Below, one piece after another: positions 1-64,000 of a stretch of 64,000 nt of DNA. Origin of the DNA: Limnohabitans sp. Hippo3 (GTDB lineage Bacteria; Pseudomonadota; Gammaproteobacteria; Burkholderiales; Burkholderiaceae_C). Position 1 is the first letter of the stretch. Each line of letters opens with the position of its first letter. The stretch covers positions 620,001-684,000 of the forward strand of contig NZ_NESF01000001.1 of NCBI RefSeq assembly GCF_003063665.1, written 5' to 3'. The position numbers and the translations under genes were made by a program. The notes beneath the pieces were generated by a model. It did not search any database and was not told the DNA's origin. It saw only the letters and a list, made by a program, of their open reading frames with translations.

Positions 1-534
1 GTACAGGCGACCGGCTGGGCCCATGAAGCGGCAGTCGATCAGTTTCACGTTGGCGGCTTTCTCAGCCTCGTTGGCCACCAGCAGCGCATACGACGAGGTG
101 GTCATCTCCATGATGTAGAGCGACTCGCCGGGCAAGAGCATGCTGCCCGATTTGCTGCGGTTGATCAAAAACGCGTGGTAGCCGTCGACCCGGTCAATCA
201 CTTTGGAGGCCAGGATTTCGGGCTTGAGCACGCTTTTCTCGCTCACACCCATGGCTTCGAGCACGGCCGCACCCGCCGACTTGACGGACGAGGAGGACTG
301 GCCGTGGAACTCCAGATAGCCGAACTGACGCTCGACCACCAGGTTGCCGGGCTTGACGTTGTCGTGCTTGAGCGCGATGTCGGTCAGCCACTCGATGTCC
401 ATGCCGGGGGCGACTTCGATCACCATGGCGGCGTCGTTGTGGCGCGGCAGAAAACCACGGGCGGTGGAGCCCAGCAAACACATCAATTGAGGCTGCAAGC
501 GGTCCAGAAAAATGTAACTGCGCAAAGTGGACAT
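1..534 (-). CDS. Bacterial microcompartment shell protein, tandem-domain (BMC-T) type, C-terminus cut by window edge
   Basis: The visible 178 codons encode a shell protein made of two BMC folds, roughly residues 5-90 and 105-178. The second holds the family hallmark YALLVANEAEKAANVKL followed by a glycine-rich GRLY turn. BMC-T proteins build trimeric pseudohexamers in the facets of polyhedral microcompartments and often have a gated pore. The start ATG sits 9 bases after the stop of the acylating aldehyde dehydrogenase, so the two are almost certainly cotranscribed. Family members are usually about 200-215 residues, so only the last 25-35 residues should be missing. No BMC-H or BMC-P shell gene is present; I expect them further left. 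Family assignment is from pattern recognition, and the permutation type cannot be decided here. Confidence 0.85.
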   Translation of the reverse strand, partial: MSTLRSYIFLDRLQPQLMCLLGSTARGFLPRHNDAAMVIEVAPGMDIEWLTDIALKHDNVKPGNLVVERQFGYLEFHGQSSSSVKSAGAAVLEAMGVSEKSVLKPEILASKVIDRVDGYHAFLINRSKSGSMLLPGESLYIMEMTTSSYALLVANEAEKAANVKLIDCRFMGPAGRLY

Positions 535-543
535 GGGGGGCTT

Positions 544-2049
544 TCAGCGAAGGTGTTCGAGTTCTTCCTGCACGATGCGCAGGACGGTGGCCTGAAGTTC
601 AGGCGTGAGGGTGGACAACTGGCCTGCAGCCGCTGGCACACCCGAAGACAGTGCGGCACCCGAGGCCATGGCCCCGGCCCAGCCACCCGGCAGCGGAAAG
701 GCGACGCGCTTCCAGTTGACCAGCAGCTCGGGGCCGACGTTGCAGTCCACCGAGCTTTTGCCTGCATACCCCGTGCCGATGGTGAAGGTGTAGGGCAAGC
801 CGGTGTTGGCGCCCGTGCTGTCGTGCACCGTGGAGCCGTTGACCACCACGCGGTAGTAGTCGAGCGCTGCGCCCCAGACCACCGCTTGCTCGGCGCTGGC
901 GGTATGGATGCTCGAGGTGTGGCCTGCGCCGCTGTGCTGCAGCATGAGGCGCGCCACGTCGACGGCCTGGTCCATGCCCGGCACCACCACACAGCCCAGA
1001 ATGGGCGAGAGCTTTTCCTTCAGCAGCACATGGCCCGGCTGCGGGTTGGCGATGGGGCAAACCAGCGCCTGGCAGTCGCGCGGCACCTGCACACCAGCGG
1101 CCTGGGCGATCTCAAACGCGGGGCTGCCCACCACCTTGCCGTTGAACTTGCCGCCGGGAAAGGCGTGGTGCTGGATCTTTTGTACTTCTTCCTCGGTGCA
1201 CACATGCGCACCCTGGCGGGCCAGGGCTTGTTGCATCTGTGCCGCGATGCCCGCGTGCAGCATGAGCACCGAAGGCGCCGAGCAGGGGCTGCCGTGGTCA
1301 AAGTTCTTGGCGGTGACGATGGTCTGTGCAGCGGCTTCGAGGTCGGCGCTGGCGTCCACATAAATCGGCACATTGCCCGAGCCCACGCCAATCGCGGGGT
1401 TGCCCGAGCCATAAGCCGCACGCACCATGGGCGTGCCGCCGGTGGCCAAAATCACGTCGGTGCGGGCGTCGCGCATCAGCGCGCCTGTGGCCTCGACCGT
1501 GGGGCGGGTCAGGATCTGCAGCGCATGGGCCGGGCCGCCGGCTTTTTCAATGGCCGCCTGCAATTCATTTGTCACGGCGGTGCAGCAGCCCAAAGCCACC
1601 GGGTGCGGCGAGATGACCAGCGCATTGCGCGTCATCAGGCACAGGATGGTCTTGAAGATGATGGTGGCCACCGGCGAGGTGGAGTTGGACAAGCCCACCA
1701 CCACACCGGCCGGGCGGCCAATCTCGACGATGCGCAAGGCATCGTTGCGGCGCACGCCGCCCAGGGCCACCTTGTCCCAGGCGTTGGGCGTGAGGGTGCA
1801 GGCGATCTGGTTCTTGGCGATCTTGTCGGCCACTTTGCCAATGCGGCTTTCGCGCACGGCCCACTCGGCATAAAACTCGGCACGCGGCAGCAAGGCCGCA
1901 GCCACTTCTTTGGCCACGCGCTTGGCTTCTTCTGGGGTCCACTGCGCGAGCGTGGCCGCGGCCTGCCGGGCGCGGCCCAGCAAGTCGCGGGCCTCCTGCA
2001 AGGCGGCCAGGTCGTGGTCGGCCAGGTCGATGGGGTTGCTTGAACTCAT
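544..2049 (-). CDS. CoA-acylating aldehyde dehydrogenase with C-terminal microcompartment-targeting helix
   Basis: A 501-residue enzyme of the EutE/PduP/SauS class that oxidises an aldehyde to an acyl-CoA with NAD+. The catalytic cysteine is C256 (context DHGSPCSAP). The family motif SNSTSP lies at about 121-126 and a cofactor-binding GSGN at about 224-227. After the core fold ends near residue 453 there is a Gly/Ala/Ser/Pro-rich linker (455-480), then a predicted amphipathic helix (482-501, TPELQATVLRIVQEELEHLR). That is the arrangement of encapsulation peptides that place enzymes inside microcompartments. It lies 19 bases after the dioxygenase gene and 9 bases before the shell gene. The natural aldehyde is inferred to be the dioxygenase product. 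A cytosolic sulfoacetaldehyde dehydrogenase is the main alternative, but the shell neighbour argues against it. Confidence 0.88.
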   Translation of the reverse strand: MSSSNPIDLADHDLAALQEARDLLGRARQAAATLAQWTPEEAKRVAKEVAAALLPRAEFYAEWAVRESRIGKVADKIAKNQIACTLTPNAWDKVALGGVRRNDALRIVEIGRPAGVVVGLSNSTSPVATIIFKTILCLMTRNALVISPHPVALGCCTAVTNELQAAIEKAGGPAHALQILTRPTVEATGALMRDARTDVILATGGTPMVRAAYGSGNPAIGVGSGNVPIYVDASADLEAAAQTIVTAKNFDHGSPCSAPSVLMLHAGIAAQMQQALARQGAHVCTEEEVQKIQHHAFPGGKFNGKVVGSPAFEIAQAAGVQVPRDCQALVCPIANPQPGHVLLKEKLSPILGCVVVPGMDQAVDVARLMLQHSGAGHTSSIHTASAEQAVVWGAALDYYRVVVNGSTVHDSTGANTGLPYTFTIGTGYAGKSSVDCNVGPELLVNWKRVAFPLPGGWAGAMASGAALSSGVPAAAGQLSTLTPELQATVLRIVQEELEHLR

Positions 2050-2068
2050 GTCAGAGGGCGTCCCGGGT

Positions 2069-3127
2069 TCAACGGCGTTGCGCTGCGGCGGCCACGGCGT
2101 TCAGGTCCACACTTTCCAGCGCGCTGAAAATCGCTTCCACCGCCTGCTTTTCACGCGGACTGGCCGCCTGCATGCGGGTGGTGTCCAGCAATTGGCGCAT
2201 CACCGAGGGCTGGCCACCTGTGCCGGCGCTGCTGGCGGCACCGGGGTTGTAGGTGGGCACAAAGCTGCCGCAGGTCATGCGCTGACCAGCGCGGTAGTGC
2301 GGGGCGTAATCGAACACGGCGTAGTGCTGCGTGGCGCAGTTGTCCCACATGGCGACCGAGTCCTTTTCCCAGCGGAAGCGCACCATGAACTCGGGCTTCT
2401 TGATCCACTCGTAGAGCATGTTCAGCAAGGCTTCGGACAAGTCCATGTGCATGCCCAGCAGGCGCTTGGTCCAGATCGAGTTGACGAACAGGATCTTGCG
2501 TCCGGTGTAGGGGTGCGTGATCACGGCCGGGTGCGTCACTGTGGGCGTGTTCTCGATCATCTTGCACTCTTGGGCATTGGCCGTGACCATCATGCCGCTC
2601 TTGGCCGAGGCGCGCTGTGCCAGGCGCTCGTGCACGTTGATGCGGCGGAAATGCCAGGGCAGATCGTGGTCGGCCTGCAGGCCTTCGAGCATCTGCTGCA
2701 TGCCGGGGTTGAGCGCATCGAACGCGGCGCCCGCGTGCATCCACATGGTGTCACCACCCGAAGGGGGCAAGTCGGTGATGCGCAGGATGGACACCATGTT
2801 GGGTTTCTTGCGGAAGGTCACGTCGGTGTGCCAGCGGTCAGTCTCGGGGGCTTCATGGCCCTGGTTGGAAATCAGCTGGATTTGAGGGTGGCCTTCTACA
2901 TGCGGGAAGAACTCGTGCTGCTCCATCTCGCCAAAGTTCTGGCCCAGGCGGATGTAGGACTCGGGCTTCAGGGCCTGCTTGCGGAAGAACACCACGCCGT
3001 ATTGCCACAGCGCCTTCTTGATTTCTTCGTAGACGTCCTCTGAGCGGGTGTTGTTCAGGTCCACGCCGCTGATCATGCCGCCGATGGTGGGGGTCAACGG
3101 GTCGACCTGGATGTGACGGAAGCTCAT
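2069..3127 (-). CDS. TauD/TfdA-family Fe(II)/2-oxoglutarate dioxygenase, probable sulfonate dioxygenase
   Basis: A 352-residue cytoplasmic dioxygenase that would hydroxylate its substrate next to the leaving group with O2 and 2-oxoglutarate. In E. coli TauD this releases sulfite and an aldehyde. Iron ligands are H100, D102 (WHTDVTF) and H268 (ATQHYAVFDY). R279 falls where TauD R266 binds 2-oxoglutarate. The TauD sulfonate-pocket residues H70, V102 and R270 correspond to H71, V103 and R283, with identical spacing, while TauD Y73 is a Phe and F206 a Trp. The start was moved 13 codons inside the longest frame because AAGGAG stands 7 bases before this ATG. Substrate is inferred: taurine, isethionate or another short alkanesulfonate fits best, but related enzymes act on non-sulfonates. 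Confidence 0.88.
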   Translation of the reverse strand: MSFRHIQVDPLTPTIGGMISGVDLNNTRSEDVYEEIKKALWQYGVVFFRKQALKPESYIRLGQNFGEMEQHEFFPHVEGHPQIQLISNQGHEAPETDRWHTDVTFRKKPNMVSILRITDLPPSGGDTMWMHAGAAFDALNPGMQQMLEGLQADHDLPWHFRRINVHERLAQRASAKSGMMVTANAQECKMIENTPTVTHPAVITHPYTGRKILFVNSIWTKRLLGMHMDLSEALLNMLYEWIKKPEFMVRFRWEKDSVAMWDNCATQHYAVFDYAPHYRAGQRMTCGSFVPTYNPGAASSAGTGGQPSVMRQLLDTTRMQAASPREKQAVEAIFSALESVDLNAVAAAAQRR

Positions 3128-3162
3128 TCTTGTATCTCCTTGATGTGACAAAACAGCCCGGC

Positions 3163-3918
3163 TCATTGCCAGTGCAGCAAACGTTTTTCGAGCCAGGTCA
3201 TGGTGCGCACCACGGCCACGCCCAGGAGGGCCAGCACCAGCAGCAGCGCCATCACGCCATTGACTTCAAAGGTGGAGCCCAGGTAGGCCAGGGACTGACC
3301 CAGGCCTTTTTCCGAGGCGATGATTTCGGCCCCGATCACGCCCAACATGGCGTAGATCAGGCCCAGGCGCAGGCCCGAGAAGATGACCGGCACCGCGCCG
3401 GGCAAAGTCACCTGGAAGAAGGTGGTCACGGCGCTGGAACCCAGCGTCTTGCACAGCGTGACGTGGTCCTGACTCACGCCGCGAATGCCGGCCACCGTGC
3501 TGGACAGCACGATGAAAAAGGTCAGGCTGCAACCGACGGCGATCTTGGAGCCCAGGCCCAGACCAAACCACAGGATGAACAGCGGCGCCAGCGCAATGCG
3601 GGGCATCACGTTCATGGCGTTGAAGTAGGGGTCGAGGAATTTCTCGACCTTGGGGAAAGCCACAAACAGCAGGCCCACAGCCAAGGCGGCCGAGCTGCCC
3701 AAGGCAAACGAGATCAGCGTGCCCGCCATGGTCCAGCCCAGATCGGTCCAGAGCTTGCCGGTGGCGATGTTGCTCCACAAAAATTTGATGACGCCGCTGG
3801 GTTGACCCACAAAGGTGGGGTCCAGCCAGCGGTTGAAGGTGAGCCACTCGCCCAGCGCCAGCAGCACGGCGATGAACACGATGTGGGCAGCGCCCCAGCG
3901 GAATGTGTCAGCCTTCAT
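3163..3918 (-). CDS. ABC transporter permease, SsuC/TauC (nitrate/sulfonate) type
   Basis: A 251-residue inner-membrane permease of the family that imports taurine, alkanesulfonates, nitrate or pyrimidine precursors. There are about six hydrophobic segments. The EAA-type coupling loop is degenerate and lies around residues 160-180. The chosen ATG overlaps the end of the ATPase gene by 11 bases and has GGAG just upstream; a longer frame begins 17 codons earlier without a good ribosome site. Directly followed by the dioxygenase gene (35 bases), which ties uptake to the first catabolic step. Confidence 0.85.
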   Translation of the reverse strand: MKADTFRWGAAHIVFIAVLLALGEWLTFNRWLDPTFVGQPSGVIKFLWSNIATGKLWTDLGWTMAGTLISFALGSSAALAVGLLFVAFPKVEKFLDPYFNAMNVMPRIALAPLFILWFGLGLGSKIAVGCSLTFFIVLSSTVAGIRGVSQDHVTLCKTLGSSAVTTFFQVTLPGAVPVIFSGLRLGLIYAMLGVIGAEIIASEKGLGQSLAYLGSTFEVNGVMALLLVLALLGVAVVRTMTWLEKRLLHWQ

Positions 3919-4708
3919 GTTTGCTCCAGCCAGATTCCAGGTGCGACCAGAGTTGCGCATACAGCTCATGGAAATGCGGGTCTTTTTGCAGCTCGCGGAT
4001 CGAGCGCGGGCGTGGCAGGTCGATGGCGATGTCGGCCACGATGCGCCCGGGGCGCGAGGTCATGACCACCACCCGGTCGGACACGGCCACGGCCTCGGAC
4101 AGGTCGTGCGTGACAAACAGCACCGACTGTTGGTGCTGCTGGCACAGGCGCAGCAACAGGTCTTCGAGTTGCAGCTTGGTTTGCGCATCCAGCGCGCCAA
4201 AGGGCTCGTCCATCAAGAGCAGGGGCGAGCCCATGGCGAAGGTTCGCGCCAGGGCCACGCGCTGGCGCATGCCGTGCGACAGGGCCTTGGGCAAAGCGTT
4301 TTCAAAACCGGCCAGACCGACTTCCTGCAGCATGGCGCGGGCGCGCTCTTCGGCTTGGGCACGCGGCACACCGCGCACTTCCATGCCGAACATGGCGTTG
4401 CCCAAAGCGGTTTTCCAGGGCATGAGACTGTCGCGGGCCAGCATGTAGCCGACCTGCGGGTTGCCCTGGCGCGGCGCTTGCCCATTGACTTGCAAGCCGC
4501 CTTGGCCGGTGTGCGGCACCAGCCCGGCGGCCAGGTTCAGCAGCGTGGTTTTGCCACAACCGCTGGGACCCACCAGGGAAACAAACTCGCCTTGACGGAC
4601 ATGCAGCGTCACATCGGACAGCACCTGCTTGGTGCCATCGAAGCTCAGGTGCACGCCATCGGCAGCGATGGCCAGAGACGTTGCGCTCAATTCAGGTGCT
4701 CCACTCAT
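3908..4708 (-). CDS. ABC transporter ATP-binding protein, SsuB/TauB type
   Basis: A 266-residue nucleotide-binding subunit. It has Walker A (GPSGCGKTT), a Walker B/D-loop block (LLLMDEPFGALDAQ) and the H-loop histidine (FVTHDLSEA). The signature reads ALSHGMRQRV where relatives have LSGGM, so a normally conserved Gly is His. It powers the permease encoded immediately downstream, whose start it overlaps. The Q-loop region shows the usual DSLMPWKT. The product should sit on the cytoplasmic face with the permease dimer. Overall similarity to TauB/SsuB is clear; the transported compound is inferred from the neighbouring TauD-like enzyme. Confidence 0.88.
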   Translation of the reverse strand: MSGAPELSATSLAIAADGVHLSFDGTKQVLSDVTLHVRQGEFVSLVGPSGCGKTTLLNLAAGLVPHTGQGGLQVNGQAPRQGNPQVGYMLARDSLMPWKTALGNAMFGMEVRGVPRAQAEERARAMLQEVGLAGFENALPKALSHGMRQRVALARTFAMGSPLLLMDEPFGALDAQTKLQLEDLLLRLCQQHQQSVLFVTHDLSEAVAVSDRVVVMTSRPGRIVADIAIDLPRPRSIRELQKDPHFHELYAQLWSHLESGWSKHEG

Positions 4709-4741
4709 GCAAACAGTCGGTCAGGTCGGTGGCTGCAGCAA

Positions 4742-5746
4742 TCAGCGCAATTGCAAGATCTTGCTGGTGTCGAACTTTTTGTCGATCTGCTGGGTGTTGT
4801 GCAGGTAGTCGGCCGCGTGCTGCAAGGCTTTGGGGTCGAGCGAAAAACGCACGCCGCTGATCGAGTTGCGCAAGGAGGCTTCGACCGCTGCGGCACCGGC
4901 AGGGCCGTCGATCTTGAAGGTGTCGTTGATCACCTTGAGCACGGCCGCAAAGTTGGCCGGGTTCTGGGCAAAGGCCTCGGCCTCGCGCATGGCCTTGGCA
5001 AAAGCGTCGAGCGCGGCACCGTTCTTTTGTGCGAAGTCACCGCGCACCGTCATCGGGCCAGAAGCGCCGTTGAGCTTGGTGATGGCCTCTGGGCCTTCAC
5101 CCTTGCGCGGGTCCACGATCACACGGCACACCTTCATGGCCGAGCAGAAGCCATCCATGGGCGCGAACAGCATCACCGCGTCGATTTGCTTGTTGGCAAT
5201 GGCGGGCAAGGCGGTATTAGGGGCACCCACGGGCACGATGGTCACATCGCTGCCGGACATGCCAGCACCCTTGAGCATGTCGAGTAACTGGAATTCAGCG
5301 CCGGAGCCACGGGCTGTCACACCCACTTTCTTGCCCTTGAGGTCGGCCATCACGGCGGGGTAGCCTTTGGCGGCGTTGGGTGTTTCGGTGTGGGCACCGG
5401 CCATCAAAAAGAAGATGTTATCGCGTGCCGCGTTGCCGATGATCTTGAGGTCAGCGCCTTTGTTGGCGGCCTGGATCACCACTTCAGACGGACCGAAAGC
5501 GATGTCGATGTCACCGGCCAACAGCGTCTGGATGCCCAAGGGGCCTGCGGGGATGGTCTTGAGCTCGCACTTGATGCCGTTTTTCTCGCAGTAACCGTTG
5601 GCAGCAGCCACGCGGGTGATCATGTTGCCAAGACCAGGGTAATCCTGGATGCGCAGGGTGGTGGTCTGCGCCATGGCAGTGGTGCCCAGGGTCAGGGCCA
5701 ATGCACCGATGGCGGTGCGCAAGAAGGCGGGGGCTGAAAAGGTCAT
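4742..5746 (-). CDS. Periplasmic substrate-binding protein, NMT1/TauA/SsuA-like
   Basis: A 334-residue exported binding protein and the first gene of the microcompartment/dioxygenase operon. A Sec signal peptide (residues 1-27, hydrophobic FLRTAIGALALTLG, cleavage after AMA) precedes a type II periplasmic-binding fold. Segments such as LLAGDIDIAFGPSE and KGKKVGVTARGSG are typical of NMT1-like proteins. GGAG six bases before the ATG at 5746 decides the start; an upstream in-frame ATG gives nine extra charged residues. Spacing to the ATPase gene is 33 bases. Likely delivers the sulfonate (or other small organic anion) to the SsuBC-type importer. Confidence 0.85.
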   Translation of the reverse strand: MTFSAPAFLRTAIGALALTLGTTAMAQTTTLRIQDYPGLGNMITRVAAANGYCEKNGIKCELKTIPAGPLGIQTLLAGDIDIAFGPSEVVIQAANKGADLKIIGNAARDNIFFLMAGAHTETPNAAKGYPAVMADLKGKKVGVTARGSGAEFQLLDMLKGAGMSGSDVTIVPVGAPNTALPAIANKQIDAVMLFAPMDGFCSAMKVCRVIVDPRKGEGPEAITKLNGASGPMTVRGDFAQKNGAALDAFAKAMREAEAFAQNPANFAAVLKVINDTFKIDGPAGAAAVEASLRNSISGVRFSLDPKALQHAADYLHNTQQIDKKFDTSKILQLR

Positions 5747-5887
5747 GTCGTCTCCGTTGTTTGAACGTTGCACTTGCTCTTAAGTTCAACTGGCACGATT
5801 TAAGCCCCTGTGACACACTCGAATTGTTTCTGATGTGACAATTTAGGGGAAAGCACTCAAAATAATCCGAGACACTCCTGCGACGAC
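5747..5887. promoter_or_regulatory. Divergent control region between the microcompartment operon and the Crp/Fnr-type gene
   Basis: This 141-base divergent spacer must hold both promoters. It contains an inverted repeat AATTGT-N10-ACAATT (5822-5843), whose 22-base span equals a Crp/Fnr-family site. TGTGACA occurs twice as direct copies 25 bases apart (5809-5815 and 5834-5840), and there is a wider inverted repeat TTGAAC-N17-GTTCAA (5761-5789) close to the SBP start. No convincing sigma-70 boxes were found. The 22-base palindrome is the best candidate operator for the adjacent regulator; this is inference. Confidence 0.5.
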
Positions 5888-6622
5888 ATGGCCCCGCCCT
5901 CCTCCTCCAAACCTGCACCCAAGCCCACAGCAAAACGCCAGATGGCCAAGCGCCATGCGGTGTTCAAGGCACTGGACGCCGATGTCTTCACACAGGCCTG
6001 GGCAGAAAACTCGGCCCTCACGACACGCTCTGCACAAGCCCTGCAAAGTGTGGGGGTGGTGCGCCCATGGCGTGATGGCCAAGTCGTGCTCAGCCGCGGC
6101 CAACCCACCTCGACAGCCCTGCTGCTGATGAAAGGCCGTTTGCGTGTGAGCGTGACCACGCCCGAAGGCGAGGAGCAATTGCTGCGCTGGATGCTGCCCG
6201 GAGAAATTTCGGGCCTGAGCTCGGTGTTTGCTGAAACCACTTACCCGGCCGACCTCGTGTCGGTAGGGCCCAGCCAGGTGCTGCACATTGAGCGGACCCG
6301 CTTGATCGACCTGATCAGTCGCGATCCTGTGGTGGCCGTGGACCTGTTGCGCATCCTGGGTTTGCGCATCAACCAGTTGTTTGACACCCTGGCGGACCAA
6401 GGCATGCACAGCCTGGAACAACGCGTATGGGCCGCCCTGGAGCGCATCGCCAAATTCAACAGTGTGAAAGTTCCCGACGGCGTGATGCTGCGCGTGAGCC
6501 AGACCGACCTGGCGCAAGCTGCATCGGCTTCGCGCCAGCGCGTGAACCAGCAACTGCGCCACTTCCAAGACCAAGGCCTGATCCGCCTGGGCTATCGCAA
6601 CATTGTTTTGCTGCGCCAATGA
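5888..6622 (+). CDS. Crp/Fnr-family transcriptional regulator
   Basis: A 244-residue regulator. After a basic, Pro/Lys-rich N-terminal tail (1-25), a cyclic-nucleotide-binding-like beta-barrel spans about 50-150 (GQPTSTALLLMKGRLRVSV, LPGEISGLSSVF). A long dimer helix follows, then a Crp-type winged helix at about 195-240 with recognition helix SASRQRVNQQLRHF. No Fe-S cysteines of the Fnr kind are present, so the effector is unknown. It is transcribed divergently from the SBP-dioxygenase-microcompartment operon across 141 bases containing a Crp-sized palindrome, so I infer it controls that operon and probably itself. The ribosome site is weak. Confidence 0.85.
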   Translation: MAPPSSSKPAPKPTAKRQMAKRHAVFKALDADVFTQAWAENSALTTRSAQALQSVGVVRPWRDGQVVLSRGQPTSTALLLMKGRLRVSVTTPEGEEQLLRWMLPGEISGLSSVFAETTYPADLVSVGPSQVLHIERTRLIDLISRDPVVAVDLLRILGLRINQLFDTLADQGMHSLEQRVWAALERIAKFNSVKVPDGVMLRVSQTDLAQAASASRQRVNQQLRHFQDQGLIRLGYRNIVLLRQ

Positions 6623-6674
6623 CATCGACCACACGCGCAGCGCATACTGACCTCTTTTTCAACCGGAGACTTCC

Positions 6675-7190
6675 ATGACCCTTTCCATGTCCAGCGCCAG
6701 CTTGCCCGTGTGCACCCGCATGCTGAGCAACCTGAACCACATCCTGAGCAAGGCCGAGCAATTTGTTGAGGCCAAAAAAATCGACCCTACGGCGCTGACC
6801 ACCTACCGCCTCGCACCCGACATGTTCCCCTTCACGCGCCAGGTGCTGATCGCCTGCGATGCGGTCAAGAATGGCGTGGCCCGCATTTCCGGCGTGGAAG
6901 CGCCCAAATTCGACGACAACGAGACCACCTTCGCGCAACTGCAGGAACGCATCCAGAAAACGCTGGCCTTCATCGCCACCGTGCCTGCCTCGGCGCTGGA
7001 CGGCACGGAGGACAAGGAAATCACCTTCCCGGCAGGCCCGGGCAAGACCCGCACCATGACGGGTCAGGCCTATCTGTGCAACTGGATGCTGCCCAACATG
7101 TATTTCCACATCACCACGGCCTACGCCATCCTGCGGCACAACGGAGTGGAAGTGGGCAAGGTCGACTACCTGATGGGCGCGCAGGGCTGA
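6675..7190 (+). CDS. DUF1993 family protein
   Basis: A 171-residue cytoplasmic protein matching the DUF1993 pattern: N-terminal MxxxxLxNLxxILxKAE, the TYRLAPDMFPFTRQV block near residue 38 and a C-terminal LPNMYFHITTAYAILRHNG. The family is thought to have a DinB-like four-helix fold, with no established reaction. CGGAGA lies nine bases before the ATG. It follows the Crp/Fnr-type gene by 52 bases on the same strand and could be read from the same promoter. A role with the microcompartment operon is possible but nothing in the sequence shows it. Confidence 0.8.
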   Translation: MTLSMSSASLPVCTRMLSNLNHILSKAEQFVEAKKIDPTALTTYRLAPDMFPFTRQVLIACDAVKNGVARISGVEAPKFDDNETTFAQLQERIQKTLAFIATVPASALDGTEDKEITFPAGPGKTRTMTGQAYLCNWMLPNMYFHITTAYAILRHNGVEVGKVDYLMGAQG

Positions 7191-7321
7191 AGAAGTTCCG
7201 GGGCCCTCAGCCACCCGATCCAAACTGTCCCAAACCCCATGCCCAAAGCTGTGGACAAGTAGAGGGACAAGCCGCCAAAGCCCCACCCCTCAAGGGCTGG
7301 CGGGGTGTGCTTAAAAAAGCA

Positions 7322-9685
7322 TCATTCCACCCGAGTCACCCGGTTCGGCTTGAAGCCCAAATCCGCCACTTTGCCTTTTTTGGCGCGGGCGGTTTTGGCG
7401 TTGTTCAGACTGCGGATTTCGAGCGTTTCTTCGCGCTCCTTGCCGCCCCGGCCAATGCCAGCGATCTTGACGCTGCGGGTGTAGGCCGCTGCGCCCGCCA
7501 GGGTGTCCTTGGCTTCAAGGTCGATGAGCATCAGGCCCCGGCCGCCTTTTTCCATCGTTTTGAGTTCGCTGATCTCAAAGGTCAGCACGCGGCCGCCTGT
7601 ACTGGCGCAACACACGCTGTTGGCTGCGGGCATGGGCTGTTTGTCGGCGGGCACAGTGGCGCTGGAGCCGCTCACGTGACTGGGGGCGCAGACGGTTTCG
7701 CCGTCGCCCAGGCTGATGAAGGCCTTGCCCGCTTTGTTGCGCGAAATCATATTCTCGACCGAGGCCATGAAACCGTAGCCGCCTGAGCCGCTGAGCAGCA
7801 GCGTGGCGTGGGCCGGGCCTGCAAAGTAGTGGGCTAGCTGAGTGCCAGCTTCCAGTTCGATGAGCGTGGTCACGGGTTGGCCGTCGCCACGCGCCCCGGG
7901 CAAGGTGGCCACGGGCACGCTGTAGACGCGGCCATTGCTGCCAAAGATCAGCAGCGTGTCCACGGTGCGGCATTCAAAGGTGCCGTAAAGGCCGTCGCCC
8001 GCCTTGAAGGCGAAGCCCGTGGCGTCGTGGCCGTGGCCGGTGCGGGCGCGCACCCAGCCTTTTTCGGACACGACCACCGTCACGGGTTCATCCACCACCT
8101 TCACTTCGGCCACGGCTTTTTTCTCTTCCTGAATCAGCGTGCGGCGCGGATCGGCAAAGGTCTTGGCATCGGCTTCGATCTCCTTGATCATCAGGCGACG
8201 CAGCGCAGCGGGGCTGCCCAGAATCTCTTCGAGCTTGCCCTGCTCTTCACGCAGTTCGCTCAGTTCTTGTTCGATCTTGATGGCCTCCAGACGGGCCAGT
8301 TGGCGCAGGCGAATCTCCAGGATGTCTTCGGCCTGGCGGTCTGTGAGCTTGAAGGCTTCGATCAGTGCAGGCTTGGGCTCGTCACTGTGGCGGATGATGC
8401 GGATCACCTCGTCGATGTTGAGCAGCACCAGCTGGCGCCCTTCCAGAATGTGGATGCGGTCGAGCACTTTGTTCAGGCGGTGCTGGCTGCGGCGGGTGAT
8501 GGTGGTCTGGCGGAAACTGATCCACTCCACCAGCATCTGGCGCAAGGACTTCTGGATGGGCTTGCCATCGATGCCCACCGATGTCATGTTGATCGGTGCA
8601 GACGTTTCCAAGCTGGTGTGGGCCAGCAAGGCGGTGATGAGTTCCTGCTGTTCGATGCGGCTGGTCTTGGGCTCGAACACCAGGCGCACGGCGGCGTCTT
8701 TGCTCGATTCGTCACGCACCACGTCCAGCACGGCGAGCATGCTGGCTTTGAGCTGCAGCTGGTCGGTGCTGAGCGCTTTTTTACCGGCCTTGACCTTGGG
8801 GTTGGTCAGCTCTTCGATCTCTTCGAGCACGCGCTGCGAGCTGACGCCTTGCGGCAACTCCGTCACCACCAACTGCCACTGGCCACGGGCCAGGTCTTCG
8901 ATCTTCCAGCGGGCACGCACCTTGAGGCTGCCGCGCCCGGTGCGGTAAGCGTCGGCAATGTCGCTGGCCGGGCTGATGATCTGACCGCCACCGGGGTAGT
9001 CCGGGCCAGGAATGATGGCCATCAGCTCGCTGTCGCTGAGCTTGTCGTTTTTGATCAGGGCCACGCAGGCGTCGGCCACTTCGCGCAGGTTGTGGCTGGG
9101 GATCTCGGTGGCCAGGCCCACGGCAATACCGCTCGCGCCGTTGAGCAGGGTGAAGGGCAAGCGGGCGGGCAACTGACGCGGCTCTTCGGTGGAGCCGTCG
9201 TAGTTGGGAATGAAGTCCACCGTGCCCATGTCGATCTCGTCGAGCAGCAAGCTGGTGATGCGCGATAGCCGCGCTTCGGTGTAACGCATGGCGGCTGCAC
9301 CATCGCCGTCACGCGAACCAAAGTTGCCTTGGCCGTCGATCAGCGGGTAGCGCTGCGAAAAATCCTGCGCCATGCGCACCAGCGCGTCGTATGCCGCCGT
9401 GTCGCCGTGCGGGTGGTAGCGGCCGAGCACATCACCGACCACGCGGGCGCTTTTGACGGGCTTGGCCGCAATGTTGTTGTTGGGGCCGCTGTACGACAAA
9501 CCCATGCGGTCCATCGAATACAGAATGCGCCGCTGCACCGGTTTTTGGCCGTCGCACACATCGGGCAAGGCGCGGCCTTTGACGACGGACAGCGCGTATT
9601 CCAAGTAGGCCCGCTGGGCATAGGCGCCGAGGTGGTCGCCTTCGGGGGCTGCGTCGGTGACGGGGGTTAACAAATCAACAGTCAT
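7322..9685 (-). CDS. parC: DNA topoisomerase IV subunit A
   Basis: A 787-residue breakage-reunion subunit that, with ParE, decatenates daughter chromosomes. Near the N-terminus it has [17 protein letters not shown] and the active-site tyrosine in [11 protein letters not shown]. The C-terminal part (about 500-787) is the degenerate beta-pinwheel, including GRGLMLIDL. It lacks the GyrA-box and is shorter than GyrA, and the nearby parE supports ParC over GyrA. The quinolone-determining loop reads [17 protein letters not shown]. Length is normal for betaproteobacterial ParC. The gene is separated from parE upstream by 124 bases. Confidence 0.95.
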
Positions 9686-9809
9686 GGCGTACTTTCAATG
9701 ACGGATTCAAATTTCTTTCAACCGACCGGTTGAACGCTCTGACCCGGGAACCATTCGGCCCAAGTCAAGCCGGCATGGATGGCCGCGTTCGCGGCCATGA
9801 CAATGCCCA

Positions 9810-11792
9810 TCACACATCGATTTCGATGCTGTCGCCGTGCAGTTCCATCAGCTCACGGCGGGCGGCGGCTTCGCCTTTGCCCATGAGTTGAGTCATGAGG
9901 CTTTCGGTGCCCGCGTTGTCAAGCGGCCCCAGCTCGATGGGCAGCAGGCGGCGGGTGTCGGGGTTGAGCGTGGTGTCCCACAGCTGTTCGGCACTCATCT
10001 CGCCCAGACCCTTGAAGCGGCTGATGCTCCAGCCGCCTTCTTTCACACCGTCTTTGCGCAGCTTGTCGATGATGGCGGTGAGTTCGCCCTCGTCGAGCGC
10101 ATAGGCTTTGGACGCGGGCTTTTTGCCGCGTGCAGGGGCATCGACCCTGAACAGCGGCGGACGCGCCACATACAGGTGGCCCGCCTCGATCAGCTTGGGG
10201 AAGTGGCGGAAGAACAGCGTCAGCAGCAGCACCTGAATGTGCGAGCCGTCCACGTCCGCATCGCTCAAGATGCAGACCTTGCCGTAGCGCAGATTGCTCA
10301 TGTCGGGGTTGTCGCCCTGCCCATGCGGGTCCACACCGATGGCCACCGAGATGTCGTGGATTTCGTTGTTGGCAAACAAGCGGTCGCGGTCCACTTCCCA
10401 AGTGTTGAGCACTTTGCCGCGCAGGGGCAAGATGGCCTGGGTTTCCTTGTTGCGGCCCATCTTGGCGCTACCGCCCGCCGAGTCGCCCTCGACCAGAAAG
10501 ACCTCGTTGTCTGCGATGTCGCGGCTTTCGCAATCGGTCAGCTTGCCGGGCAGCACGGCCACGCCCGAACTCTTGCGCTTTTCGACTTTTTGACCGGCCT
10601 TCTGGCGGGTTTGTGCGGCCTTGATGGCGAGCTCCGCCAGCTTTTTGCCGTAGTCCACATGCTCGTTGAGCCACAACTCCAAGGCCGGGCGCACAAAACT
10701 GGACACCAGCCGCACCGCGTCGCGTGAGTTCAGGCGCTCCTTGATCTGGCCCTGGAACTGCGGGTCCAGCACCTTGGCGCTCAGCACATAGCTGGCGCGG
10801 GCGAAGACGTCTTCGGGCATGAGCTTGACGCCCTTGGGCAGCAAACCATGCAGCTCGATGAAGCTTTTGACGGCGGTGAACAGGCCATCGCGCAAGCCGC
10901 TGTCGTGCGTACCGCCTGCGCTGGTGGGGATCAAATTCACATAGCTCTCGCGCACCGGCGCACCGTCTTCGGTGAAGGCCACAGCCCACGCAGCGCCCTC
11001 CCCTTCGGCAAAGCTTTCACTGTTGCCGTCGGCGAAGCCTTCGCCTTCAAACAAGGGGATGACCGGATCGCCGGTCAGGGTCTGCGTCAGGTAATCGCGC
11101 AGACCGGCTTTGTATTGCCACTGCTGGGTTTCCTTGGTTTTTTCATTCACCAAGGTCACCGTCACGCCCGGCATGAGCACGGCTTTGCTGCGCAGCAGGT
11201 GCGTCAGCTCGTTCATAGGCAGGGCGCTGGATTCGAAATATTTGGCGTCTGGCCAGGCGCGCACGGTGGTGCCCTGTTTGCGGTCGCCCTCGCCTGCGGG
11301 GCGAGCGACCAGCGGCTCGGTCACGTCGCCGCCCGAAAACACCAGCGTTGCCACTTGGCCTTCGCGGTAGCTCGTGGCCTCCAGGCGTTTGGACAGCGCA
11401 TTGGTCACCGACACGCCCACGCCGTGCAAACCGCCCGAGAAGCTGTAAGCCCCGCCCTTGCCCTTGTCGAACTTGCCGCCCGCGTGCAGGCGGGTAAACA
11501 CCAGCTCGATCACGGGCGCTTTTTCTTCGGGGTGCAGGCCAAAGGGGATGCCACGGCCATCGTCTTCGATGCTGACCGAGCCGTCGGTGTGCAGGACAAC
11601 TTTGATTTTTTTGCCGTAACCCGCCAACGCCTCGTCGGCAGCATTGTCCAGCACTTCCTGAATGATGTGCAGGGGGTTGTCGGTGCGGGTGTACATGCCC
11701 GGGCGTTGCTTGACGGGCTCCAGGCCCTTAAGGACGCGGATCGAGCCTTCAGAGTACTCGTTCGAGGTTTTGACAGTGGATTGGGTGGCCAT
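9810..11792 (-). CDS. parE: DNA topoisomerase IV subunit B
   Basis: A 660-residue ATPase subunit of topoisomerase IV. The GHKL nucleotide site is visible (QEVLDNAADEALAG, DDGRGIPFG, GGLHGVGVSVTNALS). The TOPRIM domain carries LVEGDSAGGSA and SDADVDGSHI. The C-terminus ends in the usual RRELMELHG segment. Same strand as parC and probably cotranscribed with it or read from a nearby promoter, given the 124-base gap. The upstream 100-base spacer separates it from a divergent MFS gene and should hold the promoters for both. Confidence 0.95.
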   Translation of the reverse strand: MATQSTVKTSNEYSEGSIRVLKGLEPVKQRPGMYTRTDNPLHIIQEVLDNAADEALAGYGKKIKVVLHTDGSVSIEDDGRGIPFGLHPEEKAPVIELVFTRLHAGGKFDKGKGGAYSFSGGLHGVGVSVTNALSKRLEATSYREGQVATLVFSGGDVTEPLVARPAGEGDRKQGTTVRAWPDAKYFESSALPMNELTHLLRSKAVLMPGVTVTLVNEKTKETQQWQYKAGLRDYLTQTLTGDPVIPLFEGEGFADGNSESFAEGEGAAWAVAFTEDGAPVRESYVNLIPTSAGGTHDSGLRDGLFTAVKSFIELHGLLPKGVKLMPEDVFARASYVLSAKVLDPQFQGQIKERLNSRDAVRLVSSFVRPALELWLNEHVDYGKKLAELAIKAAQTRQKAGQKVEKRKSSGVAVLPGKLTDCESRDIADNEVFLVEGDSAGGSAKMGRNKETQAILPLRGKVLNTWEVDRDRLFANNEIHDISVAIGVDPHGQGDNPDMSNLRYGKVCILSDADVDGSHIQVLLLTLFFRHFPKLIEAGHLYVARPPLFRVDAPARGKKPASKAYALDEGELTAIIDKLRKDGVKEGGWSISRFKGLGEMSAEQLWDTTLNPDTRRLLPIELGPLDNAGTESLMTQLMGKGEAAARRELMELHGDSIEIDV

Positions 11793-11892
11793 GGTGGCGG
11801 ATTGTAGTGGGATTTATGCCGACCCACTGGATGCAAAACCAGTGGTTTTGAGCGCAAGCACCTGAGTTCAGGAGATTGGTTAAAGTCAGGGG

Positions 11893-13104
11893 ATGCAACA
11901 CAAACCCCTTTCCCTGTTCCAAGTGCTGGCCTGTGGCGCGGCCATTGTCACCTTGTCCATGGGCATTCGCCACGGCTTTGGCCTGTGGCTGCAGCCCATC
12001 ACCCAAGCCCAAGGTTGGGGCCGTCAAGAATTCGCCTTTGCCATGGCCATCCAGAATCTGGCCTGGGGTTTCATGGGCATTTTTGCGGGCATGGTGGCGG
12101 ACCGTTTTGGCGCATTTCGGGTCATTGCCATCGGGGCTTTGATTTATGGCGTGGGCCTTTTGGGCATGGCCTGGTCGACCGACCCTTGGGTGTTTGCCCT
12201 GTTCACCGGGGTGATCATTGGCACCGCGCAAGCGGGCACCACTTACGCCGTGATTTATGGCGTGATTGGTCGCAACGTGCCCGCCGAACGCCGCTCCTGG
12301 GCGATGGGCGTGGCGGCAGCGGCCGGCAGTTTTGGCCAGTTTTTGATGGTGCCCGTCGAGGGCCTGCTGATCAGCCAGATGGGCTGGCAAACCGCATTGA
12401 TCATCCTGGCCGCGGCAGCGATGCTGATCATTCCTCTGGCTTGGGGCCTGCGCGAACCCGCACTGAATGCCCCTGGCCAGGTCAAGCGCGACCAGACGAT
12501 TGCTCAGGCTTTGAAAGAAGCCTTCAAATACCCGAGCTTTCAGCTGCTGATGGCCGGCTATTTTGTGTGCGGCTTTCAGGTGGTGTTCATCGGCGTGCAC
12601 ATGCCCAGCTACCTGAAAGACCACGGCCTGGCCCCGCAGGTGGCCAGTTATGCGCTGGCCTTGATCGGCCTGTTCAACGTCTTTGGCACTTACATTGCAG
12701 GCACTTTGGGTCAAAAAATGGCCAAGAAAAAGATCCTAGCCTTCATTTATGCGACGCGCTCAGTGGCCATCATGCTGTTCCTGCTGGCCCCGTTGACTCC
12801 GATGAGCGTCTACATCTTCTCGGCCGTGATGGGCTTGCTCTGGCTGTCCACCGTCCCGCCGACCAACGCGGCCGTGGCGCAGATTTTTGGTGTGGCGCAC
12901 TTGTCCATGCTCAGCGGCTTCATCTTTTTCAGCCACCAGATCGGCTCGTTCATGGGCGTGTGGCTCGGCGGTTATCTGTATGACAAAACCGGCAGTTACG
13001 ACATCGTCTGGTACTTGGCCATTGCTCTGGGCGTGTTTGCCGCGCTGGTGAATCTGCCTGTGCGCGAAAGCCCGATTCAGCGCCACGCACCCCAAGCAGC
13101 ATGA
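11893..13104 (+). CDS. MFS transporter, oxalate/formate-antiporter (OFA)-like
   Basis: A 403-residue inner-membrane carrier with about 12 hydrophobic segments in two six-helix halves. The MFS loop motif lies between helices 2 and 3 (GMVADRFGAFRV), and a basic AKKKILAFIY loop connects helices in the second half. The halves are split by a cytosolic loop near 195-215 rich in charged residues. Resembles OFA/monocarboxylate-type members, but the substrate cannot be told. Its last four bases are shared with the start of a small membrane protein (ATGA overlap), which suggests translational coupling. Confidence 0.8.
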   Translation: MQHKPLSLFQVLACGAAIVTLSMGIRHGFGLWLQPITQAQGWGRQEFAFAMAIQNLAWGFMGIFAGMVADRFGAFRVIAIGALIYGVGLLGMAWSTDPWVFALFTGVIIGTAQAGTTYAVIYGVIGRNVPAERRSWAMGVAAAAGSFGQFLMVPVEGLLISQMGWQTALIILAAAAMLIIPLAWGLREPALNAPGQVKRDQTIAQALKEAFKYPSFQLLMAGYFVCGFQVVFIGVHMPSYLKDHGLAPQVASYALALIGLFNVFGTYIAGTLGQKMAKKKILAFIYATRSVAIMLFLLAPLTPMSVYIFSAVMGLLWLSTVPPTNAAVAQIFGVAHLSMLSGFIFFSHQIGSFMGVWLGGYLYDKTGSYDIVWYLAIALGVFAALVNLPVRESPIQRHAPQAA

Positions 13105-13355
13105 GCGCCAACATGCCTGACAGCCCGGCCAACTTACCCAGTGGGAGCGAGCCCCTGCTCGCGAATGCAAACCAAGCTTCAACGCCCTCTGGTCTTCCCC
13201 CCCCTTCGGCCGCAGGGGCGGCCTCCCACAGAGCACCTTACAGGAAATCCGGGCTTGGCATCGCGGCCGCCCTCCTCCTGGCCATCACCTTCTGGCTTTA
13301 TGCCAAACCCGATGTGATCATCATGCTGTCCGAACAGCTGTGGTCTTGCTTTTGA
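13101..13355 (+). CDS. Small single-pass membrane protein whose N-terminal part is encoded by a REP pair
   Basis: An 84-residue product starting in an ATGA overlap with the MFS gene, so expression is likely. Residues 14-44 (low-complexity Ser/Pro/Ala/Gly) come from an inverted pair of REP-like repeats at 13141-13231. The remaining C-terminal part has one hydrophobic helix (GIAAALLLAITFWLYA) and ends PDVIIMLSEQLWSCF, which looks like a maintained sequence. I do not recognise a function. The simplest reading is a small membrane protein of about 40-50 residues whose N-terminus was lengthened in frame by the repeat. It could instead be a decaying gene. Confidence 0.55.
   Translation: MSANMPDSPANLPSGSEPLLANANQASTPSGLPPPSAAGAASHRAPYRKSGLGIAAALLLAITFWLYAKPDVIIMLSEQLWSCF
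13141..13231. repeat. REP-like inverted pair (REPIN-type, family A)
   Basis: Left unit GTGGGAGCGAGCCCCTGCTC begins at 13141; right unit, reversed, is TTCGGCCGCAGGGGCGGCCT from 13205. Each unit can form its own short hairpin (GCGAG..CTCGC and GGCCGC..GCGGCC around CCCCTG). The two face each other, as in Pseudomonas REPINs. Related units occur at 20227, 26156, 26201, 28782, 35641 and three times inside mutL. The pair lies wholly inside the small membrane-protein frame. Confidence 0.75.
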
Positions 13356-13373
13356 GTAAACAGGATGAAAGCC

Positions 13374-13919
13374 ATGCACGGCACCGAAAATCCCTCGGCC
13401 TGGCTGCAACGCTGGGCCCATTTGATCGCTCCGGGCAGCCATGTGCTCGATGTGGCGTGTGGTGCTGGCCGCCACATGCGCTGGTTGGCAGCGCAGGGCC
13501 ACCGTGTGCAGGGCGTAGACCGCAACCCCGAGGCGCTGGCTTGGGCCCAAGCGCATGGCGAAGTCATCTGCGCCGACATTGAAAACGGCCCCTGGCCCTT
13601 CCCCGGGCAAACCTTCGGCTGCGTGGTGGTCACCCATTACCTGTGGCGGCCCCTGCTGTCCCTCATCGTGGACAGCGTGGCCCCGGGTGGCGTGTTGATT
13701 TACGAAACCTTTGCCGCTGGCAACGAAACGGTCGGCAAACCTTCGCGGCCCGACTTTTTGCTGCAGCCAGGCGAACTGCTGCAAGCGACCGCTGGCCTGC
13801 GCACCGTGGCTTTTGAGGATGGCTTCGAGCCATCGCCAGACCGATTTGTCCAACGCATTGCCGCAGTCAGACCCTTGACTGCGGGCCAAGGGCAACGCTG
13901 GCCATTGCATGCCGCTTGA
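13374..13919 (+). CDS. Class I SAM-dependent methyltransferase, small
   Basis: A 181-residue cytoplasmic methyltransferase. Motif I is [15 protein letters not shown], with the acidic ribose-binding residue in [12 protein letters not shown] post-motif [13 protein letters not shown] follows, and then [14 protein letters not shown]. The fold is close to TehB/UbiE-like enzymes; the substrate is unknown. The ATG at 13374 is preferred because AGGA stands eight bases upstream; an earlier ATG at 13365 would add three residues with no ribosome site. Lies 18 bases after the small membrane-protein gene and upstream of dapA, whose promoter probably lies inside or just after its end. Confidence 0.8.
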
Positions 13920-14029
13920 TACCTACCCGGGTTTACCCGAACCTTGCGACCGAAATTCCACTGCGTCCGAGCTCATCAAAGCGGCCTGCAATCGTTAGAA
14001 TGGGTTCTTTCTGCTCAGAAACACCGGAC

Positions 14030-14926
14030 ATGACCACCGAATTTCGCCCCATCCGAGGCAGCATTCCTGCCCTCATCACCCCCATGCTCGAAGACGGCCA
14101 AGTGGATTACCCCACTTTGCGAAAACTGATCGACTGGCATGTGGCCGAGGGGACCGATTGCATTGGCGTGGTCGGCACCACGGGCGAGTCGCCCACGGTC
14201 ACGGTCGATGAGCACTGCGAAATCATCCGCGTATCCGTCGAGCAGGCTGCAGGCCGCGTGCCGATCATGGCCGGTTGCGGCGCCAACTCCACAGCCGAAG
14301 CCATCGAGCTGGCCAAGTTCGCCAAAAAGGTCGGCGCCGACTGCCAGCTGCAGGTGGTGCCCTACTACAACAAACCCACACAAGAAGGCCAGTACCGGCA
14401 CTTCCGCGCGATTGCCGAAGCCACGCCCGACTTGCCCGTGATTTTGTACAACGTGCCCGGCCGCTCGGTGGCCGATCTGCAGCACGACACCGTTTTGCGC
14501 CTGGCCCAAGTGCCCGGCATCGTCGGCATCAAGGAAGCCACGGGCAACATCGAACGCGCCCAATGGCTGATCCGCGATCTGCCCAAAGAGTTTGCGGTCT
14601 ACTCCGGCGATGACCCCACTGCAGTGGCGTTGATGCTCTGCGGCGGTGCGGGCAACGTGAGCGTGACTGCCAACGTGGCCCCGCGCCTCATGCACGAGCT
14701 GTGCATGGCGGCCCTGCGCGGTGATGTGAAAGAAGCCATGCGCATCCAGTTCCAGCTGATGCCCGTGCACAAAAACCTGTTTGTCGAAGCCAATCCGATT
14801 CCCGTGAAGTGGGCCATGCAACGCATGGGCCTGTGTGGCCCGACCTTGCGCTTGCCCATGACCGAACTGTCCGAGTCGCAACAACCTGTCGTCGAGGCCG
14901 CTCTCAAGGCCAGCGGCCTGATTTGA
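14030..14926 (+). CDS. dapA: 4-hydroxy-tetrahydrodipicolinate synthase
   Basis: A 298-residue aldolase condensing pyruvate with aspartate semialdehyde, the first step of the lysine/diaminopimelate branch. Visible are the substrate loop VGTTGESPT, the catalytic-relay tyrosine in [15 protein letters not shown], and the Schiff-base lysine in [11 protein letters not shown]. The frame is open further upstream but [11 protein letters not shown] is the usual N-terminus. A possible -10 box TAGAAT stands at 13996-14001. It is followed after 20 bases by bamC, the same order as dapA-nlpB in E. coli. Confidence 0.95.
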
Positions 14927-14946
14927 TTTCCACCTAAGGATTGCTT

Positions 14947-16062
14947 GTGAAATTGTCCCTTCGCTCTACGTCTTCCCAAACGGTGCAACGCACTGCCGTT
15001 GTCGCAGCCTTGGCCATTTTGGTCAGCGGCTGCTCCATCTTGGAAGAAGACAAGATTGACTACAAAAGTGCAGCCAAAGCGCCCACACTCGAGATTCCAC
15101 CCGATCTGAGCCAACTGCGCCGGGACTCCCGCTACGCCATCGAGAGCAACTCGGCCACGGCGTCTGGCTTCCAGAGCGCCAGCGCCCGCGTGGCCGATGC
15201 CGGCACCGCCGCCAACAGCCTGGGCGATGTGCGCATGGAGCGTCAAGGCAACCAGCGCTGGTTGGTGGTGGCACGCCCTGCCGACAAGGTGTGGGAGCCA
15301 CTGCGTGAGTTCTGGACCAGCAACGGTTTTGTCCTCATCACCGACTCGCCGGACGTGGGCATCATGGAAACCGACTGGGCAGAAAACCGCGCCAAGATCC
15401 CGCAGGACATCATCCGCAGGACTTTGGGCAAGGTGCTCGATTCCTTGTATTCGACGGGCGAGCGCGACAAGTTCCGCACCCGGGTAGAGCGCAACGCACA
15501 AGGCGGCGTCGAGATTTACATCACCCACCGCGGCATGGTCGAGAACTACACCAGCCCGCAAAAAGAGCAAACCATCTGGCAGCCCCGCGCCAGCGATGCC
15601 GAACTCGAAATCGAGTTCCTGCGACGCCTGATGGTGAAATTGGGCACCTCACCCGAGGCCGCCAAAACAGCGGCCAGCGGCGCAACGCCCGCCCAAGTGA
15701 CCGCTGTCACCAGCCTGGACGGACAACCCACCATCCAGATCAACGACACGCTGGACCGCGCCTGGCGTCGCACCGGCGTGGCGCTGGACCGCACAGGTTT
15801 CACGGTGGAAGACCGCGACCGCAGTAAAGGGGTTTATTTCGTCCGTTATGTCACACCTGGCACCACGGCCGACAAGGAACCCGGCTTTTTTGCCCGCTTG
15901 TTCAGCAGCAAAAAAGAAGAGGTGGCTTTGTCCCGTTACCGCATCGCCTTGACCGAAAAAGGCAACACCAGCATCGTGCGCGTGCAAGATGCCAACGGCC
16001 AGCCTGAAACCTCGGGCAACGCCGAGCGCATCCTGAAATTGCTGGCCAACGAGCTGCGCTGA
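14947..16062 (+). CDS. bamC: Outer-membrane assembly lipoprotein BamC (NlpB)
   Basis: A 371-residue lipoprotein of the BAM complex that inserts beta-barrel proteins into the outer membrane. The signal peptide ends with lipobox VSGC (mature Cys at about residue 25). The following IDYKSAAKAPTLEIPPDLS is the conserved BamD-binding stretch. Two helix-grip domains follow (about 95-210 and 235-370). GTG at 14947 is chosen as start because AAGGA lies six bases before it; a TTG at 14941 abuts that site. Position directly behind dapA matches other proteobacteria. Confidence 0.88.
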   Translation: MKLSLRSTSSQTVQRTAVVAALAILVSGCSILEEDKIDYKSAAKAPTLEIPPDLSQLRRDSRYAIESNSATASGFQSASARVADAGTAANSLGDVRMERQGNQRWLVVARPADKVWEPLREFWTSNGFVLITDSPDVGIMETDWAENRAKIPQDIIRRTLGKVLDSLYSTGERDKFRTRVERNAQGGVEIYITHRGMVENYTSPQKEQTIWQPRASDAELEIEFLRRLMVKLGTSPEAAKTAASGATPAQVTAVTSLDGQPTIQINDTLDRAWRRTGVALDRTGFTVEDRDRSKGVYFVRYVTPGTTADKEPGFFARLFSSKKEEVALSRYRIALTEKGNTSIVRVQDANGQPETSGNAERILKLLANELR

Positions 16063-16121
16063 ACGCACTGTGATGGGTGGGGGCCAGCCCCCACCTTCGG
16101 CACTGGCCGCCGATGACCCAT

Positions 16122-16149
16122 AAAAAAACCCCGCGATGCGGGGTTTTTT
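16122..16149. terminator. Bidirectional rho-independent terminator
   Basis: A perfect stem CCCCGC/GCGGGG with a GAT loop, flanked by seven A residues on the left and six T residues on the right, so it can stop transcription from both directions. It stands between the end of bamC (plus strand) and the end of the small Ala-rich lipoprotein gene (minus strand). Confidence 0.92.
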
Positions 16150-16187
16150 GATGCGTTCCCGGCGCAAGCCAGGAAAGCGGCAAACCA

Positions 16188-16370
16188 TTACTTGGCAGCA
16201 GATGCGTCAGCAGCTGGAGCGGCAGCAGGTGCAGCAGAAGCGTCAGCAGCAGGAGCGGCTGGTGCAGCAGCTGGAGCTGGAGCAGCAGGAGCAGCGGCTT
16301 CTTCTTTTTTGCCGCAAGCGGACAGAGCAGCAGCAGCGATGATGGCAGCCAAAACGAGGGACTTGTTCAT
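16188..16370 (-). CDS. Small Ala/Pro-rich lipoprotein
   Basis: A 60-residue precursor. The signal peptide MNKSLVLAAIIAAAALSAC has a clear lipobox (LSAC), followed by GKKEEAAAP and a tail made almost only of Ala and Pro with repeated PAADASAA units. AAGGA lies nine bases before the ATG, and the gene ends at a strong terminator, so it is a stand-alone expressed transcription unit. A TATAAT on the minus strand at 16487-16482 could be the -10 box, giving a leader of about 100 bases. Function is unknown. The direct repeats in the tail may change in number between strains. Confidence 0.7.
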   Translation of the reverse strand: MNKSLVLAAIIAAAALSACGKKEEAAAPAAPAPAAAPAAPAADASAAPAAAPAADASAAK

Positions 16371-16553
16371 GATGATTTTTCCTTATGGGGTTAAAACAAT
16401 TTCCGGAAATTGTCGAAAGCAGCCTTCAAGACTGCTTGGACCGAGACAAAAGCACTCGAGCTCTTTTGTTCTCAGCCATAAATTATATCGTTTTCCCTAG
16501 GGCATCGGATAACAGAAATCACAAAGCTGACGCGAAACCTTCAAACCATGCTG

Positions 16554-17690
16554 TTACCCGGGAAAATCCTCAGCGGGTTTCAACCAATCGGCCACCATCC
16601 AATCGAGCAAGGCTTCGCGGGCGGAGTCGCTCAATTTGGCACAAGAAGCCGCGGATAAACAACGGTTGTCAGCCAATTGACGCAAGAAGCGGGCATCCTT
16701 GCCGGCCACACGGAAGCTTTCACCATTGATGAACACATGCCGCTCGTCGTACATCATTTTGGTGCGCCGATCGAGTTGCACGCCTGCCGACAAATCAGGC
16801 TCAAGGTCGGAGATTTCAAACCAGACATTGGACTTCGGCTCGGTCAGGTACTCGCCCAGCAAGCTGTCGAGCAAAGTCGGGTTTTTGAGCGCTTTTTCAA
16901 GCACTTGCCGCGCGAAGCCAGCCAAAGACGGCGGCACAGCGGCAGGTGTCGTCACCGCTGTTTGTTTCGGATCGCGGTACAGCGCATCGCCAACCCCCTC
17001 GAACGCCTCATCGGCCAGACCGAGCAAGAGCTCACGCGCCAACTCCCCTTCTTGCGGCGCCCGAAACCCGATCGACCAGGTCATGCACTCGCCCGCAGCC
17101 ACGCCGTCGTGCGCATATTTAGGCGGTAAATACAGCATGTCCCCCGGGTTCAGCACGAACTCCTCTTCGGCTTCGAAGTTTTGCAAAATCTTGAGCGGCA
17201 CGCCCGGCTGCAGACTCAGGTCCTGGTTGCGGCCAATGCGCCAGCGGCGCTGGCCATGGGCTTGCAGCAAAAACACGTCATAGCTGTCAAAGTGGGGCCC
17301 CACACCACCACCCTCGGTGGCGTAGCTGATCATCACATCGTCCAGCCGTGCATCGGGCACAAAACGGAACTGCTGCATCAGCGCATGCACACCGTCGTGG
17401 TGCAAGTCGACGCCCTGCACCAGAAAAGTCCACTTCTTCTGACTGAAGGGCGGCAAGCTGCGCTTGGGCAACGGGCCGTGCTTCATCTGCCAGCCCTTGG
17501 GCGAATCCACAATCAGACGCGACTCCACGCCCTCCTGCCCCGCCAGTGCCACCAATTCAGCGCGGCCCACGCAGGGCACGAAACCCGGTATGGCGTTGCG
17601 CACCAGCAAAGGTTTTTTTTGCCAATGGCGCTTCATGAATTGGCTGGGCGTCAGGCCGCCCAAGAGGGCCAAAGGTTGTTCTGTGTTCAT
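16554..17690 (-). CDS. roxA: JmjC/cupin ribosomal oxygenase, YcfD/RoxA-like (ribosomal protein uL16 arginine hydroxylase)
   Basis: A 378-residue Fe(II)/2-oxoglutarate oxygenase. Iron ligands lie in GPHFDSYDVFLLQ (HxD) and in PPKYAHDGVAAGE (distal His). The N-terminal GGLTPSQFMKRHWQKKPLLVR and the C-terminal winged-helix-like part (about 285-378) match YcfD, which hydroxylates an arginine of ribosomal protein L16. The ATG at 17690 (MNTEQPL) is preferred over one 12 codons earlier because a GGA ribosome-site remnant precedes it. It is divergent from the SlyD-like gene over 88 bases. The exact substrate is inferred from the family. Confidence 0.85.
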   Translation of the reverse strand: MNTEQPLALLGGLTPSQFMKRHWQKKPLLVRNAIPGFVPCVGRAELVALAGQEGVESRLIVDSPKGWQMKHGPLPKRSLPPFSQKKWTFLVQGVDLHHDGVHALMQQFRFVPDARLDDVMISYATEGGGVGPHFDSYDVFLLQAHGQRRWRIGRNQDLSLQPGVPLKILQNFEAEEEFVLNPGDMLYLPPKYAHDGVAAGECMTWSIGFRAPQEGELARELLLGLADEAFEGVGDALYRDPKQTAVTTPAAVPPSLAGFARQVLEKALKNPTLLDSLLGEYLTEPKSNVWFEISDLEPDLSAGVQLDRRTKMMYDERHVFINGESFRVAGKDARFLRQLADNRCLSAASCAKLSDSAREALLDWMVADWLKPAEDFPG

Positions 17691-17778
17691 GTTCCGATCC
17701 GGTTGCAGGCCTTGGCAAGCCCTCATTCAAAGCACAAGCGGCCTGAAAAACAGGCCGCCAAACTGCGACAATTGTCCT

Positions 17779-18312
17779 ATGGAAATCAAGACACCTTCTG
17801 TGGTCGCACTGACCTGGACACTCAAAGACACGCTAGGCGAAGTTCTGGACACCCTGGACCAGCCGGTTGAATTTTTCATCGGCGGCCAAGATCTGCTGCC
17901 CAAAATCGAAGAAGCCCTGCAGGGCCACGAAAAAGGTGCCAAAGTCGACCTGCATCTGGAGCCCGAGGATGCGTTTGGCGACTTCGATGAAAACCTGCTT
18001 TTCCTGGAGCCATTGGCCCTCTTCCCCGAGGGCCTGGAGCCGGGTTTGACCATCGAAGGCACTGCCCTGCCCAAAGGCTGCAACCCGGATGCACCGCGCA
18101 ATGTGCTCTACACCGTGACCGAAATCTACCCCGAGCACGTGGTGCTGGACGGCAACCACCCGCTGTCGGGCATTGCGCTGCGGCTTCACCTGAAAGTCGA
18201 ATCGGTGCGCGAGGCGACTGAAGCCGAAGTGGGCAGCGGCAGCTGCGGCACGGGCTTTTTCAAGATCGAAGTGGGCGATGAAGGCATGCCCACAGGACAG
18301 ACTCTGCACTGA
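17779..18312 (+). CDS. FKBP-type peptidyl-prolyl isomerase, SlyD-like
   Basis: A 177-residue isomerase/chaperone. The split FKBP domain (LTWTLKDTLGEVLDTL and later HPLSGIALRLHLKVESVREAT) surrounds an inserted IF flap (about 70-130). The usual SlyD order is kept: HEKGAKVDLHLEPEDAFG, then GNHPLSG. The His/Cys-rich metal tail of E. coli SlyD is absent; the C-terminus has only a single SCGTGFF stretch. Should be cytosolic because no signal peptide is present. A perfect GACAATTGTC palindrome stands two bases before the start (17767-17776). Confidence 0.85.
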   Translation: MEIKTPSVVALTWTLKDTLGEVLDTLDQPVEFFIGGQDLLPKIEEALQGHEKGAKVDLHLEPEDAFGDFDENLLFLEPLALFPEGLEPGLTIEGTALPKGCNPDAPRNVLYTVTEIYPEHVVLDGNHPLSGIALRLHLKVESVREATEAEVGSGSCGTGFFKIEVGDEGMPTGQTLH

Positions 18313-18338
18313 TCCATCAGGGCCATCGTGCGAGCGCC

Positions 18339-18422
18339 GGGTCGGTGGTTGTAGCTTGGTGGTTTTAGCCCCGACACGCCACAGGGGTTCGCCATGTCGG
18401 CGCTGAAGTTCCGACCTGCGGT
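18339..18422. repeat. Intergenic palindromic repeat, family B, copy 1
   Basis: Contains GTCGG...GTAGCTTGGTGGTTTTAGCCCCGACA on the left and ATGTCGGCGCTGAAGTTCCG on the right, which face each other. The second arm, reversed, matches the left arm of the element at 28691-28767 (AGGTCGGxACCTTCAGxxCCGACAT-like). Fills almost all of the space between the convergent SlyD-like gene and dut and could act as a weak terminator. Confidence 0.6.
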
Positions 18423-18428
18423 ATGGAC

Positions 18429-18878
18429 TTATTTTTTACCCGTTGAGCCGTAACCGCCCTCGCCACGCTCGCTTGGCGCATCAAACTCAGCCACCACATT
18501 GAAGGCGGCTTGCACCACGGGCACGATGACCATCTGCGCGATGCGTTCCATCGGCTCAATGGTGAAGGCCACATCGCTGCGGTTCCAGGCGCTCACCATG
18601 AGTTGACCTTGGTAATCACTGTCGATCAGGCCCACCAAATTGCCCAACACGATGCCATGTTTGTGACCCAGACCCGAACGCGGCAACAGCATCGCGGCAT
18701 AACCCGGATCTTTCAGGTGCACAGCGATGCCGGTAGGCACCAATTGCCAGGCATTGGGTTGCAAAGTCAATGGCGCATCAAGGCAAGCACGCAAGTCCAG
18801 ACCTGCACTGCCTTGGGTGGCATAAGCAGGCAATTGATCGGCCATGCGGGGGTCGATGATTTTGAGGTCGATGTTCAT
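18429..18878 (-). CDS. dut: dUTP diphosphatase
   Basis: A 149-residue trimeric dUTPase that keeps uracil out of DNA and supplies dUMP for thymidylate. All five motifs are visible: [41 protein letters not shown] and the C-terminal arm [11 protein letters not shown] that closes over the active site. Length is normal. The coaBC gene lies upstream on the same strand with 69 bases between, the same gene pairing (dfp-dut) as in E. coli. Confidence 0.95.
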
Positions 18879-18947
18879 GTGGGGTTAAGTGTTGGGCGTT
18901 GAACGTTGTCTTCAGGCTTTTTTCCTGATACTGAACGCAGGACAGGT

Positions 18948-20162
18948 TTATCGGGCCAAGCGAGCGGCGATGTCCTCGATCAGCTGCACCGCCAGCGTCT
19001 GCTTGCTGGCATGGGGCAACTCGCGTGCACCAGCCTGGTCCACCAGGAGCAAGACATTGTCGTCCTGGCCGAAAGTGGCTGGGCCGATATTGCCCACCAA
19101 GAGGGGCACGCCCTTGCGAAGGCGCTTGGCCATGGCGTGGGCCAGCAGGTCGTGGCTTTCAGCGGCAAAACCCACGCAGAACAAATCGCCCGACACGCCA
19201 CGCGGTGACTGGGCGATGGTGGCCAGAATGTCCGGGTTTTCTACAAAGCTCAGCTCAGGGGTCTGACCGGAGCCGTCTTTTTTGATCTTTTGATCGGCCG
19301 AATGGGCCGGCCGCCAATCGGCCACAGCGGCGGTGGCGATGAACACACCGGCCGCATCGGCATGCAACAGCACAGCTTCGAGCATTTGATGTGCCGAACG
19401 CACATCCACACGCTGCACGCCTCGTGGTGTGGGTAAATGCACCGGCCCCGCCACCAGCGTGACACTCGCCCCGGCCATGCGGGCCGCCCGGGCAATGGCA
19501 AAGCCCATCTTGCCGCTCGACAAATTGGTGATGCCGCGCACCGGGTCAATCGCCTCATAAGTGGGCCCTGCCGTGACCAGCACCGCCTTACCCGCCAGCA
19601 CCTTGGGCGTGAAAAACGCTTCCAGCTCTTCCAGAATTTCATCGGCTTCGAGCATGCGCCCGTCACCTGTTTCGCCGCAGGCCTGATCGCCCTGCCCCAC
19701 ATCCAGCACATGGATGCCATCGGCTTTGAGTTGGGCCACATTGCGCTGCGTGGCCGGGTTGGACCACATCTCGCGGTTCATGGCCGGGGCCACAATCAAT
19801 GGCACTTTGTCCAAGGGCCGCGCCAGGCACATGAGGCTCAGCAGCTCATCGGCACCGCCGTGCAGCAGTTTGGACATGAAATCCGCACTGGCCGGGGCCA
19901 CCACAATCGCATCGGACTCGCGGCTCAAGTTGATGTGCGCCATGTTGTTGCACTCGCGCGGGTCCCACTGCGAGGTGTAGACCGGCCGGCCCGACAGGGC
20001 TTGCATGGTGACGGCCGTCATGAATTGCTCGGCCGCTTCAGTCATCACCACCTGCACGGTGACGCCGGCCTTGATCAAGGCGCGGCAGAGTTCTGCCGAC
20101 TTGAAGGCCGCAATGCCGCCCGACAAGCCCAGAACGATGTGTTTTCCAGCCAATGTGCTCAT
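18948..20162 (-). CDS. coaBC: Bifunctional phosphopantothenoylcysteine decarboxylase/phosphopantothenate-cysteine ligase
   Basis: A 404-residue flavoprotein for two steps of coenzyme A synthesis. The CoaC half (1-190) has LGLSGGIAAFKSAEL at its N-terminus and the PAMNREMW substrate loop. The CoaB half follows with ITNLSSGKMGFAIA and a C-terminal nucleotide-binding region. ATG at 20162 (MSTLAGKHI) is the normal N-terminus; the open frame extends 21 codons further without support. Followed by dut on the same strand. Confidence 0.93.
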   Translation of the reverse strand: MSTLAGKHIVLGLSGGIAAFKSAELCRALIKAGVTVQVVMTEAAEQFMTAVTMQALSGRPVYTSQWDPRECNNMAHINLSRESDAIVVAPASADFMSKLLHGGADELLSLMCLARPLDKVPLIVAPAMNREMWSNPATQRNVAQLKADGIHVLDVGQGDQACGETGDGRMLEADEILEELEAFFTPKVLAGKAVLVTAGPTYEAIDPVRGITNLSSGKMGFAIARAARMAGASVTLVAGPVHLPTPRGVQRVDVRSAHQMLEAVLLHADAAGVFIATAAVADWRPAHSADQKIKKDGSGQTPELSFVENPDILATIAQSPRGVSGDLFCVGFAAESHDLLAHAMAKRLRKGVPLLVGNIGPATFGQDDNVLLLVDQAGARELPHASKQTLAVQLIEDIAARLAR

Positions 20163-20226
20163 GGCGGGGAATGTAGCAGACCACAACGTGCCCAAGGAGT
20201 TGATACGAGGGCTAGGGCTCAACACG

Positions 20227-20253
20227 CATTCGCGAGCAGGGGCTCGCTCCTAC
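20227..20253 (-). repeat. REP-like unit, family A (single)
   Basis: Reads CATTCGCGAGCAGGGGCTCG then CTCCTAC. It is the reverse complement of the left REP unit at 13141, with only the outermost bases changed. No facing partner is seen, but a family D hairpin starts about 20 bases to the right. Confidence 0.7.
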
Positions 20254-20273
20254 CAAAATTCAAGGACAGCGCA

Positions 20274-20358
20274 GCGCTGAGGCGAGTGCAGGCCGGATCG
20301 GGCGATTTGGCGAGCGAAGCGAGTTATGAGCACGACCGGCCTGTGCCCGCCTCAGCGC
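20274..20358. repeat. Long-hairpin repeat, family D, copy 1 (conserved core in a variable stem)
   Basis: Two 23-base arms (20274-20296 and 20336-20358; 20 of 23 positions pair) enclose the core GATTTGGCGAGCGAAGCGAG at 20304-20323. The identical core occurs at 37867-37886 (reversed) and 37995-38014, each time between long arms of a different sequence. Located in the 321-base gene-free stretch between divergent coaBC and pyrG, which also holds a REP unit and the pyrG leader. Confidence 0.7.
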
Positions 20359-20405
20359 GAAAAACGACCGCAGACCCGGCGCGGAAACCCACAAGAAACG
20401 CCTGA

Positions 20406-22130
<1,725 letters not shown>

Positions 22131-22156
22131 GAACCATCAACGCACAGGAGCAAGCC

Positions 22157-23011
22157 ATGAAACTTTGTGGATTCGACGTTGGCCTGCAGCAGCCCTTCTT
22201 CCTGATTGCGGGCACCTGCTCGATTGAAGGTCTGGAGATGTCCCTCGAAGTGGCCGGTCGCCTCAAGGAAGCCTGCACGGCCCTGGGCATCCCGCTGATC
22301 TACAAAGGCTCTTTTGACAAAGCCAACCGCTCCTCGGGCAACACCCAGCGCGGTGTCGGCCTCGATGCAGGCCTGAAGATCCTGGATGAGGTGCGCCGCC
22401 AGATTGGCGTGCCGATCCTGACCGATGTGCACGACGAGTCGCAGGTCAAGACGGTGGCCAGCGTGGTCGATGTGCTGCAAACCCCCGCCTTCTTGTGCCG
22501 CCAGACCGATTTCATCCGCGCCGTGGCCCAGTCGGGCAAGCCGGTGAACATCAAGAAGGGCCAGTTCTTGGCCCCTTGGGACATGAAGAACGTCATCGAC
22601 AAAGCCCGCAGCGCCGCGCGCGAAGTCGGCCTGCCCGAAGACAACTTCCTCGCCTGCGAGCGCGGCGTGAGCTTTGGCTACAACAACCTGGTGGCCGACA
22701 TGACCAGCTTGGCCGAAATGCGCAAAACCGGGGCCCCCGTGGTGTTCGATGTGACCCACTCGGTGCAAAAGCCCGGCGGCCAAGGCACCAGCAGCGGCGG
22801 TGCCCGCGAGATGGTGCCGGTGCTCGCCCGTGCGGGCGTGGCTGCGGGCGTGGCAGGCCTCTTCATGGAAACCCACCCCAAACCCGCCGAGGCCTGGTCT
22901 GATGGCCCCAATGCCGTACCGCTGGGCAAAATGAAAGCTTTGTTGGAAACCTTGGTCCAGCTCGATGCCGTGACCAAGAAAAACCCATTTTTAGAGGATG
23001 ATTTTTCATGA
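22157..23011 (+). CDS. kdsA: 3-deoxy-8-phosphooctulonate synthase
   Basis: A 284-residue aldolase joining phosphoenolpyruvate and arabinose-5-phosphate to make KDO-8-phosphate for lipopolysaccharide. Typical stretches are [42 protein letters not shown] and [11 protein letters not shown]. The Cys in FLIAGTC and an [10 protein letters not shown] segment need separate checking before deciding metal dependence. AGGAG precedes the ATG at the right distance. Its stop overlaps the next start (ATGA). Confidence 0.95.
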
Positions 23012-23295
23012 GCGGCTACATCATCGCCCACGTGCAGGTGACCAACCCCACCCAGTACGAAGAGTACAAAAAGTGGTCTACCGCTGCCATGAAAACGGCC
23101 GGTGCAGAAGTCTGCGTGCGCGGCGGCCAGGTGCAAGTGCTCGAAGGCGACTGGGCCCCTGAGCGCATCGTTGTCCTGAAGTTCCCCTCGTTCGAGGCCG
23201 CCAAGGACTTTTACGAACTGCCCGAATACCTCAAAGCCCGCGAAGCCCGAGAAGGCGCGGCCATCATGCGCATGGTGGCCGTCGAAGGCGTCTGA
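23008..23295 (+). CDS. DUF1330 family protein
   Basis: A 95-residue protein with the DUF1330 pattern ([43 protein letters not shown]). This is a ferredoxin-like dimeric alpha/beta fold related to antibiotic monooxygenases and EthD-like proteins, with no established reaction. It is coupled to kdsA through an ATGA overlap and precedes eno by 50 bases, so it is part of the pyrG-kdsA-eno run. Such linkage is common in this order of bacteria, but its meaning is not known. Confidence 0.85.
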
Positions 23296-23333
23296 CACGC
23301 CGGCTTTGAAGACCCGTTTTGTTTTTAAATTGA

Positions 23334-24632
<1,299 letters not shown>

Positions 24633-24637
24633 CCCCA

Positions 24638-24913
24638 ATGGGCAACCGCCTTGTTCCTGTGGTGCTGATCGCCTTGCTGGCGATCATCCAGGCCCAGCTT
24701 TGGCTGGGCAAGGGCGGTGTGCCCAGTGTGGCCGAGCTCGAGCGTGAGCTGCAGCAACAAAAAGCAGCGAACGAAGAAGCCCGCCTTCAGATCGAGCAGC
24801 TCAATGCCGAGGTCAATGACCTCAAAGAGGGCTTGAACATGGTCGAGGAGCGGGCGCGCCATGAGCTGGGCATGGTCAAACCCAACGAAATCTACGTGCA
24901 AATCGCCAAATGA
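24638..24913 (+). CDS. ftsB: Cell-division protein FtsB
   Basis: A 91-residue bitopic division protein. An N-terminal membrane helix (LVPVVLIALLAIIQAQLWL) is followed by a leucine-zipper-like periplasmic coiled coil (ELERELQQQKAANEEARLQI). The conserved C-terminal patch is ERARHELGMVKPNEIYVQ. Works with FtsL and FtsQ to activate septal peptidoglycan synthesis. Location right after eno is typical. Its TGA overlaps the next start. Confidence 0.92.
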   Translation: MGNRLVPVVLIALLAIIQAQLWLGKGGVPSVAELERELQQQKAANEEARLQIEQLNAEVNDLKEGLNMVEERARHELGMVKPNEIYVQIAK

Positions 24914-25482
24914 TGTCCACAACCGAGATCGCCGGTTTCGTGCTGGCCTTGGTGATGGTGGTCTGCAGCATCAAGGAGGTGCACTGGAGTTGGCCGCTGG
25001 CCATCGCCAGTTCCATCCTTTATTTTTTTGTGTTCAAGAACAGTCTGCTGTACGGTGAAGCGGGTCTGCAACTCGTTTTTGCCGCTCTCGCCTTTTGGGG
25101 CTGGTGGCAATGGTTGCGCAAGGGCGACGACGCGCAACCGGCCCTCGTGATCCAGCGGCTGTCAGCGCGGGGTTGGCGGCTGGTGCTGATGGCCAGCGCC
25201 GTGCTGTGGCCTGCACTGGCCCTGCTGCTGCAACACTTCACCGACAGCGATGTGGCCTGGTGGGACGCCTTGCCCACGGCCTTGAGCCTGGTCGGCCAGG
25301 CCCTGTTGGGTCGCAAATACATCGAGAACTGGCTGGTCTGGCTGGTGGTCAACGTGATCAGCGTGGCGCTGTTTGTGCACAAAGAGCTGTGGCTGACGGC
25401 TGTGCTTTATGCATTGTTCACGGCCATGAGCGTGTGGGGCTGGCGCGCTTGGCAGCGCAAGCTGCGCCACCAGGGCGCATGA
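24910..25482 (+). CDS. pnuC: Nicotinamide riboside transporter PnuC
   Basis: A 190-residue inner-membrane facilitator with six to seven hydrophobic segments. It has the family pattern (SWPLAIASSILYFFVFKNSLLYGE; FWGWWQWL; GRKYIENWLVWLVVNVIS). PnuC lets nicotinamide riboside diffuse in, and trapping needs a kinase, which is the next gene. Two consecutive ATGs overlap the ftsB stop and the first is used here. The 3' end overlaps the kinase start (ATGA), so the two are coupled. Confidence 0.9.
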   Translation: MMSTTEIAGFVLALVMVVCSIKEVHWSWPLAIASSILYFFVFKNSLLYGEAGLQLVFAALAFWGWWQWLRKGDDAQPALVIQRLSARGWRLVLMASAVLWPALALLLQHFTDSDVAWWDALPTALSLVGQALLGRKYIENWLVWLVVNVISVALFVHKELWLTAVLYALFTAMSVWGWRAWQRKLRHQGA

Positions 25483-26147
25483 GTCGCGTGCAGCGCATCG
25501 CCATCCTGGGTGCAGAAAGCACGGGCAAGTCCTGGCTCACGCAAGCCTTGTCCAGCGTGATACGGGCCCGTGGGCATGCCGTTTGCACGGTGGACGAAGT
25601 GCTGCGCGGCTGGTGCGCGCGCGAAGGCCGAACGCCGCATCCCCACGAGCAAATGGGCATCGCCATCGAACAGGCTCGGGCTGTGGAACAAGCCCCACCC
25701 GTCTGGGTGGTTGCGGACACCACCCCCCTCATGACAGCGGTCTACAGCCACATGCTGTTTGGCGACGACAGCCTCTACCCCATGGCATTGGCGCACCAGG
25801 CCCTGTACGACAGCACCTTGGTCACCGGGATCGACTTGCCTTGGGTGGCCGATGGCCTGCAACGCGACGGCCCGCACGTGCGCGGCCCGGTGGACACGCT
25901 GGTGCGTCAAGCGCTGGAGCGTGCGGGCATCGCCTACCGCGTGGTTTACGGACAAGGCCACCAACGCCTGAACAATGCCCTGCTGGCCTTGGGCTTGCCG
26001 AGCGAGGATGCTGCCGCGTGGGCGCTGCGCGAGCAATCCCAATATGCCATCAACCAGGGCCGCACGGTGTGGCAATGCAACGAATGCAGCGACCCGGATT
26101 GTGAACACAAGCTGTTCACCGGTCTGCTGGCCAAGCGATCAGGCTAA
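25479..26147 (+). CDS. NadR-type AAA ATPase, probable nicotinamide riboside kinase
   Basis: A 222-residue protein equal to the C-terminal kinase half of NadR, without the adenylyltransferase or repressor domains. The P-loop is ILGAESTGKSWLTQAL. An acidic motif is seen in WVVADTTPLMTAVY, and there is a TGIDLPWVADGLQRD segment where kinases of this family bind the riboside. A C-terminal CNECSDPDCEHK cluster could bind zinc. Coupling to pnuC strongly supports phosphorylation of imported nicotinamide riboside to NMN. A longer open frame begins 384 bases earlier but overlaps pnuC. Confidence 0.85.
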   Translation: MSRVQRIAILGAESTGKSWLTQALSSVIRARGHAVCTVDEVLRGWCAREGRTPHPHEQMGIAIEQARAVEQAPPVWVVADTTPLMTAVYSHMLFGDDSLYPMALAHQALYDSTLVTGIDLPWVADGLQRDGPHVRGPVDTLVRQALERAGIAYRVVYGQGHQRLNNALLALGLPSEDAAAWALREQSQYAINQGRTVWQCNECSDPDCEHKLFTGLLAKRSG

Positions 26148-26155
26148 AGCACCTG

Positions 26156-26226
26156 TTGGAGGCCGCCCCTGCGGCCAAATGCTGGCGACGCCCATGCACC
26201 CATTCGCCAGCAGGGGCTCGCTGCCA
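26156..26226. repeat. REP-like inverted pair, family A
   Basis: Left unit TTGGAGGCCGCCCCTGCGGC (from 26156) faces right unit CATTCGCCAGCAGGGGCTCG (from 26201). The pair fills the 88-base space between the convergent kinase gene and hslO and may serve as a terminator or mRNA end-protecting structure. Confidence 0.7.
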
Positions 26227-26235
26227 CAGAGATTC

Positions 26236-27222
26236 TCAGTGCACCGAGCCGCCCGGTACATCGGCCGGCAAACCTGTGAAGAGGCCCGCAGCATCCACCG
26301 GGTCAAAGCGATACTGCGCACCGCAAAAGTCGCAACCCACTTCCACCTGGCCTTGCTCGGCGATGATGCCTTCCACCTCTTCGGCGCCCAGGCTGCGGAT
26401 CATTTGGCCCACCCGTTCGCGGTTACAGCGGCAGGCAAAGCGCGGGCCGCGCTCACCCATCAAGGGCTCGAAACGCGCCAAGGGCTCTTCCCAATAGAGA
26501 CGGTGCAAGATGGTTTCCGCGTCCAAGCCCAGCAGCTCTTCGCGCTTGAGGCTTTTGGTCAAAATCGAGATGCGGCTGAAGTCTTCACTCTGGCCGAGCA
26601 CCGATTCGCGCATGAGTGAGTCGGTCTTGCCCGCCAAATTGCCCTCGCCTTCGATGGGCAAGCGCTGGATCAGCAAGCCCGCTGACACCTTGTCGTCGGC
26701 CGCCAGCACCAGCACGGTGTCGAGCTGCTCGGACTGCAGCATGTAGTGCTCCAGCACTTCGCTGATGTTTTCCAGCTTTTCGCCCCGGTCACCAAACAAA
26801 GGCACCACACCTTGGTAGGGCTGCTGGCCAGGCAAACGGTCTTGGGGGTCCAGAGTGATGGCGCAACGGCCTTCGTTGTGCACGTTCACCATCTGGCTCA
26901 GGGTGGCGTCGTCGGCCACCTCGCCCACCTGGGTGCAGGTGGCGCGCAGGCTCAAATCCGGTTGCACCTCTACAACGCCGAGCTTGACCGGGCCGTCACC
27001 AAAAATCTGCAGCACCAAAGCGCCGTTGAACTTGATGTTGCCCTGCATCAGCACACCCGCTGCGGCCATTTCACCGAGCAACTGGCGCACAGGTGCGGGG
27101 TAGGCGCCGGTTTCGGAGTTGGCGGCGCGGCGCGCCAGGATGTCTTGCCAGGCATCGGTCAGACGCACCAGCATGCCGCGCACGGGCAGGCCTTCGAAAA
27201 TGAATTTGTGGAGTTCGGACAA
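26236..27222 (-). CDS. hslO: Redox-regulated chaperone Hsp33
   Basis: A 328-residue cytosolic holdase activated by oxidation. The four zinc-binding cysteines lie in FACRCNRERV and CDFCGAQYRF near the C-terminus, in the order CxC...CxxC expected of Hsp33. The N-terminal FEGLPVRGMLVRL and the mid-protein GLLIQRLP are typical. The start appears to be TTG at 27222; no ATG or GTG stands in frame upstream. Same strand as the gamma-carbonic anhydrase-like gene, 68 bases away. Confidence 0.93.
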   Translation of the reverse strand: MSELHKFIFEGLPVRGMLVRLTDAWQDILARRAANSETGAYPAPVRQLLGEMAAAGVLMQGNIKFNGALVLQIFGDGPVKLGVVEVQPDLSLRATCTQVGEVADDATLSQMVNVHNEGRCAITLDPQDRLPGQQPYQGVVPLFGDRGEKLENISEVLEHYMLQSEQLDTVLVLAADDKVSAGLLIQRLPIEGEGNLAGKTDSLMRESVLGQSEDFSRISILTKSLKREELLGLDAETILHRLYWEEPLARFEPLMGERGPRFACRCNRERVGQMIRSLGAEEVEGIIAEQGQVEVGCDFCGAQYRFDPVDAAGLFTGLPADVPGGSVH

Positions 27223-27290
27223 AGTGCAATCAACAGCCGCTCGGGCTGATCCTCAAAAGTTAAAGGGGTTCCAATCGGGCGAAAAAAGCC

Positions 27291-27815
27291 TCAAGCGATT
27301 TTTTTCAAGCCGGTCTTGAAGCGCCGGGCGTTTTGCATGTAGCTGCGGGCACTTTGGCGCAGGCCTTCGATCTGCTCGGGCGTCAATTCGCGCACCACTT
27401 TGGCGGGCGAACCCACGATCATCGAGCCGTCTGGAAACTCCTTGCCCTCGGTGACCAACGCGCCAGCGCCCACCAGGCAGTGCTTGCCGATCTTGGCCCC
27501 GTTGAGCACCACCGCGCCCATGCCAATCAGGGATTCGTCACCAATTGTGCAGCCGTGCAGGATGACCATGTGGCCTACCGTGACATGCTTGCCGATGGTC
27601 AGGGGTTTGTCATGGTCGCTGTGCAGCACACTGCCATCCTGGATGTTGCTGCCCTCGCCAATGTTGATCGGCTCGTTGTCACCCCGCACCGTGGCACCGA
27701 ACCAGACGCTGGCATCGGCGGCGATGTGCACCGCGCCCATCACCTGCGCGTTGTCGGCCACCCAAGCGGAGTCGGCCACCTGGGGGATGTGTGCGTCAAG
27801 TTGGTAAATGGCCAT
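27291..27815 (-). CDS. Gamma-carbonic anhydrase-like hexapeptide-repeat protein (YrdA/CaiE type)
   Basis: A 174-residue left-handed beta-helix protein. Hexapeptide repeats run from about 20 to 140 ([47 protein letters not shown]). Three histidines that would bind the metal are in LHSDHDKP and [11 protein letters not shown]-terminal helix closes the trimer. Carbonic anhydrase activity is uncertain for this subfamily. Probably cotranscribed with hslO. The 5' end lies in a short divergent spacer with the DUF455 gene. Confidence 0.88.
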
Positions 27816-27847
27816 GGGGGTCTCCTCGGGGTCTGGATGTCTGAAAA

Positions 27848-27861
27848 CCTACAATTGTAGG
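27848..27861. promoter_or_regulatory. Perfect 14-base palindrome in a divergent promoter
   Basis: CCTACAATTGTAGG lies between the gamma-carbonic anhydrase-like gene and the DUF455 gene, centred 46 bases before the latter's start. Could be a repressor operator; no regulator gene is next to it. Confidence 0.4.
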
Positions 27862-27900
27862 GATGCCAACACCCTGCCGTGGGCGCTGCCTGCGATCACC

Positions 27901-28677
27901 ATGCACACCCTGCGCACCGCCGCCCTGATCCCTTGGGCGCAAACCGACCCGAACCTGAAGGCCCAGGCCACCTTGGCGCTGGACCTGAGCCTGCCCGTGG
28001 GCGCGCTCGACAGCCTGAGCGCCCCCGCTGCAGGCCCCGGCCGCGCCGACCGCCCTGTGCTGGTGCCGCACACCCAGCTCAAAGCCAAATCCATGGCCAC
28101 GCCTGAGGGCCGGGCCATGCTGGTGCATTCGATTGCGCACATCGAACTCAATGCCATCGACCTGGCGCTCGACGCGGTCTGGCGCTTTGCGGGCATGCCC
28201 GAGGCGTTTTACACCGACTGGGTGCGCATTGCCCAAGAAGAAGCCAAGCACTTCAGCCTGCTGCGCCAGCATTTGCTGGACATGGGTTTTGACTACGGCG
28301 ACTTTCCAGCCCACAACACCCTGTGGGACATGGCCGAGCGCACCAAGGACGACATTCTGGCCCGCATTGGCATCGTGCCGCGCACCATGGAAGCGCGGGG
28401 GCTGGACGCCTCACCGGGCGTGAAAAACAAACTGGTCAGTGTGGGTGACCACAGAGCGGGCGAGATCCTCGACATCATCCTGGAAGAAGAAATCGGCCAT
28501 GTGGCCGCAGGCAACCGCTGGTACCGCTACCTGTGCGCGCAGCGCGGCCTCGACCCGGTGCGCACCTACACCGAATTGATCGCGCAATACGACGCCCCCA
28601 AACTGCGCCCACCCTTCAACATGGCGGCCCGGCGTCTGGCCGGGTTTGAAGAGGCGGAGTTAGCGGCCTTGAGCTGA
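27901..28677 (+). CDS. DUF455 family ferritin-like protein
   Basis: A 258-residue helical protein with probable di-iron ligands in SIAHIELNAIDLALD (His/Glu), AQEEAKHFSLLRQHL and EEEIGHVAAGNRWY, the ferritin-like ExxH pattern of DUF455. Its biochemical role is not established; some relatives are linked to tRNA modification or are called rhamnosyltransferase-like. The ATG at 27901 is used because MHTLRTAALIPWAQTDP resembles the family N-terminus; the frame is open back to 27808, but that part is antisense to the neighbouring gene. Followed by repeats. Confidence 0.82.
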   Translation: MHTLRTAALIPWAQTDPNLKAQATLALDLSLPVGALDSLSAPAAGPGRADRPVLVPHTQLKAKSMATPEGRAMLVHSIAHIELNAIDLALDAVWRFAGMPEAFYTDWVRIAQEEAKHFSLLRQHLLDMGFDYGDFPAHNTLWDMAERTKDDILARIGIVPRTMEARGLDASPGVKNKLVSVGDHRAGEILDIILEEEIGHVAAGNRWYRYLCAQRGLDPVRTYTELIAQYDAPKLRPPFNMAARRLAGFEEAELAALS

Positions 28678-28690
28678 AATACCCGCCCAC

Positions 28691-28767
28691 GGTAGGTCGG
28701 CACCTTCAGGTCCGACATTGCCCTCGTCGGCAAAGCACCCAGTCGGAGCTAAAGCTACCGACCTACA
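28691..28767. repeat. Intergenic palindromic repeat, family B, copy 2
   Basis: GGTAGGTCGGCACCTTCAGG (28691) faces AGCTAAAGCTACCGACCTAC at its right end, with GTCCGAC/GTCGGAG inner arms. Related in opposite orientation to the element at 18339-18422. Lies between the convergent DUF455 gene and xerD. Confidence 0.65.
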
Positions 28768-28781
28768 AAAGTGCAATCATC

Positions 28782-28807
28782 CGGCTGCAGAGGCTGCCTC
28801 CCACAGA
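28782..28807 (-). repeat. Degenerate REP-like unit, family A
   Basis: CGGCTGCAGAGGCTGCCTCC followed by CACAGAG resembles the right-hand unit at 13205 with a changed centre. Sits just after the family B element and 14 bases from the xerD stop. Confidence 0.55.
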
Positions 28808-28820
28808 GTCGGCAGATGCA

Positions 28821-29729
28821 TCACCCTCTGGGGTGGTGCTGGGCGTGCAGGGTCTTGAGGCGCTCACGCGCCACATGGGTGTAGATGGTGGTGGTCGAAA
28901 TGTCGGCATGGCCCAGCAGCATCTGCACCGCCCGCAAATCGGCCCCGTGGTTGAGCAAGTGCGTGGCAAAGGCGTGGCGCAGCGTGTGCGGCGACAAGGG
29001 TGCGGTGATGCCTGCCTCGATGGCATAGCGTTTGACCAGGTTCCAGAACATGACGCGTGACATGGCAGTGCCGGGCTTGGGGCCACTGCTGGTGACAAAG
29101 AGGTCTTCGGTCTGGCGTTGGCCGAGCAAGGTAGGCCGCGCCTGCCCCAGGTAGCGCTGCAGCCATTCCCGCGCTTCTGCGCCAAAGGGCACCAGCCGCT
29201 CCTTGCTGCCTTTGCCCATGATGCGCAGCACGCCTTCGTTGAGTGACACATGCAAGGTTTTGAGCGAGACCAACTCGCTCACCCGCAGGCCGCTGGCGTA
29301 CATCAGCTCCAACATGGCGCGGTCGCGCAAGCCCAGATCGGTGGCCACATCCGGCGCACGCAACAAAGCATCCACCTGCGCCTCGCCCAAGGTTTTGGGC
29401 ACACGCAGCGCCTGTTTGGCGGCCAACATGCGCAACGTGGGGTCGCTTTGGATCAGGCGTTCGCGCAACGCCCACCGGAAAAAGCGCTTGAACACCGTGA
29501 GCCTGCGGTTGGCTGACGTGGCCTTGGTCTGGCCATGGCGCTCGGCGAAATAGGCCTGCAGATGGTGTTCTTGGGTCGCTTCCAGCGCCAGCCTGTGCGT
29601 CAAAAACAGCCAGGTAGCGTAAAGCGACAAATCCAGACGGTAGGCTGCCAGCGTGTTGGCAGCCAGGCCGTCTTCCAGCCAGAGGGCTTCGGCGAATCGG
29701 TCGATGGCGCTCTGGCTGGCCTCATGCAT
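28821..29729 (-). CDS. xerD: Site-specific tyrosine recombinase XerD
   Basis: A 302-residue recombinase that resolves chromosome dimers at dif with XerC. The SAM-like N-terminal DNA-binding domain spans 1-105. The catalytic domain has Arg in ASGLRVSELVSL, Lys in MGKGSKERLVPF, H-x-x-R in LSPHTLRHAFATHLLNHG, His in LLGHADISTT and Tyr in TIYTHV. Length, the complete catalytic set and the absence of phage genes point to the housekeeping enzyme, not an integrase. The next gene (Bug protein) is nine bases upstream on the same strand. Confidence 0.93.
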   Translation of the reverse strand: MHEASQSAIDRFAEALWLEDGLAANTLAAYRLDLSLYATWLFLTHRLALEATQEHHLQAYFAERHGQTKATSANRRLTVFKRFFRWALRERLIQSDPTLRMLAAKQALRVPKTLGEAQVDALLRAPDVATDLGLRDRAMLELMYASGLRVSELVSLKTLHVSLNEGVLRIMGKGSKERLVPFGAEAREWLQRYLGQARPTLLGQRQTEDLFVTSSGPKPGTAMSRVMFWNLVKRYAIEAGITAPLSPHTLRHAFATHLLNHGADLRAVQMLLGHADISTTTIYTHVARERLKTLHAQHHPRG

Positions 29730-29738
29730 GGACTGGCA

Positions 29739-30713
29739 TCAGTCCAGCTTGAGTTTTTGCTGGTCCACGACTTTTTTGTAGACCTCGAACTCGGCCTTGA
29801 TCTGGGCCGTGAATTCTTCGGGCGAGTTGGCCACGATCAAGGAGCCAGTGTCGTTGATGCGCTTGGTCACGCCGGGCTCTTGCAAGGCCTTTTTCACACC
29901 CGCGCTGATCTTGTCCACCACCTCTTTGGGCAGGTTTTTGGGGCCGAGAATGCCGTAATAGGCCATGCGGTTGACCGGCTCCAGCCCAATTTCCTTGAAG
30001 GTTGGCACGTTGGGCAACTGGGGCAGGCGCTGAGGTGCGGCCACCACGATCGGCACCAATTTGCCGGTTTGGATGAATGGCAGGGCCGAAGGCAGGTTGT
30101 CAAAAATGATCGGCACCTGGCCCGCCACCGTGTCGTTCAGGGCCGGACCTGCGCCGCGGTAAGGAATGTGCGTGATGAACACGCCCGCCAGACTCTTCCA
30201 CAGCTCGGTTTGCAGGTGGCCGATGCCGCCCGTGCCCGACGATGCGTAGGAGTACTTGCCCGGGTTCTTTTTGATTTCGGCCAAAAAGCCTTTGTAGTCC
30301 TTGGCCGGGAAGCTGGGGTGCACCGCGATCACGTTGGGCGTGGCCGCGATGTTGATGATGGGCGTGAAATCGGTCAGGACGTTGTACGGGATCTTGGGGT
30401 TGATGGCCGGGTTGGCGGCGGTGGTCGACACAGTGGCCATGCCCAGGTTGTACCCGTCGGGTGCGACACGCGCCGTTTCGGTCGCGCCCACCACACCACC
30501 ACCACCGGCTTTGTTTTCGACGATGACGCTTTGGCCCAGGGCTTTGCCCAAAGGCTCTGAAATCACGCGGGCGACGATGTCGGTGGTGCCACCGGGTGCG
30601 AAAGGGACCTGCAACTTGATGGGTTTGTTGGGATAAGCCTGTGCCCACACAGAACCACTGGCCAAGAGGGTGACAGCCAGACCGGTCACAGAAACCAAAC
30701 AGCGACGCTTCAT
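29739..30713 (-). CDS. Bug-family (TctC) periplasmic binding protein
   Basis: A 324-residue exported binding protein of the tripartite tricarboxylate transporter family, very numerous in Burkholderiales. The signal peptide ends SGSVWAQA. The mature part has the Bug motifs YPNKPIKLQVPFAPGGTTD, GQSVIVENKAGGGG, YASSGTGGIGHLQTE and ITHIPYRGAGPA. No TctA/TctB membrane genes are nearby, as is common for orphan Bug proteins. AAGGAG before the ATG at 30713 settles the start. Ligand unknown, probably a carboxylate. Confidence 0.9.
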   Translation of the reverse strand: MKRRCLVSVTGLAVTLLASGSVWAQAYPNKPIKLQVPFAPGGTTDIVARVISEPLGKALGQSVIVENKAGGGGVVGATETARVAPDGYNLGMATVSTTAANPAINPKIPYNVLTDFTPIINIAATPNVIAVHPSFPAKDYKGFLAEIKKNPGKYSYASSGTGGIGHLQTELWKSLAGVFITHIPYRGAGPALNDTVAGQVPIIFDNLPSALPFIQTGKLVPIVVAAPQRLPQLPNVPTFKEIGLEPVNRMAYYGILGPKNLPKEVVDKISAGVKKALQEPGVTKRINDTGSLIVANSPEEFTAQIKAEFEVYKKVVDQQKLKLD

Positions 30714-30859
30714 TCGAAAACTCCTTGAAAGATGGCACATGATAGGCAAAGACGGTGGGCTTTTGTGAGAGGGGAAACCATCAAACCGTCAAAAAATGCA
30801 TGAACCTCAGGTGACAAGACAGCGCCAGGGCACCTTAAAGGGTCAGTTATCCTAGACGA

Positions 30860-31765
30860 GTGAACTTTGCCCAACTCCTCTTTCCCGATTTTTCCCTGAT
30901 TTTGTGCGGCTATCTGATCTGCCGCTTCACCGCCTTGAACCGCCCGGTGTGGCAACAGGTGGAAAGTCTGGTGTATTTTTTTCTGTTCCCTGTGCTGCTG
31001 TTTCACTCCATCGTGAAAAGCCCGCTGGACCTGAATGCGGCCTCCAGCCTGATCGGGGCGGGGCTGAGTCTGGGCTTGTGTGCGATTGCCCTGTCGTACA
31101 GCCTGCCCTATTGGCCCATCTTGGGCCAGCGACTGGACCGGCGCGACCATGCGGCCAGCGCCCAGGTGGGCTTTCGCTTCAACTCCTTCATTGCGCTGGC
31201 GCTGGCCGAACGCCTGGCTGGCCCCGAAGGCCTGCTCATGATCTCGGTGCTGATCGGGGTGTGCGTGCCGCTGTTCAACATCGGCGCGGTCTGGCCCATG
31301 GCCCGGCATGCCAACACCGGTTTTTTGCGCGAGCTGTTGCGCAACCCCCTGATCATTGCCACCGGCTCCGGTTTGGCCGCCAACCTGCTGGGCTTGCGCA
31401 TTCCTGAATGGCTCGACCCCAGCGTCAGCCGGATCGGCGCTGCGTCTTTGGCATTGGGTTTGATGGCCGCGGGCGCGGGCATGCAGCTGGGCACCTTACG
31501 CCAGGGCAAACTGCTGGGCCTGAGCGTGCTGACGGTCAAACACCTGCTGCTGCCTTTGATCGCCCTGGGCATGTCCCGCCTGTTTCAGCTGGACGCCCTG
31601 CAAACCACGGTGCTGTTGGCGTTTTCAGCTTTGCCCACGGCATCCACCTGCTACGTGCTGGCCGCCCGCATGGGCTACAACGGCCCCTATGTGGCGGGAC
31701 TGGTCACGCTGTCGACCTTGTCAGGGATGTGGAGTTTGCCGTTTGCGCTGGGAGTGCTGCGCTGA
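30860..31765 (+). CDS. AEC (auxin efflux carrier)-family permease
   Basis: A 301-residue inner-membrane protein with about ten hydrophobic segments in two five-helix halves. The first half has ESLVYFFLFPVLLFHSIV and the second LASALP-like FSALPTASTCYVLA, the family's crossover motif. Start is GTG at 30860 (NFAQLLFPDF); no ATG is available nearby. Divergent from the Bug protein gene over 146 bases. Bacterial AEC proteins export or import small carboxylates such as malate; the substrate is not told by the sequence. Confidence 0.85.
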   Translation: MNFAQLLFPDFSLILCGYLICRFTALNRPVWQQVESLVYFFLFPVLLFHSIVKSPLDLNAASSLIGAGLSLGLCAIALSYSLPYWPILGQRLDRRDHAASAQVGFRFNSFIALALAERLAGPEGLLMISVLIGVCVPLFNIGAVWPMARHANTGFLRELLRNPLIIATGSGLAANLLGLRIPEWLDPSVSRIGAASLALGLMAAGAGMQLGTLRQGKLLGLSVLTVKHLLLPLIALGMSRLFQLDALQTTVLLAFSALPTASTCYVLAARMGYNGPYVAGLVTLSTLSGMWSLPFALGVLR

Positions 31766-31805
31766 CGCAGAACTGCGCGACGCGTCACCCCCGACACCAA
31801 CAACC

Positions 31806-31910
31806 GTCACCCCGACTTGATCGGGGGTAACAAAACCGAAGGGTCATACCCGCGAATGCGGGTATCCATGGAGGCCGAAGGCATGGACCCCCGATCAAGT
31901 CGGGGGTGAC
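31806..31910. repeat. Compound palindromic repeat, family C, overlapping the queG 3' end
   Basis: Outer arms GTCACCCCGACTTGATCGGG (from 31806) and ACCCCCGATCAAGTCGGGGG (from 31887) are inverted copies. Between them lies a second hairpin ATACCCGC-GAAT-GCGGGTAT (31846-31865). The right arm contains the queG stop codon and its last few codons. The left half follows the AEC permease gene by 40 bases. Confidence 0.75.
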
Positions 31911-33031
31911 GAAACCGATGGGTCATGACCGCGCATACGGGCCAGCGACCAAGCCACCTGCTCCTGCACCACCGGGTCGGGGTGCTTAGTGTGGACGGCG
32001 AGGGCCTGCTGCAAGCCTCGCTGTTCATCCGCCGACAAGTCCCCTGACGCCAGTGCGTTGCCCGCTGCCAGGGCCAAATTTCGCAGCCAGCGGACGTGGC
32101 CGATGCGGCGGATGGCACTGCCTTCGGTGCGGCGCAAAAACTCGGCCTCATCCCAAGCCATCAGCGCTGTGATGCTGCCCGCACCCAAGCCCTCGCGGAT
32201 CTGCCAATCGGGCAAAGGGCTGACTTGCGCAAACTTGTTCCAGGGGCAGGCCAGCTGGCAGTCGTCGCAGCCGTAAATGCGGTTACCGATCAAAGGGCGC
32301 AGTGCCTCGTCGATGGGCCCGGCGTGCTCGATCGTCAAATAAGAAATGCAGCGCCGTGCATCCAGCTTGTAAGGCCCCACGATGGCCTGGGTGGGGCACA
32401 GATCCATACACGCGCTGCATTGGCCGCAGTGCGCCGAGGTGGCGGGCGTTTCGGGCAGGGCCAAGTCCACAAACAACTCGCCCAGAAAAAACATCGACCC
32501 GGCCTCGCGGTTCAGCACCAGGGTGTGTTTGCCGCGCCAGCCCAAGCCACTGCGCTGGGCCAGCTCGGCCTCCATCACGGGGGCCGAGTCGGTGAACACG
32601 CGGTGACCAAAGGGGCCAATCGCCTGGGCGATGCGGTCCTGCAGTTTTTGCAGGCGGCTGCGCAAGACCTTGTGGTAATCGCGTCCCCGGGCATAGAGGG
32701 AAACCACGGCTTCGCCCGGCTGCAGGCTGCGGGCGGTTTCACGGGCCAGCCAGTCGGGCGGTGTGTCCTGCGGCAAATAATCTATGCGGGCAGTGATCAC
32801 GCTCAGCGTGCCCGGCACCAGTTCAGCCGGGCGGGCGCGCTTCATGCCGTGGCTTTCCATATAGCCCATGCTGCCGTGAAACCCTGCGGCCAACCAAGCC
32901 TGTAATCCGGGCTCGGCCGAGGACAAATCGATGCCCGCCACGCCAATTTGGGACAATCCCACGTCATGCGCCCAGATCTGGATCTGGGCCCACAGTTCAG
33001 GAAGGTCGATTTGAGTACGTTGAGCAGTCAC
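31895..33031 (-). CDS. queG: Epoxyqueuosine reductase
   Basis: A 378-residue cobalamin/Fe-S enzyme for the last step of queuosine tRNA synthesis. Two 4Fe-4S clusters are given by CGQCSACMDLCP and CDDCQLACPWN. The N-terminal region shows SQIGVAG and GFHGSMGYM. The C-terminal part is HEAT-like. GTG at 33031 is taken as start because the family N-terminus begins there; the frame is open much further upstream but antisense to tsaE. The final residues GHDPSVSSPPT are encoded by a dispersed repeat. Starts back to back with tsaE, as in E. coli. Confidence 0.92.
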   Translation of the reverse strand: MTAQRTQIDLPELWAQIQIWAHDVGLSQIGVAGIDLSSAEPGLQAWLAAGFHGSMGYMESHGMKRARPAELVPGTLSVITARIDYLPQDTPPDWLARETARSLQPGEAVVSLYARGRDYHKVLRSRLQKLQDRIAQAIGPFGHRVFTDSAPVMEAELAQRSGLGWRGKHTLVLNREAGSMFFLGELFVDLALPETPATSAHCGQCSACMDLCPTQAIVGPYKLDARRCISYLTIEHAGPIDEALRPLIGNRIYGCDDCQLACPWNKFAQVSPLPDWQIREGLGAGSITALMAWDEAEFLRRTEGSAIRRIGHVRWLRNLALAAGNALASGDLSADEQRGLQQALAVHTKHPDPVVQEQVAWSLARMRGHDPSVSSPPT

Positions 33032-33589
33032 CCGCCGATTGTAGGAAGCCCTACCGCACCACGCGCCTGGGCGGGCTTGTGGCCGAATGAAGCCGCCACG
33101 CAGGCCTTTGCCGAAGAACTGAGCGCCGCCTTGCAAAACTGGCCGGGCGGGCGCGATGCCCGCATTGAGTTGCGCGGCAACCTGGGTGCGGGCAAGACCA
33201 CCTTGGTGCGCCACCTGCTGCGTGCGGCCGGGGTGACAGGTCGCATCAAAAGCCCGACCTACGCCGTGGTCGAGCCGCACCAGGCGGGCACAGGCACAAG
33301 CGAAGACGACAGCGCCTGGCCCATCTGGCACTTCGACTTTTACCGCTTCAACGACCCCCAAGAATGGGAAGACGCCGGCTTTCGCGACATCTTTGCCGGG
33401 CCGGGCCTCAAGCTCATGGAATGGCCCGACAAGGTGGCCGGGCAACTGCCGCCGCCCGACTGGGTGATTGCGCTCGACGCCATCGACGAAGACCAGCGCC
33501 AGGTGCACATCAGCGCGGCCACAGAGCGGGGCCAGCACTGGCTGCAAACTTGGGCACAAACTCACCCGGAGGCCGGACATGCAGGCTGA
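33011..33589 (+). CDS. tsaE: tRNA threonylcarbamoyladenosine biosynthesis ATPase TsaE
   Basis: A 192-residue P-loop protein that drives the TsaBDE complex making t6A in tRNA. Walker A is GNLGAGKTTLVRHLL. It is followed by SPTYAVVEPH and the family stretch WHFDFYRFNDPQEWEDAGF, with Walker B-like LKLMEWPDK. TTG at 33011 is chosen because AGGAAGG stands five bases before it; the longer frame upstream lies antisense to queG. The 5' end overlaps the queG start by 21 bases on the opposite strand. The 3' end overlaps amiC by 11 bases. Confidence 0.9.
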   Translation: MSTLSSHPPIVGSPTAPRAWAGLWPNEAATQAFAEELSAALQNWPGGRDARIELRGNLGAGKTTLVRHLLRAAGVTGRIKSPTYAVVEPHQAGTGTSEDDSAWPIWHFDFYRFNDPQEWEDAGFRDIFAGPGLKLMEWPDKVAGQLPPPDWVIALDAIDEDQRQVHISAATERGQHWLQTWAQTHPEAGHAG

Positions 33590-34976
33590 TCGCCGCCGCC
33601 TGGTCAAAGCAGGCCTGCTGGTACTCAGTTTGGGGGCCGCTCAGCTGGCGCGCGGCGCCAACATGCTGGCCGTGCGCATCTGGCCAGCGCCCGATTACAG
33701 CCGCGTCACGCTCGAGTCGGACACCGCACTCAAGACCCGGCAAACCTTCATCGACTCGCCGCCCAGACTGGCGGTGGACATTGAAGGCATGGAACTCAAC
33801 GCCGCCTTGCGTGAACTGGTGGGCAAAGTGCAGGCGTCCGACCCCAACATCGCGGGCATTCGCGTGGGCCAGTTCAATGCCAGCACTGTGCGGCTGGTGA
33901 TCGACCTCAAACGCCCCATCGCGCCCCAAGTTTTCACCTTGCAGCCTGTGGCCGCCTATGCCCACCGCTTGGTGCTCGACCTGTACCCCTCACAAGCGGC
34001 AGACCCGCTGGAGCAACTGATCCAGGAGCGTGCTTCGGCCAAGGCAGCGGCGAGTTCCAGCAGCTTGCCCCCTGCCGCCCAGGCGAACGATCCTTTGAGC
34101 GAGTGGATGGCCAAGCAAGGTCAGTCCAACGCCAACAAGCCATCACCACCGCCAGCGGCACCCAGCACCCGCAAGCAGGACTTTGAACCCGCCCCCTCGG
34201 CCGTGATGGACAACCCCAACCACCCGCCGCGCCCGGCCAACACCCCGGCCACCGACCGGCTGATCGTGATCGCGCTGGACCCGGGTCATGGCGGTGAAGA
34301 CCCCGGTGCCATCGGCCCCGGCGGCACCCGCGAAAAAGACGTGGTGCTGAAAATTGCCCAACTGCTGCGCGACCGCATCAACGCCAGCAGCGTGAACGGC
34401 AGCCCCATGCGGGCTTACCTGACCCGCGACGCCGACTTCTTTGTGCCCCTGCATGTCAGGGTTCAAAAGGCGCGCCGCGTGCAAGCCGACCTGTTCGTCA
34501 GCATCCACGCCGATGCGTTTTACACGCCCCAGGCCAAAGGCGCGAGCGTGTTTGCGCTCAGCCAAGGGGCGGCTTCCAGCAGTGCGGCCCGCTGGATGGC
34601 CCAAAAAGAAAACAAGGCCGACTTGATCGGCGGCATCAACCTGGGAAGCCAGGACGCGCAGGTTCAGCGTGCCTTGCTGGACATGAGCACCGCAGCGCAA
34701 ATCAAGGACAGCCTGCAGCTGGGCGGCAGCTTGCTGCGCGAGATCGGCGGCGTTGGGAAATTGCACAAACCCCGGGTCGAGCAAGCGGGTTTTGCGGTCC
34801 TCAAAGCCCCGGACATTCCGAGCGTGCTGGTGGAAACTGCCTTCATCAGCAACCCGGAAGAAGAAGAAAAACTGCGCAGCGACGCCTACCAAAAGCAGCT
34901 GACCGATGCCCTGATGCGCGGCATCCTGCAATATTTCTCGCGAAACCCGCCGCTGGCACGCAACCGGAGCCTGTGA
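33579..34976 (+). CDS. amiC: N-acetylmuramoyl-L-alanine amidase, AmiC/AmiB type
   Basis: A 465-residue periplasmic zinc amidase that cuts daughter-cell peptidoglycan. The N-terminus (RRRLVKAGLLVLSLG) looks like a twin-arginine signal. An AMIN domain spans about 30-140, then a Pro/Ser-rich linker (150-225) and an Amidase_3 domain (about 228-455) with IALDPGHGGEDPGA, SIHADAF and VLVETAFISN. GGAGG eight bases before the ATG gives the start. The Amidase_3 regulatory helix region lies around 355-400. Position tsaE-amidase-mutL is the classic gammaproteobacterial/betaproteobacterial order. Confidence 0.92.
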   Translation: MQADRRRLVKAGLLVLSLGAAQLARGANMLAVRIWPAPDYSRVTLESDTALKTRQTFIDSPPRLAVDIEGMELNAALRELVGKVQASDPNIAGIRVGQFNASTVRLVIDLKRPIAPQVFTLQPVAAYAHRLVLDLYPSQAADPLEQLIQERASAKAAASSSSLPPAAQANDPLSEWMAKQGQSNANKPSPPPAAPSTRKQDFEPAPSAVMDNPNHPPRPANTPATDRLIVIALDPGHGGEDPGAIGPGGTREKDVVLKIAQLLRDRINASSVNGSPMRAYLTRDADFFVPLHVRVQKARRVQADLFVSIHADAFYTPQAKGASVFALSQGAASSSAARWMAQKENKADLIGGINLGSQDAQVQRALLDMSTAAQIKDSLQLGGSLLREIGGVGKLHKPRVEQAGFAVLKAPDIPSVLVETAFISNPEEEEKLRSDAYQKQLTDALMRGILQYFSRNPPLARNRSL

Positions 34977-34982
34977 GGACCT

Positions 34983-35621
34983 TCAGACAGCCCGCCGGGC
35001 CTTCCACGCCCCAAACATGGCGATCAGGCCCGGCACGATGATCAAGGCCCAAATGATCTTGGACAGGTGCGTCTGCACAAAGGGCAAATTGCCAAACAGG
35101 TAACCGGCCAAGGTCAGGCCCACCACCCAAATGAAGCCCCCCACCACATTGAACAGGGTGAATTTGCTGCGGGTCATCTCGGCCACACCCGCCACAAAGG
35201 GCACAAAAGTGCGAATGAACGGCATGAAACGCGCCAGGATGATGGTGATGCCGCCGTATTTTTCGTAAAACGCGTGGGCTTGGTCAAAGCCCTTGCGGCT
35301 GAAAAAACGCGAATCTTCCCACTGGAACACCCGGGGGCCAAAGTAACGCCCGATCGTGTAGTTGGTCTGGTCGCCCAAAATGGCCGCCACCAGCAGCAAA
35401 CCCATCACCAGCGGCAGGCTCATCAAACCCACGCCGCACATGGCCCCGACGATGAAGAGCAGCGAGTCGCCCGGCAAAAACGGCATGACCACAACGCCGG
35501 TTTCCACAAAAATGATGAGGAATAACAGGGCATAGACCCAGGCCCCATATTGGGCAACAAAGGCCTCCAAGTAGCGGTCGACGTGGAGGATGAAATCAAC
35601 GAGTTGCAGCAAGATGTCCAT
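34983..35621 (-). CDS. DedA family inner-membrane protein
   Basis: A 212-residue membrane protein with about five hydrophobic segments and the DedA marks: FVETGVVVMPFLPGDSLL, the re-entrant GDQTNYTIGRYFG, and ARFMPFIRTFVPFVAG. DedA/DTT-type proteins are linked to undecaprenyl-phosphate or lipid recycling and proton-driven homeostasis. It is inserted on the opposite strand between amiC and mutL, interrupting the usual amidase-mutL pair. The ATG at 35621 gives the normal N-terminus; upstream the frame runs antisense through mutL and is not coding. Confidence 0.88.
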   Translation of the reverse strand: MDILLQLVDFILHVDRYLEAFVAQYGAWVYALLFLIIFVETGVVVMPFLPGDSLLFIVGAMCGVGLMSLPLVMGLLLVAAILGDQTNYTIGRYFGPRVFQWEDSRFFSRKGFDQAHAFYEKYGGITIILARFMPFIRTFVPFVAGVAEMTRSKFTLFNVVGGFIWVVGLTLAGYLFGNLPFVQTHLSKIIWALIIVPGLIAMFGAWKARRAV

Positions 35622-35640
35622 GCGCCGATTATCCCCGCAG

Positions 35641-35669
35641 GCATTCGGCCGCAGGGGCGGCCTCCCACG
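35641..35669 (-). repeat. REP-like unit, family A (single)
   Basis: GCATTCGGCCGCAGGGGCGG then CCTCCCACG matches the right-hand unit of the pair at 13141-13231. Sits between divergent dedA and mutL, 37 bases before the mutL start. Confidence 0.7.
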
Positions 35670-35705
35670 ACCAGATGCAACGATCACAAGCCCTAAAATC
35701 AGGCT

Positions 35706-37742
35706 GTGACTACTCAACAGACCCCGGCCCACGCGCGCCGCCCCATTCGCGAACTCCCCGACGAACTGATCAGCCAGATCGCTGCAGGCGAGGTGGTCGA
35801 GCGACCCGCCTCGGTGGTGCGCGAACTGGTGGACAACGCCATGGACGCGGGCGCGCGCAGCATCACCCTGCGCCTGATGGGTGGCGGCACCCGGCTGATT
35901 TCGGTGGAAGACGATGGCAGTGGCATCGCCCCGGACGAGTTGCCTGTGGCCCTGAAACGCCACGCCACCAGCAAGATCGGCAACCTGGATGAACTCGAAT
36001 CGGTCATGACCATGGGTTTCCGGGGCGAGGCGCTGGCCGCCATCAATTCGGTGTCCGAACTGACCCTGCTCTCGCGCATGGACGGTCAGCCCACCGCCTT
36101 TGCCCTGGACGGCCGCACGGGCGAGATCCGCCCCGCTGCCCGCGCCATTGGCACCACGGTGGAAGTCAAAGAGCTGTTTTTCTCGACCCCCGCCCGCCGC
36201 AAGTTTTTGAAAAGCGACAGCACCGAGCTGGCGCACTGCATCGAAGCCGTGCGCCGCCACGCCCTGGCCCGTCCCGACGTGGGCTTTGCCATCTGGCACG
36301 AAGGCAAGCTGGTCGAGCAGTGGCGCGTGCACCCCGGCACAGCCGGGCTGGAGCAACGCCTGGCCGATGTGCTGGGCGAAGAATTCGTGGCGCAGTCCAT
36401 TGCGGTGGAATACAACGCTGGTCCGCTCAAGGTGATCGGCCGCGCAGGTCTGCCCGACGCCGCCCGCTCGCGGCCCGACCACCAGTTTGCCTATGTGAAT
36501 GGCCGTTTTGTGCGCGACAAAGTGGTCATGCACGGGGCGCGCAGCGCTTACGAAGACGTGCTGCACGGGAACAAGCAACCCGCCTACGCCTTGTTCATGC
36601 AGATCGACCCCACGCTGGTCGATGTGAACGTGCACCCGACCAAGATCGAAGTGCGTTTCAGGGACAGCCGGGCCGTGCACCAGGCCGTGCGCCACGCGCT
36701 GGAAAACGCGCTGGCTGCGCCGCGCTCGCAAAACCTCAACGATGAAACGGACAGCAGCGCCAGCAACTTTGACCTGAAAGCGCCCGTCATCAAAGCCCTG
36801 CCCGAATCGGCCAGCTGGCAACAAGGCGGCATGGCATTTGAGCGTCCCGCAACGTCGAACTTCAGCGCCCCAACCTACAAGCCTGCTGGTTTTTTGCGCC
36901 CCCGCGTCGATGGCGAGCAGGCCATGGCCGACCTGAAGGCGCTTTGGCAGCCCTCGCAGCCCTCACCGCACGCCGCAGAGGCAGCAGGCGTGTGGGAGGC
37001 TGCTCCAGCGGCCGAAGGCCATTCGCGAGCAGGGGCGACCTCCCTCATTGAAACAGGCTCAGCTGCTGCACAAGGGGATTCGCTTGCAGGGGCAAGCTCC
37101 TACAGGGCCACAGAGACACCTGCCGCACCCCTGCCCGAAGGCGACTGGCCGCTGGGCCGTGCCGTGGCGCAGTTGCACGGCGTCTACATCCTGGCCGAAA
37201 ACAAGCAAGGTTTGGTGGTGGTCGACATGCACGCCGCGCACGAGCGTATCGTCTACGAGCGCCTGAAAAACCAGCTCAACACCACCGACGGTGAAGGTCC
37301 GCGCATCGCCAGCCAACCCCTGCTGATCCCCGCCACCTTTGCCGCCACCCCGACCGAAGTGGCCACCGCCGAAGCCTGCGCCGAGGCGCTGGAACAACTC
37401 GGCCTGGAAATCTCGCCCCTGTCGGCCAAAACCCTGGCCGTGCGGGCAGTGCCCACAAGCCTCCCGCAAGGCGATGCGGTGGAGCTGGCCCGCAGCGTGC
37501 TGGCCGAACTGGCCCAGCACGACGCCAGCACGGTGGTGCAACGCGCCCAAAACGAGATCCTGGCGACCATGGCCTGCCATGGCGCCGTGCGCGCCAACCG
37601 CCGCCTGACGCTTGACGAGATGAACGGCTTGCTGCGCCAAATGGAAGAAACCGAGCGCTCCGACCAATGCAACCACGGCCGTCCCACATGGCGTCAGATG
37701 ACGATGCGGGATCTGGATGCGCTGTTTTTGCGGGGTCGGTGA
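35706..37742 (+). CDS. mutL: DNA mismatch repair protein MutL with endonuclease motif and REP-encoded linker
   Basis: A 678-residue protein. The N-terminal GHKL ATPase has ISQIAAGEVVERPASVV, ELVDNAMDAGA, EDDGSGI and MGFRGEALAAI. The C-terminal dimerisation domain carries DMHAAHERIVYE (507-518), the metal-binding motif of nicking MutL proteins, plus ACHGAVRANRRL and CNHGRPTW. This fits a genome lacking MutH. Residues about 429-468 of the linker are encoded by three REP-like units without breaking the frame. Start is GTG. Length is above the roughly 620 residues usual for the family, largely because of this linker. Bcr-type MFS and miaA genes follow. Confidence 0.94.
   Translation: MTTQQTPAHARRPIRELPDELISQIAAGEVVERPASVVRELVDNAMDAGARSITLRLMGGGTRLISVEDDGSGIAPDELPVALKRHATSKIGNLDELESVMTMGFRGEALAAINSVSELTLLSRMDGQPTAFALDGRTGEIRPAARAIGTTVEVKELFFSTPARRKFLKSDSTELAHCIEAVRRHALARPDVGFAIWHEGKLVEQWRVHPGTAGLEQRLADVLGEEFVAQSIAVEYNAGPLKVIGRAGLPDAARSRPDHQFAYVNGRFVRDKVVMHGARSAYEDVLHGNKQPAYALFMQIDPTLVDVNVHPTKIEVRFRDSRAVHQAVRHALENALAAPRSQNLNDETDSSASNFDLKAPVIKALPESASWQQGGMAFERPATSNFSAPTYKPAGFLRPRVDGEQAMADLKALWQPSQPSPHAAEAAGVWEAAPAAEGHSRAGATSLIETGSAAAQGDSLAGASSYRATETPAAPLPEGDWPLGRAVAQLHGVYILAENKQGLVVVDMHAAHERIVYERLKNQLNTTDGEGPRIASQPLLIPATFAATPTEVATAEACAEALEQLGLEISPLSAKTLAVRAVPTSLPQGDAVELARSVLAELAQHDASTVVQRAQNEILATMACHGAVRANRRLTLDEMNGLLRQMEETERSDQCNHGRPTWRQMTMRDLDALFLRGR
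36991..37108. repeat. Three REP-like units inside the mutL coding sequence
   Basis: Units TGTGGGAGGCTGCTCCAGCG (36991), CATTCGCGAGCAGGGGCGAC (37020) and GGATTCGCTTGCAGGGGCAA (37077) are copies of family A. The first two face each other as a REPIN-like pair. All are read in frame as Ala/Gly/Ser/Glu-rich linker sequence between the ATPase and dimerisation domains. Confidence 0.75.
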
Positions 37743-37832
37743 TGGCGGGAATACCCCACTTAGAAAACCGTCCGAGGCCGGAGTCCGAGTCAGGGGCACC
37801 TTTCACTCGGTCGCGCTTGTGGTCTGAACCCG

Positions 37833-37916
37833 GGTCAGCCGCACTCGCCGCGCGGTCTCGCTCATACTCGCTTCGCTCGCCAAATCGCGAGCTCCGCGCG
37901 GCGAGCGCAGCCGACC
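37833..37916. repeat. Long-hairpin repeat, family D, copy 2
   Basis: Arms 37833-37855 and 37894-37916 (20 of 23 positions pair) enclose the reverse-oriented core CTCGCTTCGCTCGCCAAATC at 37867-37886. The arm sequence is unlike that of copy 1 or copy 3. Lies in the 376-base gene-free stretch between mutL and the Bcr-type MFS gene, which apart from two such hairpins shows nothing I can name. Confidence 0.72.
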
Positions 37917-37963
37917 CTGTGACGGTGCCCCCAAAAACAAAGGCTGGTTTGAACAACCACAAA

Positions 37964-38049
37964 GCGAGCGTCGGGGCCGGTGCGCGGACTGCCCGATTTG
38001 GCGAGCGAAGCGAGTATGAGGGCAGCCGCGCACCGGCCCCGACGCTCGC
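37964..38049. repeat. Long-hairpin repeat, family D, copy 3
   Basis: Arms 37964-37994 (31 bases) and 38020-38049 (30 bases) pair perfectly except for one bulged A. Between them is the core GATTTGGCGAGCGAAGCGAG at 37995-38014, identical to copy 1. Opposite orientation to copy 2, whose core is about 130 bases to the left. Confidence 0.75.
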
Positions 38050-38118
38050 GCTCCAAGAAGAAAGAAAAATCAGCAGACCTGCGCCAACGCTGACGAAGAC
38101 TCAAGACCCAACACTGGC

Positions 38119-39336
38119 ATGCCACAAAAACTGATCGTCCTCATCCTCGCCCTGCTGCTCGGCCTGCAACCCGTCACCACCGACCTGTATCTGCCCGCCC
38201 TGCCCGCCATCACCCAAGGCTTTGGCGCGGGCATGGGTCAAGCCCAACTCACCCTCACGGCGCTGCTGTTGGCATTTGGCCTGTCGCAACTCGTCTGGGG
38301 ACCGTTGTCCGACCGCTTTGGTCGCCGCCCCATCCTGCTGTGGGGCATGGGTGCTTACACACTCGCCTCGGTCGCTTGTGCGCTGGCGCCCGACATGGCC
38401 TGGCTGATCGCCGGGCGCACGGTGCAAGGCATCGCCATGGGGGCGGGCGTCATGGCCGCGCGGGCTGTGGTGCGGGATTTGTTCCAGCCGCTGCAGGGTG
38501 CCACGGTCATGTCACAAGGCCTCACAGGGCTGGGCATCATCGCCTGCGCCTGTGCACCGCTGGGCGGCATGCTGACCGACGCCCTGGGTTGGCGTTACGC
38601 CCTGCTGGCCCTGGCCGTGTTCGGTGCGGCCACACTAGCCCTGCTGGCCTGGCGATTTGAAGAAACACTGGCCCAACCCGACCCGCACGCCCTGAGCGCC
38701 GGGCCGCTCTTTCGGGCTAACCTGGACATCCTGCGCAACCCGGTGTTCCTCACCTGGTGCGCTCTTTCGGCCACGTCCTACCTGGGGCTTTTCACATTTT
38801 TGGCCAGCTCCTCGTTTGTCTTCGTCACCTTCATGGGCTACAGCAAAACGGCCTACGGCTTTCTGATGCTGAGCATGTCGCTGTCCTACATCGTGGGCAC
38901 TTTCTGGTGCCGCTGGATGTTGCGACGCACCAGCGTGCACCGCACCGTGGGCATCGCCGCCATCCTGACGATCACGGGCGGGGTGGGCATGGCCGCTTTG
39001 GCCTATGCGGGCCAAGGCCAGGACTGGTATGGCGCCTGGGCCGTCATGGTGCCCATGTACATCTTCATGCTGGGACACGGTGTACACCAGCCTTGCGGCC
39101 AAAGCGGCGCGGTTGCGCCCTTCCCGCACCGCGCCGGCACCGCCTCGGCCCTGAACGGCTTTTTGATGATGCTGGGCGCTTTCTTCATGGGTGGCTGGCT
39201 GGGCACCCACATGGACCGTCCGGTGTTTGCACTCGCCCACGGACTGCTGTTGTGCGCCCTTCTCATCACCTTCGTGGGCTGGACCGGTGTGCAGCGCCAT
39301 GGCCGCCCAGTGGTCGCATCGGCCAAACCCGCATGA
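38119..39336 (+). CDS. Bcr/CflA-type MFS drug transporter
   Basis: A 405-residue inner-membrane exporter with 12 hydrophobic segments. The DHA1 marks are [17 protein letters not shown] at the N-terminus, the loop [16 protein letters not shown], and motif C-like [22 protein letters not shown] in helix 5, all characteristic of the Bcr/CflA subfamily that exports drugs or sulfonamides. It is inserted between mutL and miaA; its stop overlaps the miaA start (ATGA). Natural substrate unknown. Confidence 0.87.
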
Positions 39337-40286
39337 AGCAGCGCTCCGTTGACGCCATCGCCCTGGTGGGGCCCACGGCCAGCGGCAAAACCGCTGCCGC
39401 GCTGGCCTTGGCGGACAGCCTGCAGCCCCACGGCGGCGCAGAAATCATCAGCGTTGATTCGGCCCTGGTCTACCGGGGCATGGACATCGGCACCGCCAAA
39501 CCCAGCCGCGAAGAGCTGGCCGCCGTGCCGCACCACCTGATCGACACCCTGGACCCACTGCAAAGCTACAGCGCCGCCGAATTCGCCAAAGATGCGACCC
39601 CCCTCATCCGGGACATCCGCGCACGCGGCAAAACGCCGCTGCTGGTGGGCGGCACCATGCTCTACCTCAAGGCCCTGCTCGAAGGCCTGAACGACATGCC
39701 CCCAACCGACCCCGAGGTGCGGGCTCAAATTCACACCCGCGCCGCCCAGCTGGGCTGGCCCGCCCTGCATGCCGAACTGGCGCGGGTGGACCCGCCAACT
39801 GCCGCCCGCCTGGCCCCTGGCGACAGCCAGCGCATTGGCCGTGCGCTCGAAGTCTGGACCACCACCGGACAAAGTCTGTCGTCCTTTCACCAAAGTGCCA
39901 AAGCCGCTGCGCCCGACTGGCACATCCCCGTCATCAGCCTGGAGCCGCTGGACCGCGCCTGGCTGCACCAACGCATCGCACTGCGCTTTGAGCAGATGAT
40001 GGCCGCAGGCTTCATGGACGAGGTCAAGGCCTTGCGCCAACGCGGCGACCTGAACCCGGACCTGCCGTCCATGCGCTGCGTGGGTTACCGCCAGGCCTGG
40101 CAAGGGCTTCAAGAAGGCTGGACCGAAGCCGAGATCTGCGAGCGGGGCATATTCGCCACCCGCCAACTGGCCAAGCGCCAGATCACCTGGCTGCGCAGCA
40201 TGCCGGGGCGGCGGGTGGTCGATGCCCAAGCGGGCGATGCGCTGTCGCAGGTCAAACAGATGGTCATGCAGGCGCTGACGACTTGA
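39333..40286 (+). CDS. miaA: tRNA dimethylallyltransferase
   Basis: A 317-residue enzyme adding an isopentenyl group to A37 of tRNAs reading UNN codons. P-loop [16 protein letters not shown], then [34 protein letters not shown] and [12 protein letters not shown] all match. The ATG at 39333 overlaps the MFS stop, so translation is coupled; the longer frame starting inside the MFS gene is not real. An hfq gene, which follows miaA in many proteobacteria, is not present here; an MNT/HEPN pair follows instead. Confidence 0.94.
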
Positions 40287-40344
40287 AAGCACTTTTTGCG
40301 GGGATTGATGCTAGGATTTCCCTGTGTTTTTCAAAGGCTGAGCC

Positions 40345-40650
40345 ATGCGACTGTCTGAACATGAGAAAGAGTCCTTGAAACAGGCTGCCTTGGCGTGTTT
40401 TGGCCATGGCACGCGTCTGCGTTTGTTCGGTTCGCGCGCCGACGAACACCGCAAAGGCGGTGATATAGACCTGTTGATCGAATCTCCCTTGACCAATCCT
40501 GCCGACATCGCCAAAGCGCACACCCGTTTTTTGAGCCAAATCTATAACCGTTTGGGTGAACAAAAAGTGGACGTGCTGATCGACTATCCAGGACGCCTTT
40601 CGCATCCACCGATTTTCCAGGTAGCGCTTCAAGAAGGCATTTTGCTGTGA
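40345..40650 (+). CDS. Minimal nucleotidyltransferase (MntA-type antitoxin)
   Basis: A 101-residue Pol-beta-fold protein. The active site GSRADEHRKGGDIDLLIE has the GS...DxD pattern of minimal nucleotidyltransferases. In the HepT/MntA systems this partner transfers AMP to a tyrosine of the HEPN toxin and silences it. Its stop overlaps the start of the HEPN gene (GTGA). The order antitoxin-first matches other MNT-HEPN pairs though not all. A third acidic residue (D in KVDVLIDYP) completes the metal site. Confidence 0.87.
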   Translation: MRLSEHEKESLKQAALACFGHGTRLRLFGSRADEHRKGGDIDLLIESPLTNPADIAKAHTRFLSQIYNRLGEQKVDVLIDYPGRLSHPPIFQVALQEGILL

Positions 40651-41123
40651 CCCACACTACGCAAGTCCGTCTGCTTGACGCTTGGCAGCAATGCCAACGC
40701 CACGCACACCACATGGCCCATGCCATGTCAGCCATCGCACCCACACTGCCATTGACGGCCAACGCCCTGTCCCAACTCAACGACGAAGCTGTGCAGGACT
40801 GGGATCAGTTCATTCTCAGGTTCACCAAGTTGCAAGATACATTGGGAGCCCGGCTTTTTCCGGCTTTACTGGAACACCTGCAAGAGCCCTACGAAGACCG
40901 CCCCATGATCGACAAACTTCACCGGCTCGAAAAATTAGGCTATTTACCTAAGCTGGACGACTGGCAATCGCTGCGTGTCATTCGCAATCGGTTTGCACAC
41001 GACTACCCCGAGGATGATGCCCTGAAGGCCGCCTATCTGAATGAGGCCATCTCAGCGGTCCCCATCTTGCTCGCCTTGCTGGCTGGCATTGCGCCAGTGA
41101 TGGCTAATCTGCAGGGCACTTGA
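40647..41123 (+). CDS. HEPN domain ribonuclease toxin (HepT-type)
   Basis: A 158-residue all-helical protein. The HEPN motif R-x4-H-x-Y is intact (RNRFAHDY, about residues 112-119), which includes the tyrosine modified by the MNT partner in HepT. The flanking pattern KLHRLEKLGYLPKLDDWQSLRVIRNRFAHDYPEDDAL is family-like. It starts at GTG, overlapping the MNT stop. Expected to cut RNA (tRNA in studied HepT) when released from its partner. Downstream 92 bases carry no recognised feature before the SGNH gene. Confidence 0.85.
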   Translation: MTHTTQVRLLDAWQQCQRHAHHMAHAMSAIAPTLPLTANALSQLNDEAVQDWDQFILRFTKLQDTLGARLFPALLEHLQEPYEDRPMIDKLHRLEKLGYLPKLDDWQSLRVIRNRFAHDYPEDDALKAAYLNEAISAVPILLALLAGIAPVMANLQGT

Positions 41124-41215
41124 ATTCCCACTGCTCAAGTTTGAGTGCACCGACGTGCCTGACCCGATGGGTAAACTCTTGACTTTTGCATCGCAGGTGC
41201 GTTTGAAGTCAAGAC

Positions 41216-42682
41216 ATGCGTTCTTTCTTTCTGTTGGTGTGTTGGTGGGGGCCCATGGCTTGGGCATCGGAGCCGGTCATGCCCGTGCAGGTGAAGTGGC
41301 AGACCGTTCAGATAGCCAACACAGGGGGCGGCGACGTTGCGCTGGTGTGCCCCCGCAAAGGTGCTGCACCAAGAAAAGCACCCAGCACTGCCCCTGAACC
41401 CACCGAAATCCCCGACGACGACGAAGTCGCGCAAGCGCTGCAAGAAGCGAGCGCCGAGCGCACCGCGCCGACCGCTCTGGCTGGCCCACGGCTGCAAGGC
41501 GATCCGCGCGGCTGGCGCATCGCGGTGTGGGGCGACAGCCACATGGCTGCGGCCTTTTTCAGCGACCAGATGGTGCGCCAACTGGTCCCGGCTGAGGCAA
41601 CCGTCACCAGCCGCTTTGTCCATGCCGGCGTTGGCCACGGCGGCGTGCGGGCACTGGTGCGCAAAACCTGTTTGTCTGGCGACTGGGGCCGCGAAATGGC
41701 TTACGCCCACGCCGACGCCGCGGCCGCCCCAGGGCCGGGCATGACAAGCCTGGTGGCCAAACGCCCCGGCGCCACACTGGCGCTGGACCTGCGCGATGCC
41801 CAGGGTCTTGCCCGCCACAACCGCCTGCAGATCCTGCACCACGGCGATGGTGCAGGCCGCGCCCAGTTGGCCATCAGCGTGGACGGCGAAGCCGAGACAC
41901 TGGTGCCACTCGAGCCCGCCGCAGGCCCGAGCGCCCTGGCGCTGGAGACCCGCGCGCCGCTGTCCACCTTGCAGATCCGCGTGGTCGAGGGAGCCTTCCG
42001 TTTTCAGGGCTTGAAGCTCCCCGAAACGCCAGCGCCCGCCGCATCCGCCCTGCACCTGGATTTGTTCGCTTACCCGGGGGCCACCATGGCGGGTTGGGTG
42101 CGCAGCGATTTGGGCTATTTGGCGTCCTGGTTCACCGACCAGGCCTACGACTTGGCCCTGATCGCCTTTGGCACCAACGAGGGCAACGACCCGCGCTTCA
42201 ACGAAGACGCTTACCGGGACACGCTCTCACGGGCGCTGGGCAATTTCCGCCGGGTCTTTCCACAAACCCAGTGCGTGCTGATCGGACCGGGCGACCGGGG
42301 CATTCGGGTGGCCAAGACCAGAGCCACCAAGCGGCCCAAGGCAGCAGCCAGCGCCAAAAACCAGTCTTCCAAAAAACAGGTACCCAAAGGCAAACCCGCC
42401 CCCAAAGCACCGCCTCAAACGGCCAAAGCCGCCCCTGCCGCCCAGTTGCTCAAATTCGCACGCATCCACGAGCGCATTGGACAAATCCAGGCCGACCTGG
42501 CGGCCCAGCACGGCTGCCAGGCCTGGAGCATGCAAGCCGCCATGGGCGGCGTGGGCAGCGCCTACACCTGGGCGCGCAAGAGCCCGGCGCTCATGGCGCC
42601 TGACCTGATCCACTTCACGCCCGCTGGTTACCGTGAACTGGCCAACACCTTCATGGCCGACTTCGGCCTGACCAAACCATGA
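41216..42682 (+). CDS. Exported SGNH/GDSL-type hydrolase with basic insertion
   Basis: A 488-residue protein with an N-terminal signal (FFLLVCWWGPMAWASE). The SGNH blocks are IAVWGDSHMAAAFF (Ser), a Gly in GHGGVRAL, FGTNEGND (Asn) and DLIHFTPAGY (Asp-His). A Lys/Ala-rich, probably disordered insertion lies at about 363-408. Likely an O-acetylesterase or transferase acting on a periplasmic glycan. It overlaps by four bases the OafA-type acyltransferase gene and is a paralogue of the gene at 45956-47212 (same motif order and AMGG near the C-terminus). Substrate unknown. Confidence 0.75.
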   Translation: MRSFFLLVCWWGPMAWASEPVMPVQVKWQTVQIANTGGGDVALVCPRKGAAPRKAPSTAPEPTEIPDDDEVAQALQEASAERTAPTALAGPRLQGDPRGWRIAVWGDSHMAAAFFSDQMVRQLVPAEATVTSRFVHAGVGHGGVRALVRKTCLSGDWGREMAYAHADAAAAPGPGMTSLVAKRPGATLALDLRDAQGLARHNRLQILHHGDGAGRAQLAISVDGEAETLVPLEPAAGPSALALETRAPLSTLQIRVVEGAFRFQGLKLPETPAPAASALHLDLFAYPGATMAGWVRSDLGYLASWFTDQAYDLALIAFGTNEGNDPRFNEDAYRDTLSRALGNFRRVFPQTQCVLIGPGDRGIRVAKTRATKRPKAAASAKNQSSKKQVPKGKPAPKAPPQTAKAAPAAQLLKFARIHERIGQIQADLAAQHGCQAWSMQAAMGGVGSAYTWARKSPALMAPDLIHFTPAGYRELANTFMADFGLTKP

Positions 42683-44649
42683 GCGCCTTGGCGCGTTTGC
42701 CGGGACTCGACGGTCTGCGCGGCGTGGCCGTGCTGGCCGTGATCGGCTACCACCTGAACTTGGGCCATTTTTTGCCTGCAGGTTTTCTGGGGGTGGACAT
42801 CTTTTTCACCGTCTCGGGTTTCATCATCACGGCGCTGCTGCTGCAAGAGCACGCCCAATCCGGGCGCATCGATTTCCCGGCGTTTTACCTGCGCCGGGCA
42901 CGGCGGTTGTTCCCGGCGGCCCTGGTCATGCTGCTCTTGCTGGTACCACTCACGCCGTTGTTTCAACCGGCTGCGCTGCCGCGCCTGCGCGAAGACCTGC
43001 CCGCCGCCTTTTTGTACCTGTCCAACTGGTGGCAAATCGTCGCGCAGCAGTCGTATTTCGAGGCGATCGAGCAACCCCGGCTGCTGCAGCACCTGTGGTC
43101 TTTGGCGGTGGAAGAGCAGTATTACCTGCTCTGGCCCCTGGCGGCGTTGTGGCTGTTGAATCGGACCGGCCGCACGGGCCTGGGCGTGGCGGCGGGCTTG
43201 ATCGCCGTGGCCAGCACAATCTGGATGGCCTGGCTCTACACCACGCAACTGGAGGGCGGCGACCCCAGCCGCGTGTACCTGGGCACCGACACCCATTTGA
43301 TGGGCTTGCTGGCCGGATCGGCCCTGGCCGCCTGGTGGAACCCCTGGAAAATCCGCATGGCCTCTCAAGCCAGCGACGAAATCCTGAACCTGGCGGGCAC
43401 CGCCGCATTGGCGGCCCTGATCTGGGGCATGGCCGAAACCCACGAGGGCATGCCCGGGCTGTACCAAGGCGGCTTTTTGCTGGCGGCCTTGCTCACCTGC
43501 GTGGTGATCGGCGCGGCCACCCGCGAAGGCACCTGGGTGGCCTGGATGTTGTCCACCCGCCCGATGCTGTGGCTCGGTGCCCGGTCGTATTCGCTGTACC
43601 TCTGGCATTGGCCGGTGGTGGTCTGGCTGCGGCCTTCCAGCCAAGCCGACGCGCTGGAGCTGACCTGGGTCAACGCCGCCCGCCTGGTGATCACCCTGCT
43701 TTGCGCCGAAGCCTCTTACCGCTGGGTGGAAACGCGCTGGACACACAAGGCCAAAGCCCAATCCTGGCGGCGCAGCACCACGGTGGCCATTGCAACACTG
43801 GTGAGCGTGAACGCCGCAGTGCTGGCCTTCGTGCCCGGCACGCTGCCTCCAAGCAAGGACACGCCAACAGCCATCGACAAGCCTGCAGACCCCAGCCCCA
43901 CCAAAGGGCCGCCCCCCACCCTGAACACAGCACCTCAGCACGCCCCGAAGGCCGACCCCGCTCATCCCGCAGCGGTCCATGCCCAGCGGCCGAAACACCC
44001 CGACACCCGCGGCACCCATTACCAAAAAGTCACCCTGGTGGGCGACTCGGTTTTGCTGGGGGCCAGCCCCTATCTGCAGCGCCGCCTGCCATCGGCCTCG
44101 GTGGACGCCAAAGTGGGCCGACAAGGCAGCGATGGCCTGAAGCTGGTGCAAAGCCTGCGCGAGACCGCGCAGCTGGGTGACGCAGCGGTCATCCATTTGG
44201 GCACCAATGGCTATTTGGCAGAAAAACAGTTCCGGGCGCTGCTGGCGCAACTGAGCGACCGCAAAACGGTGGTGGTGCTGAATGTGTACGGTGCCAGGCG
44301 CTGGACCGGGCCCAACAACGAGCTGATCGGGCGGGTCAGCCAGAGCTTTGACAATGTGCGGCTGGTGGACTGGCATGCGATTGGCCAGTCCAACCCGGAC
44401 TATTTTGTGCAAGACGGCATCCACCTGTCGGGTGCCGGCATTCACGCTTATTACAACCAGATCCGCATGGCCTTGGGCCAACCCGAGGTCACGGTCAACG
44501 GACCGACACTGCGGCAAGTCAAACGACCGCCATTGCCCAAAGGCAGTGGCATGCCCCTTACAGCACCGGTGCCGCCCTCCACGCCTGCGCCAGCCGAAGC
44601 TGGCCAGGCCAGCCCCGAGACAACGGCCCTGCCCCCATCGGGTGACTGA
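42679..44649 (+). CDS. OafA-type acyltransferase with C-terminal SGNH domain
   Basis: A 656-residue membrane protein. The Acyltransferase_3 part (about 1-370, ten or so helices) begins LPGLDGLRGVAVLAVIGYH, with the catalytic His in IGYHLNLG, then GVDIFFTVSGFII and HLWSLAVEEQYYLLWP. A Pro-rich linker (395-445) leads to a periplasmic SGNH domain with VGDSVLLGASP, HLGTNGY and DGIHLSGAG. Such proteins O-acetylate lipopolysaccharide, peptidoglycan or exopolysaccharide, the membrane part carrying acetyl across. Coupled (ATGA) to the upstream SGNH gene. Confidence 0.88.
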   Translation: MSALARLPGLDGLRGVAVLAVIGYHLNLGHFLPAGFLGVDIFFTVSGFIITALLLQEHAQSGRIDFPAFYLRRARRLFPAALVMLLLLVPLTPLFQPAALPRLREDLPAAFLYLSNWWQIVAQQSYFEAIEQPRLLQHLWSLAVEEQYYLLWPLAALWLLNRTGRTGLGVAAGLIAVASTIWMAWLYTTQLEGGDPSRVYLGTDTHLMGLLAGSALAAWWNPWKIRMASQASDEILNLAGTAALAALIWGMAETHEGMPGLYQGGFLLAALLTCVVIGAATREGTWVAWMLSTRPMLWLGARSYSLYLWHWPVVVWLRPSSQADALELTWVNAARLVITLLCAEASYRWVETRWTHKAKAQSWRRSTTVAIATLVSVNAAVLAFVPGTLPPSKDTPTAIDKPADPSPTKGPPPTLNTAPQHAPKADPAHPAAVHAQRPKHPDTRGTHYQKVTLVGDSVLLGASPYLQRRLPSASVDAKVGRQGSDGLKLVQSLRETAQLGDAAVIHLGTNGYLAEKQFRALLAQLSDRKTVVVLNVYGARRWTGPNNELIGRVSQSFDNVRLVDWHAIGQSNPDYFVQDGIHLSGAGIHAYYNQIRMALGQPEVTVNGPTLRQVKRPPLPKGSGMPLTAPVPPSTPAPAEAGQASPETTALPPSGD

Positions 44650-44664
44650 ACCCTCGCCTCGGTG

Positions 44665-45783
44665 TCAGGGCAGGACTTTGGGCGTGCCGAGTTCGGCGTA
44701 GGGTGACTGGCGCCACTGGCGAGAGGCGACCAGGGGAAAGGCCGCTGCACCCGGCAACATGTTCAGGGCGCTCAGTCCCGCATCCTGGGCCAGTGGTCCG
44801 CCGCCGCGCAAACCCAGAACCTGCGCGGTGGTGGGCACAGGCGTGCTGGCCAGGGCAGGCACACTATCCTGCAGGCGCTGGGTGGTCTGGATAACCGAGG
44901 CCAGCACTTTGGCGTAATTGGGTGCGGTGGCGTAACCGGCCTGCTGCAATGCAGAGGCAAAGGCCTGCGGGTCGCCCAGGCTGCGCATGGCATTCGCATA
45001 ACGCGGGCTCTGGCTGATCAGGCGGGCATAGTCGTTGAACGACTCCTGGTAGCTGCCGTAAGCACGAAACTGCCCCCGCACTTTTTGCGCAGTACCGTTG
45101 ATGAATTCGGTGGTCCAGATCTCGGCCACAGGCCCCTTCCAGTTGGCACCCGCGCGGATGCCAAACAGGTTGTGGGAGGTGCGGCCATCGTCAAAACGGA
45201 TTTCGTGCTGGCCCCAACCGGTTTCGAGCGCAGCCTGCGCCACCATGAACGTGGCCGGAATCCCGCTGGTCGCCTGGGCCTGGCGGGCGGCTTGGGCATG
45301 CTGGGCCAGAAAAGCCTTGGCGCCAGCCGAAGCCGGACCGTCCGAAGGGCCTGCCACACGGCTGGCAGGGGCTGTGGGTCTGGGTGTGGAACCCGCCCAA
45401 GGGGTGTCCGGCAGGCCCGGTGAATCGGGCTGCAAAGCCTCGGCCATGGCCAAGTTGGTGGCCGACGACAGGTCAATCCGTTGGTCCGGGTAAATCAGGT
45501 TGGCGTTGGGAATGCCGTTGTCAGCCGCCACCTTGAGCGCCACGCGGTAAAGCTGATCGCCCGACAGCTGAAGCGATGCCTGCGTTTCCTGCAAGCGTTT
45601 TTGAATCAAGCCGCTCAGGGTGTCCCCCGGGCGCACCGTGACCACCTCGCCCGGCTGGGTGAGGCTGGACAAGGCCTGAGAAAATGTCCCCCCCTGTGTG
45701 CCTGAACGCGCAGACGCACCCACCAGGCGGTCCGATGATTCGGACGCCGTGGGCGTGAAGGGCGTGACAGCAAGCAGGGTCAT
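44665..45783 (-). CDS. LysM-glucosaminidase (FlgJ C-terminal-like peptidoglycan hydrolase)
   Basis: A 372-residue protein. A LysM domain covers about residues 42-100 (VTVRPGDTLSGLI), a Pro/Ala linker follows, and a glucosaminidase domain like that of FlgJ spans about 155-305. The domain shows FLAQHAQAARQA, PATFMVAQAALETGWG (catalytic Glu) and FGIRAGANWKGP. No signal peptide is visible and no flagellar genes are near, so its export path is unclear. The start is uncertain: ATG 45783 is used, but a GTG at 45804 would add seven residues. Convergent with the acyltransferase gene (15 bases). Confidence 0.75.
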   Translation of the reverse strand: MTLLAVTPFTPTASESSDRLVGASARSGTQGGTFSQALSSLTQPGEVVTVRPGDTLSGLIQKRLQETQASLQLSGDQLYRVALKVAADNGIPNANLIYPDQRIDLSSATNLAMAEALQPDSPGLPDTPWAGSTPRPTAPASRVAGPSDGPASAGAKAFLAQHAQAARQAQATSGIPATFMVAQAALETGWGQHEIRFDDGRTSHNLFGIRAGANWKGPVAEIWTTEFINGTAQKVRGQFRAYGSYQESFNDYARLISQSPRYANAMRSLGDPQAFASALQQAGYATAPNYAKVLASVIQTTQRLQDSVPALASTPVPTTAQVLGLRGGGPLAQDAGLSALNMLPGAAAFPLVASRQWRQSPYAELGTPKVLP

Positions 45784-45840
45784 GGCATCATGGGCGAACG
45801 GCACAGAAGGTGCGCGGACACCGGAAAATTGACGGATATT

Positions 45841-45853
45841 CCACAGTCTGTGG
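45841..45853. promoter_or_regulatory. Perfect inverted repeat in the glucosaminidase/SGNH divergent spacer
   Basis: CCACAG-T-CTGTGG in the 172-base spacer could be a repressor site, or the stem of a small hairpin. An TTGACG lies ten bases to its left, but no matching -10 box is convincing. Nothing else stands out in this spacer. Confidence 0.35.
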
Positions 45854-45955
45854 GTAAAAAAGCAATTTTCGAGCCTGAAATCAAGCTCAGCCCACTCAGA
45901 GGATCAACACCTAAGTGGTAAAAACACGCCTGACACGTTTTAACGGACGCATTTT

Positions 45956-47212
45956 TTGACACCGGTCTTTGCCCGATTCGCCGCCGCAATCCTGGTGGCC
46001 TGCTGCCCGCCCGGCGCCCTCGCTGCGCCGGACATGGCACTGCTGCGCGTGAGCGGGTCGAGCCAGCCGACCGAGTTCAACTGCCCGGCCAGCAAGTCAC
46101 GGGCGTTGGCCAACGCGCCGCGCTCCGGTCCAGTGGCAGAAGATACGCCAGCCAGCTTGGTGGCTGCGTACACAGCGCCCGACCACAACCACACACCCGG
46201 TCTCAAAATCGGCCTGTGGGGTGACAGCCACACGGCATCGGGCACCTTCACCGACAAGCTGCTGGAGGCCTTGCGCCTGCCACGCGCACAAACCCACCCC
46301 AGCTTCATCGCCCCGACTTTTGGCGTCAAGGGCATCCGACACCCCCTGCGCCGCGCCTGTCTGAGTGACGACTGGCAGCTGAGTCTGGCATTTCGATCGG
46401 CCCACGAAAGCCCCCAGGCGTATGCCAAATCCCTGGCCCACCTGGGCAACGACAACCCGGGCGCTTACCTCTGGCTGGACTTTCGCTACCCCGATGCCCA
46501 AACCCGCCTGACATGGGCCGACATCCACTTTTCCAAAGACCAGGCCGAGCGCACGCTGGTCCTGGGCATCCGCGTCGATGACGGTGCCGAGGCCATCGTC
46601 AATCTGGGGCCCGGCAGCCCCCAGCGCCTGCGGGTGCAGGGCGAGCAAGCCTTTGCCACGCTGCGGCTGCGGGTCATCGCCGGGCAACTGCGCATCGACG
46701 GCATCGCCCCGGTATACGAAGGCACAACACAGGTCGTGCTGGATGTGTTCAGCATTCCCGGTGCCACCGCCAAGGGCTGGCGTGTGGTGGACACGGCCCA
46801 GCTGCGCCAGCAAGACCCGCTGACTGTCGGCTACGACGTGGTCATGCTGCAATCGGGCACCAACGAATCGCTGGACCCGGACTTCAAGGTCGCGCTTTAC
46901 GAGGCCCAACTGAGTGCCAGCCTCACCCGCCTGAAAACCGCCTACCCCCGGGCCCGCTGCATCCTGATCGGCCCGCCAGACGCCAAAAGATCGTCCAACA
47001 CCGTGCGCCTGATCAACGACAGCCAGTTCCGCCTGGCCAGCGCCAAAGGCTGCACCCACTGGCACTGGCAAAAAGCCATGGGCGGCCCCGGTGCCGCACA
47101 GCGCTGGCTGGCCAACGGCTGGATGCAAGCCGACCTGCTGCACCTGACGCCCGAGGGCTACACCCAAAGCGCACGCAGCATGGCGAGTGTGGTGCCGATC
47201 AAGGGGCGGTGA
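45956..47212 (+). CDS. Exported SGNH/GDSL-type hydrolase, second paralogue
   Basis: A 418-residue protein starting at TTG 45956 with a signal peptide (FARFAAAILVACCPPGALAAPD). SGNH blocks: IGLWGDSHTASG (Ser), FGVKGIRHPLRRACLSDDW, MLQSGTNES (Asn) and DLLHLTPEGY (Asp-His). It shares block order, a conserved cysteine region and an AMGGPG segment with the gene at 41216, but lacks the Lys/Ala insertion. A jelly-roll-like middle part (about 200-290) may bind sugar. Probably modifies the same envelope glycan as its neighbours. Start codon choice is weakly supported because no clear ribosome site precedes it. Confidence 0.72.
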   Translation: MTPVFARFAAAILVACCPPGALAAPDMALLRVSGSSQPTEFNCPASKSRALANAPRSGPVAEDTPASLVAAYTAPDHNHTPGLKIGLWGDSHTASGTFTDKLLEALRLPRAQTHPSFIAPTFGVKGIRHPLRRACLSDDWQLSLAFRSAHESPQAYAKSLAHLGNDNPGAYLWLDFRYPDAQTRLTWADIHFSKDQAERTLVLGIRVDDGAEAIVNLGPGSPQRLRVQGEQAFATLRLRVIAGQLRIDGIAPVYEGTTQVVLDVFSIPGATAKGWRVVDTAQLRQQDPLTVGYDVVMLQSGTNESLDPDFKVALYEAQLSASLTRLKTAYPRARCILIGPPDAKRSSNTVRLINDSQFRLASAKGCTHWHWQKAMGGPGAAQRWLANGWMQADLLHLTPEGYTQSARSMASVVPIKGR

Positions 47213-47326
47213 GTACGAAAAGCAAAAGTGGCAATCAAACGCCTAGCCCTAAAGCTCGCGAGGTAAACGTAGGAAAACGTAGGGTTTAATCACCGTGATG
47301 GTGAACAGTCAAATCCCAAGTAGTCG

Positions 47327-49228
47327 ATGCCAATAATTTTGCAATATCTCTATCGCACACTTTTGCACTTGTGCAAAAGTATGTTCGTGGGCGTTTCAAT
47401 CCTTGCAGGACTGATGTCTGGTCCAACGTTTGCCGCTGAAAACAGCTCGTATATTTTGGAACGTGCGTACTGGCAAGACGACAGTACTCTGGCAGATTTC
47501 GACACAGCCCAAAAGCAAATTTACAGGCCATACCAAGGTGATCTAAGCAGGGGTTACACCGACTCAGCTCACTGGGTCCGTTTGCGCATAGCCGCCAGTG
47601 AAAGACCCCTTGGGCTGCGCATCACGCCTGCTTGGTTGGATGAAGTCACTGTTCACGACCCGCTCAGTCCAGCTTTCACGGTCAAGGTAGGCGATCACCA
47701 TCCGGTCCACAAAACAATTTTTCGTGCTCTGGGCCATACCATCGAACTGCGGCCTCACAACAGTCCACGTGATATCTGGCTCCGTCTGGAAACCACCAGT
47801 ACGCACAGGCTGCATCTTGAAGTTCAGTCAACTGACGAACTCGCTTGGTCGATCACCCAGGAAATATTCTGGGCCTCCGTGCATTCGGCCATTTTGTTGC
47901 TGATGCTTGTGGTGCTGATGTCCGCCTGGTGGGTTCAGCGAGACCGTATTCTGGGGGCCTACCTTTTACGGCACATCAGTTTCGCCTACTACGGGTTTGC
48001 ATTTTTGGGCATGCCAAACTTGCTGCTGTCAGACTGGCTGCCCCCGGCATTCTTTGACAACGCGTTTTCCATCAGCGTAACAACCACGATTTTTCTGGGC
48101 GCAAGATTTGACAGCGCATTTTTGTCCACTTACAACCCCAACCCCACTCTACTGAAACTGTTCAAAGCCGCTAGCTGGCTGAGCCTTGGCCTGCTGGTTC
48201 TTTTCTTGATGGGTTACGAGCGACTGGCGTTGCAACTCACCATTCACTCCTTGCAAATCATCATTGTGCTTTTGCTGGCCGTCGCCTGGTCCTGTAAACC
48301 GGATGCTTCAGTGGTTCAGCTTATTCCTCGCAGAGTGATGCTCGGTTACTACTTTGTACTGATGGGCGTGCTATTTTTTGCACTGCTGGGCATTGTGGGC
48401 TGGATGCAAAATGAAGCATGGACACTGTATATCCTGATCGTTCATGGCATGGTGACCGGGTTGGCGATGACGGTTATGCTTTTTTTAAGAGGCCAAAGGC
48501 AAACCCTTGAAAACCAACGCACCGAATGGAAGCTGCAAAAAGCCCAAAAAGACATTCAACTGGAACAACAACGCCGTAATGAGCAATCACAATTTCTGAA
48601 CATGCTCATGCATGAGCTTAAAACGCCGCTCTCTGTGGTCTCAATAGCCCTTGGGACACGCGGTAACCGGGCAGAAAACCTGGCCTTGGCAGGTCAAGCT
48701 GTCCAAGAGATGAAAACCATCATTGAACGCTGCGTGCAAGCTGATCGCATGGGCGAAATTGACCTCAAACAAACCATAGAAAAAATTGATCTGCAACAAA
48801 TGATCGATCAGTTGAGTCAAGTCATCCCCGGTCTTAAGGACAGACTTCAACTCAACTTCCCCACGATAGCTGAACTCAACAGCGACCGGCAATTGTTTCA
48901 GATTGTCCTCAGCAACCTGATGGACAACGCCGCCAGATACAGCGACCCACTCACCCCCATCGAGATCGATTTAAAACCGCACCGTGAACAAGATCAAGAC
49001 GGACTGAGCTTATTCATCAGTAACACGCCGGGTGTGGCTGGCTGGCCAGATTCGGAATTGCTGTTCAACAAGTTTTACAGGTCTTCCGGCGCGCAACGGG
49101 AATCAGGCTCAGGCTTGGGTCTTTTCCTGGCACAGCACCTGGCTAAAAGTCTACGCGGCAGACTGAGCTACCGCCCCACCCATCACCTTGTCCAATTTGA
49201 ACTGTGGCTACCTCTCAACCCCATCTGA
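47327..49228 (+). CDS. 7TMR-DISM sensor histidine kinase
   Basis: A 633-residue membrane kinase. A signal-anchor and periplasmic DISMED2 beta-domain (about 40-175, including GYTDSAHWVRLRI) are followed by seven membrane helices (about 180-390). A coiled coil (395-425) comes next, then a HisKA region with H-box MLMHELKTPLSVV and an HATPase part with LSNLMDNAARYS and GSGLGLFLA. It overlaps the response-regulator gene by 25 bases. DISMED2 domains are thought to sense carbohydrate or surface cues. It converges on the type I secretion operon, so I infer, without direct proof, that it may control it. Confidence 0.88.
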   Translation: MPIILQYLYRTLLHLCKSMFVGVSILAGLMSGPTFAAENSSYILERAYWQDDSTLADFDTAQKQIYRPYQGDLSRGYTDSAHWVRLRIAASERPLGLRITPAWLDEVTVHDPLSPAFTVKVGDHHPVHKTIFRALGHTIELRPHNSPRDIWLRLETTSTHRLHLEVQSTDELAWSITQEIFWASVHSAILLLMLVVLMSAWWVQRDRILGAYLLRHISFAYYGFAFLGMPNLLLSDWLPPAFFDNAFSISVTTTIFLGARFDSAFLSTYNPNPTLLKLFKAASWLSLGLLVLFLMGYERLALQLTIHSLQIIIVLLLAVAWSCKPDASVVQLIPRRVMLGYYFVLMGVLFFALLGIVGWMQNEAWTLYILIVHGMVTGLAMTVMLFLRGQRQTLENQRTEWKLQKAQKDIQLEQQRRNEQSQFLNMLMHELKTPLSVVSIALGTRGNRAENLALAGQAVQEMKTIIERCVQADRMGEIDLKQTIEKIDLQQMIDQLSQVIPGLKDRLQLNFPTIAELNSDRQLFQIVLSNLMDNAARYSDPLTPIEIDLKPHREQDQDGLSLFISNTPGVAGWPDSELLFNKFYRSSGAQRESGSGLGLFLAQHLAKSLRGRLSYRPTHHLVQFELWLPLNPI

Positions 49229-49920
49229 ACATTGTCTTGGTGGAAGACCATGACATCCTTCGAAAAATGGTCAAGCAAGCCTTGGAAGAGGCTGGCCACC
49301 ATGTGACAGACCTCTCATGTGCTGAAGAACTGGAGGACGTTGCTGCAGGGCAACCTGCTGACATTTTCCTGATTGATTTGAATCTTCCTGGAGAAGATGG
49401 CCTGAGTCTGACAGAGCGCGTACGCGCAGCCTATCCACTTGCCGGGCTGATTGTTGTCACAGCACGGTCTGGCCTTCAAGACAAACTGGAAGGCTATGCC
49501 AGGGGAGCAGACCTGTACATGAGCAAGCCAGTGGAAGTGCCCGAGTTGTGCGCAGCAGTCGCCGCATTGGGTCGTCGCCGTCAGAGCATCAGCAGCCTGC
49601 TTGAACAGCACCAAACGGAACTGTTCACAGTGACCCAGCAACTCATGCAACTGAGCAAACCAGGCGGCAAGGTTGTCTCGCTGACCGCATCGGAAACTGC
49701 CTTGCTGTCAGCGTTCAGCCGAGCACCAGGCTTGCGCATCGCGTATTGGCAAATTGCAGAAACGCTGGGCTTGAATCTCGACACTTACCCCAAAGCCAGC
49801 CTGGAAGTGCGCATCGTGCGACTGCGCAAAAAGCTGATCGATGCAGGTGCCAGCGCAACCTGCATCGAATCAGTCAGAGGGCATGGCTACCAATTGTGTG
49901 TTTCCATACAAGTGATTTGA
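49204..49920 (+). CDS. OmpR-family response regulator
   Basis: A 238-residue regulator. The receiver domain (8-120) has acidic residues in VLVEDHD, phospho-acceptor Asp in FLIDLNLPGEDGLS, Thr in VVTARSG and Lys in MSKPVEVP. A winged-helix DNA-binding domain (about 150-235) reads LTASETALLSAF...EVRIVRLRKKL...ESVRGHGYQL. Start is GTG 49204, inside the end of the kinase gene; other starts shorten the first strand. Partner is the adjacent kinase. Ends 24 bases from the tolC-like gene on the other strand, with no terminator seen between them. Confidence 0.88.
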   Translation: MATSQPHLNIVLVEDHDILRKMVKQALEEAGHHVTDLSCAEELEDVAAGQPADIFLIDLNLPGEDGLSLTERVRAAYPLAGLIVVTARSGLQDKLEGYARGADLYMSKPVEVPELCAAVAALGRRRQSISSLLEQHQTELFTVTQQLMQLSKPGGKVVSLTASETALLSAFSRAPGLRIAYWQIAETLGLNLDTYPKASLEVRIVRLRKKLIDAGASATCIESVRGHGYQLCVSIQVI

Positions 49921-49944
49921 GCCCCCTGCGACATGGCTATCGCT

Positions 49945-51327
49945 TTATTTTTTGCTGATGGGGGCTGCGATCTGAGCCAGATCAACAGCCAATGGTTTGA
50001 CGCTGATGGCAAATTGCCCATCCAAACCTAATGCTTCAGGCGTCAACTCTCCCAAGCTTGAAAGCAAGCGGTAGCTGCCAATTTTGGTGTCATACAAGGC
50101 ATTGACTTTGTTGGCCAGGACGCCGTAGTACTCCACTTCGGCATCCAGCACAATGATCGCCGACTCCTTGCCTGCATCGCGCAGGCGCTTGCGATCTTCC
50201 ATGACGTCTTTGGCAATTTTCGCAGCGCTGTCGAGCAACTCCAATCGCTCAGAGCCGTTCATCAATTGGTTCCAATTGATGCGAATCATTTCCTTGATTT
50301 TGTTGGCTGTGATGGACTCACGTGCCTCTTGTTCGTCACGTTCTTTCACAGCAGCGGCTGTACGGTTGGTGGTGTCATTGCCCGAAAAGAGTACCCAGTT
50401 GAATTTGAGCAACAAGGATGTTTCTTCCTTTTTGGCCAACTGACTCACATTACGTTCTGAAGCACGCATGGCCACCAAATCCACGGTGGGCGCGAATGCC
50501 GACTTCTCCATGTCAATGGATTTTTTGGCGCGCTCAATTTGTAAAGCGGCAGCCTTCAGGCGTGGGTTATTGGCCATGCCCCGCTCAAGCGCAGCCACAA
50601 TGTTTCCAGGCAACTTCTCTTCAAACGCACCGAAGTCCTGAATAGCGGCCAACACGGGTGGGCGGCCGAAAACCTGCTCGTAGTTGGCAGAGGCATCGCG
50701 CAGACCTTGTTCATAAAACACGCGACGCTCACGCACAATTTGCAAACGACTGCGCGCTTGCAACACGTCCACTGCAATGCCGGCTCCGCCCTGGACACGC
50801 TTGCTTTCCATGTCGAGTTGTTGCTGTGTGGTCTCTTCGTTCAGCTTGGCCAAGCCGATCAAGGTCTGATAGCGTGCCACCTGCAGATAAGCAGCGATCG
50901 CCTCCATCAGCACATCCTGCACTTGTGTCTCGTAATTTTTGGTCTGCAAGGTATTGTCGATGTTGGCCAAATCTACCGATGCTTCGCGACGCCCGCCATT
51001 GAAGAGACTTTGCTCCACAGACAGGCCGACTTTTTTTCTGTTCAGATCAGAAGCAGAAGGTGTCGCACTCGGAACGCCCTGACTGTAAGAAGTGGTCGTG
51101 ATGTCTTCTTTACCCGTGTCACCTGACAAGATGACTTTAGGATAGTAAGCTCCCTTTGCTGCGGCCACACGGTCTTTCGATGCCTGTGTTGCCAGCCGGG
51201 CAGCCTTGATGGCTGGGTGGATTTCCAGAACATTTTTCAGTTCAGCCTCCAGAGGGCCTGCGTTGGCTTGGGTGGCCAACAAGCTGAGCACCAATGTGGC
51301 AACTGCATTCAGATTTGATTTTTTCAT
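49945..51327 (-). CDS. TolC-family outer-membrane channel of a type I secretion system
   Basis: A 460-residue outer-membrane factor with a Sec signal (ending TQANA). Two TolC repeats are seen: about 25-220 (SVEQSLFNGGRREASVDLA, AAYLQVARYQTLIGLAK) and 240-420 (LKFNWVLFSGND, NWNQLMNGSERLELLD), the latter with the long helices of the periplasmic tunnel. Last gene of the RTX-ABC-HlyD-TolC operon. AGGAG stands before the start, 36 bases after the HlyD-like gene. It should form the exit duct for the giant RTX protein. Confidence 0.9.
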   Translation of the reverse strand: MKKSNLNAVATLVLSLLATQANAGPLEAELKNVLEIHPAIKAARLATQASKDRVAAAKGAYYPKVILSGDTGKEDITTTSYSQGVPSATPSASDLNRKKVGLSVEQSLFNGGRREASVDLANIDNTLQTKNYETQVQDVLMEAIAAYLQVARYQTLIGLAKLNEETTQQQLDMESKRVQGGAGIAVDVLQARSRLQIVRERRVFYEQGLRDASANYEQVFGRPPVLAAIQDFGAFEEKLPGNIVAALERGMANNPRLKAAALQIERAKKSIDMEKSAFAPTVDLVAMRASERNVSQLAKKEETSLLLKFNWVLFSGNDTTNRTAAAVKERDEQEARESITANKIKEMIRINWNQLMNGSERLELLDSAAKIAKDVMEDRKRLRDAGKESAIIVLDAEVEYYGVLANKVNALYDTKIGSYRLLSSLGELTPEALGLDGQFAISVKPLAVDLAQIAAPISKK

Positions 51328-51363
51328 GGTTTCTCCTGACCTAGGGTCTTGTAAAAAGGAAGG

Positions 51364-52662
51364 TTAAATTTCACGGAAAGCTTCGTGTTTGAGCTTCATG
51401 ACGGGACGCAGCAAAGACCAAAATACAGACTGGGTGTCGACCTTGATGTCCACCTCGGCTGTCATGCCAGGCGAAATCGGCATGACGCCGGCTGTATTGC
51501 CCAAGTGAGATCGCTTGGTGCTCACCACCACACGATAAAACTGCTCTTCGTTACGGCCTGAATCGGTGTCTGCACCAATGGCGGTCACATGGCCGTCCAA
51601 GCCCCCGTAACGGTAAAAGTCATAAGCCGACACTTTGACCAACGCGGCCTGGTTCAGCATGACCAAGCCACGATCAGCAGGGCTCAGCTTGAGCTCCACC
51701 ACCAATTGGTCTTTCAAGGGCACAACCTCCATGATGGGTTCACCGGACTTGACCACGTTCCCCACCGACTGGTACTTAACGTTTTTCACCACGCCATCAA
51801 TCGGCGCCCGAATGATGGCGCGACCCTCTTGGTCCTGTGCACGGTTCAGGTCCTCAGTCAGACTGGCCATTTTCCGCTCCAGCTCGGTGCGCTCATCGGT
51901 TGCACGGCGTCGGAACTTGGACTCTTCCTCGCGGCGGCGTGCCATAGCTTCATCCATGCCAGCTTGTGCACCAGGAATCGCCTGGCGGGTACTTTCGATG
52001 TCACCTGTCAGTCGCTCTACTGCACTGCGCCTTTGAAAGTGTTCCAGTTGTGAGACCAGTTTGTCTTTGACCAAACCTTCGGAAATGGCCAACTCTTGCT
52101 GAGCAATGCGCAAACTGGCCTCCAGAGAAGCCAACCTTGCGCGCAACTCTGCGACACGCTGTCGACCTTGGGTGATCTGCCCATCAATGGCGGACAAGGT
52201 GTTCATGTGTTCAGCGCGTCGGGCCTGGAATGTGGATCGCTCAGCATCTGCCACTGGCTGGTAAGCGGGATCCAGATCGGATGGCCACCGCGCCTCGGTG
52301 CCCATGGCTTCGGCTTGCAGTCGAATTTGTGCCAGACGAAACGACGCCATACGCGCGTTCAACTCAGCACCATTGACCCCGCCCATGGCCAAGTCCAACT
52401 CGACCAAAGGCTCACCCATCTTGACTTCCTGGTTTTCTCTCACCAAAACGGTTTTGATGATCCCGCCTTCCAAATGCTGGATGACCTTGACTTTGTCATA
52501 AGGCACCACTTTACCCTGCGCAGTGATCACGCGGTCCAAGTGGGCAACAAAAGTCCACAACAGCAGGAGCAACATAAAAAACAAAATACGCCGGTCCCAC
52601 AAACGCCAATAAGGCTCACCATGTTGTTCGACAACGTCATCGAGTGGCCAACGCTTAGACAT
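51364..52662 (-). CDS. HlyD-family membrane-fusion protein
   Basis: A 432-residue adaptor. A single N-terminal membrane helix (ILFFMLLLLLWTFVAHLD) is followed by a split lipoyl domain (VKVIQHLEGGIIKTVLVRENQEV ... GRAIIRAPIDGVVKNV), a long periplasmic coiled coil (about 120-270) and the beta-barrel/C-terminal region ending in the usual membrane-proximal helix (SLLRPVMKLKHEAF). ATG 52662 overlaps the ABC exporter gene by eight bases; an earlier start would add 11 Arg-rich residues. Links the ABC exporter to the TolC-like channel. Confidence 0.92.
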   Translation of the reverse strand: MSKRWPLDDVVEQHGEPYWRLWDRRILFFMLLLLLWTFVAHLDRVITAQGKVVPYDKVKVIQHLEGGIIKTVLVRENQEVKMGEPLVELDLAMGGVNGAELNARMASFRLAQIRLQAEAMGTEARWPSDLDPAYQPVADAERSTFQARRAEHMNTLSAIDGQITQGRQRVAELRARLASLEASLRIAQQELAISEGLVKDKLVSQLEHFQRRSAVERLTGDIESTRQAIPGAQAGMDEAMARRREEESKFRRRATDERTELERKMASLTEDLNRAQDQEGRAIIRAPIDGVVKNVKYQSVGNVVKSGEPIMEVVPLKDQLVVELKLSPADRGLVMLNQAALVKVSAYDFYRYGGLDGHVTAIGADTDSGRNEEQFYRVVVSTKRSHLGNTAGVMPISPGMTAEVDIKVDTQSVFWSLLRPVMKLKHEAFREI

Positions 52663-54574
52663 TGGACACCTCCTGCGCAGTCTGCGCCGGTGCAATACCC
52701 AACTTAGGCAACACCTTGGCCGCAGGGCCGGCCATCAGCAATTTGCCCTTGTCCATCACCATGATTCCTTGACATTGCCGCAAGAGATACGGGCTGTGCG
52801 TGACCACCACGATGGTGTGATCTTTCGCCATGTCTTTGAGTGTGGTCACAAACGACTGTTCTGCCACCGGGTCCAGATCGGCAGTGGGTTCGTCGAGCAA
52901 TAGAACCGCTGGATCGTGCAAAAGCACTTGCGCAATAGCAATGCGCTTGCGCTGCCCGCCAGAAAAACGCCCGCCCCCGTCCCCAACCTGGCTGCCATAG
53001 CCATCAGGCAGATCAATCAAAAAGTCATGGGCACAAGCCAGTTTGGCTGCCCGAACGATGAGGGCGTCGTCCGCATCCGGATCAGAAATCGCGATGTTGT
53101 CCCTGACAGTGCCCGACAACAATTGCACCTGCTGCGGCAAGTAAGCGACCCAACGTGCCAAATCTCTGTGTGCAAACTGGGCCATGTCAGCACCATCCAG
53201 CAACACGCGACCTTGAGCCGGCACATACAAGCCACGGAGCAATTTGAGCAAAGTGGATTTGCCACTGCCATTGGGCCCAACCACGGCATGCAGACCACCC
53301 GGTCCCAACTGGCCAGACAACTCCTGAATTTGCGAATGCTTGCTGCCCGGATAAGAAAAACTGATGTTTTCCATGACCAAGGTACCAGAAGGTCGTGGCA
53401 TGCGCACATCGGTTTCCGTACGGTCCAGTGGGATGTCAAGCAGTTCACCCAAGCGCTTTTTAGCGGCCAGAAACTGCCCCCATGACCGCCACTGACCTAC
53501 CAATTGAACCAAAGGGGCCACCATCTTGCCGCCCAAAATATTGGCGGCAATCAAGGCACCCATCGTCATGAGCTGGCTGAGAATAGCCAAGGCACCCACA
53601 CTGGTCACAACCACGGTATTCAAAACCGTCATCTCGGTGGCCAGATCGCGGTAACGGTCACTCTCCCGGCTGCGCTCCAGTGAGTCGGCCATCCAGCGGG
53701 CGTAGTGGGTTTCCCATCGCCGAGTGGCGGCACTGTCTGCCCCCATGGCTTTGAGGTGAATACGCGCTTGCCCCAATTCCGCAATGGTGGCATCACGAGA
53801 CACCATGCGCTCTTTTTCTTGTTGACTCTTGTCTTCGGTGTCACGACCGGCCAACCACGCCAACACGCAAAAAGCAATCAGCGTCAACAGGGCAACAGGC
53901 AACACAGGCAAAGCGATGATGCCAATCATGATCAAGGACAAGAGCAAAAACGGCAGATCAATGATCAGCAAAGCCATGCCACCAGAACACGTCGAGCGCA
54001 CCAACTCAATGTCGCGAAAAACCGACTGCCAATAAGTGGCGTTGCGCTTCTCCAACTCCAGCGCTGGCAAATGCATCAAGCGCTGAAAAACGCTTCTGGC
54101 GATGGCCACTTCCAGACGCCCCCCCACTCTCTGCAAAAGCAGCGCTCGGCCATGGCGCATCGTGTAATCCACAACCACCACAAACAACATGCCTAAAACC
54201 AAGGCCACCAAAGAAGAGTAACCCGCGTGGGCCACAACCCGGTCGTACACCTGCAAAGAAAAAAGCGCCGTCAACAAGGCCAAAATGTTGATGGCCAGCG
54301 CCATTACCACGGTTTGCCGGTATGCAGGGCGCATCTGAAACAACAAGTGTTGTAACCAGTCACGCCCAGGGGCTTCAGCGGCGAGCTGCGGGGCTACAGC
54401 CAACTCATAAGCAGCCTCATCTTTGGCGGTGAGGAAATGCCACAAGCGACTGCCCCAGACTTTAGTCAAGTCTTGACCTGTGACAGCCAGGCTTTTCAGC
54501 TGCTGCAAACGGGTCAGGCTTGGCTCACCTGGATCGCCCCCCACAGGGGGCTGTTGTACTTCTTGAACTGTCAT
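52655..54574 (-). CDS. Type I secretion ABC exporter (PrtD/LapB-like)
   Basis: A 639-residue fused membrane-ATPase protein. The first 90 residues lack the C39 peptidase cysteine, so it should export without cleaving a leader, as RTX systems do. Six membrane helices lie at about 90-375. The ATPase has Walker A VVGPNGSGKSTLLKLL, signature GRFSGGQRKRIAIAQ, Walker B AVLLLDEPTADLDP and H-loop VVTHSPYLL. Starts four bases after the giant RTX stop, so translation is coupled. The signature is FSGGQ instead of LSGGQ, which is common. Confidence 0.92.
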   Translation of the reverse strand: MTVQEVQQPPVGGDPGEPSLTRLQQLKSLAVTGQDLTKVWGSRLWHFLTAKDEAAYELAVAPQLAAEAPGRDWLQHLLFQMRPAYRQTVVMALAINILALLTALFSLQVYDRVVAHAGYSSLVALVLGMLFVVVVDYTMRHGRALLLQRVGGRLEVAIARSVFQRLMHLPALELEKRNATYWQSVFRDIELVRSTCSGGMALLIIDLPFLLLSLIMIGIIALPVLPVALLTLIAFCVLAWLAGRDTEDKSQQEKERMVSRDATIAELGQARIHLKAMGADSAATRRWETHYARWMADSLERSRESDRYRDLATEMTVLNTVVVTSVGALAILSQLMTMGALIAANILGGKMVAPLVQLVGQWRSWGQFLAAKKRLGELLDIPLDRTETDVRMPRPSGTLVMENISFSYPGSKHSQIQELSGQLGPGGLHAVVGPNGSGKSTLLKLLRGLYVPAQGRVLLDGADMAQFAHRDLARWVAYLPQQVQLLSGTVRDNIAISDPDADDALIVRAAKLACAHDFLIDLPDGYGSQVGDGGGRFSGGQRKRIAIAQVLLHDPAVLLLDEPTADLDPVAEQSFVTTLKDMAKDHTIVVVTHSPYLLRQCQGIMVMDKGKLLMAGPAAKVLPKLGIAPAQTAQEVSNV

Positions 54575-54578
54575 TGAA

Positions 54579-57500
54579 TCAGCTCAAAGTCGCTGTGGCG
54601 TCGACCAGAACATAAATGTTCTTGGTGCTGTTCTGATACACAGAGAAAGTACCCGTCAATCCAGTCACTGCTGTGTCAACGCCGGTGTCAGACCAGCCAC
54701 CACCCGCCAACTCAACAGTATCGGCCGTGTCAGAGCCAGATCCCGCACCCGTATCAATGACCAAAACATTGCCCTTCTGATAGTTTGTGTCCACAACAGC
54801 AGTGTTGGCTTCGCCGGTCATGTTCAGCACATCCAGCGCATTGAGCTTGACCGACTGAGTGCCATCACCCAACTTCAGCACTTCGATGTTTTCGATGCGC
54901 GAATTCATGATCGTGGTGAAATCAATCGTCAACGGATTGGCTGCAGTGGTCTGCTGAATCAACACCGTGTCGACACCCGTTCCACCGTCCAGTTTGAAGA
55001 AGTTACCGTCGGCGATCTTCAACAGATCGTTACCGGCACCGCCGATCAGAACATCGCGACCACCGTCACCAATGAGTGTGTCGTCGCCTGCATTACCGAT
55101 CAAGCGGTCCATGCCAGCATTGGGGTTAGGACTCATCGAAGCACCCAACGTTGCTGTCAAAGTATCGCCCGTGGTGGTGGTCACATGCTGAACACCCACA
55201 TTAGACCCATAGGTCAAGTACGAAGTGCCATACATGATCTTGGCGTAGTTGTGAGTGGAGTAACCCAAATCATCAAAACCATCACCGTCAATGTCACCCA
55301 TGGATTGCCACCCATAAGTAGACCACCCGCCATCGAGCAACTGAATTCCATAGTCCTGGATTTCCAGAAGATTGATGTCTTTCCAGCCCGACTGACGTCC
55401 AAAAATGAGGTAAGCCGAACCTTGTCCACCCTGGCCGTCGTTATTGGCTTCAAAGTCTCCGTATTCAGTGAGGATGAAGTCGTCCATGCCATCACCGTTC
55501 ACATCGCCAGCAGCGGTCATGTTGTAGGCAGCATAGGTTGCGTCGACCGATCCAGTGATGCGGAAACCTTTGCCATTGGTTGCCAGATTGCTCAAGCTGA
55601 TGTCAGAGCCCCATCCTGAAGCCGCGCCAAATACAACATAAGCACCACCATTGTCCTTGGCATTGAAGTCAGCCGTGTGGCTGGCAGCGATCAATAGATC
55701 GCCATAACCATCACCGTTGATGTCACCCAAAGCACGCATGGATGCAGAGTTCAGACTGAACTGGTTGCCATCCTGGTTCAAGGCCAGACCCGTTTCGGGG
55801 GTGATCTTGACCACGGCGGGCGTACCTGTTCCACCTCCAGTGGTTGCGTTGACCGTCAGACTGCTGTTCCAGTTTCCGGCCTTGCCAAAGACCAGGTAAC
55901 GGTCATTGCCAGAGCCCAGAATGAAGTCGGCATAACCATCCCCGTTCATGTCACCTGCGGCAGACACATTGGTCCAGTAACCAAGGGTGGTGGTCGTCCA
56001 AGCCGAAGTGCTTGTGTTATCAAGCCCTGTCCAGCCCGTCGCTTTACCAAACACCAGGGTCGAGTTGTCTTTTCCGGTCAAGAAATCATCGAAACCGTCC
56101 CCGTTCACATCGCCCAGCATGATAGGCGCCCATGTGCTGCCCAAGTAAGACCCGGCCGAGCCCACAAAACTGCCACTGGCTGTTTGAGCCGATGTGGTGT
56201 AGGTGTAAATGGTATTGGCCACGCTGTCAGCATCACCGCGATCCGGGAGGTCAGAACCAGTATTGCTCGAAGGCAAAGTGGTTGCGCTGTCGTAGTTGTT
56301 GCTCAGACTTGTGGTAGTAGCCGAAACAGAAGTTCCTGCAACCAGTGCGGCGTTGCCACCCATATAGAAGAACAAGCGTCCTTCTTGAGAAATGGACCAC
56401 CCGTCATTGTTCCAACCTGTTGAGCCATTGACCTTCTCCTCACCACCCTCGTTGAAGGTCAAGGTCTTGCTGGAATAAGGCGCACTGATCAACATGTCTT
56501 GCTTGCCATCGCCATCAATGTCACCGAGATTGGCTACGGTATAACCGAACTGATCGGACAGACTGCTTGAACCCGTCAAGCGCATACCCGAAGACGCCAA
56601 ATTGGCCAGATCAATGGTGCCAATGCCGCCAGCCTTACCGTAAATCACAGTGACATCACCATTGACACCGTTGTATGCCGTGTAAACACCTGGGTCGTAA
56701 TATGTGTTGTAGTAACTGGAATAACTTCGAGCGATAGCGTACAAGGTCGTCACAGTCGAGTTATGGTCCTTCAGAGCAAAGTCTGCAAATCCGTCGTTGT
56801 TCACATCACCAATATTGATGAGATAGGACGCCCAATTGACTTCCAATCCGCTGTCCCCACTGATCGCACTGGTGCGTACATTACCAGCCAGCAAGTTCAA
56901 ATCTGTTGATGGCATCAAACTCAATGTGGCACCTGGATAAGGTATGGTCCAGCCAGCGATGGTCTCATTGATCGCACTCTTGACGTTGACATAGATACCG
57001 TCCAACGCGTAAGTGGTGTAGCCATTTGCGGAACCAACTTGCGCCCACGGACCTTCCATCGTCAGCGTGTCATCGCTGTCACCATCAATCGTGATGGTGT
57101 AGTACTGACCATAAGCCTGAGACAACTGCCGCTCAACCAGATACACCGCTTCACGGTAATTGAAGGTCAAACTGTTGGCGCCATCACCCGTGATGTCGAT
57201 GCGCTCAAAACTGCGGATGCTGGCACCCGCATAACCCGTCAGATCAAGGTGGATGTTGTGACCTTTGAACTGCAAGGTATCAGTGCCAGTGCCGCCGTCC
57301 ACAAGAACAAAATCCAGATCGGACACACTGATGGTGTCATCACCCTCACCACCTCGCAAAATATCTGCACCGCCCAGTCCATGAATAGTGTCATTACCAC
57401 CACCGCCAGACAAACGGTCCGCGTTGTAGTCGCCTACCATGACATCGGCAAGGGAGGTGCCCACTTCAAGCAAGGATTCGGTGAAGTCGCCCCCGTTGAT

Positions 57501-60500
57501 CACAAAGCCTTCGCCCGAGGCAAAACCATCGCGGTGATTGACCGGCATGCCTGTGAGGATATCAACCGTGCCGTCGTTGTTGAAATCACCAGCAGCAATA
57601 GAGTAACCCAGCTGTTCTTGTGGCAAACCACCGGTAATTTCGAGGCCTTGATCGCCCAGATTGGTCACGCTAACTTTGGAAGCCCAGGAACTGCGGTCCT
57701 GACCAAACACGACAAACACAGAACCAGCATCCTTGTCACCGTCATTACTGACCGTGTAATCATCCGAGTTGTTGGTGTCGTTGTTGGGCGTTCTACCGCC
57801 AGATGAGAGCAACAGATCGGCATAGCCATCTTTGTTCATGTCGCCAAACTCGACAATGCGCGAAATCCAGTTGCTGGCCGTTCCATACAGTTCAACCACG
57901 CGACCTTCCGCCTTCAATTGGTCGATCGTGGTGATGGGCGCCCATTCACCGGCTTTGCCAAACACGACATAAAACTTGCCATAAGCGAAACCACCTGCAA
58001 CAGAACTATCTGCCACCTGCTGGTACGTGCCTACAACAAAGTCGTTGACACCATCGCCATCAAAGTCGCCCACAGCCTCTACCGCTTGACCCGCCCACAG
58101 GCCGTTAGCACTGCTATTGCCGTTTTGGGTGTACTGGTTGACCGTTGAGGTAGTTTGACCCGGATCGATCTGAGAAGCGGCCTCTGTGCTGAATGTCAAT
58201 GTTGTGGTATTTGCTGTTCCCGCGTAGTAGGTTCCGACATGATTGGCCGCCTCCACCGCATTGGCGTCTACGGTCACGTAATAACCGCTAGCAAGCTTCA
58301 GAGCCGCTGTCGGGTTGAGCACCACTTTAGAGCCTGTAAATGCGATGTCACCTGCGGTAGATGTCACATCAAAACTCTGAATCAGACGTCCAGTCGAGTC
58401 GTAAAGTTTGATGAATTTGGTGGCCTCGGTAGCAGTGCCCGCCCGCACAGTTTCAGTGAAGGTGATTTCAATATTGTCATTGACACCCACTTTCAGCGAT
58501 TTGTCCACCGCATTACCACCTGCAGCTGTTGACAAACCATTGATGGTGGTGAAGTCCAGTGTGTCTTTGCTGGTATATGAAAGGGAACCGTCTACAGCGC
58601 TTCTGTTTGTGTAATTATAAGACCCTCGAACAACGTTGGTACCATCCAGATCAGTGAGGGCACCCGCCTCAATGTACAAAGCATAGCGCGTGTTATAGGC
58701 AAGGGCACCCGCTGGGTTGATGGTCAAAGACTTACCATTGAGCACCATCACAGAACCATCCGAGGCCGTCACAGTCACTACCCCATTGCTGGTTGTGCGC
58801 GTTGCAGTGGCCAGATCGAACGACAGGAATGCGGTAGCCGTATCGTAAGTTGAATAGGTACGGATCTCGATTTTTCCGGTAGAGCCAAACAGCAAGGATT
58901 CGGTTGCCTGGAATGTCAAGCTCTGTTCTGTCAGTACGCCTGTGGCGCCATCCACAACAGAGCCTTGCATGGCTGCTGTACCATCTGTCTTCTGAAGAAT
59001 GCCAGCCGTGGTGTCGGCTGCTGTCGTGAAGCTGAAGCTAACAGTGCCGCCCGCTATTTCATTGCCGGCAGAATCCTGAACTGCATCAATCTGGAACGAA
59101 TGAAGCGTATTCCCTTTGAGTGTGGTGAAGGGTGACACATAAACTTTTGTGCCGTCCACACCGTTGCTCACCAACTGGATGGAGCCGCCACGGGATCCCA
59201 CTCCGGTTTGCAGGTTATATGTCTCAATGACCGTAGAGCCTTCCTTCAGTGTGAAGGCGCCATACGGTTTGATCGCCTCAGAGAAATTGATCTCAAAACG
59301 ATAGGTAGAGGCAGGCGCACCGTAGGTAGAACCTCGAGTGATCACGCCAGTGGGCGATGCACCGCCACTGATGCTGTAACTGGAAGACTGGTCACCATAA
59401 GCCACGTTGCTGGCCACCACCTCAAAACTGGTAGTGAGCGTAGGCGCAGTCACATCGGTCAGTGCGGTCGATGTGCTGGTGAAATTCCAGGTTGTGGTGT
59501 CTGTATCTCCGATACCCAGATAGGCATTACCCGCCAGATCTAGGACAGCGCCAGGCTGCACCTGAACGTGGTAAGCCGTGGAAGTCTGCAAAGCGGCAAA
59601 CGGATTGAGAACAACACTGGCACCGGACACCACCAGCTTGCCCCCCATATTGCCAATGCCCGTGGCCACATTGAAACTCTCTACAACACGCCCAGTGCTG
59701 GTGTTGTAGAGCAGAATCAACCCGGTGCCTGCCTTGACGGATTCAGAGAAGTTGATTTGCAAATTGCCCGTCAGCGAGACACCAGAGTTGTTGTCACCAG
59801 GACTGAAAGAGGAAATGGTCGGTGCCGTCAAGTCACGTTGCACCACCACCGTATTACCCCAGCCTCCCGCTTTACCGAAAACGATGTAGCCACTGCCGCT
59901 GTAATCGGTCTGACCATTGACACCCGTTTCATTGAAGCCGGGACCACCGATCATGAAGTCCTCATAGCCGTCCCCGTTGATGTCACCCAGACCTGTCACA
60001 TCGGCACCGATGTGAGTGGGGTTGGCTGCATCCGACAAGATCGCCACACCCTTACTCACCGAGAAATTGGGCAAGGCAATGGCCTCAGTACTCGTCAATG
60101 AAACATAAGTAGTTACGCCGTTAAGACTACGTATAGTGACTGCAGCCCCGTTGGGAATAGCAATATCGACGTTGGTCTTGATGCTGGTCGAAGTTCCTCC
60201 CCAATAGTTATAGTCATCCGTTGTAAATTCGGTCACATAAGCACCAGAGTCAACGCCATTCACAAATACCCTGTAACTTGCGCCTAAATATTGGTGCACA
60301 TAGCCTTGTGTAGCTTTGACTGTAGCAACAAATTTAGACGATGACCCCGTCATAGAAACGTTGCTGGGATAATTTCCACCAAAGAATAAATAACTCACGC
60401 CCTTTGTATAGGTTGATGAGTCAGGTGTTGCCCCGTTGTATGTGGCATACGGGTTTGAGACCACAAAGTCGGCAAAGCCGTCACCGTTGACATCACCAAC

Positions 60501-63500
60501 AGCCTTGATGACGGTTGCACTGGTGATGTTTTCTGATGAATCCGTGTAAGACGAATCAACACCGAACCCCTTCAGTTGAATACTGTAACCATTGCTGGCA
60601 GAAGACAAGAAGGACGCCGAGGAAATGTCGACGTTGCTCCAGTCTGTACGACCATAAATCACACGCACCAGACCGTTGTTGCCATAAACGTTAGAGGCAA
60701 GATCGGCAATACCATCACCGTTCACATCCCCGATTGCGCTCAGACTATGTTGGTAAGTGGGTTTGTTAGCGTATGCCCAACCCGTGGGTTGAGAGTAATC
60801 CCAGTAACTGTTGTCAGTGCTGAAGTTGGTTGTTCCAACGTTTGATACGGTGAATCCACGGTCCCCCAGATTGGAGAGGTCAAACTGACCAGCCATGGAT
60901 TCTGTGCCAAAGACCACATAGGCCTTGTCGCGGGCATTGATGATCATGTCGTCAATGCCGTCCTTGTTCACATCGCCCGCATTTTCAACTTTCCAGCCCG
61001 CATACTGATCAATACCAGAGCCCACCAAATAGGCACCATCGTCATAGGCGATCGAGAAGGCCGACAGTTGCGGCGTAGGGTTGACCACCGTGGTTTTGAG
61101 TCCGGGCGTATACAGCAATTTGGCTCCATTGGAAGCAATTACTTGAGTGAACGTTTCACCGTTGTAGTTCACCGTGGAAACGTTGGTGACCATATCCCCC
61201 CAGTCGCCCAATAAGTCGATGACATCTTGAGAGCGGCTAATTCCATCCCAACTGTCATAACGGTTGGTCAATGGATCGTAGTGGTTATAAATAGCTGGAT
61301 TGCCGCGGACAATCAAAATTCCGTCTTCATCCGTCATCTCCAATAATTTTTCTGGGCTGATGATGAGTTTGTTGGGCACCCGATTAAGAATGTTTGCAGC
61401 TTCATTGGCCGCAGTTAACCAAGCCAGATCTCGGGTCAGGTCAATCTCTTCGATATTAGTGAGTCCGGTTGTCGGAATCAAAAGTGTATTAATGATTTGA
61501 GTGGTCTGCGTGTCATTCGATAACTGGTAATACACCTTGTCATAACCACGACCACCGTCTACACCGGTGTAAGCCGAGTTGTAAATGCGGATGATGTCAT
61601 CTCCGTCACCTGCCAGCGCACCACCGTTGGTGGGTACCTGAAGGTCGTCATTACCGTCGGTACCGATCTTGGTGGTCGCACCGAGTTCGTTGACGATTTG
61701 CAGCGTCACTGTCTGTTCAACACTGACAAACGCATCGCCTTTTTGCAAGATGTTGTAGATCTTGCCTTCGGCATCGGACTCAACACCGGCAGCCGTCCAG
61801 GCACCATAGAGCTTGAGCACATCACCCAAATCACCTTTGACCGTCATCTTGCCGGTGTCCGACATGGCCAAGACAGAAGGCTCGTCGAGCTTGATGGTCT
61901 GGTTGCCATTTCCGCGCATGCTGATGACTTCAAAGCCGCTGTAGATGGTTCCGGCAGTGGTGGTGAAGTCAATGTCATCAGCTGCGGTATTGGTACCGCC
62001 ATTCGTGGCTGCAATGCCGCCGTTGGCGTCAACTGCCGTCACCACCAGCGTGTCGGTGCCAGCCTCGCCAAAGACGCGCAGGTCTGCTGCATCGTGGTAA
62101 ACCACATCGTCGCCAGCGCCTGCATAAATGATGTCTGCGCCTGTGCCACCATCAATCGTGTCTTTGCCGTCACCAGACTTGATCGCATCTTGACCGGATG
62201 TTCCGGTGATGCTGTCATCGATGCTGTCGGAATCAGCATCGTCCTTGATCACGGTCTTGACTGTGATATTTCCGGACAGATTCAGAGTTGAACCACCACT
62301 GACGCTCACAACGCCCGATGTTGTCGAGTTGGCGCCATCTATAAAGACAATGTCATCGCTCTCACCACTGATCGACAACGAGGTACCACCGGACAGACTG
62401 CGGATAGTCGCATCATCAAGGATAAGGTAGTTAGCGCCACCACTTGTAACACCATTGACTGTGACAACCTGGTTCAGGTTGATGCTCTCCAGGCTGACCA
62501 ATGTCGGTTGCAAGGTGCCGCCATCCTGGCGACCTGCCAATTGCAGGTCAATGATCTCGCCCGAAGTCCGCACTTCCAACGTATCGTTACCAGCGCCACC
62601 GTCTTGCACCGTGTCTTCACGGCCGTAGACCAAGACATCATCACCGTCACCACCGTACAGCAGGTCTGCACCTGCGCCGCCGTCCAGTGTGTCGTCGCCG
62701 GCACCACCATCGATCTTGTCACCGCCCACTGAGCCGGTCAGACTGTCAGCCCCAGATGTGCCTGTGATTTCCTCACCTTTGACGATGCGCAGGCCTGCCA
62801 GCAAAGTGACGATGGAGCCGTCAGAAGCAATACCCACATACTTGTTGTAGGTGATGCCCGCGACCAGCTCGGAACCACGTGACTCCCACGCTGTGCCCGC
62901 CAGTCGCAGCGAATCGCCAACATTGCCCGTCACAATCAGGGTATCGGTTTCGGTGGAAAGGGCCTGCAAATCATCCGGATTGAGCACCAGCACGTTGTCA
63001 CCAGTACCGCTGAGGTCGATCTTTTCGATGCCTGAAATGACCGAATTGGCAATCACGGTCAAATCCAGTGTCTGGCCCGAGCCGGACAACTTGAGCGTGT
63101 CATTGCCTGCACCACCGGAAATGGAACTGTCGGCAGCGTCGTAGACAAGCACGTCGTCACCGGCGCCGCCGATGAGCGTGTCATTGCCTGCACCACCACT
63201 GATGAAGTCTGCACCGGCGCCACCACTGATGGATTGGTTGCCAGCACCTGAAATCATCTGATCCGCCTGGCTGGTTCCAGTGTAGGTGATGCTGACCGGA
63301 ACACCCGATTGGACACGCACAGTGGCACCATCGAGGGTGAACGTTTGATACGTCACGCTGTTGGCATCTGTGAAGTTGCTGCCCTGCGTCCAATTGCCTT
63401 GCAAGGCCACGGCATCACTGCCATCTCCAAGCACTGAGACGGTCTTGTCTGCATTCAGAGCGGCCACGTCGGCTGCAGCCATGGTCAAGATGGTGTTTGG

Positions 63501-64000
63501 AATACCCGCCACGAGATCAATGACCTCGATGTTCTTGAAAACGGCGTCATTGATCGCAGTCAGATCCATGGCAGAGCCAGTAGACTCCAAGGTGTCTATA
63601 CCTGCACCACCATCCACGATGGCATCAGTGGCATCAAACAGGATGGTGTCATCACCGTCACCAGCATCAATCAGATCGCTGCCAGCACCACCATCCACAG
63701 TGTCGTCACCATCTTGCGCACGAATCAGATCATCTCCGGAAGTACCCGCCACACCTGTGTCGTTGCCGTCTGTGTAACCTAAAACCAAATTGCCAGCGGT
63801 GATATCTGCCTTGATATTGAGTGTGTAACTTATCCCACCAATCACGGCGGTATACACGTTGTATCCACTTGTGAGCGTAGGCGTTCCCCAAACACCACTG
63901 CCACCAACCAAGAAAACCGTGTCCCCTGCATCACCGTCAATGGTGAGCGTATTCAAAGTTGGTGCAAGTGCGACCAAACTGCTGGCATCAAGCACCAGGG
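54579..64000 (-). CDS. Giant RTX / FG-GAP secreted protein, N-terminus beyond window
   Basis: More than 3,140 residues; the start lies past the right edge. From the N-side: five RTX cassettes (starting near 63745, 63280, 62757, 62200 and 61660), each GxSGxDxLxG plus GGxGxDxLx repeats, then a DLTxI...IExIDL...LxVxGDxGDxVxLxGxW part of about 120 residues. FG-GAP repeats (GDVNGDGxxDFxI) follow, four between 60980 and 59950. Next come about four Ig-like domains with FSESVKAGTG-type strands (about 59830-58150), three FG-GAP (58075-57557), one RTX cassette (near 57460), seven FG-GAP (56812-55266) and a last RTX cassette (near 55112). The C-terminal about 100 residues should hold the secretion signal. 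Calcium-binding surface or released protein exported by the adjacent system. Confidence 0.9.
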   Translation of the reverse strand, partial: LVLDASSLVALAPTLNTLTIDGDAGDTVFLVGGSGVWGTPTLTSGYNVYTAVIGGISYTLNIKADITAGNLVLGYTDGNDTGVAGTSGDDLIRAQDGDDTVDGGAGSDLIDAGDGDDTILFDATDAIVDGGAGIDTLESTGSAMDLTAINDAVFKNIEVIDLVAGIPNTILTMAAADVAALNADKTVSVLGDGSDAVALQGNWTQGSNFTDANSVTYQTFTLDGATVRVQSGVPVSITYTGTSQADQMISGAGNQSISGGAGADFISGGAGNDTLIGGAGDDVLVYDAADSSISGGAGNDTLKLSGSGQTLDLTVIANSVISGIEKIDLSGTGDNVLVLNPDDLQALSTETDTLIVTGNVGDSLRLAGTAWESRGSELVAGITYNKYVGIASDGSIVTLLAGLRIVKGEEITGTSGADSLTGSVGGDKIDGGAGDDTLDGGAGADLLYGGDGDDVLVYGREDTVQDGGAGNDTLEVRTSGEIIDLQLAGRQDGGTLQPTLVSLESINLNQVVTVNGVTSGGANYLILDDATIRSLSGGTSLSISGESDDIVFIDGANSTTSGVVSVSGGSTLNLSGNITVKTVIKDDADSDSIDDSITGTSGQDAIKSGDGKDTIDGGTGADIIYAGAGDDVVYHDAADLRVFGEAGTDTLVVTAVDANGGIAATNGGTNTAADDIDFTTTAGTIYSGFEVISMRGNGNQTIKLDEPSVLAMSDTGKMTVKGDLGDVLKLYGAWTAAGVESDAEGKIYNILQKGDAFVSVEQTVTLQIVNELGATTKIGTDGNDDLQVPTNGGALAGDGDDIIRIYNSAYTGVDGGRGYDKVYYQLSNDTQTTQIINTLLIPTTGLTNIEEIDLTRDLAWLTAANEAANILNRVPNKLIISPEKLLEMTDEDGILIVRGNPAIYNHYDPLTNRYDSWDGISRSQDVIDLLGDWGDMVTNVSTVNYNGETFTQVIASNGAKLLYTPGLKTTVVNPTPQLSAFSIAYDDGAYLVGSGIDQYAGWKVENAGDVNKDGIDDMIINARDKAYVVFGTESMAGQFDLSNLGDRGFTVSNVGTTNFSTDNSYWDYSQPTGWAYANKPTYQHSLSAIGDVNGDGIADLASNVYGNNGLVRVIYGRTDWSNVDISSASFLSSASNGYSIQLKGFGVDSSYTDSSENITSATVIKAVGDVNGDGFADFVVSNPYATYNGATPDSSTYTKGVSYLFFGGNYPSNVSMTGSSSKFVATVKATQGYVHQYLGASYRVFVNGVDSGAYVTEFTTDDYNYWGGTSTSIKTNVDIAIPNGAAVTIRSLNGVTTYVSLTSTEAIALPNFSVSKGVAILSDAANPTHIGADVTGLGDINGDGYEDFMIGGPGFNETGVNGQTDYSGSGYIVFGKAGGWGNTVVVQRDLTAPTISSFSPGDNNSGVSLTGNLQINFSESVKAGTGLILLYNTSTGRVVESFNVATGIGNMGGKLVVSGASVVLNPFAALQTSTAYHVQVQPGAVLDLAGNAYLGIGDTDTTTWNFTSTSTALTDVTAPTLTTSFEVVASNVAYGDQSSSYSISGGASPTGVITRGSTYGAPASTYRFEINFSEAIKPYGAFTLKEGSTVIETYNLQTGVGSRGGSIQLVSNGVDGTKVYVSPFTTLKGNTLHSFQIDAVQDSAGNEIAGGTVSFSFTTAADTTAGILQKTDGTAAMQGSVVDGATGVLTEQSLTFQATESLLFGSTGKIEIRTYSTYDTATAFLSFDLATATRTTSNGVVTVTASDGSVMVLNGKSLTINPAGALAYNTRYALYIEAGALTDLDGTNVVRGSYNYTNRSAVDGSLSYTSKDTLDFTTINGLSTAAGGNAVDKSLKVGVNDNIEITFTETVRAGTATEATKFIKLYDSTGRLIQSFDVTSTAGDIAFTGSKVVLNPTAALKLASGYYVTVDANAVEAANHVGTYYAGTANTTTLTFSTEAASQIDPGQTTSTVNQYTQNGNSSANGLWAGQAVEAVGDFDGDGVNDFVVGTYQQVADSSVAGGFAYGKFYVVFGKAGEWAPITTIDQLKAEGRVVELYGTASNWISRIVEFGDMNKDGYADLLLSSGGRTPNNDTNNSDDYTVSNDGDKDAGSVFVVFGQDRSSWASKVSVTNLGDQGLEITGGLPQEQLGYSIAAGDFNNDGTVDILTGMPVNHRDGFASGEGFVINGGDFTESLLEVGTSLADVMVGDYNADRLSGGGGNDTIHGLGGADILRGGEGDDTISVSDLDFVLVDGGTGTDTLQFKGHNIHLDLTGYAGASIRSFERIDITGDGANSLTFNYREAVYLVERQLSQAYGQYYTITIDGDSDDTLTMEGPWAQVGSANGYTTYALDGIYVNVKSAINETIAGWTIPYPGATLSLMPSTDLNLLAGNVRTSAISGDSGLEVNWASYLINIGDVNNDGFADFALKDHNSTVTTLYAIARSYSSYYNTYYDPGVYTAYNGVNGDVTVIYGKAGGIGTIDLANLASSGMRLTGSSSLSDQFGYTVANLGDIDGDGKQDMLISAPYSSKTLTFNEGGEEKVNGSTGWNNDGWSISQEGRLFFYMGGNAALVAGTSVSATTTSLSNNYDSATTLPSSNTGSDLPDRGDADSVANTIYTYTTSAQTASGSFVGSAGSYLGSTWAPIMLGDVNGDGFDDFLTGKDNSTLVFGKATGWTGLDNTSTSAWTTTTLGYWTNVSAAGDMNGDGYADFILGSGNDRYLVFGKAGNWNSSLTVNATTGGGTGTPAVVKITPETGLALNQDGNQFSLNSASMRALGDINGDGYGDLLIAASHTADFNAKDNGGAYVVFGAASGWGSDISLSNLATNGKGFRITGSVDATYAAYNMTAAGDVNGDGMDDFILTEYGDFEANNDGQGGQGSAYLIFGRQSGWKDINLLEIQDYGIQLLDGGWSTYGWQSMGDIDGDGFDDLGYSTHNYAKIMYGTSYLTYGSNVGVQHVTTTTGDTLTATLGASMSPNPNAGMDRLIGNAGDDTLIGDGGRDVLIGGAGNDLLKIADGNFFKLDGGTGVDTVLIQQTTAANPLTIDFTTIMNSRIENIEVLKLGDGTQSVKLNALDVLNMTGEANTAVVDTNYQKGNVLVIDTGAGSGSDTADTVELAGGGWSDTGVDTAVTGLTGTFSVYQNSTKNIYVLVDATATLS

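Follow-up and report, generated by a model that had tools for sequence, protein, structure and literature searches.

Could an O2-dependent oxygenase work inside a bacterial microcompartment (BMC), and if so, on what substrate? This question is raised by a ten-gene cluster of Limnohabitans sp. Hippo3, which joins an importer, a TauD-family enzyme and an aldehyde dehydrogenase (AldDH) to all three classes of BMC shell protein. Known metabolosomes mostly use B12 or glycyl-radical chemistry.

The operon, its shell proteins and a divergent regulator gene

Six of the ten genes lie within positions 1-5773 of the window, the 64-kb stretch of DNA that was analysed, and were read as open frames on the minus strand. 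They encode a periplasmic binding protein of the NMT1/SsuA type (4742..5773; Pfam PF09084, 73 bits), a TauB-like ABC transporter ATPase (3908..4708; PF00005, ABC_tran), an ABC transporter permease related to SaoP, SsuC and TauC (3163..3969; PF00528, BPD_transp_1), a TauD-family Fe(II)/2-oxoglutarate dioxygenase (2069..3166, with a likely start at 3127; PF02668, 197 bits against a cut-off of 27), an AldDH of the CoA-acylating type with a C-terminal linker and tail (544..2049; PF00171, Aldedh, 78 bits against 23) and the shell protein BMC-T1 (Pfam BMC, 33 bits against 24.5). The 5′ part of the BMC-T1 gene occupies 1..534, starting at 534, and the gene ends at 619920 in genome coordinates (G000:C1, in which window position 1 is 620001). 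An earlier sequence-only reading had proposed this gene order as a microcompartment operon, and the order, the gaps of 35, 19 and 9 bases and the overlap of the ATPase and permease genes all proved correct. The proposal was borne out to the left of the window, where we found the genes for the accessory protein X (618958-619923), BMC-P (618692-618961), BMC-H (618353-618625) and a second BMC-T, BMC-T2 (617658-618323). The phosphotransacylase and alcohol dehydrogenase genes expected on the same side did not appear: neither is among the ten operon genes, and a profile search of the genome with PF06130 found no PduL-type phosphotransacylase. The genome's two matches to PF01515 are parts of open frames 803 and 772 aa long, which we take to encode malic-enzyme fusions.

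Among 36 loci of related genomes, 32 have the genes for AldDH and BMC-T1 after that for TauD, and the grouping is therefore more than chance. In the remaining four, the contigs end in TauD (L025, L041) or AldDH and BMC-T1 are absent (L035, L036). The flanks outside the operon have no family common to more than 6 of 20 loci, except an open frame antisense to BMC-H. Carriage on plasmids was rejected because 72,556 plasmid records held no TauD match at E 1e-60.

The best solved natural homologues of the four shell proteins are all from the mycobacterial RMM compartment: MSM0275, MSM0271, MSM0272 and MSM0273 (structures 5l39, 5l37, 5l38 and 5suh). BMC-T1 is of the double-layer type and resembles CcmP and MSM0275; BMC-T2 was missed by the Pfam BMC model and was assigned from NCBIfam and solved-homologue matches. 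For BMC-H, an engineered tandem fusion (6ner) outscores the natural homologues, and because its identity to a Methylibium EutM (72%) almost equals that to the R. jostii counterpart (75%), this protein by itself does not mark a shell as RMM-type. The full complement of two double-layer BMC-T, one BMC-H and one BMC-P, together with the accessory protein and AldDH, is that of the RMM/Aaum loci of Rhodococcus and Mycobacterium, and the block AldDH, BMC-T, X, BMC-P, BMC-H, BMC-T is arranged as in the RMM locus on pRHL2 of Rhodococcus jostii, with 41-75% identity across five proteins. The X protein of Hippo3 gave no match to the R. jostii hypothetical protein, and those of L050 (27% over 82 aa, E 6e-4) and L040 (E 0.002) match it weakly. 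A carboxysome was ruled out by the inventory of the ten genes, though both BMC-T proteins give matches to the CcmP model that fall short of the cut-off.

Divergent from the operon is a gene for a Crp-like regulator (5888..6622, plus strand, from the open frame and its sequence), which has no cysteine and is, therefore, not an FNR-type iron-sulfur sensor. Of the 36 loci, 28 have a relative with 73-86% identity next to the operon and seven (L028, L030, L035-L037, L040 and L041) one with 31-48%; none was seen there in L039. The palindrome AATTGT-N10-ACAATT (5822..5843), between the regulator and importer genes, has a single match in the window and none in 100 shuffles. It falls inside a conserved intergenic block and recurs in 26 of the 36 loci, always between the regulator and binding-protein genes, and on this pattern is likely to be the operator of the regulator.

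We consider it rather probable that the operon encodes an RMM-type compartment refitted with a desulfonating TauD front end, in which TauD is enclosed by its tail and AldDH yields acyl-CoA. The genes of the TauABC-like importer and of TauD stand in the same order as in E. coli tauABCD. The C-terminal tail would carry TauD into the shell, the enclosed enzyme would cleave a small organosulfonate, giving sulfite and an aldehyde, which AldDH would convert to acyl-CoA. The scheme presumes that the shell assembles and that the tails enclose TauD and AldDH alike. Because the genome has no PduL-type phosphotransacylase and the operon no alcohol dehydrogenase, 2-oxoglutarate, CoA and NAD would be expected to pass through gated BMC-T pores.

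Catalytic residues and candidate substrates of the TauD-family enzyme

The TauD-family enzyme is 38% identical to E. coli TauD, and in the alignment to that protein the Fe and 2-oxoglutarate ligands (H99, D101, H255 and R266) are conserved throughout the 15 family rows, as are H70 and R270. The latter two are described as the taurine-binding pair in an excerpt of the published account (PMC9304159). Both are also present in L055, a remote member of the TauD family encoded in this genome too, and they are, therefore, no proof of sulfonate binding. In the amine pocket of the family, the acid at D94 is kept, N95 is replaced by Thr in 15 of 15 rows, and Y73 by Phe in 14 and Ile in one.

Further replacements, of N97 by Arg and I83 by Gln (15/15 each) and of F206 by Trp (14/15), reshape the pocket and favor an alternative in which the same compartment encloses TauD, but this member of the TauD/TfdA superfamily would oxidize a small anion other than a sulfonate, such as a carboxylate ether or a phosphonate, and would still supply AldDH with an aldehyde. 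We regard this alternative as possible but, on the whole, unlikely. RdpA-type aryloxyalkanoate dioxygenases come close to taurine dioxygenase among the solved-structure matches (188 versus 214 bits), but taurine dioxygenase is the best match, and H70, which is kept here, is missing from the RdpA row of that comparison. The curated models are in keeping with a different substrate, since TauD scores 259.5 bits against a cut-off of 313 with the NCBIfam taurine dioxygenase equivalog and the importer also falls short: the binding protein (24% identical to E. coli TauA) reaches 119 bits with SsuA_fam, below its cut-off of 163.5, and the permease (28% identical to TauC) ranks SaoP, SsuC and TauC in that order, each below cut-off. 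For the ATPase (41% identical to TauB), on the other hand, the taurine ATP-binding subunit is the best model, again below cut-off, and the operon copies the tauABCD layout; both observations argue against a non-sulfonate substrate. A class V aminotransferase gene next to TauD in the shell-less loci L035 and L036 would fit the alternative. As a route to the substrate, the downstream neighbors of shell-less relatives gave little, these two loci being the only informative ones, through the class V aminotransferase; predicted structures were set aside because both models were too poor (mean pLDDT 41.6 for TauD and 56.5).

The earlier reading had named sulfonate-type substrates and the release of sulfite. 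This part was not established, given the missed cut-offs of importer and TauD and the partial replacement of the taurine-amine residues, and we retain a desulfonating TauD as the preferred interpretation. It counts against this interpretation that no SorA-type sulfite dehydrogenase was evident in the genome, whose sole PF00174 match presumably resembles MsrP/YedY. The best NCBIfam scores of AldDH are with acylating AldDH models (355, 342 and 276 bits, all below cut-off), the last being that of the acylating sulfoacetaldehyde dehydrogenase SauS, with a cut-off of 600; the catalytic Cys of the Hippo3 AldDH aligns to that of 5j78.

The C-terminal tails of TauD and AldDH

Shell-linked TauDs end in a variable linker followed by a conserved tail, which in Hippo3 were delimited by conservation to 2069..2242 on the minus strand, the helical tail proper taking up about 2069-2200 including the stop codon. 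The tail is present on 31 of the 32 shell-linked TauDs in the 36-locus set, and on L050-L053; L025, L041 and L043, which look shell-less only because the contig or fetched stretch ends, were excluded from the tail counts. The shell-linked TauD without a clear tail, L037, scored 39 against a shuffle maximum of 40. Seven other shell-linked TauDs scored 75-175, where the highest value for any of the seven in 500 shuffles each was 50, and three shell-less TauDs scored 13-25. The latter (L035, L036 and L049) all lack the tail, and their catalytic domains are nearer to the Hippo3 TauD than those of the tailed L050-L053 are.

That such shell-less relatives exist, and that E. coli TauD functions without a shell, could be taken to mean that TauD is cytosolic here as well, either feeding a shell that holds AldDH or serving as a co-regulated sulfur-supply neighbor of an ordinary RMM-like compartment. 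We think that this is improbable. The tail tracks the shell rather than the closeness of the catalytic domain, which counts against a cytosolic TauD, and the ten operon genes include no other candidate aldehyde-former. Moreover, in a family sample of 399 genomes, TauD was found in six of six with a BMC-T1 match of at least 65% and a second BMC-T, and a shell in six of seven with TauD; within the genus (90 genomes), BMC genes occur in 29 of 29 with a tailed TauD versus 2 of the 61 others, all of these counts being drawn from related genomes. Within the TauD tail, helices are predicted at residues 329-334, 337-351 and 355-364 with moderate confidence (pLDDT block means 69, 71, 63 and 54) in an otherwise poor model (mean pLDDT 41.6). 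The helical moment exceeds that of shuffles in only one of four TauD tails (p 0.46, 0.34 and 0.57, and 0.04 for L053), and this want of clear amphipathicity gives the cytosolic reading some weight. AldDH also bears a linker and conserved tail, with a helical moment clearly above shuffles in one of three tails (p 0.05, 0.015 and 0.13).

Judged by these sequence comparisons, enclosure of TauD in the shell is well supported, and the TauD tail is likely to be an encapsulation peptide. The tail and the co-occurrence also led us to reject the idea that a normal operon for taurine dioxygenase adjoins a shell with which it has no connection. Of the earlier proposal of an O2-dependent aldehyde source at the shell, the part that stood is that the TauD-family oxygenase is the likely enclosed aldehyde-former, as indicated by the shell genes, the tail and the co-occurrence.

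Comparison with known compartments and operons

E. coli tauABCD resembles the operon in the order of importer and dioxygenase genes and in the catalytic ligands and H70/R270 of its TauD, but it has no AldDH or shell gene within 6 kb, its TauD lacks the C-terminal tail, and the taurine-amine residues differ. The isethionate microcompartment of Bilophila uses an anaerobic glycyl-radical enzyme, whereas the enzyme family here depends on O2 and 2-oxoglutarate; if the substrate is a sulfonate, cleavage at the shell would yield an aldehyde and sulfite in both.

The RMM loci of Rhodococcus and Mycobacterium have a front end of kinase, aminotransferase and amino-alcohol enzymes; in the Burkholderiales block, TauABCD-like genes stand in its place, and the phosphotransferase, aminotransferase, short-chain dehydrogenase and permease are not in the ten-gene operon. 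A true RMM amino-alcohol compartment, with its kinase and aminotransferase genes elsewhere in the genome, would account for the RMM-like shell, AldDH and block order, but is very improbable, since phosphotransferase and aminotransferase genes flank the R. jostii block, whereas TauD precedes the block here in two diverged clades. According to an excerpt of the RMM account, enzymes for CoA or NAD recycling are not obvious in RMM loci (PMC4207490), nor are they in the operon here.

Oxygenase chemistry in a compartment has some precedent: in excerpts of the account of ARO from Actinobacteria, an O2-using dioxygenase paired with AldDH is proposed as the enclosed signature enzyme, and its extension is found only on BMC-linked copies (PMC10470539). 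The pairing with AldDH and the restriction of the extension to BMC-linked copies are as here. ARO differs, in the same excerpts, in its ring-cleaving pfam02900 dioxygenase, non-CoA AldDH without an encapsulation peptide, simpler shell and aromatic substrate; the sole oxygenase of our operon belongs to PF02668. The main text of the 2021 catalogue contains a single oxygenase passage, on ARO, and no TauD, dioxygenase, pfam02668, taurine, sulfonate, ketoglutarate or Limnohabitans. The combination of TauD with an RMM block thus appears to be new.

Whether the operon represents a new functional class is, in our judgment, evenly balanced. It would be an aerobic, O2-consuming, desulfonating organelle that takes in 2-oxoglutarate and O2 and gives out succinate, CO2, sulfite and acyl-CoA, with the RMM front end exchanged and the shell, AldDH and accessory block retained. 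A shell around a 2-oxoglutarate oxygenase would need to pass O2, 2-oxoglutarate, CoA and NAD, and it would confine an aldehyde, perhaps together with sulfite, in aerobic plankton. The TauD tail would provide a targeting signal open to direct test. If the interpretation is true, the RMM block would be a mobile chassis able to take on various front ends that make aldehydes, and a sulfonate substrate would tie microcompartments to aerobic organosulfur turnover in lakes.

Extent of the operon and type of the shell

The sequence-only reading had placed an importer, a TauD-type dioxygenase, an aldehyde dehydrogenase (AldDH) and a BMC-T shell protein head to tail at the left end of the window, and analysis of ORFs and Pfam matches showed that all six genes are real and correctly positioned. 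The left edge of the window cuts the operon internally, and the minus strand runs on in the same contig (G000:C1, on which window position 1 is 620001). The additional shell genes on which that reading depended were found there: the remainder of BMC-T1 is followed, all on the minus strand, by an accessory protein, X (G000:C1:618958-619923), BMC-P (G000:C1:618692-618961), BMC-H (G000:C1:618353-618625) and a second BMC-T, BMC-T2 (G000:C1:617658-618323). The Pfam BMC model does not reach BMC-T2, which was recognized by a CcmP model below cut-off and its match to MSM0271. Four-base overlaps join BMC-T1 to X and X to BMC-P, and the next gaps are 66 and 29 bases. With this continuation, the operon totals ten genes: three for the importer, TauD (window 2069-3166, minus strand), AldDH (window 544-2049, minus strand), X and four shell genes. 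A Crp-like regulator gene (window 5888-6622) is divergent from the operon. Two long ORFs adjoining the locus (window 7322-11792, minus strand) look like ParC and ParE of topoisomerase IV.

By homology, the shell is of the RMM type, the amino-alcohol microcompartment of mycobacteria and Rhodococcus. The best solved natural homologues are MSM0275 for BMC-T1 (5l39, 240 bits), MSM0271 for BMC-T2 (5suh, 243 bits), MSM0273 for BMC-P (5l37, 54 bits) and MSM0272 for BMC-H (5l38, 119 bits; the engineered tandem fusion 6ner scores higher). The PDB labels MSM0275 and MSM0272 RMM shell proteins. MSM0271 and MSM0273 are products of the same mycobacterial locus. The corresponding order on plasmid pRHL2 of R. 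jostii RHA1 is AldDH, BMC-T, a hypothetical protein, BMC-P, BMC-H and BMC-T, then an aminotransferase. Identities to R. jostii are 41% (AldDH), 60% (BMC-T1), 41% (BMC-P), 75% (BMC-H) and 54% (BMC-T2), as compared with 34%, 45%, 32%, 72% and 34%, respectively, for a Methylibium BMC locus of different build; BMC-H alone is not diagnostic, because its two values are 72% and 75%. The block BMC-T, hypothetical protein, BMC-P and BMC-H is present twice on pRHL2 (L062:14001-19490), with identical protein accessions. Both BMC-T proteins keep an ERQFG motif; in proteins of this kind, its Glu and Arg are the residues that gate the pore. PduL is absent from the searched genome of the strain, and the enzymes that recycle CoA and NAD are not obvious in RMM loci either, according to Axen et al. 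2014 (PMC4207490).

The N-terminal stretch of X is helix-like and its C-terminus carries a conserved motif, with a middle region between the two. X of the window did not match the R. jostii hypothetical protein, and X of the related loci L050 (E 6e-4) and L040 (E 0.002) matched it weakly. Most Limnohabitans-type X proteins carry a SnoaL domain, which is absent in L012, L022, L026, L040 and L050-L053. Across X of L003 (L003:18958-19923) and related loci, SnoaL is optional and there is a cysteine-rich stretch, the core being kept without either. Kinship outside these loci is hinted at solely by L040, whose X gives a PduM-like match (E 0.0098) that falls short of the cut-off.

Dioxygenase chemistry and substrate

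In the alignment, TauD keeps the iron ligands H99, D101 and H255 as well as R266, which binds 2-oxoglutarate, and H70 and R270 are also kept. PMC9304159 describes H70/R270 as the taurine-binding pair and H99, D101 and H255 as the iron ligands. A distant TauD-family protein of the same genome (L055) likewise has H70 and R270. On the amine side, N95 is replaced by Thr and N97 by Arg in 15/15 family rows, D94 is still acidic, and Y73 is Phe in 14 rows and Ile in one. Given these residues, the substrate is likely a small anion, for which a sulfonate is the simplest candidate; it need not be taurine. The catalytic Cys of AldDH is conserved, and the enzyme's best scores are to CoA-acylating models, every one below cut-off. 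No SorA-type sulfite dehydrogenase was evident in a search that returned a single match, which looks like MsrP; any sulfite, therefore, might be assimilated. In two shell-less loci with importer and TauD at approximately 70% identity, TauD is followed not by AldDH and shell genes but by a class V aminotransferase, the best solved match of which is 3ke3 (L035:9962-12289, L036:3129-5456); this enzyme may hint at which aldehyde or oxo-acid is formed.

Conservation of the locus

The TauD protein, used as query against one genome per species, gave 36 loci, titled mostly Limnohabitans or other Comamonadaceae. AldDH and BMC-T1 follow TauD in 32 of them; in L025 and L041 the contig end falls within TauD, and in L035 and L036, which carry TauD and the importer, neither AldDH nor any shell gene appears over the next 10 and 5.4 kb. 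BMC-H is present in 28/36, and its misses besides L035 and L036 are contig run-offs (L013, L021, L025, L032, L037, L041). In L031, titled as an Akkermansia muciniphila MAG, the TauD-to-shell genes are 88-100% identical to those of the window; the record is wrongly labelled or a chimera.

A 22-base palindrome, AATTGT-N10-ACAATT (window 5822-5843), lies between regulator and importer, within a conserved intergenic block, and occurs once in the window. It is found in 26 of the 36 loci, alongside both importer variants; those without it are L019, L020, L028, L030, L035-L037 and L039-L041. The importer binding protein is 87-91% identical in eight loci (L007, L016, L018, L020, L023, L024, L025, L034), 46-47% in 22 and 52-74% in five, and none was seen in L039. 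Because it varies between 87-91% and 46-47% while TauD stays at 89% or more throughout those 30 loci, the importer seems to have been swapped against a constant block (window 3163-5773 compared with L006-L041).

At E 1e-80, TauD was found in 7/399 family genomes: the strain itself, one of the same genus, L050-L053 (55-57% identity) and L049 (59%). In each of L050-L053, the genes comprise TauD, AldDH, BMC-T1, X in a short form, BMC-P, BMC-H and BMC-T2, and the importer lies on the opposite strand adjoining a LysR-type gene; no shell gene was found in the 17 kb fetched for L049. Matches at the limits used in the order (399 genomes) and class (369) were solely the strain and G070, both of the same family. 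BMC-T1 matched 27/399 family genomes. In six of them the match is at 65-100%, and each of these also has another BMC-T and the TauD; the other 21 have single matches at 42-47%, which look like other types.

A dioxygenase tail associated with the shell

TauD is approximately 55 residues longer at the C-terminus than E. coli TauD in the alignment, the extension comprising a variable linker and a conserved tail. The TauD profile at E 1e-60 matched 50 of 90 genus genomes, the sample as returned. Matches were full-length with the tail in 28 (638-659 bits), and G810 holds a contig-edge fragment, tail included; the rest scored 208-266 bits and ended at model position 316 or earlier, those reaching 314-316 reading through a stop codon. 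BMC domains occur in 31/90 genomes: in 29/29 with tailed TauD versus 2/61 others (Fisher p 1e-21, inflated by relatedness). One exception, G842, is an 82% complete genome in which the same AldDH-shell block sits on a short contig (L068), so its TauD may be missing from the assembly. The other, G848, has a different BMC; its locus, with several BMC genes and a gene for a PduS-like protein, lies on short contigs (L066, L067) and may be contamination.

Among the 36 loci, 31 of 32 shell-linked TauDs bear the tail; that of L037 is short and unclear. The TauDs of L050-L053 are tailed despite catalytic domains 53-55% identical to that of the window, and the shell-less TauDs of L035 (71%), L036 (70%) and L049 (60%) stop soon after the catalytic domain. 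Local scores against the window tail were 75-175 in seven shell-linked TauDs (L028, L030, L040, L050-L053; maximum of 500 shuffles, 50), 39 in L037 (shuffle maximum, 40) and 13-25 in the three shell-less ones. A tree whose outgroups, E. coli TauD and L055, sit on long branches places the shell-less rows among the shell-linked rows with modest support (90/92 for the common branch of the shell-less rows; 80/53 for L050, L051 and L053). The tail and the shell thus appear to have changed in step.

AldDH, too, ends in a linker and a tail. Encapsulation peptides are short helices on disordered linkers, as PMC12339742 describes them. Two results count against reading the TauD tail as a means of enclosure: its helical moment is within the shuffle range in three of four cases, and the three helices predicted at residues 329-364 come from a model of poor overall quality. 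A methyltransferase-like protein from an 812-base contig (P0004) matches the tail at 95% and is probably an assembly chimera.

The main texts of the 2021 (PMC8217296) and 2014 (PMC4207490) catalogues name no TauD-like type, and the MCPdb paper (PMC8007038), in the text searched, mentions neither taurine nor dioxygenase. The precedent for a dioxygenase in a compartment is ARO (PMC10470539), the actinobacterial type with a ring-cleaving enzyme. We regard the Limnohabitans locus as an RMM chassis with a new front end.
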